Shown: piece after piece, positions 1 through 64,000 of the stretch | Layout: the number at the start of each line of letters is the position of its first letter | Position numbering within the stretch: position 1 is the stretch's first letter | Assembly (NCBI RefSeq): GCF_014297575.1 | Contig: NZ_CP060412.1 | Location: 3,534,001 to 3,598,000, forward strand | Reading direction: 5' to 3' | Length of the DNA: 64,000 bases | Source: Dyella telluris | GTDB taxonomy: Bacteria; Pseudomonadota; Gammaproteobacteria; Xanthomonadales; Rhodanobacteraceae | Made by a program: the position numbers and the translations under genes | The notes under the pieces: model-generated | The model's database searches: none | What the model saw: only the letters and a program-made list of their open reading frames with translations | Told to the model about the DNA's origin: nothing

Positions 1-581
1 CCACGGCGCAACACCAGCTGGCGTTCGAGTCGTCGGAAGCCACGCGCGCCATCCCGGAAGCCGTGCTCGGTGCCTATGCGTACTACCACGGCTGGCCGCA
101 GAAGTGGGGCGGCACCATTCCGGATGCGCAGTATCAGCTGAGCGATACGTTTCTTAATCGCAACAACTGGCTGACTATGCTCACGCCCAATAGCTCCGCC
201 GGTACCGGATTGCAGAAGTCGTGCAATGGCGCCCTGGCCAATTTCATCCTGAACGTGCAGTGCATCAGCGGGCAGACGGACGCGTACAACTACACGCCCT
301 CGCAATGGCCAGCCACCTTCGTGCTCAATTCCTGTGCCAGTGGCGGGACGACGACCTGTCCGTCAAACCTGCAGGCGACCAGCAACGTGGCCATCGTGCG
401 TGACGGCGTGTCCACCAACGTGGGCTCCGGCGCGGCCGCGCAGCAGGGTTACGCCAGCATCGGCGTGGGCAACGCGCGCGGCGGTGCTTTGCTGATCTTG
501 CAGATACGCAGCAGTACCAGTGTGGCAGGGGGCGGCAAAGCCGTCACGGTCGCGCAGTACCGCGTCAATATTGTGAATTGA
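1..581 (+). CDS. pilX: Type IV pilus minor pilin PilX-like protein, 5' truncated
   Basis: The frame is open from position 3, so only the C-terminal part (about 192 residues) is present; the N-terminal pilin helix lies upstream of the window. The first visible residues, an AFESSEA-type stretch after a helical segment, fit the PilX family, and the sequence ends in a short beta-rich tail (VAQYRVNIVN). The stop is 10 bp before the pilY1 start. PilX is a minor pilin that helps prime type IV pilus assembly with PilV, PilW, PilE and PilY1. Identification rests mainly on position immediately before pilY1 and on size; the sequence itself is weakly diagnostic. Confidence 0.7.
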   Translation, partial: TAQHQLAFESSEATRAIPEAVLGAYAYYHGWPQKWGGTIPDAQYQLSDTFLNRNNWLTMLTPNSSAGTGLQKSCNGALANFILNVQCISGQTDAYNYTPSQWPATFVLNSCASGGTTTCPSNLQATSNVAIVRDGVSTNVGSGAAAQQGYASIGVGNARGGALLILQIRSSTSVAGGGKAVTVAQYRVNIVN

Positions 582-591
582 GGACACTCAC

Positions 592-3500
592 GTGACGAAG
601 CCCGGATTCTCTTTGCGTGGGTGGCTGGTGGCGCTGCCGATTGCGCTGCTGACCGTGTTGGCGGTGTGGACCGTCGGTGCCCAGACGTCTGGCGCGACCA
701 TCCCCTCGGGCCCCATTTCGACGGGCCTGAACTCCAACTTCTCGATGTCGAACTACACGGCCTATCCGGCCGGCATCAACGCGCTCAGCGCGCCCGATGT
801 GCCGCCGATCATCATGCTGGTGATGTCGCGCGATGAGCAGCTGTTCAACAAGGCGTACTCCGACTACACCGATCTGAACAACGACGGCACGCTGGATACA
901 ACGTACCTGGACTCGTTCACTTACAACGGCTATTTCGATCCGAACATCTGCTACACCTACACGAAGACAGGCCTGCCCGGTGGCGGGGCCGGGTACCAGG
1001 CGGCTGCGTCGGTGAGCGTGGGCGTGCACGAGTGCGCGTCCGGCAACAGCTACTGGAGCGGCAACTTCCTGAACTGGGTGGCCATGAGCCGCCTGGATAT
1101 CATCCGGTGGACCTTGTACGGCGGTACGCGCCAGACAGACACCGCCACCGCAACGGTGCTGGAGCGCGCTGAGATTCCAGTCGACCTGCATTCCTGGGCC
1201 AAGGTCTACAGTGGCTCGGATATCAAGAACCTGACGCCGTTCACCACCACGACGACGTTCTGCAACACGTCGGGTGGCAACACTGCGACGGCTACAGGCA
1301 TAGCGACGGCGGGGAAGGCGTCCAGCACGTCACCGTCAGCTGGCAAGGGCCAGAACGACGTCAGTGATACCGGTATCTGGACAACGGCCAACCCGAGTAC
1401 GTCGGCATCTGGCGTGATGAGTACGCCGTTCATCCGCACGGCGACAGGTGCATGGAACGACTGGGCATCCACCGCCAAGGTTCAGTGCATGAACCCGACC
1501 GGCATCAGCGACGGCAGCAATGTCGACAGCGCCAGGCCGCCAACCACGACCATCAAGGACTATGTGGCGCGCGTGCAGGTTTGCCAGAGTCCCACCAGCA
1601 CGTCCACGCCGCCGGTGGAATCCTTCTGTGTCGCGCAGCCCAATGGCACCAGCACCAAGCCGGAAGGCCTGCTGCAGAAATACAGCAAGGGTGACAACTA
1701 CGAGAAGCACTTTGGCCTGGTGACGGCATCGTCCGTGCAGGCCCGTGGCGCGGGGCAGGTGAGACGAAACGTCGGCATGCTTGAGGGCAATGGCAGTGGT
1801 ACCGATACCTGTCATGTGGACAGCACCGGTGCGGGCGACAATGACGAGTTCGACAGCCAGACGGGCCAGTTCTGTTACAAGGAGAAAGGCGCGGTCCCAT
1901 ACGAGGGCATTGTTTACACCGTCGACCGTTTCCAGATTTCGGGGTGGACCTACGAGACATCGGGATCCGACGCGGGGTACTACGACTATGGCGTCGTGGG
2001 AAGCACCACCGGCTGTACAGCCGACAGCACCCCCTGGGGGGCGCGCGGCTCCAAGTTGCTTGGGGCTCCGAAAATGTGTCCGGATTTCGGCAATCCGCTG
2101 GCGGCCATGTATGCCACGACGCTTCAGTACCTTCAGGGATCGCCGGTAGCGCCGGATACGTCCGACGTTCTGCCGCATCCGGTATGGACGGACCCTTACG
2201 GCACGCCGGCGAACTCGTCGACTCAGCGTAATGCCCAGTGTGCGGGCTGCTCCATTGTGCTGATCAGCAGCGGCCTCAATACCTTCGATGGTCCGGGCGT
2301 GCAGACCCTGCCTTCGGTGGCCAGCCTGTCGCCCACGACACAGACGGGCAATATCTTCAGCACCGAGCAACTCAGTGGTAACTATCTCCTTTCGGAGAAG
2401 TACACCTCGTCTTCCGTAACGCCCACCTTGACGGTAGGCAATCAGACCACCAGCGATATGGCCGCGTGTCTGAGTGCGACCATATCCAACCTGAATTCGC
2501 TGGTCGGTATCTGTAACGGTGCGCCGGGCCAACAAGGCGGTTACCTGTTGGCGGGCATGAGCCTGGGTGCGTGGAATGCGGCGGGCAGTGCTCCCATCCG
2601 TTCCGACAGCCACGTGCCCAGCACGTTCCAGATCAAGACCTACGGGGTGGCGCTGTCCGACAACCTGCCGTCTTTCACGATCAACGTGGGCAGTGGTTCC
2701 ATCACGCTGTCGCCGAGCTGCCGCTCCACCCCAAACAACCCGGCTGCAGCGACGAATCCTGGCCAGCCCACGTCGTGCTACATCGGCAGCGTGCAGATCG
2801 GTGCGCAGAGCACCTATAACCTCAGCGCGACAAAGACCGGGCTCAATACCTACGGCATGATGCCATCGACGGGCTATACGAACGTCGGTAGCTACTATTT
2901 TGTCTGGGAAGACTCGCAGTACGGTTCCGACCACGACCAGGACGTGAACAACATCATCTCGTACTGCGTGGGTGGGAGCTGCAAGCAGCCGTCCACGGTG
3001 ATTACGGGCGGCGTCGCCATCTGTGACCCGGTGGTGGTCAATGGCGCAGTGTCGACTGCCGACAAGGTCAATAGTGCCAACGCCATTTTCGGCGGCGCCT
3101 GCAACTCGAACGGTACCCTGGCGGTCTCGGTCGGCGACAACGATGTGCTGATCCGCAACCAGATCGTGGCCTATAGCTCGAGCTACATGTATGTGGGTTA
3201 CTCGATCAGCGGCACCACGGCGGATGGCCTCAATGAGACCTATATCACCAATGGTGGTTCGCTGAGCAGTCAGGCGCAGAACGGCGCGGTCTTCAACTGC
3301 AATCTGTTGAGCGGTTCCAGTGGCACCGACTGCAAGAGCGCGCCTGTTGTGCAGAGGTTCACGCTGGGCACCGCGGCGCCGGTGGCGCCGCTGCCCACGC
3401 CCATGTGGTACGCAGCCAAGTACAGCGGTTTCTCGGGTACCACGCCATCGTTGCCGGCGGGGCAGGACCCCTCCAACTACTTCTTTGCCCGCAACGCCGG

Positions 3501-6500
3501 TCAGCTGAAGGCCCAGCTGGATTCGGTGTTCCAGTCGATCACCTCGCTGGCGGCGAACAACTTCGGCAACGCCACCACGCCTTCGTCCAGCAACGACGTG
3601 CAGGGCGATGGCCTGGCGTACCAGGTTCAGTACTACATGCAGCGCAACGGCGTGAACTGGACCGGTGACCTGCTGGCGCTGTGGACCGATTCCAGCGGCT
3701 ATCAGCGCGAAGGCACCGTAAGCAGCACCGGCAACCAGGAGCTGGATTCGTCGGCGGCGTACGTCGTCAACGGCCCGGACAAGTCGCAGGGTGCGTTGCC
3801 GGGCGCGATGGTCCAGTACCGCTGCTCGGTGGCTCCGACCTCTACCGGGTCTACCAATTTCGATCCTTCCGCGAGCAGCTCCTGCTCGCCGGTGAGTGCG
3901 TCCAACCCGCTGATTCCGGCATGGGACGCCGGCAACCTGCTGAATGCCTATTACGATCCGACCTCGTCGTCGGGCAAGGCGGCAATCGCCAACCTGGCCC
4001 TGCAGCGCGATTACGGTACGGATTCGGGTAGCGGCTCGGAGATTGGCCGCCGTTACATCTTCACCTACCTGCCGACGGTGGCCAGCGGCAACTGGGCGCC
4101 CAACGGCAGCACGGCCACCGGCACCATCGTCAACGGCGTCCAGACCGATTTCGTGTGGAACGCCAACAGTTGTTCGTCGACCGGCGTGTATACGCCCGGG
4201 GCGCAGGCGGGCTTCTGCGGCACCTACGACACGACCAACAAGGTGCGCAACGGCAATTACAGCCTGCTCAACGAGGCGAGCCCGACCCTGGCGCAGGAGC
4301 TGGTCAACTGGGTGCGCGGCGTGGAATCGACGGACTACCGCAGCCGCACCACGGTATCCAGCAATGCGGCGAACACCTATCGCCTGGGTGACATCATCGA
4401 CTCGTCGCCGATGATCGTGGGCACGCCGGCCGAGTCGTATGACACGCTGTACAACAATGCCAGCTACGGCGCCTACCGGCTGAACTACACCAACCGTCGC
4501 CAGATGGTTTACGTGGGCGGCAACGACGGCATGCTGCATGCCTTCAATGGCGGCTTCTATGTGCCGGCGCAGACGGCGGCCACGGTGGGTGGCAGTTCGT
4601 CGACGAGTACGCCGGATCCCACGGCCTATCGTCAGCTGCCGTCGTCGCTGAGCCTTTCCTCGGGTGACAGCAACGTCAAGCTGGGCAACAACTGGACACT
4701 GGGCCAGGAGGTCTGGGCGTTCATTCCTGGCAACCTCTTGCCGCACCTGCGCTGGCTGGCCGACAAGAACTACACCCACGTGTTCTACGTGGACGGTTCT
4801 CCGGTGGCCAGCGACGTGCAGCTCTGGGGGAAAGGAACGAGCACGTCGTGCTTGTCCGGCCAGGCGGCGGCTGCCGACATCGATACCCAGGGCCATGTCT
4901 GCGGTTGGGGCACGGTGATCGTGGTGCCGTTCCGACTGGGTGGTGGTTACATTCAGGTCGATACGGTGGGTGGTACCGGTGCTACCGCAGCGACCAAGCA
5001 GAACTCCAACGCCGCTTATGTGGTGCTGGACGTGACCGACCCGGAGATTCCGCCGACGGTGCTCGGCGAGATCACCACGGCCAGCTACAACGCGACGTCG
5101 GGCTATACGGCCGGTACCTTGACCACCTCGGCCCCGAGCTTCGTGGCGCACAAGGAAACGGACGGCCTGCTGCACTTCCTGCTGGCCATTGCGTCGGGAC
5201 CGGGCGACAACGGTGGCCCGCTGCCCAGCACCAACTCCACGGGCATTCCGAACAACGTGCTGTGGTGTGGTACCTCGCAGACTGCCGGCAACAAGGTGGT
5301 GCAGGCGCCGTGCAACAGCACCTTGGGTGTGTCGATCTACGATCTCTCGGCCATGGTGGGGAACTCCACCACAGCCCCGTCCAGCACCCCGGTGAAGACG
5401 TTCACCAACGGGCCGGCCAATAGCTTTGCCGGTGACCTGGTGGCCTCGGACTTCAACCTCAACTTCAGTGATGAAGCGGTGTACTTCGGCGTGACCACCA
5501 ATCCGACAGCGGGGACGGCGACCGACGGTACCTATACCGACAAGACGCCGTTCTCCGGTGGCCTGTACAAGATCGACATGAACACCGGCGCGACCACGCT
5601 GAAGGGGCAGCCCAGCTCGACCGACGTGAGCGATCCCAGTACGTGGCTGTTGACCAAGATCATGGACCTGTCCCAGCCCGTGACCATCCGTCCGACGCTG
5701 GCAACGGACAGCACCGGACGGCCGATGATCTACTTCGGCACGGGGCGCTCCTACACGCAGGACGACAACAGCGGCAACTCGCTGCAGGGCACGCAGCAGC
5801 AGTACATCTATGCCATCACCGATGTCAGCCTGCTGACCGGCATGCCGACGAACTGCCTGACGTTGCCGATCAGCACAACGTCGCTCTACAACTCGTCCAC
5901 CACCACGCTGGGCAGCACGGGAACCATTGCCGTGGGTAAGGGCAGTGGTCTGAGCAACTCGTCGAGCATCACGGACATCAATGCGCTCACGACGGCGTTG
6001 TCGTCCACGGATACGGTGGCCACCGATACCAACTACCAGTGCTATGTGTACAACGGCTGGATGTACGCATTGACCCCGGGCGTGCAGGCGGCCAGCACGG
6101 GCACCGCGGCAAGCACGGCGCAGCCGTCCGAACGCGTGGTGAGCAGCCAGGTGCTGTATGCGCAGATCCTGCTGACTCCGACGTATATTCCGCCGGGCGC
6201 CGCGGCGATTGCGGCGGCGAATTCCTCGGTGTGCAACCCGATTCCGGTGCCCGGCACCAGCAACTTGTACGGTATGAACTATCTGACCGGCACGGCGAGC
6301 ATCGGCATGCTGAGTTCGTTCGGCGCAAAGGGCGGCGTGGTCAATATCGCCGTTTCCCTGGGCAGCGGCCTGGCGTCGTCGCCGGTGCTGCATACCGGCA
6401 ACAACGCGGTGAGCGCCGCGTTTGGCCTGAGCGGCGGCACCACCTTGCAGAATGTCAGCGGAATGAAGACCCCCACCAACGCCGAAATTTCCTGGCGTGA

Positions 6501-6519
6501 ACCGGCGACTAATCAATGA
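592..6519 (+). CDS. pilY1: Type IV pilus tip adhesin/assembly factor PilY1, unusually large
   Basis: 1975 residues with a GTG start and an AGGAC ribosome site 9 bp upstream. An N-terminal hydrophobic segment (about residues 10-30) looks like a signal peptide. A D-x-N-x-D-x-x-x-D motif (residues 94-102) is followed by YNGYFD, as in Xanthomonas-type PilY1. The C-terminal third has the PilC/PilY1 beta-propeller signature VYVGGNDGMLHAFNGG near residue 1305 and a second calcium-loop candidate DFNLNFSDE (1620-1628), placed like the Ca site that controls pilus retraction in Pseudomonas PilY1. It is much longer than Pseudomonas PilY1 (about 1160 residues). The stop overlaps the pilE start (ATGA), indicating coupled translation. 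PilY1 is expected at the pilus tip and outer surface, acting in adhesion, twitching and surface sensing. Confidence 0.93.
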   Translation: MTKPGFSLRGWLVALPIALLTVLAVWTVGAQTSGATIPSGPISTGLNSNFSMSNYTAYPAGINALSAPDVPPIIMLVMSRDEQLFNKAYSDYTDLNNDGTLDTTYLDSFTYNGYFDPNICYTYTKTGLPGGGAGYQAAASVSVGVHECASGNSYWSGNFLNWVAMSRLDIIRWTLYGGTRQTDTATATVLERAEIPVDLHSWAKVYSGSDIKNLTPFTTTTTFCNTSGGNTATATGIATAGKASSTSPSAGKGQNDVSDTGIWTTANPSTSASGVMSTPFIRTATGAWNDWASTAKVQCMNPTGISDGSNVDSARPPTTTIKDYVARVQVCQSPTSTSTPPVESFCVAQPNGTSTKPEGLLQKYSKGDNYEKHFGLVTASSVQARGAGQVRRNVGMLEGNGSGTDTCHVDSTGAGDNDEFDSQTGQFCYKEKGAVPYEGIVYTVDRFQISGWTYETSGSDAGYYDYGVVGSTTGCTADSTPWGARGSKLLGAPKMCPDFGNPLAAMYATTLQYLQGSPVAPDTSDVLPHPVWTDPYGTPANSSTQRNAQCAGCSIVLISSGLNTFDGPGVQTLPSVASLSPTTQTGNIFSTEQLSGNYLLSEKYTSSSVTPTLTVGNQTTSDMAACLSATISNLNSLVGICNGAPGQQGGYLLAGMSLGAWNAAGSAPIRSDSHVPSTFQIKTYGVALSDNLPSFTINVGSGSITLSPSCRSTPNNPAAATNPGQPTSCYIGSVQIGAQSTYNLSATKTGLNTYGMMPSTGYTNVGSYYFVWEDSQYGSDHDQDVNNIISYCVGGSCKQPSTVITGGVAICDPVVVNGAVSTADKVNSANAIFGGACNSNGTLAVSVGDNDVLIRNQIVAYSSSYMYVGYSISGTTADGLNETYITNGGSLSSQAQNGAVFNCNLLSGSSGTDCKSAPVVQRFTLGTAAPVAPLPTPMWYAAKYSGFSGTTPSLPAGQDPSNYFFARNAGQLKAQLDSVFQSITSLAANNFGNATTPSSSNDVQGDGLAYQVQYYMQRNGVNWTGDLLALWTDSSGYQREGTVSSTGNQELDSSAAYVVNGPDKSQGALPGAMVQYRCSVAPTSTGSTNFDPSASSSCSPVSASNPLIPAWDAGNLLNAYYDPTSSSGKAAIANLALQRDYGTDSGSGSEIGRRYIFTYLPTVASGNWAPNGSTATGTIVNGVQTDFVWNANSCSSTGVYTPGAQAGFCGTYDTTNKVRNGNYSLLNEASPTLAQELVNWVRGVESTDYRSRTTVSSNAANTYRLGDIIDSSPMIVGTPAESYDTLYNNASYGAYRLNYTNRRQMVYVGGNDGMLHAFNGGFYVPAQTAATVGGSSSTSTPDPTAYRQLPSSLSLSSGDSNVKLGNNWTLGQEVWAFIPGNLLPHLRWLADKNYTHVFYVDGSPVASDVQLWGKGTSTSCLSGQAAAADIDTQGHVCGWGTVIVVPFRLGGGYIQVDTVGGTGATAATKQNSNAAYVVLDVTDPEIPPTVLGEITTASYNATSGYTAGTLTTSAPSFVAHKETDGLLHFLLAIASGPGDNGGPLPSTNSTGIPNNVLWCGTSQTAGNKVVQAPCNSTLGVSIYDLSAMVGNSTTAPSSTPVKTFTNGPANSFAGDLVASDFNLNFSDEAVYFGVTTNPTAGTATDGTYTDKTPFSGGLYKIDMNTGATTLKGQPSSTDVSDPSTWLLTKIMDLSQPVTIRPTLATDSTGRPMIYFGTGRSYTQDDNSGNSLQGTQQQYIYAITDVSLLTGMPTNCLTLPISTTSLYNSSTTTLGSTGTIAVGKGSGLSNSSSITDINALTTALSSTDTVATDTNYQCYVYNGWMYALTPGVQAASTGTAASTAQPSERVVSSQVLYAQILLTPTYIPPGAAAIAAANSSVCNPIPVPGTSNLYGMNYLTGTASIGMLSSFGAKGGVVNIAVSLGSGLASSPVLHTGNNAVSAAFGLSGGTTLQNVSGMKTPTNAEISWREPATNQ

Positions 6520-6935
6520 AGACGAACGCACGAGCCAATCATGGCTTCACTCTGGTGGAGCTGGCGATCACCATGGTGATTCTGGCGATTCTTGCTTCGC
6601 TGGCCTTGCCGTCTTACCGGCAATACATCCTGCGCGGGCACCGGGCGGACGCCACCCGGGCCCTGCAGGACGTGGCCAGCCGTGAGGAGAGCTATTTCTT
6701 CTCCAACAGTGGATACACTGCATCGCTGACAACGCTGGGTACCAACTCCAGCGTGGCGGGGCAGTATTTCACCGTGACCTTGGCATCAAGCAGCTCGTCG
6801 GTTTACACCGCGACTGCGACAGCACAGGGCTCGCAGGCGAAGGACGCACTGTGTACCTCGTTCTCAATTGACCAGGTTGGGCGCAAGACCGTCACTGGCA
6901 CGGGTTCGCCGACCGATTGCTGGGGAACGCAGTAA
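6516..6935 (+). CDS. pilE: Type IV prepilin PilE (minor pilin)
   Basis: 139 residues. The class III leader is short (10 residues) and the prepilin peptidase site is G10/F11 followed by TLVEL, with the conserved Glu at mature position 5. The hydrophobic helix continues through ALPSYRQYILR. Two cysteines (C113, C135) can form the C-terminal disulfide loop. The start codon overlaps the pilY1 stop by 4 bp (ATGA). In this order of bacteria PilE is normally the last gene of the fimT-pilV-pilW-pilX-pilY1-pilE operon and acts as a minor pilin in the tip/priming complex with PilY1. PilD would cleave and methylate it at the inner membrane. Confidence 0.92.
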   Translation: MKTNARANHGFTLVELAITMVILAILASLALPSYRQYILRGHRADATRALQDVASREESYFFSNSGYTASLTTLGTNSSVAGQYFTVTLASSSSSVYTATATAQGSQAKDALCTSFSIDQVGRKTVTGTGSPTDCWGTQ

Positions 6936-6996
6936 CCGCCGCGATGCAGCAGCGCAGTTTCCGCGAAACATGCAGCAGGCAGGGGCCTTGAGCGCG

Positions 6997-7641
6997 ATGA
7001 TGATCATGACCACACACAACCGCAGGATCGAAAGCGCCGACAGGCAGGCCAGTACGCGTGCCACGCGCAGCCGTGCCCAGGGTGGTTTCACGCTTATCGA
7101 AATGGTCATAGCGATCATCGTCGCCGGCATTCTCCTGACCATCGCCATACCGAGCATGCGCAGCTTCATGCAGCGCGATCGCGTGGCGGCCCAGGCCAAT
7201 GGGTTGCTTGCCGACTTGCAGTACGCGCGTGGACAGGCGGTGGCCACGCATGGTTATGTGTCTGTGTGCGCGTTGTCGACGGCCAGTGGCACAACGTGCG
7301 ACACGTCGGACGGCAACTTCGGTCAGGGGTGGATGATCTTCACCACGACAACGCCAGGTGCTGCATACAGTGCAACGGGCAGCACGCTGTTGCGTGTTCA
7401 GGAAGCGCCGACGACGACGTCGATCGCGTACTCGTCCAACGGCATTCTGACGTATGACACGTTTGGGCACCTGTGGGTTGGCAGCAGCAGCCAGAGCGGG
7501 GCATCGTCGTTCATCATCTGCGCGTATGCGGCGGGTGCCAGCATCAACACGCATCTTGTCCCCGGCTCAAAGCTCACCATCTCCGCTTCCGGACGCACGG
7601 TGACCGGGCCGATGAGTACGACCGATACCTGCAGCAGCTAA
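6997..7641 (+). CDS. FimT/GspH family pseudopilin
   Basis: 214 residues from the ATG at 6997, which has an AGGGG ribosome site about 11 bp upstream; the frame is open further upstream into pilE, but those starts lack a ribosome site. A 30-residue basic leader ends in GG/FTLIEM (cleavage G30/F31, Glu at mature position 5), followed by a long hydrophobic helix and a C-terminal domain of GspH/FimT type (pattern LADLQYARGQAVATHGYVSVC). FimT-like proteins are minor pilins of type IV pili; some relatives bind DNA for uptake. The gene lies 61 bp after pilE and probably belongs to the same transcript. It could alternatively be a GspH of a type II system, but no such genes are nearby. Confidence 0.85.
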   Translation: MMIMTTHNRRIESADRQASTRATRSRAQGGFTLIEMVIAIIVAGILLTIAIPSMRSFMQRDRVAAQANGLLADLQYARGQAVATHGYVSVCALSTASGTTCDTSDGNFGQGWMIFTTTTPGAAYSATGSTLLRVQEAPTTTSIAYSSNGILTYDTFGHLWVGSSSQSGASSFIICAYAAGASINTHLVPGSKLTISASGRTVTGPMSTTDTCSS

Positions 7642-7687
7642 CCGGCTGTGCCCGAGGCGGCGCAGCGTCGGACTGAGGGCAGGGGCA

Positions 7688-8365
7688 TCAGGTCTGCGCC
7701 CACTGCCTGAGCAGGTTGTGATACACGCCGGTCAGTTGCAGCAGCGCCTGCGGATCGGCCTGGCTGCGGGTCAGCGTCTGGATGGAAGCATCCAGTTCAA
7801 ACAGCAGGCGACGCTTGCTGTCGTCGCGGATCAGGCTCTGCACCCAGAAGAACGCGGCGATGCGTGCGCCGCGCGTTACAGGTGCCACGCGGTGCAGGCT
7901 GCTTGATGGATAGACGATGACGTCGCCGGCGGGCAGCTTCACTTCGTGCTCGCCGTAGGTGTCGCTGATGATCAGCTCGCCGCCGTCGTATTCCTCCGGT
8001 TCGGCCAGGAACAAGGTGCAGGAGACATCGCTGCGCAGTTGTTCACCGCCTCCCAGCGACATCACCGCGCCATCCACGTGGAAACCGTATTGCCCGCCGC
8101 CTTCATAGCGATTGAAGCGTGGCGTGAGCGTGCGCAGCGGCAGGGTAGCCGCGTGATAGAGCGGGTTCTTGGCCAGCGCGTCCAACACCACACTTCCAAG
8201 CTCTGCGCGCAATGGCGAGGCATCGGGCAGCTGCAGATTGCGCTTCACCTTGGCGCCCTGTGGACCGACGGTTTCGCGGCCGTCGGTCCACGTGGCCTCA
8301 TCGAGCGAGGCGCGGATGGTGCGCAGCTGGGTCGCGTCGAGGATGTTGGGGATGTGCAGCAGCAT
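7688..8365 (-). CDS. piuC: PKHD-type Fe(II)/2-oxoglutarate hydroxylase PiuC/YbiX
   Basis: 225 residues, the normal length of the family. Iron ligands are visible as H96-x-D98 (GFHVDG) and H158 (SSLHRV), with the 2-oxoglutarate-binding Arg at 168 (TRGAR). Related proteins are encoded beside catecholate siderophore receptors (ybiX next to fiu in E. coli, piuC next to piuA in Pseudomonas) and are iron-repressed; the exact substrate is not settled. Here the gene follows the TonB receptor on the same strand, 170 bp downstream across an inverted repeat, so co-transcription is plausible. The identification is firm from motifs plus context. Confidence 0.92.
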
Positions 8366-8427
8366 GGTGAAGTCCGGTGTTGGATGCGCTGGCTTACGTG
8401 TCCAGCGCTTGCCTGTTATTCCCTCAC

Positions 8428-8516
8428 CGTCATCCCTGCGAAAGCAGGGATCCAGCGTCTTTTGCCTTGGTGTGCAACTTCAAAGTCACTGGATTCCAGC
8501 TTTCGCTGGAATGACG
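8428..8516. repeat. Inverted pair of 28-bp palindromic repeats
   Basis: A 28-bp unit at 8428-8455 (core CCCTGCGAAAGCAGGG) and an imperfect inverted copy at 8489-8516 (core TTCCAGCTTTCGCTGGAA) face each other between the TonB receptor and piuC. Each unit is itself palindromic. They resemble the widespread proteobacterial GTCATTCC...GCGAAAGC...GGAATCC repeats and could fold into a large hairpin in the transcript. Degenerate relatives occur at about 54737-54842 and 55754-55782. Confidence 0.75.
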
Positions 8517-8535
8517 AGCAGGGGCGGACGCATCG

Positions 8536-10860
8536 TCAGAAACGAACATTCGCCGTGATCATTGCCGAGCGCGCCGTGCCCGGCGTGTAACGGTAGCCGC
8601 TCTTGTTGATGGCCGCGACATAATCCTTGTCGAACAGGTTGTACAGGTTCAGGCGCAGATCGAAGTTCTTGTTGATGGGGTAGGACGCCATGGCGTCGAA
8701 CACCCAGTAGGCCTTCGTGTAGGACGGCGTGCCGATGGCGCTGTCGGTGCCGCGCTGCATCTCGCCGTTGTAGCGCGCGCCGCCGCCGATGGTCAGGCCG
8801 AACGGCAACAGGTAGCTGGTCCAGCTGGTGAAGGCCTTGGTGGGCGTATAGGCTAGGTCGGAGGAGCCATCCTGTGCCACGGCGGTGCCGGACAACACGC
8901 TGGCATTCATGGTGGTGAAGCCCGCACTGACCGCCCAGTTGTCGGTGAGCTTGCCCACGGCGCTCAGTTCCACGCCCTGCACGCGTTTCTTGCCGATCTG
9001 GTAGTAGAGCAGGGTGACCGGATCCTGCACGAGGTCGTTGCTTACCGTGGTCTGGTACAGCGCGCCGGTGAGCAGGATCTTCTCGTCGAGCAGTTCCCAC
9101 TTGGTACCGATTTCATAGGTGCGGGCGCGCTCGGGCTCCAGGTTCGGGTTGTCCAGGCTGTTGGATGAACTGGACAGCGTGAGCGTGTTGCCGCCCGGTG
9201 GCTCGGCCGACACCGCGTAGTTGACGTAGAACGAGCCGTTCGGCGTCGGCTTGTAGAGCACGCCGAGCTTCCAGTTCCACAGGTTGTCGCTCACGCTGGT
9301 GGTCAGGCCCGGCACCACGGCGCCGGTGGGCAAAGTGCCGCACGCGGGGCCGCTCTTGCCGCCACAGGCCACGGCGCTGGAGTAATCCGTGTCGTAGTGA
9401 TCCATGCGCACGCCGGCGTTCACCTGCCAGTGCGTGCCGAACTTCAGCGTGTCGAACACGTACGCCGACGCGGTGTCCGTCTTGCCGTTGGTGTAGGCAC
9501 CGTTCTGGCCGTAGAGCAGGCCCGTCACGTCCGAGTCCGGGTGGTACAGGTTGGCGGCCGGCCACGTGGTGCCGTTGAGGGCGACGTAGCCCAGCGAGGT
9601 GGCCTTCTCCTCCGTCAACTCGATGCCGCTGCTCAGGTTGTGCGTGACCGCGCCCGTCTCGAAGTTGTAGGTGACGTTGGCCTGGTCGGTAAGGATGCGG
9701 TTGGTCTGGTGCTTGAACGTCGGGTTGCTGCGCGCGATGGTCCACGTGGAGGGATCATTCGGGTTGGGCGTGAGCAGGTTGGCCGCCGTACCCATGAAGG
9801 AGGTCAGCAGATAATCCTCGAAGGTGCGGCCCCAGCGCAGCGTGTTGTGGAACACCAGCTGGTCGTTGAAGTCATGCTCGAGGCGCGCGGTGAACATGTC
9901 CGCGGTGACATGGTCGTGATCCGCCGTGGTGCCGTAGAAGTTGGACGAATCCACGGCCGGAGCGTCGGTGAGGAACGGGCGCTTGGGGTCGGGGCTGCTG
10001 TAGCCCGGCAGGCCGATGGTGGGCACGCCGCCATCGGGCACGTTGTTCTGCTTCACATGCATGTAATCCAGATACACGCGCGTGGCGGTGCCAAGACCGA
10101 AGGCAAAGCTCGGCGCCACGGCCCAGCGATTGTTCTCCACCTTGTCACGACCCGGCACGCCGCTGTCCTGGTCCATCACGTTGAGGCGGAAGGCCGAGGT
10201 GGCGGACACGCTCTGGTTCCAGTCCGCGGTGACGCGACGCTGGTCGGCGCTGCCGTAGGAGAACGATGCACTCACGCCGTTGCCCAGTTCCGGCTGCTTG
10301 CTCACCATGTTGATGGCACCGGTGGGCGCGGTGCGGCCGTTGTCCGTGCTGGCCGGTCCCTTGATCACTTCCACCGACTCGGTGTTGAACACGTCGCGCG
10401 AAATGGTGCCGAGGTCGCGCACGCCATCCACGAAGATGCTGCCCGAGGTATCGAAGCCGCGCATGTAGATCGCGTCACCGGTGGAAGTCGAACCGTTCTC
10501 GCCCACATAGAACGTGCCCACGCCCGGGCTGTTGCGCAGCGCGTCGGTCAGGGTGGTGGCGCCCTGCTGCAGGAACAGGTCCTTGGTGATCACGCTGATG
10601 GTCTGCGTGGTGTCCAGGATGGGCTGGGTGTACTTGGGCGAGGCAAGGTTGTCCGCCTTGTAGTCGCCGGTGGCCGAAGCCTCCACCTGCACGCCGGCCA
10701 GATTCTTGGCCGAGGCGGGCGCGGTGGTGGTGGTGGCATCGTCCGGCGAGTCCACGGCCAGCGCCGGCTGCGCCATGGCCAGTCCCGTCATGAGGGTGGC
10801 GGTGGCGACGCTGAGGGCGCTGCGGGAAACAGGGTGCTTGCGGCTCGTGATGTGGGCCAT
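8536..10860 (-). CDS. fiu: TonB-dependent catecholate siderophore receptor (Fiu/PiuA type)
   Basis: 774 residues. The signal peptide ends near residue 35 (QPALA). A plug domain follows (about 55-210) with TISVITKDLFLQQGATTLTDALRNSPGV-type sequence split over the TonB box region and plug, MRGFD, IFVDGVRDLG and VEVIKGPAS. The rest is a 22-strand barrel ending in aromatic F (ANVRF), as required for outer membrane insertion. Length and plug pattern fit Fiu (about 760 residues). Pairing with the downstream piuC gene supports a role in ferric catecholate uptake. A Fur-like box lies about 180 bp upstream of the start. The precise ligand cannot be told from sequence. Confidence 0.92.
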   Translation of the reverse strand: MAHITSRKHPVSRSALSVATATLMTGLAMAQPALAVDSPDDATTTTAPASAKNLAGVQVEASATGDYKADNLASPKYTQPILDTTQTISVITKDLFLQQGATTLTDALRNSPGVGTFYVGENGSTSTGDAIYMRGFDTSGSIFVDGVRDLGTISRDVFNTESVEVIKGPASTDNGRTAPTGAINMVSKQPELGNGVSASFSYGSADQRRVTADWNQSVSATSAFRLNVMDQDSGVPGRDKVENNRWAVAPSFAFGLGTATRVYLDYMHVKQNNVPDGGVPTIGLPGYSSPDPKRPFLTDAPAVDSSNFYGTTADHDHVTADMFTARLEHDFNDQLVFHNTLRWGRTFEDYLLTSFMGTAANLLTPNPNDPSTWTIARSNPTFKHQTNRILTDQANVTYNFETGAVTHNLSSGIELTEEKATSLGYVALNGTTWPAANLYHPDSDVTGLLYGQNGAYTNGKTDTASAYVFDTLKFGTHWQVNAGVRMDHYDTDYSSAVACGGKSGPACGTLPTGAVVPGLTTSVSDNLWNWKLGVLYKPTPNGSFYVNYAVSAEPPGGNTLTLSSSSNSLDNPNLEPERARTYEIGTKWELLDEKILLTGALYQTTVSNDLVQDPVTLLYYQIGKKRVQGVELSAVGKLTDNWAVSAGFTTMNASVLSGTAVAQDGSSDLAYTPTKAFTSWTSYLLPFGLTIGGGARYNGEMQRGTDSAIGTPSYTKAYWVFDAMASYPINKNFDLRLNLYNLFDKDYVAAINKSGYRYTPGTARSAMITANVRF

Positions 10861-11038
10861 GGGGTGCTCGTCGTGAATGGTGGGGTATCGATCGGCCTTG
10901 GTAGGCCGGCGATTCGACGAGTAGCGGCGGCGGGCGTCGATCGCTGCATGAATCCAGTTGCCTGATTCGGTATGCCTTGCCAGGCAGGTGATCCGTCACC
11001 TGAAGCGACCCGCCGGCGTGCATTCAGTAAATGTTATT

Positions 11039-11057
11039 GGTAATGAGAATGAGTTGC
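11039..11057. promoter_or_regulatory. Candidate Fur box upstream of the siderophore receptor
   Basis: The 19 bases beginning GGTAATGAGAATGAG match the classical Fur consensus at 13 of 19 positions by eye. They lie in the space between the divergent siderophore receptor (start 10860) and the ketopantoate-reductase-family gene (start 11154). Iron repression of fiu/piuC genes is well established, so the placement makes sense. No other operator is obvious in this 293-bp space. Confidence 0.5.
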
Positions 11058-11153
11058 AATTGATTGCATGAAACTGACACCGACCTTCGTAGGAAAGTGC
11101 GACTGCGTGTGTCTGGGTTAGCCTCTACCGCCTGAGTATTCGGAGGACAAACC

Positions 11154-12080
11154 ATGCGGACGTTGGTGATTGGTGCAGGGGCAACAGGCGGCTATTTCGG
11201 CGGACGCCTGCTGGAAGCGGGGGAGGATGTGACGTTTCTGGTGCGCGAGAAGCGCGCGGCGCAACTGGCCGAGCATGGGCTGGTGATCCGCAGCAGCTTC
11301 GGCGATGCCACACTGCCCAACCCGCCCACGGTGCAGGCGGGCGATCTGCGCGGCACCTACGACCTGATCCTGCTGAGCTGCAAGGCCTACCACCTGCCGC
11401 AGGTGATCGAGGACATGGCGCCCGCCGTAGGGCCGGACACCGCCATCCTGCCCGTGCTCAACGGCATGCGGCACCTGGATTTGCTGGATGCGCGCTTTGG
11501 CGCACAGCGCGTGTTGGGCGGCCAGTGCGTGATCGCCGCCACGCTGGATGCGCAGGGCGTGGTGCGCCATCTCAACCAGTCGCATGGCGTGACGTTCGGC
11601 GAGCGCGATGGCACGCGTTCGGAGCGCGTGGAGCGGATTCTTGCCTCCATGTCGAAGGCGAAGTTCGAGCCGCGCCTGAGCACCAGCGTCCTGCAGGACA
11701 TGTGGGACAAGTGGGTATTCCTGGCCTCCCTGGCCAGCATCACCTGCCTGATGCGTGCACCCGTGGGCGACATCATGGCGGCGCCGGGTGGCGAGAAGGC
11801 CACGCTGCAGCTGCTGGACGATTGCCGCAGCGTGGCGGAGCACAACGGCCACGCGCCCAGCGATGCGGTGCTGGCGCGCGCGCGTGGCGTGCTGACTGAA
11901 AAGGGCTCGGCGTTGAGCGCGTCGATGATGCGCGATCTGGAGCAGGGCGGCCAGATCGAGGCGGATCATGTGGTGGGCGATCTGCTGGCGCGTTCCGATG
12001 CAAGCGATGCATTGCCCATGCTGCGCACGGCGTATGCGCACTTGAAGGCGTACGAGGCGCGGCGTTCGCGCGGGAAGTAA
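11154..12080 (+). CDS. 2-dehydropantoate 2-reductase family protein (PanE/ApbA)
   Basis: 308 residues. The N-terminal NADPH-binding Rossmann motif is GAGATGGYFGGRL (residues 8-20). The catalytic Lys and Glu of the family are matched by K186 (DMWDKWVF) and E269 (GQIEADHV). Ketopantoate reductase makes pantoate for coenzyme A synthesis in the cytosol, but many family members in gammaproteobacteria are paralogues with other 2-oxoacid or imine substrates, so I leave the symbol empty. The gene stands alone, divergent from the siderophore receptor and convergent with the peptidase gene across a long REP array. Confidence 0.85.
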   Translation: MRTLVIGAGATGGYFGGRLLEAGEDVTFLVREKRAAQLAEHGLVIRSSFGDATLPNPPTVQAGDLRGTYDLILLSCKAYHLPQVIEDMAPAVGPDTAILPVLNGMRHLDLLDARFGAQRVLGGQCVIAATLDAQGVVRHLNQSHGVTFGERDGTRSERVERILASMSKAKFEPRLSTSVLQDMWDKWVFLASLASITCLMRAPVGDIMAAPGGEKATLQLLDDCRSVAEHNGHAPSDAVLARARGVLTEKGSALSASMMRDLEQGGQIEADHVVGDLLARSDASDALPMLRTAYAHLKAYEARRSRGK

Positions 12081-12099
12081 CCCGCCAGCCGTCCTCGCC

Positions 12100-12862
12100 C
12101 CTGTAGGAGCGCACCCTGTGCGCGACAGCTCTGCAATGAGGCATCAACGCGGCTCTTCGGTCGCGCACAAGTGAGCTCCTACAAGTACGCAGGGAGCGCT
12201 GTAGGAGCGCGCTTGCGCGCGACAACGCACTGCTCCTGTGGAAGCACACCCTGTGCGCGACAGCTCTGCACTGAGGTATCAACGCGGCTCTGCGGTCGCG
12301 CGCAAGCGCGCTCCTACAAGTACGCAGGGAGTGCTGTAGGAGCGCGCTTGCGCGCGACAACGCACTGCTTCTGTGGAAGCACGCCCTGTGCGCGACAGCT
12401 CTGCACTGAGGTATCAACGCGGCTCTGCGGTCGCGCGCAAGCGCGCTCCTACAAGTACGCAGGGAGCGCTGTAGGAGCGCGCTTGCGCGCGACAACGCAC
12501 CGCTCCTGTGGAAGCACGCCCTGTGCGCGACAGCTCTGCACTGAGGTATCAACGCGGCTCTGCGGTCGCGCGCAAGCGCGCTCCTACAAGTACGCAGGGA
12601 GTGCTGTAGGAGCGCGCTTGCGCGCGACAACGCACTGCTCCTGTGGAAGCGCACCCTGTGCGCGACAGCTCTGCACTGAGGTATCAACGCGGCTGTGCGG
12701 TCGCGCGCAAGCGCGCTCCTACAGATACGCAGGTAGCGCTGTAGGAGCGCGCTTGCGCGCGACAACGCACTGCTCCTGTGGAAGCGCACCCTACGCGCGA
12801 CAGCTCTGCACTGAGGCATCGGCGCGGCTCTGCGGTCGCGCACAGGGTGCGCTCCCACAGTT
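12100..12862. repeat. Tandem array of 135-bp double-REP (BIME) units
   Basis: The motif GTAGGAGCGCGCTTGCGCGC recurs at 12201, 12336, 12471, 12606 and 12741, giving an exact 135-bp period over five units, flanked by divergent partial units at both ends. Each unit holds a REP arm, a linker with a CCTGTGCGCGACAGC half-site, and the inverted arm GCGCGCAAGCGCGCTCC, so each can fold as a long hairpin. Units differ by a few bases only. The array fills the space between two convergent genes. Arms belong to the same family as elements at 30233, 35433, 35646, 46415, 49150 and 55282. It is not coding, although one strand stays open by chance. Confidence 0.95.
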
Positions 12863-12884
12863 AACCTCCCGTGGTGCGTCACGC

Positions 12885-12921
12885 ACCAAAGAAAAAGGGC
12901 GCTGCATCAGCAGCGCCCTTT
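12885..12921 (-). terminator. Rho-independent terminator of the M13 peptidase gene
   Basis: Stem AAAGGGCGCTG / CAGCGCCCTTT with a 6-base loop at 12894-12921. Read on the minus strand it is followed by a T-rich stretch (TTTTTC), about 33 bp after the peptidase stop codon. Confidence 0.85.
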
Positions 12922-12953
12922 CCTGTTACAGACGTCCAAACGTCAGTGACGCA

Positions 12954-15080
12954 TTACCAGATCTTCACCTGCTTGTCGCCCGAGCGCACCATGGTGTCGC
13001 CCGGCTTGCACTGGTAAGCGCTGGCAAAGGCTTCCATGTTGGACGGAGCGCCGATGGCACGCAGCGAAGCCGGAGCATGCGGGTCGGTGTTCAGACGCAG
13101 CAGGGCTTCCTTCTCGCGGATATTGCTGCGCCACACGCGGGCCCAGCTCAGGAAGAAGCGCTGGTCTTCGGTGTAGCCGTCGATCTTCTCGCCGGCTTCC
13201 TGCGGGTTCTTCTTCAGCGCTTCCTGCAGGGCGTCGTACGCCACGTTCAGGCCGCCCAGGTCGGCGATGTTCTCGCCCAGGGTCAGCTTGCCGTTGACGT
13301 GCGCATCCGGCTTGTCCTTGACCGGGGTGTAGTCGTTGAACTGGGCCACCAGGCGGTCGGTGCGCTGGTCGAACTTCTCGCGGTCTTCCTTGGTCCACCA
13401 GTTGGCGTTGTTGCCTTCGCCGTCGAACTGGCTGCCTTCGTCGTCAAAGCCGTGGCTGGCTTCGTGACCGATCACGGCGCCGATGCCGCCGTAGTTGATC
13501 GCGTCGTCGCCGTTGGCATAGAAGAACGGCGGCTGCAGGATCGCGGCCGGGAAGTTGATCGTGTTGTCGGTCGGGTTGTAGTAAGCGTTGACCGTCTGCG
13601 GGGTCATGCCCCAATCCTTGCGGTCGGTCGGCTTGCCGATCTTGTTCAGGTCGTACTGGTAGTTGAACTTGGCGGCGGCCATGACGTTGCCGTAGTAGTC
13701 GCCTTCCTTCACGTCCAGGCCGTCCCAGCTACGCCACTTGTCCGGGTAGCCGATCTTGGGCAGGAAGGTATCCCACTTGGCGATGGCCTTCTGCTTGGTG
13801 GCGTCGCTCATCCAGTCGAGGTTCTGGATGCGCGTCTTCAGCGAGTTGCGCACGTTGGTCACCAGCACTTCGGCGCGTTCCTTGGCTTCCGGCGTGAACA
13901 CCTTGGCCACGTACAGCTGGCCCAGCGCTTCACCCATCGACTCGTTCACGCCGCCGAGCACGCGCTTCCAGCGCGGCTTCTGTTCCGGCTGGCCGGAGAG
14001 CGTCTTGCCGTAGAAGTCGAAACGGTTGTCCTGGAAGGCCTTGCTCAGCAGCGGCGAGGCGTCGTCGATGGTGTGGAAGCGCAGGTAGGCCTGCCACTGG
14101 TCGATCGGGGCGCTGGCCAGCAGCTTGTCGAACTCGGCGAAGAACTTCGGCTGCGACAGGGAGAAGCCCTTGTCGACGGTCACGCCCTGCGCCTTGAAGA
14201 AATCTTCCCAGCTGAAGTGCGGGGTGATCTTGTCCGCTTCCTTCACGGTGACGAAGTGGTACTGGTTCTCCGGGGTGCGCAGTTCCACCGGCGCCAGCGA
14301 GGCCTTGGCCAGCTCGGTTTCGAACGCCAGCACCTGGTCGGCCTGCTTCTTCGCATCGGCTTCGGACACGCCGGTCAGCTCGAGCGACTTGGCGATGTGG
14401 GCGACGTAGGCGTCGCGGATTTCCTTGTACTTCGGATCGGCGTAGTAGTCCTTGGTCGGCAGACCCAGGCCCGCCTGCATGGTGAAGCCGATCTGCATCT
14501 TGGCGTCCTTGAAGTCGGCGCCGGAGCCGAACTGGAACACCTGCATGTCACCCGTGGCGAAGTTCTGGGTGAGGTAGCCGGCCACGTCCTTGCCGGACTT
14601 CAGCGCGGCAATGGCGTCGAGCTTGGGCTTGATCGGATCGAAGCCAGCCTTTTCGATGGCGGCCTCGTCCATGCCGGAGGCGTACAGGTAGCCGATCTTC
14701 TGCTCGATGGAGCCGGCCTTGGCGTTGGCGGCGTCCTTGGCGGCAGCGTCGACGATGTCGTGCTGGGTGTTGAGGCTGTCCTCGGCCAGCTTGTCGAACG
14801 CGCCCCAACGGGTGCGGTCGTTCGGGATCGGGTTGGCGGCGATCCACTTGCTGTTGACGAAACCGTTGAAGTCCTGGCAAGCCTGGATGTTGCTGTCCAG
14901 CTCGCCGATGTCGAACACGCTCTTGGGTGCGGCGGCTGCCGTGGCGGCGGTGCTGGCTGGGGCCGGCGCGGTGCTGCTGGCGGCCGGGGCCTTCTCGGCG
15001 TCTTCGTGCTTGCCGCAGGCGCTGAGCGACAGGGCAAGGCTCACGGCGAGAGCGATGGGCTTCAGATACGGTTTGGTCAT
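12954..15080 (-). CDS. M13 family zinc metallopeptidase lipoprotein (PepO/neprilysin type)
   Basis: 708 residues from the ATG at 15080, which has AGAGGG 8 bp upstream; the frame is open to 15194 without a better start. The lipobox is LSAC with C22 as the lipidated residue, followed by an Ala/Pro-rich linker. The C-terminal catalytic domain carries HEASH (539-543) and ENIAD (603-607), the HExxH zinc/catalytic motif and the ExxxD third-ligand motif, plus the family's NAYYNPTDN substrate-binding stretch. Length is normal for M13. The protein is probably anchored in a periplasm-facing membrane and degrades oligopeptides. It ends at VKIW, close to the usual conserved C-terminal Trp. A terminator follows directly. 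Confidence 0.93.
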   Translation of the reverse strand: MTKPYLKPIALAVSLALSLSACGKHEDAEKAPAASSTAPAPASTAATAAAAPKSVFDIGELDSNIQACQDFNGFVNSKWIAANPIPNDRTRWGAFDKLAEDSLNTQHDIVDAAAKDAANAKAGSIEQKIGYLYASGMDEAAIEKAGFDPIKPKLDAIAALKSGKDVAGYLTQNFATGDMQVFQFGSGADFKDAKMQIGFTMQAGLGLPTKDYYADPKYKEIRDAYVAHIAKSLELTGVSEADAKKQADQVLAFETELAKASLAPVELRTPENQYHFVTVKEADKITPHFSWEDFFKAQGVTVDKGFSLSQPKFFAEFDKLLASAPIDQWQAYLRFHTIDDASPLLSKAFQDNRFDFYGKTLSGQPEQKPRWKRVLGGVNESMGEALGQLYVAKVFTPEAKERAEVLVTNVRNSLKTRIQNLDWMSDATKQKAIAKWDTFLPKIGYPDKWRSWDGLDVKEGDYYGNVMAAAKFNYQYDLNKIGKPTDRKDWGMTPQTVNAYYNPTDNTINFPAAILQPPFFYANGDDAINYGGIGAVIGHEASHGFDDEGSQFDGEGNNANWWTKEDREKFDQRTDRLVAQFNDYTPVKDKPDAHVNGKLTLGENIADLGGLNVAYDALQEALKKNPQEAGEKIDGYTEDQRFFLSWARVWRSNIREKEALLRLNTDPHAPASLRAIGAPSNMEAFASAYQCKPGDTMVRSGDKQVKIW

Positions 15081-15212
15081 GGAAATCCCTCTGTGGGTAC
15101 GGTGGCCGCGCAGGACAGCCGGTAAGTTCAGCGATCGCGTGGGTCCCTGACGCGACCCGGCATGGCACGGATGACTTTTCAGGCTAGGCCGCAAGTCACG
15201 GCCCAGATAGTG

Positions 15213-16097
15213 TCAAAGGTCAGGGGCCTTGCCCGCAACCAGGGCCAGCCAGGCCCGGGCAGCGGGTGACAGGGCGTCGCCGTGGCGCCATGCCAGCACC
15301 AGTTTCCAGCGCAGGTCGTTGCCCGCCAGGGGCAGGGCGGCAACGCCGGTCAGGCGGCGGTCTTCCACCACCAGCTGCGGCAGCAGGGCCACGCCACCGC
15401 CCGCGGCCACCAGGGCCAGGATGAAATCCACCTGGGCACTGCGCACGGTTTCCCGTGGGACCACCCCGCGCCGGGCGCAAGCCTCACGGATCAGCCGGTT
15501 CAGGGCGAAACCCTCCTCGAACAGAATCAGCGGTGAGTCGTGCAGCCAGTCCAGCCGGAACCGTTTCGCCCCGGCGCGCGGGTGGATCTGCGGGAGCAGG
15601 GCCACCATGGGCTCGTCGCGCACGGGCTGGTGATCCAGGCCGTCGCCGATGGGCAGCAGGGTGGCGGCGACTTCGAGTTCGCCCTCCAGCACGGCGCGCT
15701 CCAGACGGCGACTGCCGTGCTCCATCAGGCGGATGTCGATGTGCGGATACTGCTGTCGATAGCGCGCCAGCAGCGGCGCAAACAGCACGCTGCTGCCCAG
15801 TGGCGGCAGGCCAAGTCGCAGCTCGCCGCGGCGCAGGCCGCGCAGGGCGTCCAGCTCGTCGCGCAGGCGCGACGACTCGGCCAGCATCGACAGCGCGTGG
15901 CGATGCACCACGTCTCCCGCGGCGGTGAGCCGCACGCCGCCGCGTCCGCGCTCCAGCAGGCGCGCGCCGAGTTCGTCTTCCAGTTGCGCAATGGCCTTGC
16001 TCAGCGTGGGCTGGGTGGCGTGCGCATGCTCGGCGGCGCGGGCGAAGCCGCCGTGGCGTACCACCTCCACCAGATACCGCAGGCTGCGCAGGTCCAT
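15213..16097 (-). CDS. LysR-type transcriptional regulator, probable CidR-like
   Basis: 294 residues. The winged helix-turn-helix is at residues 1-60 (LRYLVEVVRHGGFARAAEHA and QPTLSKAIAQLEDELG), with a LysR substrate-binding domain from about residue 90. The gene is divergent from the cidA/lrgB pair with only 76 bp between starts, which is the arrangement of CidR/CidABC-type loci and suggests it controls them. Two inverted repeats with the LysR T-N11-A layout lie in that space. The inducer is unknown; CidR of Staphylococcus responds to acetate. Confidence 0.88.
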   Translation of the reverse strand: MDLRSLRYLVEVVRHGGFARAAEHAHATQPTLSKAIAQLEDELGARLLERGRGGVRLTAAGDVVHRHALSMLAESSRLRDELDALRGLRRGELRLGLPPLGSSVLFAPLLARYRQQYPHIDIRLMEHGSRRLERAVLEGELEVAATLLPIGDGLDHQPVRDEPMVALLPQIHPRAGAKRFRLDWLHDSPLILFEEGFALNRLIREACARRGVVPRETVRSAQVDFILALVAAGGGVALLPQLVVEDRRLTGVAALPLAGNDLRWKLVLAWRHGDALSPAARAWLALVAGKAPDL

Positions 16098-16101
16098 GAG
16101 T

Positions 16102-16143
16102 ATTCCTTATTGGAATGTCTGGAATGGAAACAATTCATTTCCA
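16102..16143. promoter_or_regulatory. Candidate LysR operators between lysR-type gene and cidA
   Basis: Two inverted repeats: ATTCC-N5-GGAAT at 16102-16116 (contains T-N11-A) and TGGAAA-N7-TTTCCA at 16125-16143. They occupy the divergent 76-bp promoter region of the LysR regulator and the cidA-like gene. Confidence 0.5.
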
Positions 16144-16173
16144 TCATAGCTGTGCCGCGCCTAGCCTGTCGGC

Positions 16174-16584
16174 ATGAAAAAGCTGCATGCCCGAATGCGC
16201 TGGTTGGCCTGGCGCAAGCCCCACGTTGCGCGCTGGTCGCAGGTGGTGTTGATCGTGCTGGTGTGGTTTGCCTGCGACCAGCTGAGCCGGCGCTTTCACT
16301 GGCCCGTGCCCGGCAGCCTGCTGGCCATGGCGCTGCTGTTGCTGGGGCTGATGGCCGGTGTGATGCCGGCCGCCGGCCTGCGTCGTGGCGCCGACTGGTT
16401 GCTGGCGGAAATGCTGCTGTTCTTCATCCCCGCCGTGATGGCCGTGTGGCAACACCTGCCACTGCTGCGCGAGCAGGGTGGTCGCATCCTGCTAGTGATT
16501 CTGGCCGGCACGGCCCTGGTCATGGCCACGACTGCCGTGCTGGTGGACCTGATGTTCCGCTGGAGTCGTCGTCGTGCGCACTGA
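16174..16584 (+). CDS. cidA: CidA/LrgA family holin-like membrane protein
   Basis: 136 residues with four predicted membrane helices (about 22-40, 46-66, 72-90, 102-125). The motif PVPGSLLAMALLLLGLMAG and the AEMLLFFIPAVMAVW stretch are characteristic of CidA/LrgA. These proteins are holin-like or, in newer work, partners of LrgB/CidB in pyruvate or metabolite transport. The start is ATG after GTCGGC, with no strong ribosome site. It overlaps the next gene by 11 bp, indicating a translationally linked pair. Confidence 0.87.
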   Translation: MKKLHARMRWLAWRKPHVARWSQVVLIVLVWFACDQLSRRFHWPVPGSLLAMALLLLGLMAGVMPAAGLRRGADWLLAEMLLFFIPAVMAVWQHLPLLREQGGRILLVILAGTALVMATTAVLVDLMFRWSRRRAH

Positions 16585-17263
16585 GTGGCTTTCGTTGTTG
16601 TGGCTTGCGATCACGCTGGGTGGCTATTTCGCACTGAAACCGCTGTATCGCCGGCATCCGCGCTGGTGGACGTCGCCACTGCTCACCGTGCCGTTGCTGC
16701 TTGCGGCAGCGGGCTTGCTGCTCGGCATGGATTACCCGGTGTACATCCGCGACACGCATTGGCTGGTGTTGATGCTGGGACCGGCGACGGCTGCGTTTGC
16801 CTTGCCCATCTTCCGTTATCGCCGCCTGATCCAGCGGCATTGGGCGGCACTGCTGGTGGGCGTGCTGGGTGGCAGTGCGGTGGCCATCGGCAGTGCGTGG
16901 GCGCTGGCCTCGTGGTGTGGCCTGGACGACGCCGTGCGGCGCAGCCTGCTTGCGCGTTCCATCACCACGCCGCTCGCCATGCTCATGTCGGCAGATATCG
17001 GGGGCGTACCCGAGCTGACCGCGTTGTTCGTGGTGATCACCGGCGTTGCCGGCATTGCGCTGGGCGAACTGTTGCTGCGCGTGGTGCCACTGCGCTCCGC
17101 CCTGGCGCGCGGTGCACTGTTCGGTGTCGGCGCACATGGCGCGGGTACGGCCAAGGCCTATGACATCGGTGCCGAAGAAGGCAGCGTCGCCAGTCTCGCG
17201 ATGGTGTTGGCGGGCCTGCTCAACGTGCTGATGGCGCCGGCGCTGGCCGTGTTTTTGCGATAA
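16574..17263 (+). CDS. lrgB: LrgB/CidB family membrane protein
   Basis: 229 residues, GTG start inside the end of the cidA-like gene. Multiple membrane helices. The conserved block RSITTPLAMLMSADIGGVPELTA with VITGVAGIALGE and GVGAHGAGTAKA is diagnostic for LrgB. It acts with the CidA/LrgA partner at the inner membrane, and the pair is linked to cell lysis control or pyruvate/overflow metabolism in characterised bacteria. The LysR regulator upstream on the other strand probably controls both. Confidence 0.9.
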   Translation: MRTEWLSLLWLAITLGGYFALKPLYRRHPRWWTSPLLTVPLLLAAAGLLLGMDYPVYIRDTHWLVLMLGPATAAFALPIFRYRRLIQRHWAALLVGVLGGSAVAIGSAWALASWCGLDDAVRRSLLARSITTPLAMLMSADIGGVPELTALFVVITGVAGIALGELLLRVVPLRSALARGALFGVGAHGAGTAKAYDIGAEEGSVASLAMVLAGLLNVLMAPALAVFLR

Positions 17264-17390
17264 GCGTCTCAGGCTGGAAATCGCAGGAAAATACGACGTT
17301 TTTTGTTATTCGGCTGTCACCTTGCCGGCCTATCGTCAGCGACTTCAGCGCTTGAGGGGAAGCGCTCCATCGCGACCATAGGGGCTCTTC

Positions 17391-19052
17391 ATGCGAAACA
17401 AACTCGCAGTATGTCTTGCCGCGTGCGTACTCAGCGCTTCGGCCATTTCCCTCGCCCAGCTCCCGGTGCACGCCGAGGATGCCGCAGGCTATGGCTGGCA
17501 CCATGGGGACGTCCATACGGCTACGCCGATCAAGCACCTGGTGGTGATCTTCCAGGAGAACGTCTCCTTCGATCACTACTTCGGTACGTATCCGAATGCG
17601 GCCAATGCCTCGGGTGAGCCGACGTTCTACGCGCGTCCGTTCACGCCCAAGGTGAATGGCCTGACCACGGCGCTGCTGACCAACAACCCGAACAAGAACA
17701 ACAGCAACAACGGCACGGGCGCCATCAACCCGTTCCGCCTGTCGCGTGCGCAGGCCGCCACGGCGGATCAGGATCACGATTACGGCCCGGAGCAGCAGGC
17801 GTTCAACGGCGGTGCGATGGACCTGTTCCCCGCCTTCACCGGCTCGGGCGAGACGCTTCCCGGTGCGCCCGCCGATGAAAACGGCAATGGCCAGGTGATG
17901 GGCTACTACGATGGCAACACCGTCACCGCGCTGTGGAACTACGCGCAGCGGTTTGCCATGAGCGACAACAGCTACGGCACCACGTTCGGTCCGTCGACGC
18001 CCGGTGCGATCAACCTGGTGTCCGGCCAGACCAACGGCGTGACGCAGACGCTCAACGGCACGGCCAACGAAATCGCCGATGGCCACGGCGGCCTGACCCT
18101 GATCAGCGACGCCGATCCGATTGGCGACGTGTGTTCCTCGCCCACCGGCAACCAGGTGCAGCTTGGCGGCAAGAACGTGGGTGACCTACTGAACAACGCC
18201 CATGTGACCTGGGGCTTCTTCGAGGGCGGCTTTGACCTGACCCAGGTGAATGCCAACGGCACCACCGGCTGCAAGCGCAGCACGACCTCCGCCGTCACGC
18301 AGACCAAGAAGGCCGACTACATTCCGCATCACCAGCCGTTCCAGTACTACGCGTCCACCGCCAACCCCACGCACGTGCGTCCCACCTCGGTGGCGATGAT
18401 CGGCCACCAGGGCGATGCGGCGAACCACCAGTACGACCTCAACGACTTCTACAGCGCCGTTGAAGCGGGCAACTTCCCGGCCGTGAGCTTCCTCAAGGCA
18501 TCGGGTTACCAGGACGGCCACGCCGGTTACTCCGATCCGCTGGACGAGCAGCAGTTCATCGTGCACGTGATCAACTTCCTGCAGCAGCAGAAGGATTGGC
18601 GCGACACCGCCGTCGTCATTGCCTATGACGACTCCGACGGCTGGTACGACCACCAGGCCGCACCGCGCGCCAACGCATCGGCCACCACGGAAGATGCGCT
18701 GGACGGGCAGGGCGTGTGCAACGCCCGCGGTACGCTGCCGGGCGTGAACAGCAAGGGCCAGCCGGTGCAGGGTCGCTGCGGCTACGGTCCGCGCCTGCCG
18801 CTGCTGGTGATCTCGCCGTGGGCGCGCAGCAACCATGTGGACCACACGGTGACGGATCAGTCCTCGGTCACCCGCTTCATCGAAGACAACTGGCTGCGCA
18901 GCGAGCGCATCGGTGGCGGTTCGTTCGATGCCGTGGCCGGGTCGCTCGAGCACCTGTTCGATTTCTTCCAGCCGTTCCCGGAGCATCGCAAGCTGATCCT
19001 GGACGAGCAGACGGGTGAGCCAGTGAAGCAGCCGCACTCGCCGCACGGCTGA
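17391..19052 (+). CDS. Secreted acid phosphatase/phosphoesterase (AcpA-like, PF04185 family)
   Basis: 553 residues. A Sec signal peptide ends near residue 28 (PVHA). Family motifs are QENVSFDHYFG (55-65), FGPSTPG with candidate catalytic S202, and DDSDGWYDH (from D413) for metal binding. This arrangement is that of Francisella AcpA and bacterial phospholipase-C-like phosphoesterases. The usual QENRSFDH carries Val instead of Arg here. It is likely periplasmic or secreted and hydrolyses phosphomonoesters, although phospholipase activity cannot be excluded. It stands alone with its own terminator. Confidence 0.88.
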   Translation: MRNKLAVCLAACVLSASAISLAQLPVHAEDAAGYGWHHGDVHTATPIKHLVVIFQENVSFDHYFGTYPNAANASGEPTFYARPFTPKVNGLTTALLTNNPNKNNSNNGTGAINPFRLSRAQAATADQDHDYGPEQQAFNGGAMDLFPAFTGSGETLPGAPADENGNGQVMGYYDGNTVTALWNYAQRFAMSDNSYGTTFGPSTPGAINLVSGQTNGVTQTLNGTANEIADGHGGLTLISDADPIGDVCSSPTGNQVQLGGKNVGDLLNNAHVTWGFFEGGFDLTQVNANGTTGCKRSTTSAVTQTKKADYIPHHQPFQYYASTANPTHVRPTSVAMIGHQGDAANHQYDLNDFYSAVEAGNFPAVSFLKASGYQDGHAGYSDPLDEQQFIVHVINFLQQQKDWRDTAVVIAYDDSDGWYDHQAAPRANASATTEDALDGQGVCNARGTLPGVNSKGQPVQGRCGYGPRLPLLVISPWARSNHVDHTVTDQSSVTRFIEDNWLRSERIGGGSFDAVAGSLEHLFDFFQPFPEHRKLILDEQTGEPVKQPHSPHG

Positions 19053-19070
19053 TCCAACGGCCAGCTATAA

Positions 19071-19105
19071 CGCCCCGGACAGGTTCCGGGGCGTTTCCTT
19101 TTTCC
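19071..19105 (+). terminator. Rho-independent terminator after the phosphoesterase gene
   Basis: GC stem CGCCCCGGA / TTCCGGGGCG at 19071-19093 followed by a T-rich run (TTTCCTTTTT), 18 bp after the stop codon of the phosphoesterase gene. Confidence 0.85.
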
Positions 19106-19121
19106 AGGGAGGCAGTGAGCC

Positions 19122-20729
19122 TTGCATCCTTCACGTCGTCGTTTTCTGCAGGGCATGGGGCTGATGGCGGGTGCCAGCACCCTGCGCGCACTGGGCGCGC
19201 CCATGCACATGGCCATGCCGGCCCCGAAGGGCAACAGCTTGTGCAAGCATGCCGTTGCCGATCAGGCCGTGGTGCCGAAACTGCTCGATCCGGCGCGACT
19301 GACGCCCTTCGTCGACGCCCTGCCGATACCCGATGTGCTGCGCCCCCAGTCCGGGCAAACCCTGCGCATTGCCATGCGCGAAAGCAGCCAGCGTCTGCAT
19401 CGGGACCTGTCGCCCACCCGCGTGTGGACCTATGGCAACACCATGCCGGGGCCCACCATCGACGCGCGCAGCGGCGAGGCCGTGCATGTGGAGTGGGGCA
19501 ACAGCCTGCCGCTGAAGCACTTCCTTCCCGTCGACCACAACATTTGCGGCGCCGAGCGCGACAAACCCGAAGTGCGCGGCGTGGTGCACGTGCACGGCGC
19601 GCGCGTGCCTGCTACCGACGATGGCTATCCTACCGATTGGTTCGTGCCGGGGCAGTCGCGCCGGCAGACCTACCCCAACAAGCAGGATGCCGCGACGCTC
19701 TGGTATCACGACCACACCATGGGCATCGAGCGGTTGAATCTTTACGCGGGCCTGTTCGGCATGTACCTGCTGCGCGATGAACACGAGTTGTCGCTGGGCT
19801 TGCCTCATGGTGAGCACGAACTGCCGCTGGTGCTCACCGATCGACTGCTCACCGAAGACGGGCAACTCTATTACCCAGTATCCGGCGTGAGCGATGCGCC
19901 GTGGGTGCCGGAAGTGTTCGGCAACGTGATGTTGGTGAATGGCGCGATCCTGCCGCGTCTCGATGTGCAGGCGCGCCGCTATCGCTTTCGCGTGCTCAAT
20001 GCCGCGAACGGTCGCTTCTTCCGGTTGAGCCTGCACGGCCAGCGCCCCTTCATGCAGATCGGCAGCGATCAGGGACTGCTTGCCTCACCCGTGCCGCAGA
20101 CCAGCCTGTTCCTTGCGCCGGGCGAGCGTGCCGATCTGGTTATTGATTTTGCCGGCCTGGGTGGCACGGCCATCGAGCTGATGACGGATGCGCTGCCGCT
20201 GATGCAGTTCAAGGTGGCGGCGGGGCAGGTAGACGATACGAGTCGCGTGCCGGCAACGCTGCGCGACGTGCCCCGCGTGGCGGAAGCGAGCGCCACCAAC
20301 ACCCGCTTGCTCACCATCGACGAATACCAGGACTGCGTCGCCGACCCCATGCTCATGCTGCTCGACGGCAAGCATTGGCAGGATCCAGTGAGCGAAAAGC
20401 CCACGCTCGGCAGCACCGAGATCTGGAGCTTCCTCAACCTCACCGAAGACACGCACCCGATCCACCTGCATCTGGTGCGTTTCCAGATTCTCGACCGTCG
20501 CCCGTTCGACGTGGACAAGTACCTGTCGTCCAAAACCATCCGTTACACCGGCCCCGCGCAACCGCCGCCGCCACACGAAGCGGGCTGGAAGGACACCGCG
20601 CAGGTGTATCCCGGCATGGTCACCCGCTACATCATCACCTTCGACGGCTACAAGGGGCGCTACGTGTGGCACTGCCACCTTCTGGAGCATGCGTCCAACG
20701 AGATGATGCGGCCGTTCGAAGTGGTTTGA
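19122..20729 (+). CDS. Tat-exported multicopper oxidase (CotA/bilirubin-oxidase-like laccase)
   Basis: 535 residues, TTG start chosen because AGGGAGG lies 9 bp upstream. A twin-arginine leader (RRRFLQG, residues 5-11) predicts Tat export of the folded enzyme. All copper motifs are present: H156-x-H158, WYHDH (194-198), HPIHLH (445-450) and HCHLLEHASNEM (517-528), with C518 as type 1 ligand and M528 as axial Met. The oxidised substrate may be Cu(I), Mn(II), phenols or bilirubin; sequence does not decide. It begins right after the phosphoesterase terminator, so it has its own promoter. Confidence 0.9.
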   Translation: MHPSRRRFLQGMGLMAGASTLRALGAPMHMAMPAPKGNSLCKHAVADQAVVPKLLDPARLTPFVDALPIPDVLRPQSGQTLRIAMRESSQRLHRDLSPTRVWTYGNTMPGPTIDARSGEAVHVEWGNSLPLKHFLPVDHNICGAERDKPEVRGVVHVHGARVPATDDGYPTDWFVPGQSRRQTYPNKQDAATLWYHDHTMGIERLNLYAGLFGMYLLRDEHELSLGLPHGEHELPLVLTDRLLTEDGQLYYPVSGVSDAPWVPEVFGNVMLVNGAILPRLDVQARRYRFRVLNAANGRFFRLSLHGQRPFMQIGSDQGLLASPVPQTSLFLAPGERADLVIDFAGLGGTAIELMTDALPLMQFKVAAGQVDDTSRVPATLRDVPRVAEASATNTRLLTIDEYQDCVADPMLMLLDGKHWQDPVSEKPTLGSTEIWSFLNLTEDTHPIHLHLVRFQILDRRPFDVDKYLSSKTIRYTGPAQPPPPHEAGWKDTAQVYPGMVTRYIITFDGYKGRYVWHCHLLEHASNEMMRPFEVV

Positions 20730-20750
20730 GAGGGCGAACGACCGTTCCCG

Positions 20751-21203
20751 TTACCGGCAGAATCGGGTGTCTTGTTTATTGAGCGGTCTAGTTTCCGGCA
20801 GTTTCTGTTCTGATGGAGGGCAGCTGGCGCGTTTCGCCTGCGGAGGTGCAGTCTCATGCAAGGCGCCATCCGCTCCTCCGTTGTGCGTGATGGCGCACTG
20901 AGCCTTCGCGAGGTCGTGGCGAGCCTGTAACACCATCCAATACAGCGCACTGGTGTTCAGCGCAGAGGCCAGCCGCAAGGCTTCCTCGGCATGGATGGGC
21001 GCGCCTACGAGCACGCGGCGGATGTGCCAGGCGGGCATGCCGGAACGTCTCGCCAGTTCGTTCGCGCTCACGCCGTTGGGCCGCATGAAGTCGTCGCGCA
21101 ATACGACGCCGGGGGAACGCAGGCACGTGCTGGCATCAATCTGCAGGCTGGTGTGAAGCATCACCGGTGGTGGTGCCGATGGCGGCGGCAGGGTGCAGCG
21201 CAT
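20751..21203 (-). CDS. HigA-family (XRE) DNA-binding protein without a HigB partner
   Basis: 150 residues from the ATG at 21203, preceded by GAAGGA at 9 bp; the frame is open further upstream but without a ribosome site. The core, from SPGVVLRDDFMRPNGVSANE through LASALNTSALYWMVLQARHDL, follows the HigA antitoxin/VapI pattern (HPGEVLREDFL...ELA...ALRLA..F.TS..FW..LQ..YDL). No HigB-like toxin ORF lies on either side. The Ala/Pro-rich N-terminus and the roughly 35-residue basic C-terminal tail are extra. Probably a stand-alone regulator or an orphan antitoxin. Confidence 0.7.
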   Translation of the reverse strand: MRCTLPPPSAPPPVMLHTSLQIDASTCLRSPGVVLRDDFMRPNGVSANELARRSGMPAWHIRRVLVGAPIHAEEALRLASALNTSALYWMVLQARHDLAKAQCAITHNGGADGALHETAPPQAKRASCPPSEQKLPETRPLNKQDTRFCR

Positions 21204-21350
21204 GGGTGCTTTCCTTCGGGTGCACGAAGCCAGCGGATGCCGTTGAGGGAATCCGTGTAGGCAAAAGCCGGGTTGGAGCGTCCGGGATGGCCGGGTGTGG
21301 CGCGCCGTCAAGGAGGCGACACGCCACAAGGCTCGATCATTCCGGTCCGC

Positions 21351-21677
21351 TTACGCGCTCGTCACCTGCCCGCTGCCGAGCTGCCGGGCGTACTGCGCCA
21401 GACACTGCATGGCCACGGTGATGCCTTGCAGGTAGTAAGTGGCCAGCGGCCGCAGCGGCGGCACATCAGGGTGCCGTACCGCGTGGCGTAACCGCTCGTC
21501 TTCCTGGCAAAGCAGCGTGAGCGCATTCAGTGCAAACGCCACGTCATCCAACGTGGATAACCGAAGCGATGGTGACGTGTGGTAGGCCGCCGGAGGGGCG
21601 GCGGCGGGCGAAGCGCGTGAGGCGTGGCCCACTGGAAGGGCTGGGCACAGGCGTGCCGTATGATCGACATTAGCCAT
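21351..21677 (-). CDS. Hypothetical protein
   Basis: 108 residues from the ATG at 21677 with GGAAAG just upstream. The N-terminal third is Ala/Pro-rich; the C-terminal two thirds (from TLDDVAFALNALTLL) look like an amphipathic helical bundle with the conserved-looking stretch PLATYYLQGITVAMQCLAQYARQLG. I do not recognise a family. It lies 147 bp upstream of the HigA-like gene on the same strand. No signal peptide or membrane helix. Confidence 0.5.
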   Translation of the reverse strand: MANVDHTARLCPALPVGHASRASPAAAPPAAYHTSPSLRLSTLDDVAFALNALTLLCQEDERLRHAVRHPDVPPLRPLATYYLQGITVAMQCLAQYARQLGSGQVTSA

Positions 21678-22064
21678 TATCAACTTTCCATGATCAGTTG
21701 GTGATGGTTAGCGGGTCGTCGGTGTTGACGCACCGGCGGCCCGCGACTCACGACATTGCTGCCGTGACCGCCCGCAACCTCGTCCGAAGACGCCCGCGAG
21801 CGGTATTTCCACCCTAGCCGAGCAGGTAAAACGACGTCATCCGGGATTTCCCCATACGGCGTGTGGGGTTTTTCCAAAGCCGTAATGGCCTTCCGTTGGC
21901 ACGGTGATGGTGTCTACCGACAAGATTGACGATCAGTCCGGACGGCCCGCTCTTCAGGGAGGGGCAACAACGTGCCACGGCAACGCCGTGCGTTGTCTGG
22001 TCGGTGCCCTATGCGATGGCAATGGCCACGGCCGACAACGTGAATGCGCTGAGGCGAAGGGTTT
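21678..22064. other. Intergenic stretch without a convincing gene
   Basis: About 390 bp between the hypothetical gene and the DUF502 gene. It contains a possible plus-strand hairpin CCCCA-N9-TGGGG followed by TTTTT at 21850-21873, which would act as a weak terminator, but no plus-strand gene precedes it. Short open frames on both strands lack ribosome sites and plausible composition. Confidence 0.4.
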
Positions 22065-22739
22065 TTATTCGGTATCCGCCTGCGCGTCGCGCAGGGCGGC
22101 GGGCGCAGCCGGCAAGGTATCCGGCGCTACGGCACCACCGGAAATGATGAAAGCCATGGCCTGATCCATGGTCCAGTCGGTGGGCGTGAGCTCGTCCACC
22201 GCCACCACTTCCAGATAGCCGCCGGTGGGGTTGGGCGTGGTAGGGATATAGACGGCCGCCATCTCGCGGCCGGTGCCTTCTTCGATCATCACGCGCGTGA
22301 CAAAGCCCACCACCTTCATGCCCTTGCGCGGGAAGTCGATCAGCACCACGCGTTGCACGCCTGACGGTTTCTGCTGAAGCACGGCCATCAGCTTCTTGGT
22401 GCCGCCATAGATGGTCTGCACCAGCGGAATGCGCGCAAGCACCGCGTCGAATCCATCGATCAGGCGCTGGCCGATCACGCGATTGGCCAGCCAGCCCAGG
22501 CTGTACAGCACGCCCAGCGTCAGCAGCAGCGCCACCACGAAAGTGATCCACGCGTTGTTGAGCACCATGCCCGCCCACGGGCTGGCGGAGGACAGCGTGG
22601 TCAGCAAGGCCGAGGCCAGCGGCGTACCGATGCCGGCGAGCATGCTCAGCACGAACTTGAACACCACCCAGGTCACCCACAGCGGAATGAAGGTGAGCAG
22701 GCCGGTGAACAGGTAACGCTTGATGCGCAGACGCTTCAT
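22065..22739 (-). CDS. DUF502 family inner membrane protein
   Basis: 224 residues. Two membrane helices (about 10-32 and 62-85) precede a soluble domain. The motifs PLVQTIYGGTKKLM, VLIDFPRKGMKVVGFVT and VYIPTTPNPTGGYLEVV are the DUF502 signature. The biochemical function of the family is unknown; a plant relative (COV1) affects trafficking. It has its own start region and shares no obvious operon with neighbours. Confidence 0.9.
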   Translation of the reverse strand: MKRLRIKRYLFTGLLTFIPLWVTWVVFKFVLSMLAGIGTPLASALLTTLSSASPWAGMVLNNAWITFVVALLLTLGVLYSLGWLANRVIGQRLIDGFDAVLARIPLVQTIYGGTKKLMAVLQQKPSGVQRVVLIDFPRKGMKVVGFVTRVMIEEGTGREMAAVYIPTTPNPTGGYLEVVAVDELTPTDWTMDQAMAFIISGGAVAPDTLPAAPAALRDAQADTE

Positions 22740-22843
22740 GGGGGATGCCGTAGGAGGGGACAGGGCATTGTCCCATGCATGGCAGCCTCGTCGCCTGTGT
22801 GTCCCTCAGGCGCTTCTCTGTCCGGTGTTCGGAGAGTGCGTTT

Positions 22844-23332
22844 TTACGCGGCGCGCGCCTGTTCGACGTCCTGCGATGCCGCGCGAGCCTCAGGCTTCAG
22901 TCGGACATAGAGCTGCTTGCGCACCCGAGCCACCACCTCACCGCTTCTCGTGACCACATCCACGTCGAACCAGCGCAGCACCTTGTCCCCGCCGGCGGCT
23001 GCGGTACGCAGGTCATCGACCATGGCGGGCGTCAGCCTGAAGTGGGCGTAGACGTCTTCCCGACCCGGCGAAACGAAGTCGATCGAGCCGGCCTTGTCCC
23101 AGACGAAGTAGTCCTTGCCCAGCTGGTGCATGGCCAGCAGCATCCAGAACGGGTCGGTCATGGCGAACAGGTTGCCGCCGAACTGCGTGCGTACGTAGTT
23201 GCGGTTCCACGGCCGCAAGCGCAGCACTACGGTGAGCTCGGACCAGTCGTCGGATACGTGCTGGACGCGGATGCTGTTGAACAGGAACGGCGGCCACAGG
23301 TTCATCAGGCGGCGAAAGGTAGAGGCGCGCAT
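22844..23332 (-). CDS. DUF4442 family (hotdog-fold, thioesterase-like) protein
   Basis: 162 residues from the ATG at 23332. The sequence LMNLWPPFLFNSIRVQHVSDDW and the block RNYVRTQFGGNLFAMTDP match DUF4442/YiiD-C-like hotdog proteins, which resemble acyl-CoA thioesterases. A catalytic residue cannot be assigned with confidence. The divergent promoter space contains a clean CATACG-N4-CGTATG palindrome that overlaps a candidate minus-strand -10, suggesting repression by a TetR-like or similar dimeric regulator. Confidence 0.8.
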   Translation of the reverse strand: MRASTFRRLMNLWPPFLFNSIRVQHVSDDWSELTVVLRLRPWNRNYVRTQFGGNLFAMTDPFWMLLAMHQLGKDYFVWDKAGSIDFVSPGREDVYAHFRLTPAMVDDLRTAAAGGDKVLRWFDVDVVTRSGEVVARVRKQLYVRLKPEARAASQDVEQARAA

Positions 23333-23374
23333 CGGCAACAGGGTGGGCGGTGGGGAGGGGCAGTATAACCGAAA

Positions 23375-23390
23375 CATACGTTAGCGTATG
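23375..23390. promoter_or_regulatory. Perfect palindrome, candidate repressor operator
   Basis: CATACG-TTAG-CGTATG, extended imperfectly to AAAC...GTTT on both sides. It lies 43 bp upstream of the DUF4442 start and just upstream of a minus-strand TATACT (complement of 23362-23367), which could be its -10 element. The geometry suits an operator; a short hairpin is the alternative. Confidence 0.5.
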
Positions 23391-23520
23391 GTTTGGCGGA
23401 CAGGGGGGAGGCGCGGCGCCGTGTAAAAGCCGGTGCCCGGCCCCTTTGAGCGCCCAGGTTCATGCCTATACTGCGTCCGCAGCGACGGTGCATGGGGCGC
23501 CTCGCTACAGGGGAGAAAGC

Positions 23521-25530
23521 ATGGAAAAGCTATGTCGGCGCGCCTTCATCGGCGTGCTTGGTCTTTTGTCGTACCCGTTGCTTGCCGCGACCGTGCCGGT
23601 GACTCCGTTCGCCGACCTGGCGCGACATGCCCAATATGACCACGTGAAGATTTCCGGCGACGGGCACTACCTCGCCGCTACCACGGTGGTCAAAGGCAAG
23701 CCGATGTTGGCGCTGGTGGACCTGGTGAACCACAAGGGCACCATGCTCAAGCCGCGCGAAGGGAATCAGGTTGTCGACTTCTGGTGGGTCAACGATCACC
23801 GCGTGCTGTACACCGAAGGTACCAAGGTGAGCGGTTTTGAACGTCCGTTTTCCACGGGCGAGATTTTCGCCGTCAACGGTGACGGTTCCGGTGCCGACAT
23901 CCTGTTCGGTTACCGCGCGGGCGGCCCGAACAAGGCCACGCATATCCAGCAGCCGCAGGCGGAGCGAGCATCGGCCGAACTGGTGGATACGCTGCGCAAT
24001 GGCGATGGCAATCACGTGATGATCGCGGTGACGTCATGGGAAAGCGGGGCGGACGGTGCCTATACGCAGCTTTTCGTCATGGACGTGAACAGCGGTACCA
24101 AACGACCGGTGGGCACGGCGCCACTGCGCAACGCCTCTTTCGTGGTGGACAACCATGGCGTTGCACGGTTTGCGATGGGGGACGACAGCCACGCCTATCC
24201 GGTTGTGTACTTCCGCGCTGGCGAGGGCCAGCAGTGGGAGACGCTGTTCCAGGGTAGTTCGGTGCGTGGCGTGCCAGTGCCGGTGACCTTCAACCGGGAC
24301 GACTCGCAGGTCTACATGTGGTGCGATGCGAAGGACGCGGTCGGGGCCCTGTGCCCATGGGACGTAGCAACGCGAACCATGAAGGAGGCCGTGTGGACCA
24401 GCGACGTCGCGAATGGGCAGCACCTGATGCGCACGCTGGATGGTCGCGATGTGGTGGGTGTCTACGCCATGCCGTCGACGCCTTCGGCGTCGGCCTTTGT
24501 AGCGGGGTCGGACACCATGAAGGCCATCGGTGCGCTGACCAAGGCGCTGCCGGGCGAAAGCATCCGCATCGTCTCGAGCACCAGTGATGGCAGCAAGGCG
24601 GTGGCGCTGGCCTCCTCGGACATGGATCCGGGTACCTACTATCTGTGGGACAAGACCACGGGGAAGGGCGAAGCGCTGCTGCAGCGGGCGGACTGGATCA
24701 AGCCCACCCAGATGGCCGCCATGCAGCCGGTTGAATTCAAGGCGCGTGATGGCCTGGTCATCCATGGCTATCTGAGCATGCCGCCGGGTCGCGAGGAGGC
24801 CAAGCACGTGCCGCTGGTGGTGATGGTGCACGGTGGGCCGTTCGGCATCCGCGATGACTGGTCCTTCGACAGTACCGTGCAGGCATTGGCGACGCATGGC
24901 TATGCCGTGCTGCAGGTGAATTTTCGCGGTTCGGGTGGTTACGGCGAAGGCTTCGAACGCGCCGGCTACAAGGAATGGGGCGGCAGGATGCAGGACGACG
25001 TGACCGACGCCACGCACTGGGCCATCGACCAGGGCATCGCTTCGGCAGGCCGCATCTGCATCTTTGGTGGCAGTTACGGCGGCTATGCCGCGCTTGAGGG
25101 AGCGGTGAAGGAGCCGGATCTGTATCGCTGCGCCATCGGCTACGTGGGGGTGTACGACCTGGCCAAGATGTACACCGATGGCGACATTTCAGACCGCGTT
25201 GTCGGCATGAGCTATCTGCGAGGCACGCTGGGCACGGACCCGGCCATGCTCGCGGCCCATTCGCCCATCAATCAGCTCGACAAGCTCAAGGCGAGCGTGA
25301 TGCTGGTGGTTGGCGGGCAGGACAAGCGCGTGCCGCCGGTGCAGGGCGAGTCGCTGCATGCCGCCCTGAACAAGCGAGGCATTGCCCACGAGTGGCTGTA
25401 CAAGTCCGACGAGGGTCATGGCTTCTACGACGAGCAGAACAACGCTGAACTCTATGAGCGCGTCGTGCAGTTCCTTGATCGCAACATCGGCGCCGGTGGT
25501 GCCGGCGCCGCGGTGGCGGGCGCACCGTGA
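23521..25530 (+). CDS. S9 family prolyl oligopeptidase-like serine peptidase, exported
   Basis: 669 residues from the ATG at 23521 (GGGGAGAA 6 bp upstream); the frame is open earlier but without support. A Sec signal peptide is visible (residues 1-23). The N-terminal part is a seven-bladed propeller and the C-terminal part an alpha/beta hydrolase with catalytic S518 (GGSYGGY), D601 (GGQDKRVPP) and H633 (DEGHGFYD). This is the order and spacing of S9C-type acylaminoacyl/dipeptidyl peptidases. Likely a periplasmic peptidase cleaving short peptides. It is alone on its strand and converges with cnoX. Confidence 0.92.
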   Translation: MEKLCRRAFIGVLGLLSYPLLAATVPVTPFADLARHAQYDHVKISGDGHYLAATTVVKGKPMLALVDLVNHKGTMLKPREGNQVVDFWWVNDHRVLYTEGTKVSGFERPFSTGEIFAVNGDGSGADILFGYRAGGPNKATHIQQPQAERASAELVDTLRNGDGNHVMIAVTSWESGADGAYTQLFVMDVNSGTKRPVGTAPLRNASFVVDNHGVARFAMGDDSHAYPVVYFRAGEGQQWETLFQGSSVRGVPVPVTFNRDDSQVYMWCDAKDAVGALCPWDVATRTMKEAVWTSDVANGQHLMRTLDGRDVVGVYAMPSTPSASAFVAGSDTMKAIGALTKALPGESIRIVSSTSDGSKAVALASSDMDPGTYYLWDKTTGKGEALLQRADWIKPTQMAAMQPVEFKARDGLVIHGYLSMPPGREEAKHVPLVVMVHGGPFGIRDDWSFDSTVQALATHGYAVLQVNFRGSGGYGEGFERAGYKEWGGRMQDDVTDATHWAIDQGIASAGRICIFGGSYGGYAALEGAVKEPDLYRCAIGYVGVYDLAKMYTDGDISDRVVGMSYLRGTLGTDPAMLAAHSPINQLDKLKASVMLVVGGQDKRVPPVQGESLHAALNKRGIAHEWLYKSDEGHGFYDEQNNAELYERVVQFLDRNIGAGGAGAAVAGAP

Positions 25531-25538
25531 AAAGCGCG

Positions 25539-25566
25539 AAGCCCATTCCCGTGAGGGAATGGGCTT
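25539..25566. terminator. Possible bidirectional terminator hairpin
   Basis: Perfect 12-bp stem AAGCCCATTCCC / GGGAATGGGCTT with a 4-base loop between the convergent S9 peptidase and cnoX genes. No clear T-run follows on the plus strand and only CTTTTC on the minus strand, so termination is likely but not certain. Confidence 0.6.
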
Positions 25567-25613
25567 CGGCGGACGTCATGGGGGCGGTGGCAAGCGCTGC
25601 CCACCGCCGGGCA

Positions 25614-26477
25614 TCAGAACACCAGCGACGCCATGCGGCGACGGTAGCGGCCCACCAGCTCGGCATCATCCAGCGTGGTGAAGGCAGCCAGCAGGCGCTT
25701 CTTGGCCTGGCCATCGTTCCAGTCGCGGGCCTTTTCCAGAATGGCCAGGAACTGATCCAGCCCGGCGGAGGCATCGCCCTCCAGCAGCAGGCGCACGCCC
25801 AGCAGGTCGCGGGCGGCCCAGTCGGCGGCATCGGCCTGTACGCGCTGTTGCAGCTCCGGCAGTGACGGTGCGCCGGTCAGTGCGCGGGCCAGGTCGAGCT
25901 GGCTGCGCAGGCGCACCGCACGCGCGTCGGTGGCAAGGTTGGCGGGCAGGGACGCGAGCTCGGCTTCGGCCGCGTCGGCGTGACCGGCACGCATCAGGGC
26001 CAGCGCAAGGTCGAGTTTCAGCTCAGGCTGATCCGGGGTGGTGGCGATGGTCTGCTGGAGGCGGTTGATCGCCTCTTCCGGCGACTCGGGCACCACGTCC
26101 TCGTCGTTGGCGGCGGCGCCATCCAGCGGCTGCACGTGGCGCTGCAGGAACTCGCGCAGCTGGGCTTCGGGCAGGGCACCGGCAAAGCCATCGAGGATCT
26201 GTCCGTCCTTCACCAGCATGACGGTGGGAATGCTGCGGATGCCGAACATGCCTGCCAGCTGCTGGGATTTCTCCACGTCCACCTTGGCCAGACGGAAGGC
26301 GCCGTTGAATTCGCCGGCGAGCTTTTCCAGCATGGGGCCCAGGGTCTTGCACGGGCCGCACCATTCCGCCCAGAAATCCACCAGGATCGGCGTGGTCAGC
26401 GAGGCTTGCAGCACCTCGGCTTCGAAGTTGTCCTCGCGCACTTCAAAAACGTGCGTATCGGCGGTCGTGGCACTCAC
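25614..26477 (-). CDS. cnoX: Thioredoxin-TPR chaperedoxin CnoX (YbbN)
   Basis: 287 residues. An N-terminal thioredoxin domain with intact WCGPC (C40, C43) is followed by helical TPR-like repeats (about 125-285, for example PEEAINRLQQTIATTPDQPELKLDLALALMR split over two helices). This is the CnoX layout: a holdase that protects substrates from HOCl-induced aggregation and hands them to GroEL. E. coli CnoX lacks the catalytic cysteine pair; here the pair is present, so a disulfide reductase activity is also likely. It is transcribed divergently from the pqi operon. Confidence 0.9.
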   Translation of the reverse strand: MSATTADTHVFEVREDNFEAEVLQASLTTPILVDFWAEWCGPCKTLGPMLEKLAGEFNGAFRLAKVDVEKSQQLAGMFGIRSIPTVMLVKDGQILDGFAGALPEAQLREFLQRHVQPLDGAAANDEDVVPESPEEAINRLQQTIATTPDQPELKLDLALALMRAGHADAAEAELASLPANLATDARAVRLRSQLDLARALTGAPSLPELQQRVQADAADWAARDLLGVRLLLEGDASAGLDQFLAILEKARDWNDGQAKKRLLAAFTTLDDAELVGRYRRRMASLVF

Positions 26478-26668
26478 TGGGAACTCCCTTGGACGGATGC
26501 CCCCGAGATCAGGGCGCCGGTCAGCATATCAAGGTCAACGGGCGGCGAGCCCGTTGACTGGGCCGGGCCAGGCAAAAAAGCAGCTGAAAACAGGCGCTGC
26601 CGTGCCTTTCTGGCTGGCGCCTGACCGCCCCTATCGGCGCGGGGCCCGATATTTGCGAAAATCGCCGC

Positions 26669-27310
26669 ATGACCATGCCATCGCAAGGCATCAAACCCGC
26701 CATCGCTCCCCCCACGCTGTGGATATGCGAGCACTGCGACACGGTATACCGGCGTCGCAAGCTGGGCCGTGGCGAAGTGGCGCGCTGTGCGCGTTGCGAT
26801 GCCATCCTGGCACGCCATCACGGCCTGAGCATCAGCGGCATGCTGGCGCTGGTGATCACGGCCATGATCGCCTTCGTGCAGGCCAATGTCTGGCCCATCG
26901 TGACGCTGGGGCTCAATGGCCAGCTGATCAGCACCACGCTGTGGGGCTGCATCGTGATGATGTGGAACGAGCACGCGCAGGTGGTGGCGGTGATCGCGTC
27001 GCTGACGCTGTTCTTCTTTCCCATCATCAAGATGTCGCTGCTGTTCTGGGTGTTGCTGTATGCGCGCAAGCGGCGCAGGGCGCCCGGTTTCCGGCAGGTG
27101 ATGGTGCTGCTGTATCGCGTGGGGCCGTGGACCATGACCGAGGTGTTCGTGCTCGGCGCGCTGGTGGCCGTGGTCAAGGCACACATGTATTTCGACGTGG
27201 CGCCGAACGCCGGCATCTTTGCCTATGGCGTGCTGATGCTGATCATCACCGCGTTCTCCAGCATCGACGTGCGCCGCCTGTGGGATCTCACGGAGGAGAC
27301 GCCGGCATGA
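26669..27310 (+). CDS. pqiA: PqiA-type membrane protein, first half
   Basis: 213 residues. An N-terminal zinc ribbon (CEHC near 21-24, CARC near 43-46) precedes four membrane helices typical of PqiA (SMLALVITAMIAFVQANVWP-type opening, then ITAFSSIDVRRLWD at the end). In E. coli PqiA two such modules are fused; here they are separate genes. The stop overlaps the next start (ATGA). PqiA is the inner-membrane partner of the PqiB MCE tunnel, which links inner and outer membranes for lipid transport and membrane integrity. Confidence 0.9.
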   Translation: MTMPSQGIKPAIAPPTLWICEHCDTVYRRRKLGRGEVARCARCDAILARHHGLSISGMLALVITAMIAFVQANVWPIVTLGLNGQLISTTLWGCIVMMWNEHAQVVAVIASLTLFFFPIIKMSLLFWVLLYARKRRRAPGFRQVMVLLYRVGPWTMTEVFVLGALVAVVKAHMYFDVAPNAGIFAYGVLMLIITAFSSIDVRRLWDLTEETPA

Positions 27311-27939
27311 CGGACCTGAGCCAGTTGCCTCGCGCCAGTGACCTGGGCCTGGTCGGTTGCCATGTGTGCCGGCTGGTGTGCCGGGACGTGAAGTCGGAGG
27401 ACGCGACCTGCCCGCGTTGCGGTTCGGCGTTGCACCGGCGCAAGGCAAACAGTTATGCGCGCACCTGGGCGCTGCTGATCGCTGCATTTTTCTTCTATGT
27501 GCCCGCGAACCTGTTGCCCATCATGCGCACGGTGAGCCTGGGCGACGTGGACGACAACACCATCATGAGCGGCATCATCGAGCTGTGGGTCAAGGGATCG
27601 CCGGACCTGGCCGTTATCGTCTTCACCGCCAGCATCATCGTGCCCATGCTGAAGTTCGTCGCCCTGGCCTTGCTGCTGGTCAGCTCGCAGCAGGGCAGCC
27701 GGTGGGGGCTGCGGCAGCGCTCCAAGCTGTACCGGCTGGTCGAATTCATCGGCTACTGGTCGATGCTGGACGTGTTCGTGGTGGCGCTGCTGACGGCGCT
27801 GGTGCAGTTTGGTTTCTTCAGCCAGGTAGAGCCCCTGCCTGGTGTAGTGTTCTTCGGCCTCACCGTGGTGATTACCATGATCGCCTCGATGACGTTCGAT
27901 CCGCGGCTAATCTGGGATGGAAGGGACTTCGATGACTGA
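27307..27939 (+). CDS. pqiA: PqiA-type membrane protein, second half
   Basis: 210 residues. Zinc ribbon CHVC (about 19-22) and CPRC (about 36-39), followed by four membrane helices including YVPANLLPIMRTVSLG and ending in ITMIASMTFDPRLIWD, the standard end of the second PqiA module. It overlaps the first module by 4 bp and pqiB by 8 bp, so the four Pqi genes are translated as a tightly coupled unit. Confidence 0.9.
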   Translation: MTDLSQLPRASDLGLVGCHVCRLVCRDVKSEDATCPRCGSALHRRKANSYARTWALLIAAFFFYVPANLLPIMRTVSLGDVDDNTIMSGIIELWVKGSPDLAVIVFTASIIVPMLKFVALALLLVSSQQGSRWGLRQRSKLYRLVEFIGYWSMLDVFVVALLTALVQFGFFSQVEPLPGVVFFGLTVVITMIASMTFDPRLIWDGRDFDD

Positions 27940-29611
27940 CGACAAGCAAATCACCGGAGATTTGCCCGAACCCGTGGTGCAGCGCCCGCGCATCAACGCG
28001 TCGCTGGTCTGGCTGGTGCCGGTGATCGCGGCGCTGGTGGGCCTGTCGCTGGTGATCCATGCCTGGTCCGAGGCGGGCCCCACCATCAGCATCAGCTTCC
28101 AGAGTGCCGAGGGCCTGGACCCGGGCAAGACCCCGGTGAAGTACAAGAGCGTGGTGATCGGCAAGGTCACCGCCGTGCGCCTGAGCGAAGACCGCTCGCA
28201 CGTGGTGGCCAAGGTGGCGCTGGAAAAGAGCGCCCGGAGCTTTGCCACGGCCGACTCGCGTTACTGGGTGGTGCGTCCGCGCATTGGCCTGGGTGGCGTG
28301 TCCGGCATCGATACGCTGCTCTCCGGCGCGTTCATCGGTGCCGACGTGGGCCAGTCGCAGGAGCCCAAGGATGACTTCACCGGGCTGGAATCGCCGCCCA
28401 CGGTGACCCACGGCGCACCGGGCAAGACCTTCGACCTGCACTCCGACGACCTCGGTTCGCTGGATATCGGTTCGCCCATCTACTTCCGCCGCATCCAGGT
28501 GGGTCGTGTCTCGTCGTATCACCTCAATGACGATGGCAAGGGTGTCACCCTGCAGATCTTCATTGATGCGCCGAACGACAAGTACGTCACCACCTCCTCG
28601 CGCTTCTGGAATGCCAGCGGCGTGGACGTGTCGCTGGGCGCGGACGGCCTGAAGGTGAATACGCAGTCGCTGGCCACCGTGCTTGCCGGCGGCGTGGCCT
28701 TCCAGGATCCGCCGGGGCCGCATGACGCCACGGCGGCACAGGAAAACGACGCCTTTACCCTGTTCAACGACAAGGGCACCGCGATGGCGCCGCCGGATGG
28801 CGAGCCGCGCTACATCCGCATGCGCTTCAACCAGTCGCTGCGCGGACTGGCGGTGGACGCGCCGGTGGAATTCCTGGGCGTACCGTTTGGTCGCGTGGTT
28901 TCCATCAATTTGGATTTCGACGAAAAGACCCGCACCTTCCCGACCATCGTGGGCGCGGTGGTGTATCCGGCCCGCCTGGGCAAGGCGCATGACAAGCTGG
29001 TGGCGCTGGCCAAGGCGCAGGGCGACGACGAGCAGATGTCGATGATGATGGGTCGCCTGGTCGAGGGCGGCCTGCGTGCCCAGGCGCGCACCGGCAATCT
29101 GCTCACGGGGCAGCTGTATATCGCCATGGACATCCTGCCCAAGGCGCCGAAGGTCGAATTCGACGGCCGCGCCAAGCCGCTGGAGATCCCGACCGTGCCG
29201 GGCGATTTCGACAAGATCCAGCAGCAGATCGCGGACATTGTCGGCAAGTTGCAGAAGATTCCGTTCGACAGCATCGGCAACAACCTCAATGACTCGCTGG
29301 CCGAGCTGCACAAGACACTGCAGCAGGTCAACGGCAGCGTATTGCCTGAGGTGAAGACCACCCTGCAGGGCGCGCAGAAGACGCTGGGCAACGCCAATAC
29401 CGCGCTGTCGCCGGATTCACCGCTGCAGCAGAACCTGGGCGGCAGCCTGCAGGAGCTGCAGCGCGCCGCGCGCTCGCTGCGCGTACTCACCGATTACCTG
29501 GGCGATCACCCGGATGCGCTGCTGCGCGGACGTCGTGCGGACGACAAGCCGCTGCAGGCACCGCTGCCGCCTCCGCCGCAGGACGCACCGTCACAAGGGA
29601 GCAAGCCATGA
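27932..29611 (+). CDS. pqiB: PqiB, MCE-domain lipid transport protein
   Basis: 559 residues from the ATG at 27932 (AAGGGA upstream). One N-terminal membrane helix (about 25-45) anchors three MCE domains (start points near residues 50, 165 and 290; KYKSVVIGKVTAV and EFLGVPFGRVVSI are typical). A long helical region (about 415-530) forms the needle tunnel seen in PqiB. It bridges the periplasm with PqiA and PqiC. The C-terminal tail is Pro-rich and low-complexity. Confidence 0.93.
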   Translation: MTDDKQITGDLPEPVVQRPRINASLVWLVPVIAALVGLSLVIHAWSEAGPTISISFQSAEGLDPGKTPVKYKSVVIGKVTAVRLSEDRSHVVAKVALEKSARSFATADSRYWVVRPRIGLGGVSGIDTLLSGAFIGADVGQSQEPKDDFTGLESPPTVTHGAPGKTFDLHSDDLGSLDIGSPIYFRRIQVGRVSSYHLNDDGKGVTLQIFIDAPNDKYVTTSSRFWNASGVDVSLGADGLKVNTQSLATVLAGGVAFQDPPGPHDATAAQENDAFTLFNDKGTAMAPPDGEPRYIRMRFNQSLRGLAVDAPVEFLGVPFGRVVSINLDFDEKTRTFPTIVGAVVYPARLGKAHDKLVALAKAQGDDEQMSMMMGRLVEGGLRAQARTGNLLTGQLYIAMDILPKAPKVEFDGRAKPLEIPTVPGDFDKIQQQIADIVGKLQKIPFDSIGNNLNDSLAELHKTLQQVNGSVLPEVKTTLQGAQKTLGNANTALSPDSPLQQNLGGSLQELQRAARSLRVLTDYLGDHPDALLRGRRADDKPLQAPLPPPPQDAPSQGSKP

Positions 29612-30222
29612 ACCGCTGGGGAACGCTGAACGTGGCCATCGCCACTCTGGCGCTGGTATTGGGCGCCTGCGGTTCGGTGCCGCCGGTGCGCTACTACACC
29701 CTTGTGCCTCCGGCCGGCGGGGACGCCACGGCGGCACCCGCAACCCAGCCGTTCCAGTTCGAGTTGCTGCCGGTCACCGTGCCGGCACAGGTCGATCAGC
29801 CGCAGATGGTCGTGCGCCAGGGCGGGCAGGGCGTGGCCATGCTTCAGGGCCAGCGCTGGATCGCTCCGCTGGGCGACGAGGTGCGCGGCGCGCTGTCGGC
29901 CGACCTGACCCGGGAATTCCGCGCACAGGACGTCACTGGCCTGCCCACCGAGGGCAAGTCGACCGTACGTATCAAGCTCGACCTTCGCCGCTTCGATTCC
30001 GTGCCAGGCAGCTACGCCTATATCGATGCCGCCTGGAGCGTGCGCCCCCTGAAGGGCGGGGACCCGCTGGCGTGCACCAGCCGCATCAGCGAAACGGTGG
30101 GCGAGGGGTATGACGCCCTGGTGCAGGGTCACCAGGAAGCCATCAACAAGCTGGCCGGGCAGGTCGGCGCGGTGGCCGGCGCCATCGCGGCCGGGCAGCC
30201 GGCACGCTGCCCCGAGGGCTGA
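29608..30222 (+). CDS. pqiC: PqiC outer membrane lipoprotein
   Basis: 204 residues, start overlapping the pqiB stop (ATGA). Lipobox LGAC with the lipidated Cys at 21, followed by the family opening PPVRYYTL. Belongs to the PqiC/ABC-type transport auxiliary lipoprotein family and is expected to cap the PqiB needle at the outer membrane. Last gene of the pqi operon; a REP element follows 10 bp after the stop. Confidence 0.9.
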   Translation: MNRWGTLNVAIATLALVLGACGSVPPVRYYTLVPPAGGDATAAPATQPFQFELLPVTVPAQVDQPQMVVRQGGQGVAMLQGQRWIAPLGDEVRGALSADLTREFRAQDVTGLPTEGKSTVRIKLDLRRFDSVPGSYAYIDAAWSVRPLKGGDPLACTSRISETVGEGYDALVQGHQEAINKLAGQVGAVAGAIAAGQPARCPEG

Positions 30223-30232
30223 AACGGGCTCT

Positions 30233-30316
30233 TGTAGGAGCGCACCCTGTGCGCGACCGCGGAGCCATGTCGATACCGCTCCGCCAGGTGGTCGCGCACA
30301 GGGTGCGCTCCTACAG
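30233..30316. repeat. BIME: inverted REP pair (84 bp)
   Basis: Arms TGTAGGAGCGCACCCTGTGC and its inverted copy enclose a spacer containing ATGTCGATACCGCTCCG. The element is nearly identical over its full 84 bp, spacer included, to the one at 55282-55365. It lies directly downstream of the pqi operon and could protect its 3' end or block Rho. Confidence 0.9.
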
Positions 30317-30399
30317 AAAAGGCCCGCGGGACGGCCGTTTTTCGGCCTTCAAGCGCTGAACTACCGCCAATTCTGCTAGTCTGCCCAGTTCCCAGCTGA

Positions 30400-33207
<2,808 letters not shown>

Positions 33208-33212
33208 AATCC

Positions 33213-33773
33213 ATGAGCCGTGTGGTCAAAGCTTCGCTGCTGTTGATGTCCCTTCTTACATTGGCAGCGTGTGGGTTTCATCTGCGCCAGAACGTGGCCT
33301 TGCCGCCGGCGATGGAACGCGTGCACGTGGTCACCAGCAACATCAACCTGCAGCGCGGTCTTGAGCGCTCGCTGGTCGCTTCCGGCGTTACCGTGGAAGA
33401 CCACGCCGGCGTCGATGTCGCGGAACTCAACATACCCGTGGCGGCTTTCAGTACTGAAACCTTGTCCGTGAGCGGCGCTGCACGCGTCACCGAATACACG
33501 GTGCGTTACCAGGTGCAGTTTGACGTGCACGACGGCAAGGGCCAGCCGCTGGTGGCGCATCAGCGCATCGACCTGCAGCGCAACTTCAGCTACGACGCGA
33601 CCAACACCATTGGTACGGCAGCCCAGGTGGATGCGATCCAGAGCGCGCTCAACGACGACATGGTGACGTCTATCCTGTTGCGTCTGCAGGCCGCAGGTCG
33701 CCATCCGGGCCAGACGGCCGCTGCCGCCGCCGCGCAGGAAGCGCAGCCGGCGTCGTCCAGCAGCACGCACTGA
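33213..33773 (+). CDS. lptE: LPS assembly lipoprotein LptE
   Basis: 186 residues from the ATG at 33213, with AGGA 10 bp upstream; an earlier ATG at 33204 overlaps the leuS stop but its ribosome site would be too close. Lipobox LAAC with lipidated C20, followed by GFHLR, the typical LptE opening. LptE plugs the LptD barrel and helps insert LPS in the outer leaflet. A low-complexity Ala/Gln/Ser tail (about 160-186) is lineage-specific. Position between leuS and holA is conserved in gammaproteobacteria. Confidence 0.92.
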   Translation: MSRVVKASLLLMSLLTLAACGFHLRQNVALPPAMERVHVVTSNINLQRGLERSLVASGVTVEDHAGVDVAELNIPVAAFSTETLSVSGAARVTEYTVRYQVQFDVHDGKGQPLVAHQRIDLQRNFSYDATNTIGTAAQVDAIQSALNDDMVTSILLRLQAAGRHPGQTAAAAAAQEAQPASSSSTH

Positions 33774-33788
33774 GCAACGACCCTCGTC

Positions 33789-34799
33789 ATGCCGCTCAAT
33801 GCCGCGCAATGGCAGAAGTCGCTGACGGCCGACGGCCTGCAGCCGGTCTACCTGCTGGCCGGCGAAGAGCTGCTGGTGCTGGAGGCCGCCGACGCCCTGC
33901 GTGCCCAGGCGCGAAGGCTCGGCTACGCCGAGCGCGAAGTGCTGGATGTCGGCAACCATTTCGACTGGGACGACCTGGCGCGTTCGGCCGCCGGCATGTC
34001 GCTGTTTGCCACGCGTCGCCTGCTTGACCTGCGCCTGCCCACCGGCCGCCCCGGCACCGAGGGCGCCAAGGCCATCAACGAATTCTGCGCTAACCCGCCG
34101 CCGGACGTGACTCTGCTGATCACCGCGACCGAGTGGAGCAACAAGCACGAAGGCGCCTGGACCAAGAATCTCGATGCCGCCGGTGCGCTGGTGGTGTTCA
34201 GCGCACCGCGTCCGAACGAATGGGCTTCGTGGATTGGCACCCGCCTCGCATCGCGTGGCCTGTCAGCAACACCGGATGCGGCAGCCCTGCTGGCCGAGCG
34301 CGTGGAAGGCAATCTGCTGGCGGCTGCGCAGGAGATCGACAAGCTCGTGGTGCTCCATGGCCAGGGCAAGATCGACGCGCAAGAGATGGAAAATCTCGTG
34401 GCGGACAGTGCCCGCTACGACGCATTCAAGCTCACCGACGCCGCGTTCGCGGGTGACGGTGGGCGTGCCTTGCGCATCCTTGCCGGGCTGCATGCCGAAG
34501 GCGAGGAACTGATCGGCCTGATGGGCTGGCTGGTGAACCAGTTGCAGCTGGCACTGCGTCTTGCCAATGCCCGTGACTTTGCCGCGCAGGCACGTGCGGA
34601 GCGACTGTGGCCCGCGCGCGAGCAGTTGTTCCGCAAAGCGCTGCGCCGGGCGCCGCGCGAGCACTGGCTGCAATGCCTGGCGCGTGCCGCGCGTATCGAT
34701 CGCATGGCGAAGGGGCGCGAGCAGGGCGATGCGTGGCTGGAAGCCGAGCGCCTGATCGCGGCCATTGCCGAACCACGGGCGGCCGGCGCGCTGGCATGA
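33789..34799 (+). CDS. holA: DNA polymerase III delta subunit
   Basis: 336 residues, the usual length. It begins AAQWQKSLTADGLQPVYLLA with GEELLVLEAADALR, the standard N-terminus of HolA, an AAA+-like clamp-loader subunit that opens the beta clamp. The stop overlaps the nadD start (ATGA). Located between lptE and nadD as in most gammaproteobacteria. Confidence 0.95.
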   Translation: MPLNAAQWQKSLTADGLQPVYLLAGEELLVLEAADALRAQARRLGYAEREVLDVGNHFDWDDLARSAAGMSLFATRRLLDLRLPTGRPGTEGAKAINEFCANPPPDVTLLITATEWSNKHEGAWTKNLDAAGALVVFSAPRPNEWASWIGTRLASRGLSATPDAAALLAERVEGNLLAAAQEIDKLVVLHGQGKIDAQEMENLVADSARYDAFKLTDAAFAGDGGRALRILAGLHAEGEELIGLMGWLVNQLQLALRLANARDFAAQARAERLWPAREQLFRKALRRAPREHWLQCLARAARIDRMAKGREQGDAWLEAERLIAAIAEPRAAGALA

Positions 34800-35437
34800 A
34801 GCCGCTGGCGCTTTTCGGCGGCACCTTCGACCCGGTGCATCTGGGGCATCTCAGCGTGGCCTGGGAGGCCTCTGAACTGCTCGACGCCGAAGTACGCCTG
34901 ATGCCTGCCAACGTGCCGCCGCACCGCAACGCGCCGGCCGCGTCGCCCGCGCAGCGCGTGGCCATGCTCACGGCCGCTTTGCAGGGACAGGATCGCCTGA
35001 CCCTGGATACGCGCGAGCTGCGCCGCGAAGGGCCGTCTTACACCATCGACACTTTGCGCGAATTGCGCGCCGAGCTGGGCGAACGCCCGCTGGTGCTGCT
35101 GCTTGGCGCGGATGCCTTCGCGGGCCTGCCGAGCTGGCAGAGCTGGCGCGAACTGTTCGAGCACGCGCATATCGGCGTGCTCAGCCGGCCGGGTATCGAT
35201 GCGGCATGGTCGGTGGATCTGGCGCTGGAGATTCTGCCGCGTCGCGTGACCGATGCAGCGTTGCTGCACGAGCTGCCGGCCGGAAAGATGATCGAGTTGG
35301 CGGTGACGCCACTGGAAATTTCCGCCACCCGCATCCGCGAACTGTTGGCAGAAGGGCGCGATCCGCGTTATCTGCTGCCGTGCGGTTTGTTCGACGACCC
35401 GGCTGTGCTCGACCCCTACCGCAACGCAACTTTGTAG
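34796..35437 (+). CDS. nadD: Nicotinate-nucleotide adenylyltransferase
   Basis: 213 residues. N-terminal nucleotidyltransferase motif GGTFDPVHLGH (8-18) and the C-terminal ISATRIRELL motif (ISxTxxR) identify NadD, which converts nicotinate mononucleotide to deamido-NAD. The start overlaps the holA stop by 4 bp. The last 42 codons are present a second time immediately downstream as a diverged, non-translated copy, and the TAG stop is part of a REP arm (TGTAGGAGCG). rsfS normally follows directly; here it is 7.2 kb away. Confidence 0.96.
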   Translation: MKPLALFGGTFDPVHLGHLSVAWEASELLDAEVRLMPANVPPHRNAPAASPAQRVAMLTAALQGQDRLTLDTRELRREGPSYTIDTLRELRAELGERPLVLLLGADAFAGLPSWQSWRELFEHAHIGVLSRPGIDAAWSVDLALEILPRRVTDAALLHELPAGKMIELAVTPLEISATRIRELLAEGRDPRYLLPCGLFDDPAVLDPYRNATL

Positions 35438-35513
35438 GAGCGCACCCTGTGCGCGACCGCAGCGTCATGTGGTGGACGCGTTGGTTGGTCGCGCACAGGG
35501 TGCGCTCCTACAG
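35433..35513. repeat. BIME copy A at the nadD stop codon (81 bp)
   Basis: Inverted REP pair with arms TGTAGGAGCGCACCCTGTGC, spacer with ATGTGGTGGACGCG. Its first arm supplies the nadD stop codon. It differs from copy B at 35646-35726 at one base by eye. Confidence 0.9.
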
Positions 35514-35524
35514 CTGCTGCCTTG

Positions 35525-35650
35525 CTGGAAATCTCCGCCACGCGTATCCGCGAACTGCTGGCGGAGGGGCGTGATCCGCGTTACCTGCTGCCCTGCGGAT
35601 TGTTCGACGCCCCGGCTGTGCTCGACCCCTACCGCAACGCAACCTTGTAG
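35525..35650 (+). pseudogene. Duplicated 3' end of nadD (42 codons, no start)
   Basis: 126 bp collinear with the last 42 codons of nadD (35312-35437), including the stop. I count 12 base differences; 11 are synonymous and one changes Asp to Ala. No start codon or ribosome site allows translation in this frame. The strongly synonymous pattern means this copy evolved as a functional nadD end until recently, so it comes from another nadD allele rather than decaying in place. Confidence 0.9.
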
Positions 35651-35726
35651 GAGCGCACCCTGTGCGCGACCGCAGCGTCATGTGGCGGACGCGTTGGTTG
35701 GTCGCGCACAGGGTGCGCTCCTACAG
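35646..35726. repeat. BIME copy B after the nadD tail duplicate (81 bp)
   Basis: Same element as copy A, again beginning inside the stop codon of a nadD end. Together with the tail copies it makes two direct repeats with a 213-bp period (35312-35524 and 35525-about 35736). Confidence 0.9.
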
Positions 35727-35752
35727 CTGCTGCCTTCTGCCGTGACACACCA

Positions 35753-36370
35753 CTACGACGTACGCGGCACAAACCTCAGCGCCACCGAATTCATGCAATA
35801 GCGTAATCCCGTCGGTGCCGGACCATCGTCGAACACGTGGCCCAGGTGGCTATCGCAACCGGCGCAGCTTACGGCGATACGGTCCATGCCGAACGTACTG
35901 TCGTTCTTCTCGATGACGTTCTGCTTCGCGATGGGTTGCCAGAAGCTTGGCCAGCCCGTGCCCGAGTCGAACTGCGTCGCCGCATCGAACAATGCCGTAT
36001 CGCAGGCGGGACATCGGTAAAGGCCAGGGCCGGTCTTTTCATGTCGCCCGCTGAAGGCACGTTCGGTGCCGGCGCGACGCATCACGTAGTAGGCGTCGTC
36101 GCTGAGGCGTTCGTGCCACTGGGCATCGTTGAGCACGAGCTTGCGCGCATGGCAGGGGCCGAGCTTGTGTCCGTCATCGGCGAAGCACATGAGCAACACG
36201 TCGCCACCGGTGGCCATCGGCGTGGCGGCCATGGCTTCGCCGCCCAGCCCGCGGCGCCGGAAAAACGTCGGTAGTGCAAAGCCTCCAATGGCAGCCATCG
36301 CTCCTCCTGTCAGCGCTGCCCGCAGAAAGCGGCGCCTTTCCAGCTTGACGATGTCCTGTGTGCGGGACAT
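35753..36370 (-). CDS. msrB: Tat-exported methionine-R-sulfoxide reductase MsrB
   Basis: 205 residues. Twin-arginine leader ERRRFLRAAL (11-20) directs the enzyme to the periplasm. The MsrB domain has zinc cysteines C120/C123 and C169/C172, the GTGWPSFW substrate motif (137-144), and catalytic C192 in RYCMNS. It reduces the R form of methionine sulfoxide in proteins. GGAGG lies just upstream of the ATG. It follows dipZ by 29 bp on the same strand; DipZ can deliver electrons to the periplasm, so the pair looks like a functional repair unit. Confidence 0.94.
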   Translation of the reverse strand: MSRTQDIVKLERRRFLRAALTGGAMAAIGGFALPTFFRRRGLGGEAMAATPMATGGDVLLMCFADDGHKLGPCHARKLVLNDAQWHERLSDDAYYVMRRAGTERAFSGRHEKTGPGLYRCPACDTALFDAATQFDSGTGWPSFWQPIAKQNVIEKNDSTFGMDRIAVSCAGCDSHLGHVFDDGPAPTGLRYCMNSVALRFVPRTS

Positions 36371-36399
36371 GGCAACCTCCGTGAGGTCAGGGATGCATA

Positions 36400-38118
36400 T
36401 CAGCCAAAGGTGAAGGCGTAAGCCTGGACGCCGGGATCAAGGAAGGTGATCTCGAACGTGCGCTCGCCGGTGCCGATGGCCTGGCGGACCAGCTGGTACA
36501 GGCGCTGCGATGTCACCGTGCCGTTGCCATCGGCGTCGGTATCCATCCCGTGGTCGGCGCCTGGCGACTTGCCGTCGATGGTCACGCGGAAGCGCACCGG
36601 CTTGCCGTCATGGCCCGGGCCCAGCACCAGGTGCAGGTCGCGCCCACGGAAGCGGTAGACGATGCGACCGTTCACGGCATCCGATTGGGCGTTCTCGTCG
36701 CGCACGGTCCAGCGGCCATCGAACGCCCACTGATTGACCATCAAGGTGCCGGGCGCCTGATAGGTCCATGCATCGTCATGCGCCACCTTGCCGCCGGCGA
36801 AATTCTCTGCACGTGCGTAACCCACGTAGGTTTCCGGCGAGCGCATGGCATCGCCCGAACCGGCGGCTTCCGCGCCCTGGGCACCGGGTTGCACGTAACC
36901 GCCCGGAAGGTCCTTCTGTCCGGCTTCGGTGAGCAGCTGGCGGATCACATCCTCACTCTGTTCGTACTCGCCTTCGCCGAAGTGGTGATGGCGGATGCGC
37001 CCCTGCGTGTCGATGAAGTAATGCGCCGGCCAGTACTCGTTGTTGAAGCCTTTCCAGATGGCGTAGTCATTGTCGAGCGCCACCGGGTAATCGACGCCCA
37101 GATCCTTGATCGCCTTGCTCACGTTTTGCGGGTCTTTCTCGAACGCGAACTCGGGGGCATGCACGCCGATCACCACCAGGCCGTGATCCTTGTACTTGTC
37201 GGCCCAGCCGCGCACGTAAGGCAACGAGCGGATGCAGTTGATGCAGGAGTAGGTCCAGAAGTCGACCAGCACCACCTTGCCGCGCAGTGACGGTGCCGAC
37301 AGCGGGGGGCTGTTGAACCATTGCGTGGCACCGTCCAGCGACGGCAGTTCACCTTCCACTGGCAGCGGCTCGCCTTGTTTCACCACGGGTTGCGGTGCCG
37401 GGGCAGGGCGGGCGGCATCCAGCAGTTTCTGTTCGATACCGCCGGTACTGGCCAGCGACACGCGGGTAAGCACGCCGGTGTCCAGGCCAAGTGCAATGGC
37501 CGCCACGCCGGCGAGCACGAGTACGCCCAAGGCACGGCGTACCCATTCGCCAGCGCCCAGCGTGCGCTTCATGAGGGTGAACACGCGACCGCCGATGGCC
37601 AGCGCCAGTGCCAGCGACGTGGCCGCTCCGGCGGCATAGGTAAGCAGCAGCAATGAGGTCTGCAGGCTTGCGCCGTTGAGCGCAGCGCCGGTCAGCAGCA
37701 GGCCGAGGATGGGGCCGGCGCAGGGGGCCCACAGCAGGCCGGTGGCCACGCCCAGGCCGGCGGCGGACCAGATCGAATCCTGGCGCTCCGACTGTTGCGA
37801 CAACCGGTTGCCCAGCGCCACGAACGGGCGGCTGATCCACTCGGCAAACCGGGTCGACAGCAGCGTCAGCCCCAGCACCGCCAGCACGGCCATGCCGATC
37901 AGGCGGCCGTACTGGTTGGCGCGAATGGCCCAGCCGCCACCCACGGCGGCCAGCGTGGCGACCAGGGCGAAGGTCAGCGCCATGCCGATCAGCATAGGCA
38001 GGCCGTTGCGGGCGAAGGGGCGGTCCGCCCGGGCGAACACGAACGGCAACACCGGCAAGATGCAGGGGCTGAGGATAGTCAGCACGCCGCCGAGGTAGGC
38101 AAGGATCAGCACGAGCAT
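36400..38118 (-). CDS. dipZ: DipZ: CcdA-type electron transporter fused to thioredoxin and CBM-like domain
   Basis: 572 residues. Residues 1-215 form a CcdA/DsbD-beta-like membrane domain with the two redox cysteines C19 (LSPCILP) and C133 (WAPCAGP). A periplasmic thioredoxin-like domain follows with YSCINC (C292, C295), then a C-terminal beta-rich domain (about 435-572) as in mycobacterial DipZ. The protein passes electrons from cytosolic thioredoxin across the inner membrane. The adjacent Tat-exported MsrB is the obvious client. Confidence 0.92.
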   Translation of the reverse strand: MLVLILAYLGGVLTILSPCILPVLPFVFARADRPFARNGLPMLIGMALTFALVATLAAVGGGWAIRANQYGRLIGMAVLAVLGLTLLSTRFAEWISRPFVALGNRLSQQSERQDSIWSAAGLGVATGLLWAPCAGPILGLLLTGAALNGASLQTSLLLLTYAAGAATSLALALAIGGRVFTLMKRTLGAGEWVRRALGVLVLAGVAAIALGLDTGVLTRVSLASTGGIEQKLLDAARPAPAPQPVVKQGEPLPVEGELPSLDGATQWFNSPPLSAPSLRGKVVLVDFWTYSCINCIRSLPYVRGWADKYKDHGLVVIGVHAPEFAFEKDPQNVSKAIKDLGVDYPVALDNDYAIWKGFNNEYWPAHYFIDTQGRIRHHHFGEGEYEQSEDVIRQLLTEAGQKDLPGGYVQPGAQGAEAAGSGDAMRSPETYVGYARAENFAGGKVAHDDAWTYQAPGTLMVNQWAFDGRWTVRDENAQSDAVNGRIVYRFRGRDLHLVLGPGHDGKPVRFRVTIDGKSPGADHGMDTDADGNGTVTSQRLYQLVRQAIGTGERTFEITFLDPGVQAYAFTFG

Positions 38119-38602
38119 GGGTGCGAGGTCCGGTGGGAAGTCATGAGGTCATTCGTTCCTGACGTCGCCGAGGTTACCTGCCTGCTATGGAATGCGGGGG
38201 GCGCAGGCCTCCGGGGCCGGCTGCATCGACGTTCCCTGTCCGTATGCGGGCGACGGGGCTTCAAGGCCAAGGTTCCCCGTGGAGTGACGCCCTGGGAGCT
38301 TCCCGTATGTTGCCGCGTTGGTGGACCGGTGCGCGCAGCCTGGAAAGCCATGATCCGCGATGCACATCGTGCGCATGCGATGCGGTGGGGTGCCGGGAAA
38401 CTGCACGAAACTCCGGTAATTCCGATAGATCCAACCCTTGAGCTACGGGCTCAATAGCAACGGCAGTTATTTGCGAACCGCCATGGACGGTGGCGATTGC
38501 CGTTGTTCCCCACCCCGGCAACGACATTCAACGTCTGCCTGATCCAGCCAGCGACGGTCGCGCCTATCTGCCAGTCCCGCAGTCTCTAACAGGATTCACT
38601 TC
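38119..38602. other. Gene-poor 484-bp stretch upstream of a beta-barrel gene
   Basis: Separates divergent dipZ and the OmpA-like gene. Open frames here are short, lack ribosome sites and have no recognisable products. I see no REP element, tRNA or riboswitch. Promoters for both flanking genes are presumably here but I cannot assign them. Confidence 0.4.
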
Positions 38603-39247
38603 ATGAAAAAGCTGATCTCCATCGTTGCCCTGTCGGCAGCACTCGTATCCCCCCTGACGGCCGCGCTGGCGTCCGACCAGAACGACGGTGGCTTCTTCGT
38701 CCGTGGCACCGCCGGCCAGTCCGACTATCGCGTCAGCAGCCAGTTCTTCTCCAGCAACACGAACTTCGGTTGGAGCCTTGGTGGGGGCTACCGCTGGGCA
38801 ACCTCGTCCGGCAACTGGGGTATCGATGCGGGCTACGTCGATCTTGGTGAGGCCAAGCTCAACAATAACTACGTGGACTATGAGTCGGGCCTTGGCCTCA
38901 GCACCCGGGGCAAGCTTGCCACCCATGGCTGGTCCCTTGGCGGCAACTACCTGTACCAGTTCAACGACAACTGGAACTTCCAGGCCCGCACCGGCCTGCT
39001 CTTCAGCAAGACGCGCGCTACCGTCACGCTCAGCGGCGACGCCCTGGGTTTCACCACGGATCCGCTTCGCGCCAGCTCCAATGACACCAGCTGGTACGGC
39101 GGTATTGGTGTCGGTTACGACTTCAACCGGAACCTTGGCGTGGCCCTGACCTACGACTACTACCAAATTGGTAGCTACAAATACAGCCAGCGTAGCGACT
39201 CGATGCACGCCAGCATGCTTTCGGTGGCGGCTGAGTATCGCTTCTAA
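38603..39247 (+). CDS. Small outer membrane beta-barrel protein (OmpA/Opa-like)
   Basis: 214 residues with a Sec signal peptide (cleavage near LASD, residue 24). The rest alternates polar and hydrophobic residues with many aromatic girdle residues (WSLGGGYRW, GNWGIDAGYVD, YLYQFNDNWNFQARTG) and ends in YRF, so it is an 8-stranded barrel. AGGA lies about 12 bp upstream of the ATG. Role unknown; similar barrels are porin-like or adhesins. It converges with another barrel gene across a shared terminator. Confidence 0.85.
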   Translation: MKKLISIVALSAALVSPLTAALASDQNDGGFFVRGTAGQSDYRVSSQFFSSNTNFGWSLGGGYRWATSSGNWGIDAGYVDLGEAKLNNNYVDYESGLGLSTRGKLATHGWSLGGNYLYQFNDNWNFQARTGLLFSKTRATVTLSGDALGFTTDPLRASSNDTSWYGGIGVGYDFNRNLGVALTYDYYQIGSYKYSQRSDSMHASMLSVAAEYRF

Positions 39248-39330
39248 GGTTGAGCGTGGCGGGATGGGGCGGACATGGAGATATCACTTCAGTTCGCCTT
39301 GTCCGGCCAACTTTCCAGACGGCGAAGACA

Positions 39331-39363
39331 AAAAAGGCCCGGCATGTTGCCGGGCCTTTTTTT
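39331..39363. terminator. Bidirectional Rho-independent terminator
   Basis: AAAAAAGGCCCGGCA loop TGCCGGGCCTTTTTTT type hairpin between two convergent beta-barrel genes, with A/T tracts on both sides. Confidence 0.92.
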
Positions 39364-39381
39364 GTCTTCGGATCACGTGGA

Positions 39382-40029
39382 TCAGAAGCTGGCGCGAACA
39401 CCCACGTTGATGACGTCGGTGGTGTCATTGCTGACGCGAACGCCGCCTTCCACCGCCCACATCGGGGTGAAGCTATAGACCAGGCCGAACTGGCCAAAGA
39501 CGTTGCCCTCGCCGTTGCCGTTGGCCACCTTGTCGTAGCCGATGTAGGCGTTGGCGGTGAGCTTGTCCGTCACGCGGCCCATCACGCCGGTGTTGACGGT
39601 CCACATGTTGTTGCTGGCGTTGTAGCGGATGCAGTAGTCATCCAGGCACATGTGGTTGCTGTTCTTGTTGTGCTGGTAGGACACCTGGGTGACCCAGTCG
39701 GCACGGCTGCCGATGCTGGCGTCGTAACCGAAGCCCAGCGACCACGGCTTGACCTTCGGGTGCCAGTAGAAATGACCGATGATCGGGTCGTAGCTCGACA
39801 CCTTGTTGAAATCGATGGAGCCGTAGCTGCCGAACACCTGGTAGTTGTTGGCAAAGCCGTAGGAGCCGCTCAGCTGGCCGCCCTGCGCCACGCCGGCATT
39901 GCCCGCCTGGGTGATGTTGACGTAATCGAGCTGCACGTAGGTGTAGCCGATGCCGTTTTCCTGCGTGGCCTGGGCGGCGATGGGCGCGACCATGGCGGCG
40001 AACGCCATGGCCAAAAGAGTCTTCTTCAT
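39382..40029 (-). CDS. Outer membrane beta-barrel protein, possibly Ax21/Omp-like
   Basis: 215 residues, signal peptide to about residue 22 (AAQAT). Barrel-type alternation with a C-terminal aromatic (VGVRASF). The opening GIGYTYVQLDYVNI and the strand pattern YGFANNYQVFGSYGSIDFN resemble the Ax21 family of xanthomonads, though I am not certain. Two cysteines (CLDDYC region) could form a loop disulfide. A terminator-like hairpin on the same strand lies about 105 bp upstream of the start. Confidence 0.75.
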   Translation of the reverse strand: MKKTLLAMAFAAMVAPIAAQATQENGIGYTYVQLDYVNITQAGNAGVAQGGQLSGSYGFANNYQVFGSYGSIDFNKVSSYDPIIGHFYWHPKVKPWSLGFGYDASIGSRADWVTQVSYQHNKNSNHMCLDDYCIRYNASNNMWTVNTGVMGRVTDKLTANAYIGYDKVANGNGEGNVFGQFGLVYSFTPMWAVEGGVRVSNDTTDVINVGVRASF

Positions 40030-40133
40030 GGTGGTGCTTTCCTTGCGATGAGATACGGGAGTCAGGCTGCTCAGGCGAGCCAGCTGACAATTTGACCAAT
40101 CGACGGAAAGCAGTGGCTATCGGAAGCCTCTGA

Positions 40134-40169
40134 AATAAAAAGAAAAGAACGGGTCTCCGGGGAACCCGT
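40134..40169 (-). terminator. Terminator-like hairpin upstream of the beta-barrel gene
   Basis: On the minus strand the stem ACGGGT-N9-ACCCGT is followed by TCTTTTCTTTTT. No minus-strand gene precedes it; the nearest downstream gene is the barrel protein starting at 40029. It may end a short untranslated RNA or act as an attenuator. Confidence 0.6.
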
Positions 40170-40337
40170 GGCCTGGTTGGTGTCGCGCGATGGCGTCCGG
40201 CAGGTAACCGCGGGTCGAGGTGCAGCGAACAGCCAGAAAGGATTTCGTGGCGTTCCGTGATGACCACCAGCTTGACCGCGCCCTGCACGATGGTTCTAGA
40301 TAGCGTCCTTTCCCGTCGGGCAAGGATCCATGTCACC

Positions 40338-40919
40338 GTGAGCGATGCGGCTGTCTCCGTGGGCGACATGCAGGAGCGTCAGCGCGCGTCATGGATGGCT
40401 GCGGCCCAGGGTGGCGATCGACGGGCTTACGAGCAGGTGCTGGCGGCATCGGTGCCGCTGATACGCTCGGTGGCTCGGCGCCAGGGCGTGTCGGTGGATT
40501 TGCTGGACGATGTTGTCCAGGAGACGTTGCTTACGGTGCACCGGGTTCGCCATACCTACGACCCTTCGCGCTCCTACGATGCATGGCTCGCAGCGCTGGC
40601 AGGCCGACGCGCCATCGATGCCCTGCGCAGCCACGGGCGACGTGGGCGCAGGGAGGTGCACGACGACCTGGCGTACGACATGCATCCGGATATCGACGAC
40701 GCCACTGCAGCGGCCGAACGGGAGCAGGAGGCGCAGCGCCTGCATGAAGCCATCGCGTCCCTGCCGCCGGGACAGCGCGAGGCGGTGGAGCAGCTGGGAC
40801 TCAAGGAGCAGTCGCTGGCCGAAGCCTCCGCGCAAACAGGGCGCCAGACCGGCGCCCTGAAGGTCAACCTGCATCGCGCGATGAAAGCGCTGCGTACACG
40901 CTTCCACGGAGATTCCTGA
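40338..40919 (+). CDS. ECF-type RNA polymerase sigma factor (SigF-like, NrsF-controlled)
   Basis: 193 residues from GTG at 40338, chosen because AAGGA lies 11 bp upstream; an ATG at 40368 is the alternative. Region 2 is seen in RAYEQVLAASVPLIRSVARR with LDDVVQETLLTVHRVRHTYD, region 4 in EAIASLPPGQREAVEQLGL with SLAEASAQTGRQTGALKVNLHRA. It precedes an NrsF-type anti-sigma gene by 5 bp, the arrangement of the Caulobacter SigF-NrsF system that responds to oxidative or metal stress. Confidence 0.9.
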   Translation: MSDAAVSVGDMQERQRASWMAAAQGGDRRAYEQVLAASVPLIRSVARRQGVSVDLLDDVVQETLLTVHRVRHTYDPSRSYDAWLAALAGRRAIDALRSHGRRGRREVHDDLAYDMHPDIDDATAAAEREQEAQRLHEAIASLPPGQREAVEQLGLKEQSLAEASAQTGRQTGALKVNLHRAMKALRTRFHGDS

Positions 40920-40924
40920 GCACC

Positions 40925-41584
40925 ATGGCCGAACCGCGACTCCCCGAGTCACTGATCCAGTCGCTGGGCGATCAGCTCACGCCGGTGCGGCGACTGCCGC
41001 CCCCGTGGCGCCGCACGCTCGGCTGGCTGTTGGTGGTGGCGGTGATGGCCGCGGGCCTGTTGGCGCACTTCGGCGCCGATCCCATGATTCGTCGTTGGAT
41101 CGCCGAGCCGGATATCGCGGTGGCCGGCGTCGGCGCGGTGCTCACGGCCGCGTGCGCGGCGTGGGCTGCCTTCGAGTTGGGTGTGCCGGGACGTTCCTGG
41201 CGATGGACCTTGCTGCCGCTGCCCTGGCTGTTGCTGTGGGTGGGCGCCAGCGGGCTCGGCTGCCTGCACGACTGGCTGGGGCCTACGGCGCATATTGCTC
41301 ACTTCAACGAAGCGAGCGATTGCCTGCTGTTCATCGTCAGCTTCTCCGTGCCGCTTTCCATCCTGCTCACCTGGCTGTTGCGGCGCGCCTGTCCGCTGCG
41401 CCCGGTGCTGGCGGCGGTGATGATCGGGCTGGCTTCGGCGGCCGCCTCCGCGGCGCTGCTGGAAATCTGCCATGCGTTTGCGGTGGCTGCCACGGATCTG
41501 CTCACGCACGCGCTGGCGGTGGCCATCGTGGTGCTGGCGAATGCATTGATGGGTGGTCGTTTGCTGCAGCCTTCGTTGAAGTAG
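40925..41584 (+). CDS. nrsF: NrsF/DUF1109 membrane anti-sigma factor
   Basis: 219 residues with six predicted membrane helices. The opening LIQSLGDQLTPVRRLPPPWRRTLGWL split into its LTPVRRL and PPPWRRT parts is the DUF1109 signature. Cysteines in GLGCLHDW and NEASDCLLF may be the stress-sensing pair reported for NrsF. It is expected to sequester the upstream sigma factor at the inner membrane. Start 5 bp after the sigma stop, clearly co-transcribed. Confidence 0.88.
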   Translation: MAEPRLPESLIQSLGDQLTPVRRLPPPWRRTLGWLLVVAVMAAGLLAHFGADPMIRRWIAEPDIAVAGVGAVLTAACAAWAAFELGVPGRSWRWTLLPLPWLLLWVGASGLGCLHDWLGPTAHIAHFNEASDCLLFIVSFSVPLSILLTWLLRRACPLRPVLAAVMIGLASAAASAALLEICHAFAVAATDLLTHALAVAIVVLANALMGGRLLQPSLK

Positions 41585-42122
41585 CGCGGTTATGTGCAGG
41601 TCTGACGACAGTCGCCACGTCAGCGCAGCGTCATCAACCGCAGCAGCATGCTGGCTGCGGGGGCAGGTTGCAGCTGTTGCGTTGCAGCACCGCACAGTGA
41701 TGGTCACGAACCTCCCGGCTGATTGTTCGTCCGCGAGTTCCGGTGATCAGTGAGACGGTCCCTGATGTGAGGAAAACGCGTCATGCCAAACCGTGTTGTG
41801 GGCAGCGCAGCAATCGCAATTTATTGCCGTGGCACTGTCCATATTCCAACTGAATGAAGGGATCGCTTCGTCGCATTCGTTTCGGGCGTGAAGGTATACG
41901 CTGTCTGAAGCAGGGGCGCCGGTAGCCCGGAAAAGCCGGCGAAGTGGATTCACGGACCAGGGACGGACCGTTCGCATCGCGCTGGAGTGCTGATGCGGCG
42001 TGGCCGGCGTCGATGTGCTCGGGGCCGGATTGCTGCAGTCGTTCAGGACGGACGATGGCGGCTGTTCCATGGAAGTGCGGCACGCCCGCACGTCACCTCA
42101 CCGCTTCTGGAGATACCTGACC
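41585..42122. other. 538-bp intergenic stretch with no convincing gene
   Basis: Lies between nrsF and the MKS-repeat protein gene. A minus-strand open frame (41747-42091) has no ribosome site and composition like shadow frames. I see no REP element or terminator. The promoter of the repeat-protein gene is presumably here. Confidence 0.4.
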
Positions 42123-42416
42123 ATGAAAGTTTCCCGTTACGCCGTACTCGCCTTTGCGACCGCCGTCGTGTTTGGTCTTGCCATGTCGCCTGTGATGGCA
42201 CAGAGCACCGCGCCGCAGTCGGCCCAGGACGCCAGCAAGGACGCGATGAAGTCCAGTTCGGATGCGATGAAATCCAGTTCGGATTCCATGAAGTCTGCCA
42301 ACGATTCGATGAAAAGCGATTCGATGAAGAGCGACAGCACCGGCACCAGCACGCACCACAAGAAGCAGCACAAGAAGAGCAGCGCGCCTGCCTCCTCGTC
42401 CACCGCCGGTCATTGA
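42123..42416 (+). CDS. Small exported Met-Lys-Ser repeat protein (MXKDX-like)
   Basis: 97 residues from the ATG at 42123 (GGAGA upstream). A Sec signal peptide ends at VMAQ (about residue 26). The mature part carries tandem repeats DAMKSSS, DAMKSSS, DSMKSAN, then two pentapeptides DSMKS, followed by a His/Lys-rich basic tail. The DNA repeat has a 21-bp then 15-bp period (42240-42341). It resembles the pentapeptide MXKDX repeat proteins of proteobacteria, whose function is unknown. A strong terminator follows; it lies downstream of the sigma/nrsF pair and might belong to its regulon (inference). Confidence 0.75.
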   Translation: MKVSRYAVLAFATAVVFGLAMSPVMAQSTAPQSAQDASKDAMKSSSDAMKSSSDSMKSANDSMKSDSMKSDSTGTSTHHKKQHKKSSAPASSSTAGH

Positions 42417-42435
42417 TCCGCTGACGCTTCGCCGG

Positions 42436-42470
42436 AGGCCCCCTTCCTGCCAAAGGGGGCCTCTTTTTTT
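42436..42470 (+). terminator. Strong Rho-independent terminator
   Basis: Stem AGGCCCCCTT / AAAGGGGGCCT followed by CTTTTTTT, 20 bp after the repeat-protein stop. Confidence 0.92.
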
Positions 42471-42560
42471 GGGGTTCGAGGGCACGGTTCGGGGGATACC
42501 TGTCGCGGCTGGCCGGGACAGGGTGGTGAGCCGGCCCTCTTGAGCCCCTTGCTGCCCCGT

Positions 42561-42592
42561 TTGACATGGGCTTGAGAAGGGTCCGTTATACT
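42561..42592 (+). promoter_or_regulatory. Candidate sigma-70 promoter of rsfS
   Basis: Perfect -35 TTGACA at 42561-42566 and -10 TATACT at 42587-42592; the 20-bp spacing is longer than ideal (19 if TTATAC is used). It lies 48 bp before the rsfS start and would be needed because rsfS is separated from its usual operon. Confidence 0.5.
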
Positions 42593-42639
42593 GTGCCTGC
42601 GCCATCCCGCGCATCGATCCCGCATCGAGGCAAACGCAC

Positions 42640-43032
42640 TTGAGTCAGACCGCCAAGCGCAGCACCAAATCCGCCACCACGGCGGTGGTTCGCCAGCAAG
42701 TTCTCAACGCTCTGGACGAACTGAAGGCCAAGGACATCCGTGAAATCGATGTCCGCGGCAAGACCTCCATCGCCGATCTGCTGGTCATCGCTTCCGGCAC
42801 TTCCGCGCGCCACGTGAAATCCATTGCCGACGAAGTCGTCAAGTTCGCCAAGCAGGCGGGCGTGATGCCGCTCGGCGTGGAAGGCGAGCAGGAAGCCGAA
42901 TGGGTGCTGGTAGACCTGGGTGACGTGATCGTCCACGTCATGTTGCCGCGCATCCGCGAGTTCTACGGCCTGGAAAGGTTGTGGACCGTGGGTGATCGCG
43001 AAGTCGACGCCGAACTCGCCAGCGCGGGCTGA
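42640..43032 (+). CDS. rsfS: Ribosome silencing factor RsfS
   Basis: 130 residues with a TTG start supported by GAGG 9 bp upstream. The family core DIREIDVRGKTSIADLLVIASG with ARHVKSIADEVV and GDVIVHVMLPRIREFYGLERLW is complete. RsfS binds ribosomal protein L14 and blocks subunit joining in starvation. It is followed by rlmH after 82 bp. In relatives it directly follows nadD. Confidence 0.95.
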   Translation: MSQTAKRSTKSATTAVVRQQVLNALDELKAKDIREIDVRGKTSIADLLVIASGTSARHVKSIADEVVKFAKQAGVMPLGVEGEQEAEWVLVDLGDVIVHVMLPRIREFYGLERLWTVGDREVDAELASAG

Positions 43033-43114
43033 TGCCCGCTTTCTGGCGGATCCTGTCGCGCGCTGCCACGCGCGCGACGCTCCCGCTGTTTCCTCGATTT
43101 TTGGGTTGTGACGC

Positions 43115-43585
43115 ATGCGTGCCCGCCTGATCGCCGTCGGTGAACGCATGCCCGCCTGGGTGGCGGAAGGCTTCGCCGAATACCGCAAGCGGCTCTCGCA
43201 TGAGCTTCCGCTGGAACTGATCGAGCTCAAGCCAGGCACCCGTGGCAAGGGGCGCGATGACGCGCGCGCGATCCAGGACGAGGGGGCTTCCATCCTGGCC
43301 GCATTGCCGCGCGACATCCATGTGGTTGCACTGGATGGCCGCGGCAAGACGTGGTCCAGCGAAGACCTTGCCGCGCAACTGGAGAAGTGGCGCATGTCAG
43401 GCCGTGATCTGGCCTTTCTCATCGGCGGTCCCGACGGACACGCGCCCGACGTGCTGGCGCGTGCGGACCAGTCGTGGTCGCTCGGGCCGCTGACCTTGCC
43501 GCACATGCTGGTGCGGCTGGTGCTGGCCGAGCAGCTCTATCGCGCCACCACGCTGTTGTCCGGGCATCCGTATCACCGCGCCTAG
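43115..43585 (+). CDS. rlmH: 23S rRNA pseudouridine-1915 N3-methyltransferase RlmH
   Basis: 156 residues, the standard length. The SPOUT knot region FLIGGPDGHAPDVLARADQSWSLGPLTLPHMLVR (split around G/LTLPH) and the C-terminal LYRATTLLSGHPYHRA are diagnostic. It methylates pseudouridine 1915 in helix 69 using S-adenosylmethionine. Pairing with rsfS is conserved. Confidence 0.97.
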   Translation: MRARLIAVGERMPAWVAEGFAEYRKRLSHELPLELIELKPGTRGKGRDDARAIQDEGASILAALPRDIHVVALDGRGKTWSSEDLAAQLEKWRMSGRDLAFLIGGPDGHAPDVLARADQSWSLGPLTLPHMLVRLVLAEQLYRATTLLSGHPYHRA

Positions 43586-43747
43586 CCGGTTGCCCTGAAG
43601 GGCTGGTGTCCCGGCGCGCCGCAAGTCGCCCGGCGAGCGCGCCGCGTTGGGCCAGCCAGAGCCGCGCATTTTCTCCGGAAAGTGGTCATAGAGGCGTGCG
43701 CTGCGCACACGCATACTGGCGGTCACATCACCAGGGCGAGCACGCGC

Positions 43748-44197
43748 ATGTCGATCACGGTACGCCAGGCCACCATCCATGATCTTGAACTCATCGCGCC
43801 CCTGTTCGATGCGTACCGGGTCTTCTACGGGCAGGCGTCGGATGTCGCGGCGGCGGCGCGCTTTCTGCGCGAGCGCTTCGAGCACCACGAATCGGTGGTG
43901 ATGCTGGCGGTGGACGAGGACGGGGAGGGCGCCGGTTTCGTCCAGTTGTACCCGCTGTTCACCTCGGTACGGATGGCGCGTCTTTATCTGCTCAACGACT
44001 TGTTTGTCGCACCCGGGGGGCGCCGGCGCGGGGTGGGTGCGGCGCTGATGCATCAGGCAGCCGATGCCGCGCGCGCCCTCGGTGCCGTGGGCATGATGCT
44101 TACCACGGCGCACACCAATCTCGCTGCACAAAGGCTTTACGAGTCCCTGGGGTGGCAGCGCGACACGGAATTCCGCGAGTACGTCCTGCGGTTCTGA
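43748..44197 (+). CDS. GNAT family N-acetyltransferase
   Basis: 149 residues from the ATG at 43748. The acetyl-CoA-binding motif A is seen as LLNDLFVAPGGRRRGVGAALM (Q/RxxGxG/A type), with the GNAT end pattern AQRLYESLGWQRDTEFREYVL. Substrate unknown. It sits between rlmH and the CoA-transferase gene, a position that interrupts the rlmH-maf linkage common in relatives. Confidence 0.88.
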   Translation: MSITVRQATIHDLELIAPLFDAYRVFYGQASDVAAAARFLRERFEHHESVVMLAVDEDGEGAGFVQLYPLFTSVRMARLYLLNDLFVAPGGRRRGVGAALMHQAADAARALGAVGMMLTTAHTNLAAQRLYESLGWQRDTEFREYVLRF

Positions 44198-44281
44198 GCA
44201 CCCGACCATCGTCTACCTTGCCAATCGTTTGACGTTTCCGCGCGCTACCATTCGCCGAATTGCAGTGCAGGAGACATCCAC

Positions 44282-45793
44282 GTGGACAAGCGCATCCGCC
44301 ATGCGGGGCTGGCCGCCAAGGTCATGACAGCCGCCGAGGCAGCGGAACTGATCGATCACGGCATGACGATCGGCATGAGTGGCTTTACCGGTGCGGGCTA
44401 CCCCAAGTCCGTGCCGCAGGCGCTCGCGGCGCGCATGGTCGCCACGCACGAGCGCGACGAACCGTTCCGCGTGCGCGTGCTGACGGGTGCATCCACCGCG
44501 CCGGAGCTCGATGGCGCGCTGGCGCGGGCCGATGGCATCGACCTGCGCCTGCCGTACCAGTCCGACCCGGAACTGCGCGCGCGCATCAATCGTGGCGAGA
44601 TGGATTACCTGGACATCCACCTGAGCCACGTCGCGCAGTACGCGTGGTTCGGTTTCTTCGGCAAGATCGACCTGGCCGTGATCGAGGCCACCGCGATCAT
44701 GCCCGACGGCAGCCTGATGGCCTCCTCGTCGGTGGGCAACAACAAGACGTGGCTGGACCTCGCCGACAAGGTAATCGTGGAGGTGAACCACTGGCAGCCG
44801 CTCGAAATGGATGGCATGCACGACATCTATTACGGCACGGCCCTGCCGCCGCACCGCAAGCCGATTCCGCTGCTCAAGCCATCGGACCGCATCGGCGAGC
44901 CGTACCTGCGGCTTGATCCCGACAAGGTTATCGCGGTGGTGGAAACCAACGCGCCGGACCGCAACAGCGCGTTCGCGCCGCTGGATGACTGCTCGCGACA
45001 GATCGCCGGCAACCTGATCGAATTCTTCCGCCACGAGATTGCCAGGGGCCGCCTGGACAAGCAGCTGCTGCCGCTGCAGTCGGGCGTGGGCAATATCGCC
45101 AATGCGGTGCTCGCCGGCCTGCGCGAGGGCGGTTTCAGCGGCCTGAACGCGTTCACCGAAGTGATCCAGGACGGCATGCTGGACCTGCTCGAGCACGACG
45201 TGCTGTCGGTGGCATCGGCCACGTCGTTCTCGCTCAGCCCCGCCGGTATCGAGCGCTTCCTCGACAAGATCGACTTTTTCCGCAAGCGGATCATCTTGCG
45301 CACGCAGGAGATTTCCAACCATCCCGAGCTGGTGCGCCGCCTGGGCTGCATCGCCATGAACGGCATGGTGGAGGCCGACATCTACGGCAACATCAATTCC
45401 ACCCATGTTGCCGGCACCAGCATCATCAACGGCATCGGCGGATCGGGCGACTTCGCGCGCAACGGTTTCCTGTCCTGCTTCCTCACACCGAGCACCGCCA
45501 AGAATGGTGCGGTGTCGTGCATCGTTCCCATGGTGAGCCACGTGGACCACACCGAGCATGACGTGTCGGTGATCGTCACCGAGCAAGGCCTGGCCGACCT
45601 GCGTGGCCTGTCGCCGCGCCAGCGCGCCAAGGTGGTGATCGAGCGCTGCGCGCACCCGAGCTATCGCCCCATGTTGCAGGACTATTTCGAGCGGGCCCTG
45701 CACAACAGCCGCGGCAAGCACACACCGCACCTGTTGCAGGAGGCGCTGTCATGGCACCAGCGTTTTCTCGACAGCGGCGATATGAGACCTTAA
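44282..45793 (+). CDS. Acetyl-CoA hydrolase/succinyl-CoA:acetate CoA-transferase family
   Basis: 503 residues, GTG start with AGGAG 10 bp upstream. The family pattern is complete, including LQSGVGNIANAV, the catalytic Glu E293 in FTEVIQDGML, and GSGDFARNG near the C-terminus. Members such as AarC of Acetobacter and ScpC of E. coli exchange CoA between succinate and acetate or propionate. The choice between transferase and hydrolase cannot be settled by eye, though the AarC-like layout favours succinyl-CoA:acetate transfer. Confidence 0.9.
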   Translation: MDKRIRHAGLAAKVMTAAEAAELIDHGMTIGMSGFTGAGYPKSVPQALAARMVATHERDEPFRVRVLTGASTAPELDGALARADGIDLRLPYQSDPELRARINRGEMDYLDIHLSHVAQYAWFGFFGKIDLAVIEATAIMPDGSLMASSSVGNNKTWLDLADKVIVEVNHWQPLEMDGMHDIYYGTALPPHRKPIPLLKPSDRIGEPYLRLDPDKVIAVVETNAPDRNSAFAPLDDCSRQIAGNLIEFFRHEIARGRLDKQLLPLQSGVGNIANAVLAGLREGGFSGLNAFTEVIQDGMLDLLEHDVLSVASATSFSLSPAGIERFLDKIDFFRKRIILRTQEISNHPELVRRLGCIAMNGMVEADIYGNINSTHVAGTSIINGIGGSGDFARNGFLSCFLTPSTAKNGAVSCIVPMVSHVDHTEHDVSVIVTEQGLADLRGLSPRQRAKVVIERCAHPSYRPMLQDYFERALHNSRGKHTPHLLQEALSWHQRFLDSGDMRP

Positions 45794-45823
45794 GGGTCCG
45801 TACCGCTGCCCGGGCTGCTGGCC

Positions 45824-46393
45824 ATGCTCTACCTTGCTTCCCAATCCCCGCGTCGCAAACAGCTGCTCGAGCAGATCGGCGTGCACTTCCGCATTGTCGA
45901 CGTCGACGTACCCGAGCAGCGCGCCCTGGGTGAATCACCCCGCGATTACGTCAGCCGCGTGGCCCGCGAGAAGGCGAGGGTGGGCATGTCGATGCTGGAG
46001 CAGGACGGCGTGGCCGTGCTCGGTGCCGACACCGAAGTGGTGCTCGACAACGAGGTATTTGGCAAGCCCGATGACGCGGAAGACGCGGCCGGCATGCTGC
46101 GTCGCCTGTCGGGTCGCGTGCATGAGGTGATCTCCACCGTGTGGCTGGTTACCCGTGCGGGCGAGTGGTCCGACACCAGTCTCTCGCGCGTGACCATGCC
46201 CACGCTGGACAACGCCACCATCGAGGCCTACATCGCCACCGGCGAACCCTTTGGCAAGGCAGGCGCGTATGCCATCCAGGGGCATGGCGCCAAACTGATC
46301 GAGCACCTCGATGGCAGCCATTCCGGCGTGATGGGCCTGCCGGTGTTTGAGACGGCGCGACTGCTGCGCGCGCATTCGCTGATTCGCGCCTGA
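45824..46393 (+). CDS. maf: Maf-type nucleoside triphosphate pyrophosphatase (YhdE subgroup)
   Basis: 189 residues. Opening LYLASQSPRRKQLLEQIG, the central GADTEVVLD and GKPDDAEDA, and the GEPFGKAGAYAIQG motif identify Maf/YhdE, which removes dTTP, UTP and modified nucleotides. Located 30 bp after the CoA-transferase gene. In related genomes rng (ribonuclease G) follows maf; here it does not. Confidence 0.93.
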   Translation: MLYLASQSPRRKQLLEQIGVHFRIVDVDVPEQRALGESPRDYVSRVAREKARVGMSMLEQDGVAVLGADTEVVLDNEVFGKPDDAEDAAGMLRRLSGRVHEVISTVWLVTRAGEWSDTSLSRVTMPTLDNATIEAYIATGEPFGKAGAYAIQGHGAKLIEHLDGSHSGVMGLPVFETARLLRAHSLIRA

Positions 46394-46414
46394 TCATAGA
46401 CCTGCGCAATCCAC

Positions 46415-46538
46415 TGCAGGAGCGGACTTGTGCGCGACTGGTGCCGCAGCCTGGGACGTGAGCGCCTGGTCGCGGGAGGCATGTTCTGCCATGACGGCAT
46501 ATTGTGGGCTTCGGTCGCGCGCAAGCGCGCTCCTACAG
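46415..46538. repeat. REP-type inverted repeat element
   Basis: A degenerate first arm (TGCAGGAGCGGACTTGTGCG) and a good second arm (GGTCGCGCGCAAGCGCGCTCCT) enclose a long spacer. It fills the space between convergent maf and the CPBP protease gene. Confidence 0.8.
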
Positions 46539-46550
46539 GACAGCTAGCCT

Positions 46551-47357
46551 TCACTGGCTCAGCATGAACCACGACACCACGGCCAGCAGGTTGTTCATGC
46601 CGTGGGCTACGACGGCGGGCCAGATCGAGCCCGACTGCACCCGCAGCCAGCCGAGGATGATGCCCAGCAGGGCCAGGTTGGGCAGGGCGTACCAGAGGAA
46701 GGACAGGTCGGGCAGATGCACGCAGGCGAACAGCAGCGCCGACAGCACGATGGCCGCACCGTTGCCGGTGTAGCGCGCGATGGCCGAGAGCAGTACCCCA
46801 CGAAACAGCAGTTCCTCCACCATCGGGCCGATGCTTATCACCAGCAGCGCCAGCGGCACACGCAGTGCGAGCGAGGTGTTGGCGCCCAGTTGCTTGATGT
46901 CCTGGCTGACCTCGTGGCCTTGCGCCAGCCATTGCGTGAGCACGCCGCCGACGATGGGCATCATCACGCCAGCGGCCAGCGCGGCGACGTAGAAAGCGAG
47001 GTGTGGAGACGAAGTGAAGCCCAGGCCGGGCGGCGCGCCCTCGGACCATAGCCGTGGCCACCAGCGACGGCTCAGCTGGGTGATGACGGCCGCCGAGACC
47101 ACCAGTGTGACGATGACCGCCGCCGCCGTGGCGTCGGATTGCCCCAGCCAACGTCGACCCAGGGGAATCAGGTCGCCGAACCCGCCGCCCTGGTGGAGCG
47201 TGGCGATGGCGCCGGCCAGCAAGGTGACCAGGCTCCCTACGGCAAGCTGCAGCAGGAAGTACATCGCAATGAGCGCGATCGCCTGCCATGGCGTCGGTGC
47301 GGGCGATGTCTGGTCCGGCGGCGAAACGGTCAGGTCGGTCAAACGGTTCGCATCCAT
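46551..47357 (-). CDS. CPBP family intramembrane metalloprotease
   Basis: 268 residues from the ATG at 47357; the frame is open earlier without better signals. About seven membrane helices. The Abi/CPBP motifs are VEELLFRGVLL (EExxxR), a His in FACVHLPD and HGMNN near the C-terminus (HxxxN). In eukaryotes relatives process CaaX proteins; bacterial members are linked to membrane protein turnover or bacteriocin self-protection. No bacteriocin genes are seen here. Confidence 0.88.
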   Translation of the reverse strand: MDANRLTDLTVSPPDQTSPAPTPWQAIALIAMYFLLQLAVGSLVTLLAGAIATLHQGGGFGDLIPLGRRWLGQSDATAAAVIVTLVVSAAVITQLSRRWWPRLWSEGAPPGLGFTSSPHLAFYVAALAAGVMMPIVGGVLTQWLAQGHEVSQDIKQLGANTSLALRVPLALLVISIGPMVEELLFRGVLLSAIARYTGNGAAIVLSALLFACVHLPDLSFLWYALPNLALLGIILGWLRVQSGSIWPAVVAHGMNNLLAVVSWFMLSQ

Positions 47358-47563
47358 CGAAAACAATCCAGGGCGCTGGCGCGCAGGGCAGGGCTGGCGG
47401 CCGGTTTCGCGCCCACCGGTCCACGTGTTCACGCTATTCCTTGCCGGCGTGCGTGCCAATCCTGTCCTTTGGCAGGGTCAGCGCACACCCTGCAGGCCGC
47501 GGGGCTGTCACCGCGTTCACGACAGTGCCCTGTATAGTGACGGGACGTTCCAAGGAGGAAACC

Positions 47564-47577
47564 GGCGCTCAGGCGCC
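47564..47577 (+). promoter_or_regulatory. Hairpin between Shine-Dalgarno and start codon of the TerC gene
   Basis: The strong ribosome site AAGGAGG (47552-47558) is 24 bp from the ATG at 47583, too far in linear form. Between them GGCGC-TCAG-GCGCC can fold and shorten the effective distance to about 10 bases. No in-frame alternative start lies in between. Confidence 0.55.
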
Positions 47578-47582
47578 AGCCC

Positions 47583-49139
47583 ATGTTTGCATTCGACTGG
47601 CTGTCCGACCCGACTGCGTGGGCGGGTCTCCTCACCCTGGTGGTGCTGGAGATCGTCCTTGGCATCGACAATCTCGTTTTCATCGCGATCCTCGCCGACA
47701 AACTGCAGGTGAAGGAGCGCGACCGGGCCCGGGTGCTCGGTCTCTCGCTGGCCCTCGTGATGCGACTGGCCCTGCTGGGCGCGATGTCGTGGCTGGTGAA
47801 ACTCACCACGCCGATCCTCACCCTGGGTGCCGTCTCTTTCTCGTGGCGCGACATCATCCTGCTGCTCGGTGGCGCGTTCCTGCTGTTCAAGGCCACGGTG
47901 GAACTGCACGAGCGCCTGGAACCGGACGACCACGGTGACGCGGCCAAGCGCGCGCCGGCGCGCTTCTGGCTGGTGGTGGCGCAGATCGTGGTGCTGGACG
48001 CGGTGTTCTCGATCGACTCGGTGATCACTGCCGTAGGCATGGTCGATCACCTGTCGGTGATGATGATTGCCGTAGTGGTGGCGATGATCCTGATGATCAG
48101 CGCGAGCAAGCCGCTGACCAGCTTCGTCAACGCACGACCGACGGTGGTGATCCTGTGCCTGTCGTTCCTGCTGATGATCGGTTTCAGCCTGGTCGCGGAA
48201 GCTTTCGGATTCCACATTCCGAAGGGCTATCTGTACGCCGCGATCGGTTTCTCGATCATGATCGAGGTGTTCAACCAGACCATGCGCCGCAATCGCCAGC
48301 GCAGTCTGTTGGGCAGCGCGCGCAACCTGCGCGACCGTACCGCGATGGCCGTGCTGAACCTGCTGGGAGGCGCGGGCGGGGACGACGAAGATGCCACGCC
48401 CAAGGCGGCCGCGGCGCATGCCGACGGCAATGTCGCCGTGTTCGGCAAGGACGAGCTGGCGATGGTGCAGGGCGTGCTGGATCTGGCACACCGCCCGGTC
48501 CGCTCGATCATGACGCCGCGCCCGGAGATCAACTGGGTGGATCCGCGTGAGAGCCCCGAACAGCTGCGCGCGGAAGTCACCGCCTCCAGTCATGCCTGGT
48601 TGCCGGTGGCTGGCGACGACCTGGATCAGCTGGTCGGCGTGGCATCGTCGCGCGACCTGCTGGCCAGCCTGCTGGAACACGGTCGCATCGATGTCGAACA
48701 GGTGGTGCGCAAGCCGCTCACCGTGCTGGAGTCGCTGAGCGTGTTGCGCCTGATCGAAGAATTCCGTCGCCAACCGCTGCAAGTGGCGCTGGTGGTGGAC
48801 GAGTACGGCAGCGTGCTCGGTCTGGTGACGCCCACCGATGTGCTGGAAGTGATCGCCGGCGAGTTTCCCGGCGAGGACAGCGGCGACCCTTCCACCGTGC
48901 AGGAAACCGACGGCAGCTGGATGCTCGACGCCAGCCTGGACCTGCGCCGCGTCGAACACCTGCTCGGCTACCGGCTTACCGGCGACGACAGCTTTTCCAC
49001 GCTGGCCGGTTACGTGCTGGAAAAACTGGGGCGCCTGCCCGGCGTGGGCGACACCTTCCTTAGCGAAGGGTTGCGCTTCGAGGTGGTGGCGATGGATGGC
49101 GCGCGTATCGAGCGGCTGAAGGTGAATCCGGTCGAATAA
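47583..49139 (+). CDS. TerC-family membrane protein with CBS and CorC/HlyC domains (YegH/YoaE-like)
   Basis: 518 residues. Residues 1-235 form the TerC domain with seven helices and the acidic motifs LEIVLGIDN and [13 protein letters not shown] pair follows (about 290-415; [12 protein letters not shown] and [18 protein letters not shown]), then a CorC/HlyC transporter-associated domain (about 430-515). The build is that of E. coli YegH/YoaE. TerC proteins are linked to metal (often manganese) export coupled to secretion; substrate here unknown. Confidence 0.93.
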
Positions 49140-49149
49140 GGGGAGGGGA

Positions 49150-49199
49150 GTCGCGCACAGGGCGCGCTCCCGCGGTGGCCCGCACCCTGTGCGCGAGTC
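49150..49199. repeat. Short REP inverted pair
   Basis: GTCGCGCACAGGGCGCGCTC and CGCACCCTGTGCGCGAGTC face each other between convergent TerC and MAPEG genes. The order of the arms is opposite to the other elements in this window. Confidence 0.8.
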
Positions 49200-49207
49200 G
49201 GGCCGCC

Positions 49208-49603
49208 TCAGCCCGCCATGATGGCCCGTACCAACCCGACCACGCCCAGCAGGAGCGTCGCGGCCCAGCCGGCCATGGACACCATGAAGCCCGGGCCGCG
49301 CTTGGCCGCATCCTGCAGATAGCTCACCGCGTACCACGCCCGGCCAATCAACCACACCAGGCCCGCCAGGCCGGCCCACAGCGGCGCGCTGTACTGAGCA
49401 GCCAGCCACAGGGACGGCAGGAACATCACCGTCGATTCCAGCGTGTTCATCTGCACGCGCAGGGCCCGTTCAAAGCCCTCGTGCCCGGTGACGGCCGGCG
49501 CCTTGATGCCGTGCTTTTCGCGGGCGTGACCTACCGCCCACATGGTGCCGAACTGAAGCAGGACGGTAAGCACGACAATGATGGCGGGCAGGTGCTGGAT
49601 CAT
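49208..49603 (-). CDS. MAPEG family membrane protein
   Basis: 131 residues from the internal ATG at 49603; upstream residues in the frame look non-coding. Four membrane helices. The pattern RVQMNTLESTVMFLPSLWLA with GLVWLIGRAWYAVSY is characteristic of bacterial MAPEG proteins related to microsomal glutathione transferase. No assigned substrate. Confidence 0.88.
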   Translation of the reverse strand: MIQHLPAIIVVLTVLLQFGTMWAVGHAREKHGIKAPAVTGHEGFERALRVQMNTLESTVMFLPSLWLAAQYSAPLWAGLAGLVWLIGRAWYAVSYLQDAAKRGPGFMVSMAGWAATLLLGVVGLVRAIMAG

Positions 49604-49714
49604 GGGGAATTTCCACAAATGAAAGACCGCCCACTTTAGTGAGGGCGCGCCCATGGCGGGAGGGGGCGGGAGACGTTATCGTCTGGCGATCGTGGGACAT
49701 GCGAGGGCCGTCAT

Positions 49715-50581
49715 ATGGATTGGCAGAAGGGCGAACGCAGTCAGAACGTCGAGGTCGACAGTGGCGGCGGTGGCGGACCCCGTTTCGGCGGCGGTCGCGG
49801 GCTGGGGCTGGGCGGCATCGTCATCCTGGCCATCCTGGGCCTGGTGTTCTTCAAGGATCCCACCGCACTGTTGAATCAGGTGGACACGTCTGGTCAGCAG
49901 CAGGTGGCCGCGCCCAGCGGCCAGCCGGCACAGGTCGATCCGCAGACCAAGGATTTCGTCAGCGCGGTGCTCGGTTCCACCGAGAAGACCTGGAGCGACA
50001 TTTTTGCCGCCCATGGCCGCCAGTACGTGGACCCCAAACTGGACCTGTTCAGCGGCGGCGTGAATACCGCCTGCGGTGCAGCCTCCACGGCGGTCGGGCC
50101 GTTCTATTGCCCCGGTGACCAGAAGGTCTACCTGGACGTGGCGTTCTTCCAGGAGCTGGAAAACCGCTTCCATGCAGCCGGCGATTTCGCCCGGGCCTAC
50201 GTCATTGCGCACGAGGTGGGTCACCACGTGCAGAACCTGCTGGGCATCTTCGACCAGGTGGAGCAGGCACGCCGGCGCGGTGCACCGATGGAAGGCGCGG
50301 ACGGCCTTTCCGTGCGGCAGGAGTTGCAGGCGGACTGTTTCGCCGGCGTGTGGGCCAACCACAGCCAGCAGCGGCTGAACTGGCTGCAGCCGGGCGACAT
50401 CGAATCGGCGCTCAACGCCGCCAGCAAGATTGGTGACGACGCGCTGCAGCAGCAGGCACAGGGCAGGGTGGTGCCCGACTCGTTTACGCACGGCACCTCG
50501 GCGCAGCGCGTGAAGTGGTTCAAGGCGGGCTTCGAGAGCGGCGACATGGCGAGCTGCAACACCTTCGCCGGGCAGCCGTAA
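49715..50581 (+). CDS. ypfJ: YpfJ-type neutral zinc metallopeptidase
   Basis: 288 residues. A Gly-rich N-terminus and one membrane helix (about 33-47) precede the peptidase domain with HEVGHH (H166, H170) and a downstream ELQADCFAGVW block that gives the third ligand. The CPGDQKVYLD motif is typical of the family. Function in bacteria is unclear. Starts 110 bp from the divergent MAPEG gene. Confidence 0.9.
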   Translation: MDWQKGERSQNVEVDSGGGGGPRFGGGRGLGLGGIVILAILGLVFFKDPTALLNQVDTSGQQQVAAPSGQPAQVDPQTKDFVSAVLGSTEKTWSDIFAAHGRQYVDPKLDLFSGGVNTACGAASTAVGPFYCPGDQKVYLDVAFFQELENRFHAAGDFARAYVIAHEVGHHVQNLLGIFDQVEQARRRGAPMEGADGLSVRQELQADCFAGVWANHSQQRLNWLQPGDIESALNAASKIGDDALQQQAQGRVVPDSFTHGTSAQRVKWFKAGFESGDMASCNTFAGQP

Positions 50582-50693
50582 GCACGCACGGCGGGCACCC
50601 GAACCCGGACATCGAAGGCCCGCGCCAAGCGGGCCTCCGGCGTTCTAGAATGACGCCGCCGCGCGCCAGGGGGTGCGCACCCGAACGCCTCGC

Positions 50694-51056
50694 ATGCTCC
50701 ATCCTTGCCTGAGTTGCGGCGCCTGTTGCGCCTACTTCCGCGTGGCTTTCCACTGGTCCGAGGCCGACGCCTCGCTGGGTGGCGTGGTGCCGCCGGAACT
50801 GGCGGAAACGCTGGACCCGCACCGGCTGGTCATGCGCGGCACGCAGGCTTCCCGCCCGCGTTGCACCTCGCTGCAGGGCGTGGTGGGCGAAGCGGCGCAT
50901 TGCGGCATCTACGAGCGCCGGCCGTCGGTGTGCCGGGAAGTGGAGCCGGCATGGGAATCCGGTCGCCCCAGTGCGCAGTGCGACAAGGCACGGCTGGGGC
51001 ACGGCCTGGCCGTGCTGACGCCCGATGACTGGCCGGTGGCCGTCACGGTGGCCTGA
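50694..51056 (+). CDS. YkgJ family cysteine-cluster protein
   Basis: 120 residues from the ATG at 50694. The Cys cluster C5-x2-C8-x2-C11-C12 with further cysteines in RCTSL, AHCGIYERRPSVC and AQCDKAR matches the YkgJ/UPF0153 family thought to bind zinc or an Fe-S centre. Function unknown. It ends exactly where the convergent anti-sigma gene ends. Confidence 0.88.
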   Translation: MLHPCLSCGACCAYFRVAFHWSEADASLGGVVPPELAETLDPHRLVMRGTQASRPRCTSLQGVVGEAAHCGIYERRPSVCREVEPAWESGRPSAQCDKARLGHGLAVLTPDDWPVAVTVA

Positions 51057-51833
51057 TCAGCGCGTCATCGCCGGATTGGCCTCGTTCTGGAAGGCCAGCA
51101 CGAACTGCTTGAGGTCGCCCTCGTTGACGTCCGAGATGGCGACGTAGCGCATGCCGTCGCCCGTCCAGCGGATCACCGTATAGCCGTGTTCCTGCGCGAT
51201 GGCCTGGGCGGACGCCGTGCCTTCCGCCGGCCACTGGAACAGGTTGATCACGTGGAGGCGACGCTTGTAGACCAGCGCGGCCACGCTGTGGCCTTCCAGT
51301 GCGTCCAGCCGTCCGCCGACCAGTGGGAAACCCTCGGCCGCCAAGTCCTTCACGCGTGGCGAGAAATCCAGCTTGCCCTCGAACCAGGGCTTCACGGTGT
51401 GCTGATCGGTGGACACCACGTCCATCAGATGCTCGCCCTGGAGCGAACGTACATGGCTGGAAATGGCCTGCGCGACGACCGCGTCACCCACGCCACGCGC
51501 CGGCAGCCAGTGCAGCCACGCCGGCGTGGAAAGAAGCATGGCCGCGGCGAAACCCGCCGCTGCGGCAAACACCCACGGACTCCGGCGACGTGCTGCGTGC
51601 GGCCTGGCCGCGACGGCCGGTGCGGGTGTGCTCCAGCGCGCCCGCAGCGCATCGGGGGCGCGGCGATAGAGCGTGGGTTCGGACAGGGCTTTCTGCATGA
51701 TCGCGTACGTCTCGTAGCGCGCCTTGCAGGCCGCGCAGGCGTCAAGGTGGCGAGCCATGGCAGCGCTGCCGGCCGCATCCAGTTCATCGTCGAGATAGGC
51801 GTGCATGAGCAGCCCGGCGTCATCGCACATCAT
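51057..51833 (-). CDS. Zinc-binding anti-sigma factor (ZAS type), membrane-bound
   Basis: 258 residues from the ATG-ATG at 51833, with AAGGAGG 11 bp upstream, overlapping the end of the sigma gene. N-terminal ZAS motif H29-x3-C33-x2-C36 (ARHLDACAAC), a membrane helix at about 85-107, and a periplasmic domain of about 150 residues. It should hold the upstream sigma factor until an envelope or redox signal arrives. The cysteines suggest redox or metal sensing. Confidence 0.9.
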   Translation of the reverse strand: MMCDDAGLLMHAYLDDELDAAGSAAMARHLDACAACKARYETYAIMQKALSEPTLYRRAPDALRARWSTPAPAVAARPHAARRRSPWVFAAAAGFAAAMLLSTPAWLHWLPARGVGDAVVAQAISSHVRSLQGEHLMDVVSTDQHTVKPWFEGKLDFSPRVKDLAAEGFPLVGGRLDALEGHSVAALVYKRRLHVINLFQWPAEGTASAQAIAQEHGYTVIRWTGDGMRYVAISDVNEGDLKQFVLAFQNEANPAMTR

Positions 51834-52392
51834 GGCGACGTACCTCCTTGGGCCGGCAGGTGAGTTCATTGCGCAGGCGCTCACGGGCGCGCGCCAGGCG
51901 GGACATCACCGTGCCGATCTTTTGCCCGGTGATGCCGGCGATTTCCTTGTACGAGCACTCCTCCAGCTCGCGCAGCACGAGGATCTCGCGCAGCGGCGCA
52001 GGCAGTCGTTCCAGTGCGGCCTGCAGGGCGCCCACATCCACGGCCAACAAGGTCACGGCTTCCGGTGACGGTGCATCGTCGACCAGCGGATGGATGTCGT
52101 CGTCGAGCTCTTCGTGCAAGGCATCCGGCAGGCCGCGACCGCGCAGCGTGTAGAACGTGTTGCGCACGATCGCCAGCAGCCACACGCGCACGTCGCCGCC
52201 GTGGAAACTGTCGAAGTAGCGCAGCGCGCGGAGCATGGCCTCCTGCACCACGTCCTGTGCGTCGGCCGGGTTGTGCGCCAGCCAGAAGGCGAGGTTGTAG
52301 GCCGCGTCCAGGTACGGCACCACCTGCGCCTCGAAGCGCTCGCTTCGTGCGGCATCGGCACCACTTGGACGGGCATTCGGCTCGGTCGGCAT
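51820..52392 (-). CDS. ECF RNA polymerase sigma factor
   Basis: 190 residues from the ATG at 52392 (GAGG 12 bp upstream). Region 2: YNLAFWLAHNPADAQDVVQE with LRALRYFDSF; region 4: RLPAPLREILVLRELEECSY with EIAGITGQKIGTVMSRLARAR. Overlaps its anti-sigma factor gene by 14 bp. Divergent from the metallophosphoesterase-cupredoxin pair, which is a likely target. Confidence 0.93.
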   Translation of the reverse strand: MPTEPNARPSGADAARSERFEAQVVPYLDAAYNLAFWLAHNPADAQDVVQEAMLRALRYFDSFHGGDVRVWLLAIVRNTFYTLRGRGLPDALHEELDDDIHPLVDDAPSPEAVTLLAVDVGALQAALERLPAPLREILVLRELEECSYKEIAGITGQKIGTVMSRLARARERLRNELTCRPKEVRRHDVR

Positions 52393-52534
52393 AAGAGGGA
52401 TTACCTCGCTTCCCGGCACTTTATTCCCATCCCCTGCGTTCCGCGTGTGCCGGGGAATAGTTCAGCGCGACGGCCGGTATCAGGGATGAAGGGCAGCGGG
52501 CGAGGTGCCTGTTGCCGATACCGGAGAGCTGACC

Positions 52535-53476
52535 ATGAACGACCTTGAAGACCCGCAGATCGACAGCCGCCGCCAGTTCCTCAAATGCATGGCATGGGCG
52601 GGTGCCGGCACGTTGTGGCTGATGCACGGCGGCGTGTTGAAGGCGCAGCCGCTGACCGCCCAGGGCGCCGCGTCGGCAGCGGATGCCAGTTTCGGTTTCG
52701 TGCAGATCAGCGATTCGCATATCGGCTTCCACAAGGCGCCGAACCCGGACGTGGCCGGCACGCTGCGCCAATCGCTCGACATGATCAACGCGCAGAAGGT
52801 GCGTACGGATTTCGTGTTGCATACCGGTGACCTCACGCATCTTTCCAGGCCCGAGGAGTTCGATACCTTGTCCGGCGTGATGCAGGACGCGCACATGGGC
52901 AAGGTGTTCTACGTACCCGGCGAGCACGACGTGATCGGCGACAACGGTGCGGAGTTCTTCCACCGTTTTGGTGAGCGACAGACAGCAGGCGGCTGGTACA
53001 GCTTCGACCATCGCGGCGTGCACTTCGTCGGCCTGATCAACGTGCTCAACCTGAAGGCCGGCGGGCTCGGTTCGCTGGGTGCGGACCAGCTGGCATGGCT
53101 GAAGAAGGATCTGGCGGCGCTGTCGCCGGATACGCCGCTGGTGGTGTTTGCCCATATGCCCTTATGGCCGCTCTATCCCGACTGGGGCTGGGGCACCGAC
53201 GACAGCAACGAAGCCGTGAGTTACCTGCGCCGGTTTGGTTCGGTCAGCGTGCTCAACGGCCACATCCACCAGATCCAGCAGAAGGTGGAAGGCAACATCA
53301 CCTTCTACACCGCGCGTTCCACCGCGTATCCGCAGCCCGCGCCTGGCACGGCGCCGGCGCCCGGGCCCATGAAGGACATTGCGCCGGGCGACCTGCATCG
53401 CTATCTCGGCATTCGTGACGTGCGGCATGTGCGGGGTAGTCACACGCTGGCTGTGACCGAGGAGGTGATGTCGTGA
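52535..53476 (+). CDS. Tat-exported calcineurin-like metallophosphoesterase
   Basis: 313 residues from the ATG at 52535 (GGAGAG upstream). Twin-arginine leader SRRQFLKCMAWAG (about 11-23). Phosphoesterase motifs in order: ISDSHIG, LHTGDLTH, VPGEHD (usually GNHD; Glu replaces Asn), FAHMPL and LNGHIHQ. Probably a periplasmic phosphohydrolase; substrate unknown. Stop overlaps the cupredoxin GTG start. The replaced Asn in the third motif may alter activity. Confidence 0.88.
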   Translation: MNDLEDPQIDSRRQFLKCMAWAGAGTLWLMHGGVLKAQPLTAQGAASAADASFGFVQISDSHIGFHKAPNPDVAGTLRQSLDMINAQKVRTDFVLHTGDLTHLSRPEEFDTLSGVMQDAHMGKVFYVPGEHDVIGDNGAEFFHRFGERQTAGGWYSFDHRGVHFVGLINVLNLKAGGLGSLGADQLAWLKKDLAALSPDTPLVVFAHMPLWPLYPDWGWGTDDSNEAVSYLRRFGSVSVLNGHIHQIQQKVEGNITFYTARSTAYPQPAPGTAPAPGPMKDIAPGDLHRYLGIRDVRHVRGSHTLAVTEEVMS

Positions 53477-53826
53477 AACGCGCCACGCCATCATTCAAGG
53501 TCATCGCTGCATGGTTGCTGTGTACCGCCGTTGCGGCAACGGCGATGGCCACTGATGCCGCGACGACCCCGGCGAAACCTGCCAGCGTGGATATCCGCAA
53601 TTTCGCCTTCACGCCAAAGGCCCTGACCATTCACGCCGGAACACGCGTGGTATGGACCAATCGTGACGAGGAGCCACACGTGGTGGTCAGTGCCGGCAAG
53701 CAATTCGCGTCGTCACATGCGCTGGATACCAGCGACAGCTACGCGGTGACATTCGACCGCCCCGGCACGTACACGTACTACTGCGCCATCCATCCGATGA
53801 TGGTGGGCACGATCATCGTGCAGTAG
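53473..53826 (+). CDS. Exported cupredoxin (plastocyanin/amicyanin-like)
   Basis: 117 residues, GTG start overlapping the upstream stop. Sec signal peptide (to about residue 26). Copper ligands H69 (EEPHVVV), C104, H107 and M110 (YYCAIHPMM) form a type 1 site. Likely a periplasmic electron carrier. Translational coupling to the metallophosphoesterase and proximity to the ECF sigma pair suggest a shared oxidative or copper stress response. Its 3' end overlaps the convergent dioxygenase gene by 14 bp. Confidence 0.92.
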   Translation: MKRATPSFKVIAAWLLCTAVAATAMATDAATTPAKPASVDIRNFAFTPKALTIHAGTRVVWTNRDEEPHVVVSAGKQFASSHALDTSDSYAVTFDRPGTYTYYCAIHPMMVGTIIVQ

Positions 53827-54613
53827 CGGCGCTGTCGAAGCGGTAGATGTCCATGGCCAGCAAACCATGCTCGATGCCGGCGTCGATGCGCTGGGCGTGC
53901 GCCTGCTCACCGGCCGCGCCCAGTGCCACGAACAGTGGCAGCAGATGCTCGTCGGTGGGATGCGCGCGCTCGGCAAACGGCGCCTGGCGACGGTAGTCGA
54001 GCAGGGCGTCGATATCGCCTTCGGACGCCTTGCGCTCGATCCACTCGATGAACGGACGCACGTAAGGCGCCTCGCGTTCTTCGCTGTATCCGGCGCGGAA
54101 GTCGTGCAGGTTGTGGGTGATGCTGCCCGAACCGATCACCAGCACGCCTTCCTCGCGCAAGGGCGCGAGCGCGCGACCCACTGCGTACTGGTGCGCGGGG
54201 CCCAGTTGCGGCTGGATCGACAGCGGCACCACCGGGATGTCGGCCTTCGGGTAAAGCAGGCGCAGCGGCACCCATGCACCGTGGTCGAGGCCCTGGGTGG
54301 GATCGAGCGTGGTGGGCAATCCTGCCTTGTCGAGCAACTCGGTGACGTGCGCCGCAAGGGCCGGCTCGCCCTTGGCCGGGTACTGAATATCGAACAGCGC
54401 CTGGGGGAAGCCGTAGAAGTCGTGGATGGTTTCCGGACGCGACGCACCGCCGACGTGCGGTTGTCGCGCCAGCCAGTGCGCCGTGGCGATCACGATGGCC
54501 TTCGGACGCGGCAACTCGCGCGCAAGTTCAGCCAGCCGCTCGCCCACGCGGCGCGGCTGGATCGCCGTCATCGGCGAACCGTGGGAGATGTAAAGGCTGG
54601 GGAGGGTGGTCAT
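53813..54613 (-). CDS. LigB/DODA-type extradiol dioxygenase (YgiD-like)
   Basis: 266 residues from the ATG at 54613 (GAGG upstream); the longer open frame runs through repeat-rich DNA. Metal-binding motifs ISHGSP (H11), GLDHGAWVPL and GSGSITHNLHDF match class III extradiol dioxygenases of the DODA/YgiD group, which cleave L-DOPA or related catechols. Cellular role in bacteria is uncertain. Confidence 0.9.
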   Translation of the reverse strand: MTTLPSLYISHGSPMTAIQPRRVGERLAELARELPRPKAIVIATAHWLARQPHVGGASRPETIHDFYGFPQALFDIQYPAKGEPALAAHVTELLDKAGLPTTLDPTQGLDHGAWVPLRLLYPKADIPVVPLSIQPQLGPAHQYAVGRALAPLREEGVLVIGSGSITHNLHDFRAGYSEEREAPYVRPFIEWIERKASEGDIDALLDYRRQAPFAERAHPTDEHLLPLFVALGAAGEQAHAQRIDAGIEHGLLAMDIYRFDSAATAR

Positions 54614-54910
54614 GGTGGTTACCTCGGGGGACCACCATAGGGTAGGGGTTTGTGGGCGGTTTGCAGCGTTCGTGGGGTGAACGATGCGTTGTCGGGAGGG
54701 AACGATGGGTGCTCGGCCCTCGGTCTCCTTCTCTAGCCGTGATCCCGGCGGAAGTTGGAGGTGCTTTTCAGGAACCGAAGGGGTGGTCAATCTGGCCTCG
54801 CCGCCTCGTAAGAGCCGTCATTCCTGCGAAGGCCGGGGGCGCCTTATGACCGCCGAGGTGCCTTTGCCCTCTGCCTTCGGTAGTCACGCAGGCGCCAGCT
54901 TGCCGCTTAC

Positions 54911-54996
54911 GCAGCGGAGGCGTTTCGACCTCCTGCCGGAGGCCGAGTCACTTTTCTTTTGTTGGCCCAAAAGAAAAGTAACCCAAAGAAAATGGC
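54911..54996 (+). repeat. Intergenic repeat element, copy 1
   Basis: GCAGCGGAGGCGTTTCGACC at its left end, then a CTCCTGCCGGAGG palindrome and an AAGAAAAGTAACCCAAAGAAA tail (written here in parts). Inverse of copy 2 at 55621-55703 with roughly 85 percent identity by eye. Confidence 0.8.
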
Positions 54997-55281
54997 CTGA
55001 AGAGCTGGCAGCATGCCGATGGGATAAGCCCGAACAGCTGAGGAACGTTGCTGCTTGGCAACCTCCGCCTCTACACAGCGGGTACTTCCAAGCGCTTCGC
55101 AACGCGCCGAAGCGAAGAGGACTTAACGCGGAGCGTCGTGCCGCTGCGCGGCACCTCCTTCCTTGCCACTTGGTGGTTCACGTTGAACATCACCTGTCGC
55201 TCGTCCTCTCCCGTTCGGGAGAGGACTGGGGTGAGCACTGAGGCGAGAGAGAAGCGGGCTTCACACGGTGCCAGAGGCCCC

Positions 55282-55365
55282 TGTAGGAGCGCACCTTGTG
55301 CGCGACCGCAGCGCCATGTCGATACCGCTCCGTCAGGTGCTCGCGCACAGGGTGCGCTCCTACAG
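55282..55365. repeat. BIME: inverted REP pair (84 bp)
   Basis: Same length and spacer as the element at 30233-30316, with five base differences by eye. Confidence 0.9.
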
Positions 55366-55530
55366 ACAGGCAAAGCCGGCACGTCATGTTCAGTCGCACC
55401 CTGCGACGCGATGTGCAGCGCAGCTGCACGAGCCTTCGGCTCTGGCTCTGGCTTTTGACCTACCCGACCCCTTGAGCGGCGGTGAGGGGCGGACGACAGG
55501 CCCGCAGGGGGATCGGCAGGGATGCCGATC

Positions 55531-55565
55531 CCTTTTCGACAGGACAGGGATGTCCTGTCGAAAAG
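55531..55565. repeat. Long perfect hairpin
   Basis: CTTTTCGACAGGA and TCCTGTCGAAAAG form a 13-bp stem around a short loop. No T-run follows, and no gene ends here. Confidence 0.75.
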
Positions 55566-55620
55566 CCCGGCCGACCCTCACGGACTGGCCGGCTTCACCG
55601 GCCAGCGCCGCGATGGGGTT

Positions 55621-55703
55621 GCCTTTTCTTTTGGTTACTTTTCTTTGGGCAAGCAAAGAAAAGTGACCCGGCCTCCGGCAGGAGGTCGGAACGCCCGCTG
55701 CGC
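55621..55703 (-). repeat. Intergenic repeat element, copy 2 (inverted)
   Basis: Reverse complement of the element at 54911-54996, sharing the CCTCCGGCAGGAGG palindrome and the GGTTACTTTTCTTTGGGC arm. Confidence 0.8.
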
Positions 55704-55925
55704 AGGCGGCCAGGTCGCGGTAGCGTTAGAACCCGAAGGCCAAGAGCAAAGTCGCTGGACCCCTGCCTCCGCAGGGGTGACGGCTAAAGACGGAAGCGGT
55801 GATGCAGGCACCCAGCGCCAAAGATCTCGGCGACCAGCTTTGCGGCTGTCGAGTAGCGCCTTCTGTCTTCACAGGAATAACGAGCAGGGAAGAAGGAAGC
55901 GATCCTTGCCGGCCGAGGCGAAGCG

Positions 55926-55958
55926 CAAAAAGCAAAAGGGGCGCCTAAGCGCCCCTTT
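55926..55958 (-). terminator. Rho-independent terminator of the DEAD-box helicase gene
   Basis: Stem AAGGGGCGC / GCGCCCCTT with T-rich tail (TTTGCTTTTT) on the minus strand, just after the helicase stop. Confidence 0.85.
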
Positions 55959-55975
55959 CCAAGACAACTGCGCGA

Positions 55976-57853
55976 TTACTTCCCGCGCCGCGGCCCCTTG
56001 TGCCCGCCACTCTGGCCATGCGGCTTCGGCTTGCCGCCATGCTTCTTGAAGCCACCACCGCCACCGGGGCGATAACCGCCACCCGGGCGGCGCGGCGGTG
56101 CTTCGCTGGCGCCACTGTCGTCGCCGTCCCATTCCTTGATGCGCAGCTGCTGCTGGCTCACCCACACCTTCTGCAGGTGCTGGAACACTTCCGGCGGCAT
56201 GCCGGCGGGCAGGTCGATCAGGCTGTATTCGCCGCGAATGCTCAGACGGCCGATATGCTGGCTTTCCAGGCCGGCTTCATTGGCGATGGCGCCGATGATG
56301 TTGCCGGGCTTCACGCCGTGTTCGTGACCCACTTCGATACGGAAGGTGGTCTTGCCTTCTTCCGTGTGGTGCGGGCGCACGGGACGGGGCGTGAAATCGC
56401 GCTGGCCGCCGTCGCGATCGCGCGAACGGTGCTCGCGCTCGCCGCGATCACCACGATCGTTGCGGTCGCCGCGATGGTCGCTGTGCTCGCGCGGGGTGAA
56501 TTCGCGCTTGGGCGGCGGCGTCAGCAGCAGCGGCTGGTCGCCCTGCGCGATGCGTGCGAGTGCCGCGGCAATCTCGATGGCCGGGATGTTGTGTTCCTGC
56601 TCGTACTGTTCGATCAGCTGCTGGAACAGGTCCAGCTCGCCGACGGCCAGCGTGTCGCTGATGCGCTGCTTGAACTTGCTGATGCGTACGTCGTTGACCG
56701 CCTCGACCGTGGGCAGCTTCATCTCTTCGATGGGCTGGCGGGTGGCGCGTTCGATGGCGCGCAGCATGCCCTTTTCACGCGGCGTGACGAACAGGATCGC
56801 ATCGCCGCTGCGGCCGGCACGGCCGGTGCGGCCAATGCGATGCACGTAGCTTTCCGTGTCGTACGGGATGTCATAGTTCATGACGTGGCTGATGCGTTCC
56901 ACGTCCAGGCCGCGCGCGGCCACGTCGGTGGCCACGAGGATATCGAGCTTGCCGTCCTTCAGCTGCTGGATCACGCGCTCGCGCTGCGCCTGTGCGATGT
57001 CGCCATTGATGGCGGCCGCGGCGAGGCCCCGTGCCTGCAGCTTCTCGGCAAGTTCTTCGGTCGCCGACTTGGTGCGCGCGAAGATGATCATCGCGTCGAA
57101 CGGCTCGGCTTCCAGGATGCGCGTCATCGCATCCAGCTTGTGCATGCCGCTGACGAACCAGTAGCGCTGGCGGATATTGATGTTGGTGGTGGTAGCCGCC
57201 TTGATGGTGACTTCCACCGGATCCTTCAGGTGCTGCTGGGCAATCTTGCGGATCGGCGGCGGCATGGTGGCGGAGAACAGCGCCACCTGGCGGCTCGGCG
57301 GCGTGGCCTGCAGCACCTTTTCCACGTCGTCGATGAAACCCATGCGCAGCATTTCGTCGGCTTCGTCGAGCACCAGGAACTTCAGTTCGGACAGATCCAG
57401 CGTGCCGCGTTCCAGATGGTCGATCACGCGGCCGGGCGTGCCGACCACGATCTGCACGCCGCGCTTGAGCGAGTGCAGCTGCGGGCCGTAGCTCTGGCCG
57501 CCGTAGATCGGCAGCACCTGCAGGCCTGGCATGTGGGTGGCATAGCGCTGGAATGCCTCGGCCACCTGGATGGCCAGCTCACGCGTGGGCGCCAGCACCA
57601 GCGCCTGCGGCTTGCCGGGCTTCAGGTCGATACGCGAGAGGATCGGCAGTGCGAATGCGGCAGTCTTGCCGGTGCCGGTCTGCGCCTGGCCAAGCACGTC
57701 GCGGCCTTCCAGCAGCGGCGGAATGGTGGCCGCCTGGATGGGCGAGGGCGACTCGTAGCCGACGTCGGTGAGCGCGCGCAGCAGCTCCGGATGGAGGCCA
57801 AGCGCAGCGAAGCCGACGGCTGCCGGCTGGGAATCGGAAGACGGGGAGGACAT
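55976..57853 (-). CDS. deaD: DEAD-box RNA helicase with C-terminal RNA-binding domain (DeaD/CsdA type)
   Basis: 625 residues from the ATG at 57853 (GAGG upstream). Q motif GYESPSPIQ, Walker [16 protein letters not shown], and [11 protein letters not shown] are all present within residues 20-370. A linker rich in Arg/Asp/His follows, then a DbpA-like RNA-binding domain (about 505-580) and a Gly/Lys/Arg tail. This is the DeaD/CsdA layout: ribosome assembly and mRNA unwinding, important in the cold. Confidence 0.93.
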   Translation of the reverse strand: MSSPSSDSQPAAVGFAALGLHPELLRALTDVGYESPSPIQAATIPPLLEGRDVLGQAQTGTGKTAAFALPILSRIDLKPGKPQALVLAPTRELAIQVAEAFQRYATHMPGLQVLPIYGGQSYGPQLHSLKRGVQIVVGTPGRVIDHLERGTLDLSELKFLVLDEADEMLRMGFIDDVEKVLQATPPSRQVALFSATMPPPIRKIAQQHLKDPVEVTIKAATTTNINIRQRYWFVSGMHKLDAMTRILEAEPFDAMIIFARTKSATEELAEKLQARGLAAAAINGDIAQAQRERVIQQLKDGKLDILVATDVAARGLDVERISHVMNYDIPYDTESYVHRIGRTGRAGRSGDAILFVTPREKGMLRAIERATRQPIEEMKLPTVEAVNDVRISKFKQRISDTLAVGELDLFQQLIEQYEQEHNIPAIEIAAALARIAQGDQPLLLTPPPKREFTPREHSDHRGDRNDRGDRGEREHRSRDRDGGQRDFTPRPVRPHHTEEGKTTFRIEVGHEHGVKPGNIIGAIANEAGLESQHIGRLSIRGEYSLIDLPAGMPPEVFQHLQKVWVSQQQLRIKEWDGDDSGASEAPPRRPGGGYRPGGGGGFKKHGGKPKPHGQSGGHKGPRRGK

Positions 57854-57964
57854 GGGGGAACCTCGACATGGCATGCACGGCGGCATGCGGGAGAATGACG
57901 CTATTGTAACAGGCCGGCCCGTCCCCCACCGGGATTTTTTCGGCCCAATCAACGAGGAACATTC

Positions 57965-58714
57965 ATGTCTGGACGTCTTGATGGTCGCGTGGCGCTGGTC
58001 ACCGGCGCTTCTTCGGGTATCGGCGAGGCCACCGCGCTGGGCCTGGCACAGGAAGGCGCCAAGGTGGCCATTGCGGCCAGGCGCCGCGACCGGCTGGAGG
58101 GATTGGCGGCGAAGCTGACGGCGCTGGGCGCCGAGCCGCTGGTGCTGGTGGCCGATCTGGCCGACGAGGCGGAGGCTGCACGGGTCGTGGCTGACGCGGA
58201 AGCCCATTACGGCCGGCTGGATATCCTCGTGAACAACGCCGGCGTCATGTACCTGGAGCCAGTGGAAGAAGCCGATCTGGGGCGCTGGCGGCACATGCTG
58301 GAACTCAACGTGCTCAGCCTGATTGCGTCCACGCAGGCCGCGCTGCCCGGCATGCGCGTGCGCCGCGACGGCCACATCGTGAATATCTCGTCGACGGCCG
58401 GTCGCGTTGCCAACCCTAATGCCGCCGCCTATTCGGCGACCAAGTTCGGCGTGGTGGCGTTTTCCGAGGCGCTGCGGCGCGAGGTTTACCAGCACAACAT
58501 CCGCGTCACCGTGATCGAGCCGGGCGTGGTGGAAACGGAGTTGCGCGACCACATCGGGCACGCCACCACCAAGGACAACCTCAACGCATGGGCGAACAGC
58601 ATGCGTCAGCTGCAGTCGGTGGATGTGGCCGATGCCATCGTGTTCTGCGTGTCGCGTCCCTCGCACGTCAATATCAACGAAGTGCTGATGCGGCCTACCG
58701 ATCAGGAGCGCTGA
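57965..58714 (+). CDS. SDR family NADP-dependent oxidoreductase
   Basis: 249 residues. Cofactor motif TGASSGIG (13-20), NNAG (90-93), and catalytic S142, Y156, K160 (YSATK). ARRRDR after the second strand favours NADP. Similar to YdfG/clavulanate-dehydrogenase-like SDRs that reduce 3-hydroxy or aldehyde substrates. Followed by fghA after 49 bp, possibly co-transcribed. Confidence 0.9.
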   Translation: MSGRLDGRVALVTGASSGIGEATALGLAQEGAKVAIAARRRDRLEGLAAKLTALGAEPLVLVADLADEAEAARVVADAEAHYGRLDILVNNAGVMYLEPVEEADLGRWRHMLELNVLSLIASTQAALPGMRVRRDGHIVNISSTAGRVANPNAAAYSATKFGVVAFSEALRREVYQHNIRVTVIEPGVVETELRDHIGHATTKDNLNAWANSMRQLQSVDVADAIVFCVSRPSHVNINEVLMRPTDQER

Positions 58715-58763
58715 AGCGACGCAGTATCATCGTCGGCAGTTCAGTACTTCAGAGGGAATGCGC

Positions 58764-59612
58764 ATGGCAGGGATCGAAACGATCTCCGAGCAACGCTGCC
58801 ACGGCGGCGTGCAAGGGTTTTACCGGCACCATTCGGACAGCTGCGGCGGGTCGATGCGCTTCGCGCTGTTCCAGCCGCCGCAGGCCGCGCATGCGGCCTG
58901 CCCGGTGCTGTATTTCCTTGCAGGCCTCACCTGCACGGAAGAAACGGCCACCATCAAGGCCGGTGCGCAGCGGCTCGCCGCGGAGCTCGGCCTGGTGCTG
59001 GTGATGCCCGATACCAGTCCGCGCCAGACCGGTTTCGACGGCGCCACCGGTGACTGGGAATTCGGTGAGGGCGCGGGTTTTTATCTGGATGCCACGCAAT
59101 CGCCGTGGTCGTCTCGCTTCCGCATGCGCAGCTACGTGGTGGATGAACTGCCGGCGCTGCTGGCACAGCATTTTCCCGTCGACATTGCGCGCAGTGGCAT
59201 CACCGGGCACTCGATGGGTGGTCACGGTGCGTTGACCATCGCCTTGCGCCACCCGGACAAATACCGCTCGGTGTCGGCGTTTGCGCCCATCGTGGCGCCG
59301 ACGCAGGTGCCGTGGGGACAGAAGGCATTCCCGCGCTACCTGGGTGAGGACACCGCGGCGTGGGCCGCGTACGACGCCTGCGAACTGGTGCGCAAGCACC
59401 GTTTCGACGGCACCATCCTGATCGATCAGGGCGAGGCGGATGGCTTCCTCTCCACGCAGCTGAAACCCGAGCTGTTCGACCAGGCCTGCGCGGAAGGCGG
59501 ACAGGCCTTGCTGCTGCGTCGTCATCCGGGTTACGACCACAGTTACTACTTCATCACCAGCTTCATCGACGACCACCTGCGCCACCACGCCGAGGCACTG
59601 GGCCGTCCGTGA
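58764..59612 (+). CDS. fghA: S-formylglutathione hydrolase
   Basis: 282 residues from the ATG at 58764 (GAGGG 8 bp upstream; the ATG at 58758 is too close). Esterase-D family with catalytic S150 (GHSMGG), D226 and H259, and the LAGLTCTEE motif near residue 52. It completes glutathione-dependent formaldehyde oxidation. The usual partner, a class III alcohol dehydrogenase, is not in this window. Confidence 0.95.
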   Translation: MAGIETISEQRCHGGVQGFYRHHSDSCGGSMRFALFQPPQAAHAACPVLYFLAGLTCTEETATIKAGAQRLAAELGLVLVMPDTSPRQTGFDGATGDWEFGEGAGFYLDATQSPWSSRFRMRSYVVDELPALLAQHFPVDIARSGITGHSMGGHGALTIALRHPDKYRSVSAFAPIVAPTQVPWGQKAFPRYLGEDTAAWAAYDACELVRKHRFDGTILIDQGEADGFLSTQLKPELFDQACAEGGQALLLRRHPGYDHSYYFITSFIDDHLRHHAEALGRP

Positions 59613-60160
59613 ACGTGCTGCATCCCATCACGACGCCTCGTGCCGTGCTCCGCCTGGCGGAGATGGCCGATGCGTCGCGCCTGCTGCGCTATCGCGAACA
59701 GAACCGCGAGCACCTGGCGCCGTGGGAACCGTGGCGGGATGACACGTACTACACGCTGGATCATTGCGTGCAGACGCTGGCCGATTCACGCGAGGCGGTG
59801 CGACTGGATCGTGCGTATCCGTTCCTGGCGCTGGACCTGTCTGCGCGGGAAATCCTCGCCACCTTCAGTTTTTCCAATGTGGTGCGCGGGGCCTTCCAGG
59901 CCTGCCATCTTGGTTACAGCATTGCGCTGCGCCGGCAGGGGCAGGGCTTGATGCAGGAAGTGCTGGAAGCGGCCATGCCGTGGGCGTTTCATGAGCTGGA
60001 CATGCACCGCGTGATGGCCAACTACATGCCGCGTAATGAGCGCAGCGGGCGACTGCTGGCGCGCCTTGGTTTCGAGCGCGAGGGTTATGCGAAGCGTTAC
60101 CTGCAGATTGCCGGCGTGTGGGAAGACCACGTGCTCACTTCACGCATCCGCGAGCCGTAA
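59609..60160 (+). CDS. rimJ: RimJ/RimL-type GNAT acetyltransferase
   Basis: 183 residues, GTG start overlapping the fghA stop. Opens with PRAVLRLAEMADA, then LAPWEPWRDDTYY, GYSIALRRQGQGLMQEVLEA (acetyl-CoA site) and HRVMANYMPRNERSGRLLARLGFEREGYAK, split over the central and final strands. It fits RimJ, which acetylates the N-terminus of ribosomal protein S5, though other RimJ-like proteins exist. Confidence 0.85.
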   Translation: MNVLHPITTPRAVLRLAEMADASRLLRYREQNREHLAPWEPWRDDTYYTLDHCVQTLADSREAVRLDRAYPFLALDLSAREILATFSFSNVVRGAFQACHLGYSIALRRQGQGLMQEVLEAAMPWAFHELDMHRVMANYMPRNERSGRLLARLGFEREGYAKRYLQIAGVWEDHVLTSRIREP

Positions 60161-60183
60161 AAAAAGCCCCACCGGAGTGGGGC
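60159..60183 (-). terminator. Rho-independent terminator of the pilin-like gene
   Basis: GCCCCAC / GTGGGGC stem followed by TTTTTTT on the minus strand, between rimJ and the pilin-like gene. Confidence 0.85.
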
Positions 60184-60210
60184 GTCTGGGTGCTGCGAGT
60201 GTGCTGCGGC

Positions 60211-60735
60211 TCAGTTTTTTGCGGTGGTGCCCGCAGGGGCCGGCGCAGGTGTTTGCGAGTTCACCGGGGCGGGTATGACAGGCGGTGGCGCCATGGCAGG
60301 CCGCGTGCAATGTTCCGGCATCCATTGCCCACTGCCGGAAATGATGTCGCAACTCCAGCTCAGCGTGGGGCTGCCGCCGCTGGCGGAACCATCGATGGGC
60401 GTCAGCAGGAAGACCGGATCGGTTGTGGCGCCGGTGTCCTTGGTGGCGATGGTGATGCGGCCGCTTTCGGAGATGTCGATCTTCGAGGTATAGGCGTTCA
60501 GCGCCGCCGTGGCGTTGAAGTTGAGGTCGCCAGGCTGCAGCCGGTTCAGGCCGCCGCGTACCGTGGCCGCTTCCATCACCACCAGCTTCGCCGCTTCACC
60601 CGCGCGCAGGGCCTCGTCGAGGTGTCCGGAAATGCGGTGATTGCGCCAGCCTGGAATGGCGATGGTGGCGATAACCGCAACAACGGCGAGCAGTGCCAGG
60701 CTGATCATCAGGGGACGGGACCGTTCGCTGCGCAT
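60211..60735 (-). CDS. Pilin-like protein lacking a prepilin peptidase site
   Basis: 174 residues from the ATG at 60735 (GGAGA upstream). A hydrophobic helix ending VIATIAIPGWRNHRISGHLD followed by EALRAGEAAKLVV matches the major-pilin pattern (AAIAIPAYQDY...A..AK..V), and two cysteines in WSCDII and EHCTRP fit the pilin disulfide loop. But the residues where G/F and Glu5 should be are replaced (RSRPLMISL), so PilD cleavage is not expected. A Pro/Ala-rich tail follows. It is far from other pilus genes. It might be an anchored pilin-fold protein with another role. Confidence 0.75.
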   Translation of the reverse strand: MRSERSRPLMISLALLAVVAVIATIAIPGWRNHRISGHLDEALRAGEAAKLVVMEAATVRGGLNRLQPGDLNFNATAALNAYTSKIDISESGRITIATKDTGATTDPVFLLTPIDGSASGGSPTLSWSCDIISGSGQWMPEHCTRPAMAPPPVIPAPVNSQTPAPAPAGTTAKN

Positions 60736-60985
60736 GTTGTTTCTCCGTGGCTGCAGTGGCGCACCGGCCAACCTCGTCCTGCATGGGCGAGTGGTTTGTC
60801 CGGGCCAGGCGAGGCGACCCCGCTGGCCGACCCTCCCGGACACATTCGCACAGTTGCCCCGACGCAGGATTAACGCAGGGCAGCATGGCGTGCCAGGTGG
60901 TTAACCGGAGCCGTACAAGGCATTTCCGGGGAAACACGGTCATGCGATGGCGCCGTGAACGGCGCCATCGTGCTACGTCGTTCGA

Positions 60986-62323
60986 TCAGGCCTTCGCGGC
61001 GGGGCGACGGCGACGCTGACGCTTGCGGTTGCCTTCGGCGGGGCGATCGCCGCCACCGTGGCCGTGACCACCCGTGTGGCCATGCGGGCGATGCGAGCCC
61101 TGCGGGCGGCTCTGGCCCTGCGGACGACCCGGACGCGGCTGGCGCTGACCCTGAGCCGGCTTGGGTGCATTGGCATCGGTACGCAGCGGGTGCGAGGGCT
61201 CGAAGCCCGGCACGTCGCTGACCGCGATGTCCGTCTTGAGCAGCTTGCGGATGTCGCGCAGCAGGCCTGATTCCTCATGGCTCACCAGCGACACGGCCAT
61301 GCCGTCGGCGCCGGCGCGGCCGGTACGGCCAATGCGGTGCACATAGTCTTCGGCCACCATCGGCAGGTCGAAGTTGATGACGATGGGCAACTGGTCGATA
61401 TCGATGCCGCGCGCGGCGATGTCGGTCGCCACCAGCACGGTGACGCGGCCGCTCTTGAAATCGCTCAGTGCACGCGTGCGCGCGTTCTGGCTCTTGTTGC
61501 CATGGATGGCGGCGGCACGTATGCCGGCGACACCCAGGTACGTGACCAACTTGTCGGCGCCGTGCTTGGTGCGGCTGAACACCAGCGTCTGGCGGCGGCT
61601 GTCCTGCGACAGCACGTGCAGCAGCAGGTCGCGCTTCTTGGCCGCATCCACCGGATGCACATGATGCGTGACGGTAGTGGCGACCGAGTTGGGCGGCGTC
61701 ACCGACACTTCGCGCGGCTCATGCATGAACTGCATGGCGAGCGCCTTGATCGGCGGTGCGAAGGTGGCGGAGAACAGGAGGGTCTGGCGACGCTTCGGCA
61801 GCGCGGCAAGGATGCGCTTGAGCGCCGGCAGGAAGCCCATGTCGAGCATGCGGTCGGCTTCGTCCAGCACCAGCACTTCGATGCCGGACAGGTCCAGCGA
61901 ACGCTGCTGCATGTGATCGATCAGGCGGCCCGGCGTGGCAATGACGACGTCCACGCCGCGACGCAGCGCCTGCATCTGCGGGCCCATGCTGACGCCACCG
62001 AAGATGGTCGTGCTGGTGATGCGCAGGTGCTTGCCGTAGCCACGCAGGTTGTCATGCACCTGCGCGGCAAGTTCACGGGTCGGCGTCAGCACGAGCGCGC
62101 GCGGACGGCGCGTGCCGGCCGGGGCACCGTGTGACAGGTGATGCAGCAGCGGCAGCGAGAAGGCGGCGGTCTTGCCGGTACCGGTCTGGGCGGCGGCGAG
62201 CAGGTCGCCACCTTCCAGCACTACCGGAATGGCAGCAGCCTGAATGGGGGTAGGTTCGGCGTAGCCCTGTTCGGCGAGCGCACGCAACAACGCAGGCCCA
62301 AGGCCCAACGATTCAAACGACAT
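60986..62323 (-). CDS. rhlE: DEAD-box RNA helicase RhlE
   Basis: 445 residues from the ATG at 62323 (GGAGC upstream). Opens [20 protein letters not shown], then [20 protein letters not shown] and [10 protein letters not shown]. The C-terminal tail is rich in Arg, Gly, Gln, Pro and His, as in RhlE. Involved in ribosome assembly and RNA degradation. A 10-bp GC hairpin (60946-60969) lies beyond its stop. Confidence 0.92.
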
Positions 62324-62457
62324 GGGAAGCTCCAGGCGCAACCCGGAGCGTTCAAGAACCGTGTTGCATTATTCAAGGGGAGGGGGACGACGCAAGGTCG
62401 TGCCCCATGAGTATAGCGTAAACGCCGTCAACCTGCCTGGCGCGCCCAAGGATCGGT

Positions 62458-63123
62458 TCAGCCCGGCCCGCGCTCGGCCACGATCAGATAGCTGTCAAAC
62501 GGGGTTTTTCCGTGCAGGGGACGGATATTGACCGTCAGGCCGGCCCCTTCCAGCTGCGCCCGCAGCTCCCTCGCGCTGGGGTAGTACTGGGCGCCCACCC
62601 GCATCCAGCCACTGGCGCCCAGGAAGAACTCCGATACGCGCGTGAACGCATAGCGCCAGCTGCGTTCACGCAGCACATTGCGGATCACCAGGCGGCCGCC
62701 CGGGGCAAGGTGGGACACGGCGTTGTCCAGCAGCGCGTGCTGGCCATCGCGTGGCAGGTAGTGCAGCACGTCGAGCAGGGCCACGTGGCCCTGTATCGGC
62801 TGATGTGCCGCGCCTTCGTCGTGTTGCAATTGCAGCGCGCCGTCCAGTCCGGACAGGTGGAGTGCGCGGCGGCCGGCGTCGATCTTGCGCACATCGGTGT
62901 CCACCCCGAGGTAGCGCGTTACGGCGCCCCGCGCATGGAGGTAGCGGCCGAGCAGGCCCAGGCCGCAACCGATGTCGAGCAGCGGCATGGGACGGTGTTC
63001 CACCAGCGCAGCCGTCGCCGCATACGCCGGATCCGTGGCCAGCTTGCCTTTGATGTAGCGGCGCTGGAGCCAGTGATCGTAGGAGTCGGCAATGCGGTAG
63101 AGGGCGGTGTCCATGGTCGGCAT
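62458..63123 (-). CDS. Class I SAM-dependent methyltransferase
   Basis: 221 residues from the ATG at 63123 (ATG at 63114 possible). Motif I LLDIGCGLGLLGRYL (about 49-63), acidic residue in GVDTDVRKID, and LLDVLHYLP (motif II/III). The pattern resembles small-molecule or lipid methyltransferases; the substrate is unknown. Divergent from an MFS transporter gene. Confidence 0.85.
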   Translation of the reverse strand: MPTMDTALYRIADSYDHWLQRRYIKGKLATDPAYAATAALVEHRPMPLLDIGCGLGLLGRYLHARGAVTRYLGVDTDVRKIDAGRRALHLSGLDGALQLQHDEGAAHQPIQGHVALLDVLHYLPRDGQHALLDNAVSHLAPGGRLVIRNVLRERSWRYAFTRVSEFFLGASGWMRVGAQYYPSARELRAQLEGAGLTVNIRPLHGKTPFDSYLIVAERGPG

Positions 63124-63253
63124 GTCAGCCCACTTTATGCCTGTACGGCGTGAAGGCAAGCCGATGGTCGGCCTTGCGCTGTGGCGACGGTGATGGTTCG
63201 CTTGGCGCCCTGTGCACCGCCCGCGCGGTCGCGACCTTTACCGTGGAGTACTC

Positions 63254-64000
63254 ATGTCGCCGTTCGCGCCCCTCCGGGAACTCACCACCACCCAGCGCCA
63301 CACTGTTCTGGCGAGCTTCCTGGGCTGGACGCTGGATGCCTTTGATTATTTCCTGCTGACCTTCGTGATCGTCGCCGTGGCGAAGGAATTCCATTCTGAC
63401 ACCGGTCACGTGATCACCGGCCTGTTCCTCACGCTGGCCGCGCGTCCGTTGGGCGCACTGTTGTTTGGACGGCTGGCCGACCGTTACGGGCGACGCCCCA
63501 TCCTCATGCTCGACGTGATCCTGTTTTCGGTGTTCGAGCTCGCAACGGCGTTCTCCACCTCGCTCACCATGTTGCTGGTGCTGCGCTTCCTGTTCGGCAT
63601 CGCCATGGGCGGCGAGTGGGGCATCGGCGCGTCGCTGGCGATGGAGTCCATTCCGGCCAAGGCGCGCGGCGTCGTGTCGGGCCTGCTGCAGAGCGGTTAT
63701 CCGGTGGGCTTCTTCCTGGGTGCACTGGTGAACTGGCTGCTGGTGGACCACATCGGCTGGCGCGGCCTGTTCGTGGTGGGCGCCTTGCCGGCGCTGCTGG
63801 TGCTGTACATCCGCCGCACCGTGCCTGAGTCCGAGGTATGGCAGCAGGAGCGTGCCTCGCCGCAGAAGAAAGGCCTTTTCGAAGCCATGCGGGGCCACTG
63901 GAAACTGGCCATCTACCTGATGGTGCTGATGATGGCGTTCAACATGTTCAGCCACGGCTCGCAGGACCTGTACCACACCTTCGAAGAGGAAAGCCTGCAC
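63254..64000 (+). CDS. MFS transporter, sialate/lactate:H+ symporter-like, 3' truncated
   Basis: The frame is open from the ATG at 63254 (GTGGAG upstream) to the last base, 249 codons, without a stop; the gene runs out of the window. The N-terminal half shows FLGWTLDAFDYFLL in helix 1, the loop motif LFGRLADRYGRRP between helices 2 and 3, MGGEWGIGASLAMESIP in helix 4, and SHGSQDLYHTF near the end, typical of the sialate:H+ symporter/metabolite:H+ symporter subfamily. Substrate probably a monocarboxylate, not certain. Confidence 0.9.
   Translation, partial: MSPFAPLRELTTTQRHTVLASFLGWTLDAFDYFLLTFVIVAVAKEFHSDTGHVITGLFLTLAARPLGALLFGRLADRYGRRPILMLDVILFSVFELATAFSTSLTMLLVLRFLFGIAMGGEWGIGASLAMESIPAKARGVVSGLLQSGYPVGFFLGALVNWLLVDHIGWRGLFVVGALPALLVLYIRRTVPESEVWQQERASPQKKGLFEAMRGHWKLAIYLMVLMMAFNMFSHGSQDLYHTFEEESLH

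Follow-up and report, generated by a model that had tools for sequence, protein, structure and literature searches.

The gene at the centre of this analysis, which we take from its context and from recall to be nadD, occupies positions 34796..35437 on the forward strand of the window, the whole 64,000-nt stretch of Dyella telluris DNA analysed here, and encodes a 213 aa protein that matches Pfam PF01467 (1.7e-24) and aligns with its homologues in relatives. A repeat search of the window finds two 212-nt copies at its 3' end, 94% identical and spaced 213 bp apart (35312-35523 and 35525-35736), in agreement with the initial annotation, which had described a tandem 213-bp repeat of the last 42 nadD codons together with a REP pair between 35312 and 35738. 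Each unit comprises these 42 codons, stop included, a REPIN, and about a dozen further bases. In unit 1, the end of nadD itself (tail 1) consists of 25 codons at 35312..35386 (+) and 17 more, including the stop, at 35387..35437 (+), followed by the first REPIN at 35433..35512, with two inverted 26-bp GTAG-type REP arms and a loop, and by the short downstream flank and unit junction at 35513..35524, delimited by aligning the copies. Unit 2 contains a second tail with a diverged first part of 25 codons at 35525..35599 (+), recognized from both alignment and tree, and a last part of 17 codons at 35600..35650 (+), and then the second REPIN at 35646..35725. This downstream tail is free, in that it is attached to neither nadD nor any other gene, and beyond it lies msrB (SelR domain; PF01641, 1.7e-44), convergent with nadD at 35753..36370 (-). 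When the 427-bp stretch is searched against its own genome, the best 40 of 252 candidates include only REPIN matches elsewhere, and in a nadD search of 20 genus genomes a second tail appears, among the matches listed, in this genome alone, the sole exception being a 33-bp chance-like match in genome G018.

The REP pair in each copy has two perfect 26-bp arms that are 28 nt apart, and folded as DNA the two hairpins each reach -42.5 kcal/mol (z -11.2 for copy 1 and -10.4 for copy 2). A strict REP pattern matches the genome 118 times in the forward and 117 times in the reverse orientation, with no matches to a reversed-pattern control, and a single PF01797 match (E 7e-8) identifies a RAYT-type Y1 transposase gene that has a REPIN downstream and a partial REP or REP remnant at its start (L159:1272-1872, around G000:C1:1757001-1757249). 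The long hairpin, the many copies and the REP-flanked RAYT gene are those of a REPIN, or GTAG-type REP doublet, and the 213-bp period is that of a tandemly repeated REPIN cluster. For P. fluorescens SBW25, PMC3116915 describes 16 ordered clusters of REPINs, which as a rule are tandem repeats with the flanking sequence included. The Dyella array resembles these as characterized there in its head-to-tail units of 5' flank, REPIN and short 3' flank, and in the presence of a REP-flanked RAYT-type gene in the genome; it departs from them in that the 5' flank is the 3' end of a coding sequence, partly diverged between units to the degree seen between species.

Tail 1 (35312-35437) and tail 2 (35525-35650) differ at 12 of 126 sites, 11 of which are synonymous, and outside the coding tail the units differ at one base (35473), within the REPIN; both counts match those first made. 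The one non-synonymous difference, at 35397, converts GAC to GCC and D to A, with tail 2 carrying a C at the equivalent position 35610 in place of the A found in tail 1 and in all 23 relatives compared. What the initial annotation missed is that the differences are patchy: 10 of the 13, all synonymous, fall in the first 75 of the 212 columns, and 3 in the other 137 bp. Such clustering has a hypergeometric p of 0.002 for the 75-column division, and a best-split permutation of the 13 differences gives p 0.015 with the split at index 86, about 35398. Because of this distribution, the break between diverged and near-identical sequence probably lies inside the coding tail, near 35387-35397, the interval favoured from the positions of the differences being 35386..35397 (35599-35610 in copy 2), although a few real species pairs show a nearly equal contrast and leave this placement uncertain. 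With just two differences in the final 51 coding bases, which end in VLDPYRNATL in both tails, a break placed at the edge of the REP is less probable, and the recombination through the REP proposed earlier is accordingly not favoured.

We compared the tails with those of 24 relatives, 19 within the genus and five from other genera; the pattern-based comparison was made without locus L014, whose genome (G016) is represented in the nadD alignment through L144. In their first 75 bp the tails show 10 differences, a number inside the between-species ranges of 6-24 for the 300 pairs formed by the relatives and the window and of 6-18 for the 171 pairs within the genus. The following 36 bp contain a single difference between them, against six between tail 1 and the nearest species. 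None of the 300 pairs combines at least 10 differences in the 75-bp part with one or fewer in the next 36 bp, and only six have two or fewer in the 36-bp part; the closest contrasts are those of G005 and G002 (9 and 1) and of G017 and G014 (10 and 2). The ending shared by the tails is present in none of the 24 relatives, and neither is the D of the VLDPYR that both tails carry. The 10/75 then 1/36 contrast and this shared residue make it most likely that the tails represent two different alleles in their 5' parts, and that their 3' parts were recently copied from a single sequence. Among Dyella species generally, the NadD C-terminal residues that follow PYR vary freely.

The initial annotation had proposed that two nadD alleles meet at this site. 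This is probably correct, in that the best tree for the 75-bp part separates the tails, pairing G019 with tail 2 (89/87) and G017 with tail 1 (86/80); it falls short of proof, in that the AU test does not reject a tree in which they are constrained to group together (p-AU 0.225, with 75 bp too short for decisive AU tests), and the proposal passes the sisterhood check weakly. Over this part tail 1 is matched best by G017 (92%) and tail 2 by G019 and G001 (91%), and the identities to G019 are 66/75 and 68/75, respectively, so that either tail is compatible with a native allele. The individual sites lean towards tail 2 as native: at 35332, 35353 and 35359, tail 2 and G019 have uncommon states in common where tail 1 carries the common ones, with 35345 as a site at which tail 1 shares an uncommon state with G019, and G019 is the nearest species in five of six neighbouring genes and tied in msrB. 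Against this, the nadD body continuous with tail 1 has a native look too: taken in full it is closest to G019 (86.6%, the next being 84.3%), and M165 is common, among the aligned rows, only to this genome and G019, which would put the left edge of any import from outside this pair at 35290-35320; that this would fall so close to the left edge of the repeat itself is a coincidence that counts against an import. In 75-bp windows of the nadD body, the nearest species varies among G019, G003, G005, G011, G010, G008, G002 and G015, with G003, G005 or G011 nearer than G019 in several, and neither these windows nor sliding identity over 29-40 kb reveals a clear single break in the body. No donor of the patch was found among the 19 genus genomes and five genomes of other genera in the alignment.

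A free copy of a gene end is expected to collect mostly non-synonymous changes. In simulated substitutions in tail 2, the chance that a change is synonymous is 0.35, and the chance that all changes in a free copy are synonymous is 1.5e-5 for ten changes, 0.004 for five and 0.04 for three. To place nadD among comparable loci, we use 25 REPIN loci (seven in this genome and 18 in relatives), picked for close REP hits among the matches listed rather than at random; an ORF 3' end is repeated in eight of these, the window, L120, L121, L167, L189, L192, L193 and L199, where the ORFs other than nadD are putative and taken by length and GC3. The survey was made without L122, the gapped tails of L193 were uncounted, and the overlapping second ORF rows of L193 and L199 were dropped. 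Tandem arrays of a REPIN plus its flank thus recur in Dyella, where such duplication is ordinary, another point that had been overlooked. Synonymous to non-synonymous ratios are 3:13 in L189, 1:4 in L192, 1:3 in L199 and 1:2 in L121, summing to 6:22, against 11:1 for nadD (Fisher 5e-5, a test that omitted L167 and L120, both of which lean in the direction of nadD). With L167 and the 3:1 copy of L120 added, the contrast has a p of 0.0019. Neutral decay of one copy, which should scatter differences over all codon positions, is rejected as unlikely from the all-synonymous first 75 bp and the contrast with the other four arrays, as had been anticipated when the repeat was described.

Not every array decays neutrally, however, as L167 (5:0) and the three free copies of L120 (1:0, 1:0 and 3:1) demonstrate. 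L167:66-1322 (G007:C11), in another species, has a 279-bp tandem unit containing the last 32 codons of an ORF and a REPIN, its five differences all being synonymous. Comparison of its tails with 17 of 18 other-species loci (L179 was left out) places tail 1 nearer in ten, tail 2 nearer in four, and the two tied in three, with a margin never above 3/96 sites and thus no direction. L120:1005-1802 (G000:C1, about 1.932 Mb) has three further free copies of the last 31 codons of an ORF with REPINs at 235 bp spacing, and one synonymous site in it alternates G, C, G, C across the four copies. L189 (G000:C1, about 569 kb) is a three-REPIN array whose decayed ORF tail provides a useful neutral control.

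We favour, at a probability of about 60%, a local REPIN-associated duplication of which one copy also received a short foreign piece of nadD by homologous import. The duplication of the nadD 3' end and of the REPIN at its stop codon is directly visible and probably arose when replication or repair slipped at the 26-bp hairpin; this genome and the genus offer parallels in the duplications at several further REPINs. Homologous DNA from the nadD of another Dyella lineage would then have replaced a tract that spans at least the 67 bp enclosing the ten clustered differences and that probably ends, on the right, at about 35387-35397. The patch would look synonymous because both alleles had been working nadD ends until they met, and since the duplication the pair would have gained about three changes in 137 bp, including the non-synonymous one in the free copy. 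In the simplest version, tail 1 would be the imported stretch and tail 2 the old native end. The opposite polarity leads to an unlikely but serious competitor, in which a single event yields both repeat and mosaic: incoming or displaced foreign nadD DNA would have made the first 75 bp of tail 2 foreign and left tail 1 native, through an illegitimate join just after the REPIN hairpin (35524/35525) and a homologous join within the tail (copy 2, about 35599-35610). It correctly predicts that the differences should start near the left edge of the repeat, and they do so 8 bp from it; it also accords with the continuity of tail 1 with a gene body nearest overall to G019, and with the grouping of tail 2 with G019 as a possible donor type. 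Homology-facilitated illegitimate recombination is, moreover, a known process in the account that PMC3240628 provides of it. Two template copies, such as sister chromosomes, would be needed for this to duplicate rather than delete, though, and L121, L189, L192 and L199 show duplication but no trace of a foreign patch. We retain it because the evidence on which tail is foreign points both ways. Dispensing with a donor altogether, an old duplication could have had its 3' half and REPIN kept alike by gene conversion, perhaps aided by the RAYT transposase nicking REPs, with the first 75 bp diverging in situ. Patchiness and the unrejected sisterhood of the tails would both suit this, but non-synonymous changes would then be expected in the free copy, like those seen in L189, L192 and L199, and the 10:0 of the first 75 bp has a P of 0.004 even if only half of the changes arose in tail 2, which makes this quite unlikely.

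Two more readings are weaker again. Integrating elements that restore the 3' end of a gene leave behind a duplicated gene end with synonymous divergence, and the nadD tails would be the expected trace of an element that integrated, restored the gene and was later lost; the initial annotation had remarked on this likeness while seeing no integrase. The likeness extends to the duplicated end and its synonymous differences, and stops there: nothing lies between the two copies, the nearest of seven tyrosine integrase matches in the genome is about 258 kb away (PF00589 family only), and the nadD tail was not found in viral contigs, searched with an exact degenerate pattern, or in phages or plasmids, searched by blastn with tail 2. 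The REPIN is also duplicated along with the tail, and the recurrence of this architecture at unrelated ORFs beside REPINs further weakens the comparison, such that we set the integrating element aside as most improbable. An assembly error that joined two alleles is suggested by a repeat that is short and in part near-identical, and is very unlikely in a host genome of 4.99 Mb that is a single contig, 100% complete with 0.88% contamination, when arrays of like kind occur in other assemblies.

The repeat had also been thought to mark the exact site at which the linkage of nadD and rsfS is lost, and this we can reject, as the separation is genus-wide. In 19 of 20 genus genomes, including this one (7.3 kb), rsfS and nadD share a contig and are 5.0-9.6 kb apart, and in G003 rsfS is on a different contig; msrB and dsbD are matched in the 14-20-kb nadD neighbourhoods of all 19 relatives, with no repeated nadD tail in these among the matches listed. 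Since the lost adjacency includes relatives with no listed repeated tail, it is not tied to the repeat.

As an array, then, this is a kind already known, the tandem REPIN cluster, and the unusual part is the recombination scar. Among 108 transfer events of less than 100 bp reported in the relevant portion of PMC13344027 for B. subtilis transformation are the closest counterparts to the proposed import: like the natural-transformation mosaics presented there, it would be a sub-100-bp donor patch bounded by short identical stretches, and unlike them it is deduced from one genome, inside a tandem repeat. In the literature searched, which was not exhaustive, we found no description of a duplicated gene tail next to a REPIN whose differences are synonymous only. 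Because the free tail would be a snapshot of the allele at the time of duplication, a later exchange of the live gene could become visible in one genome without strain data, and, should this hold widely, duplications could be dated and very short recombination tracts detected with the help of such arrays. Failing that, the case is a curiosity of local interest, and NadD is not expected to be affected, as the protein is identical from either tail bar one residue. A broader and doubtful idea is that REPIN arrays at gene ends constitute a reservoir of interchangeable coding tails, under intermittent selection and drifting mainly synonymously, in which contraction of an array could switch the tail of a gene because each unit has an intact tail, stop codon and hairpin. 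The ratios at nadD, L167 and L120 are hints of this, and the ordinary decay of L189, L192, L199 and L121 speaks against it.

The stop codons of the two tails connect the coding sequence directly with the REPIN, as the TAG of each falls within the REP terminus (TTG TAG GAGCG). GTAG REPs in general supply the TAG stop of neighbouring ORFs, as set out in the corresponding part of PMC3733652, and the nadD stop conforms to this in being provided by the REP terminus TGTAGGAG; it differs from the cases given there in that the stop-supplying REP is duplicated along with the tail of the gene. At 9 of 18 genus loci, as read by eye, a REP-like doublet follows nadD within 220 bp or less, in degenerate form at two of the nine, which makes the gap between nadD and msrB a frequent REPIN site. 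A REP terminus supplies the nadD stop in G009 as well as in this genome, and in G019 REP-like sequence begins at the stop.
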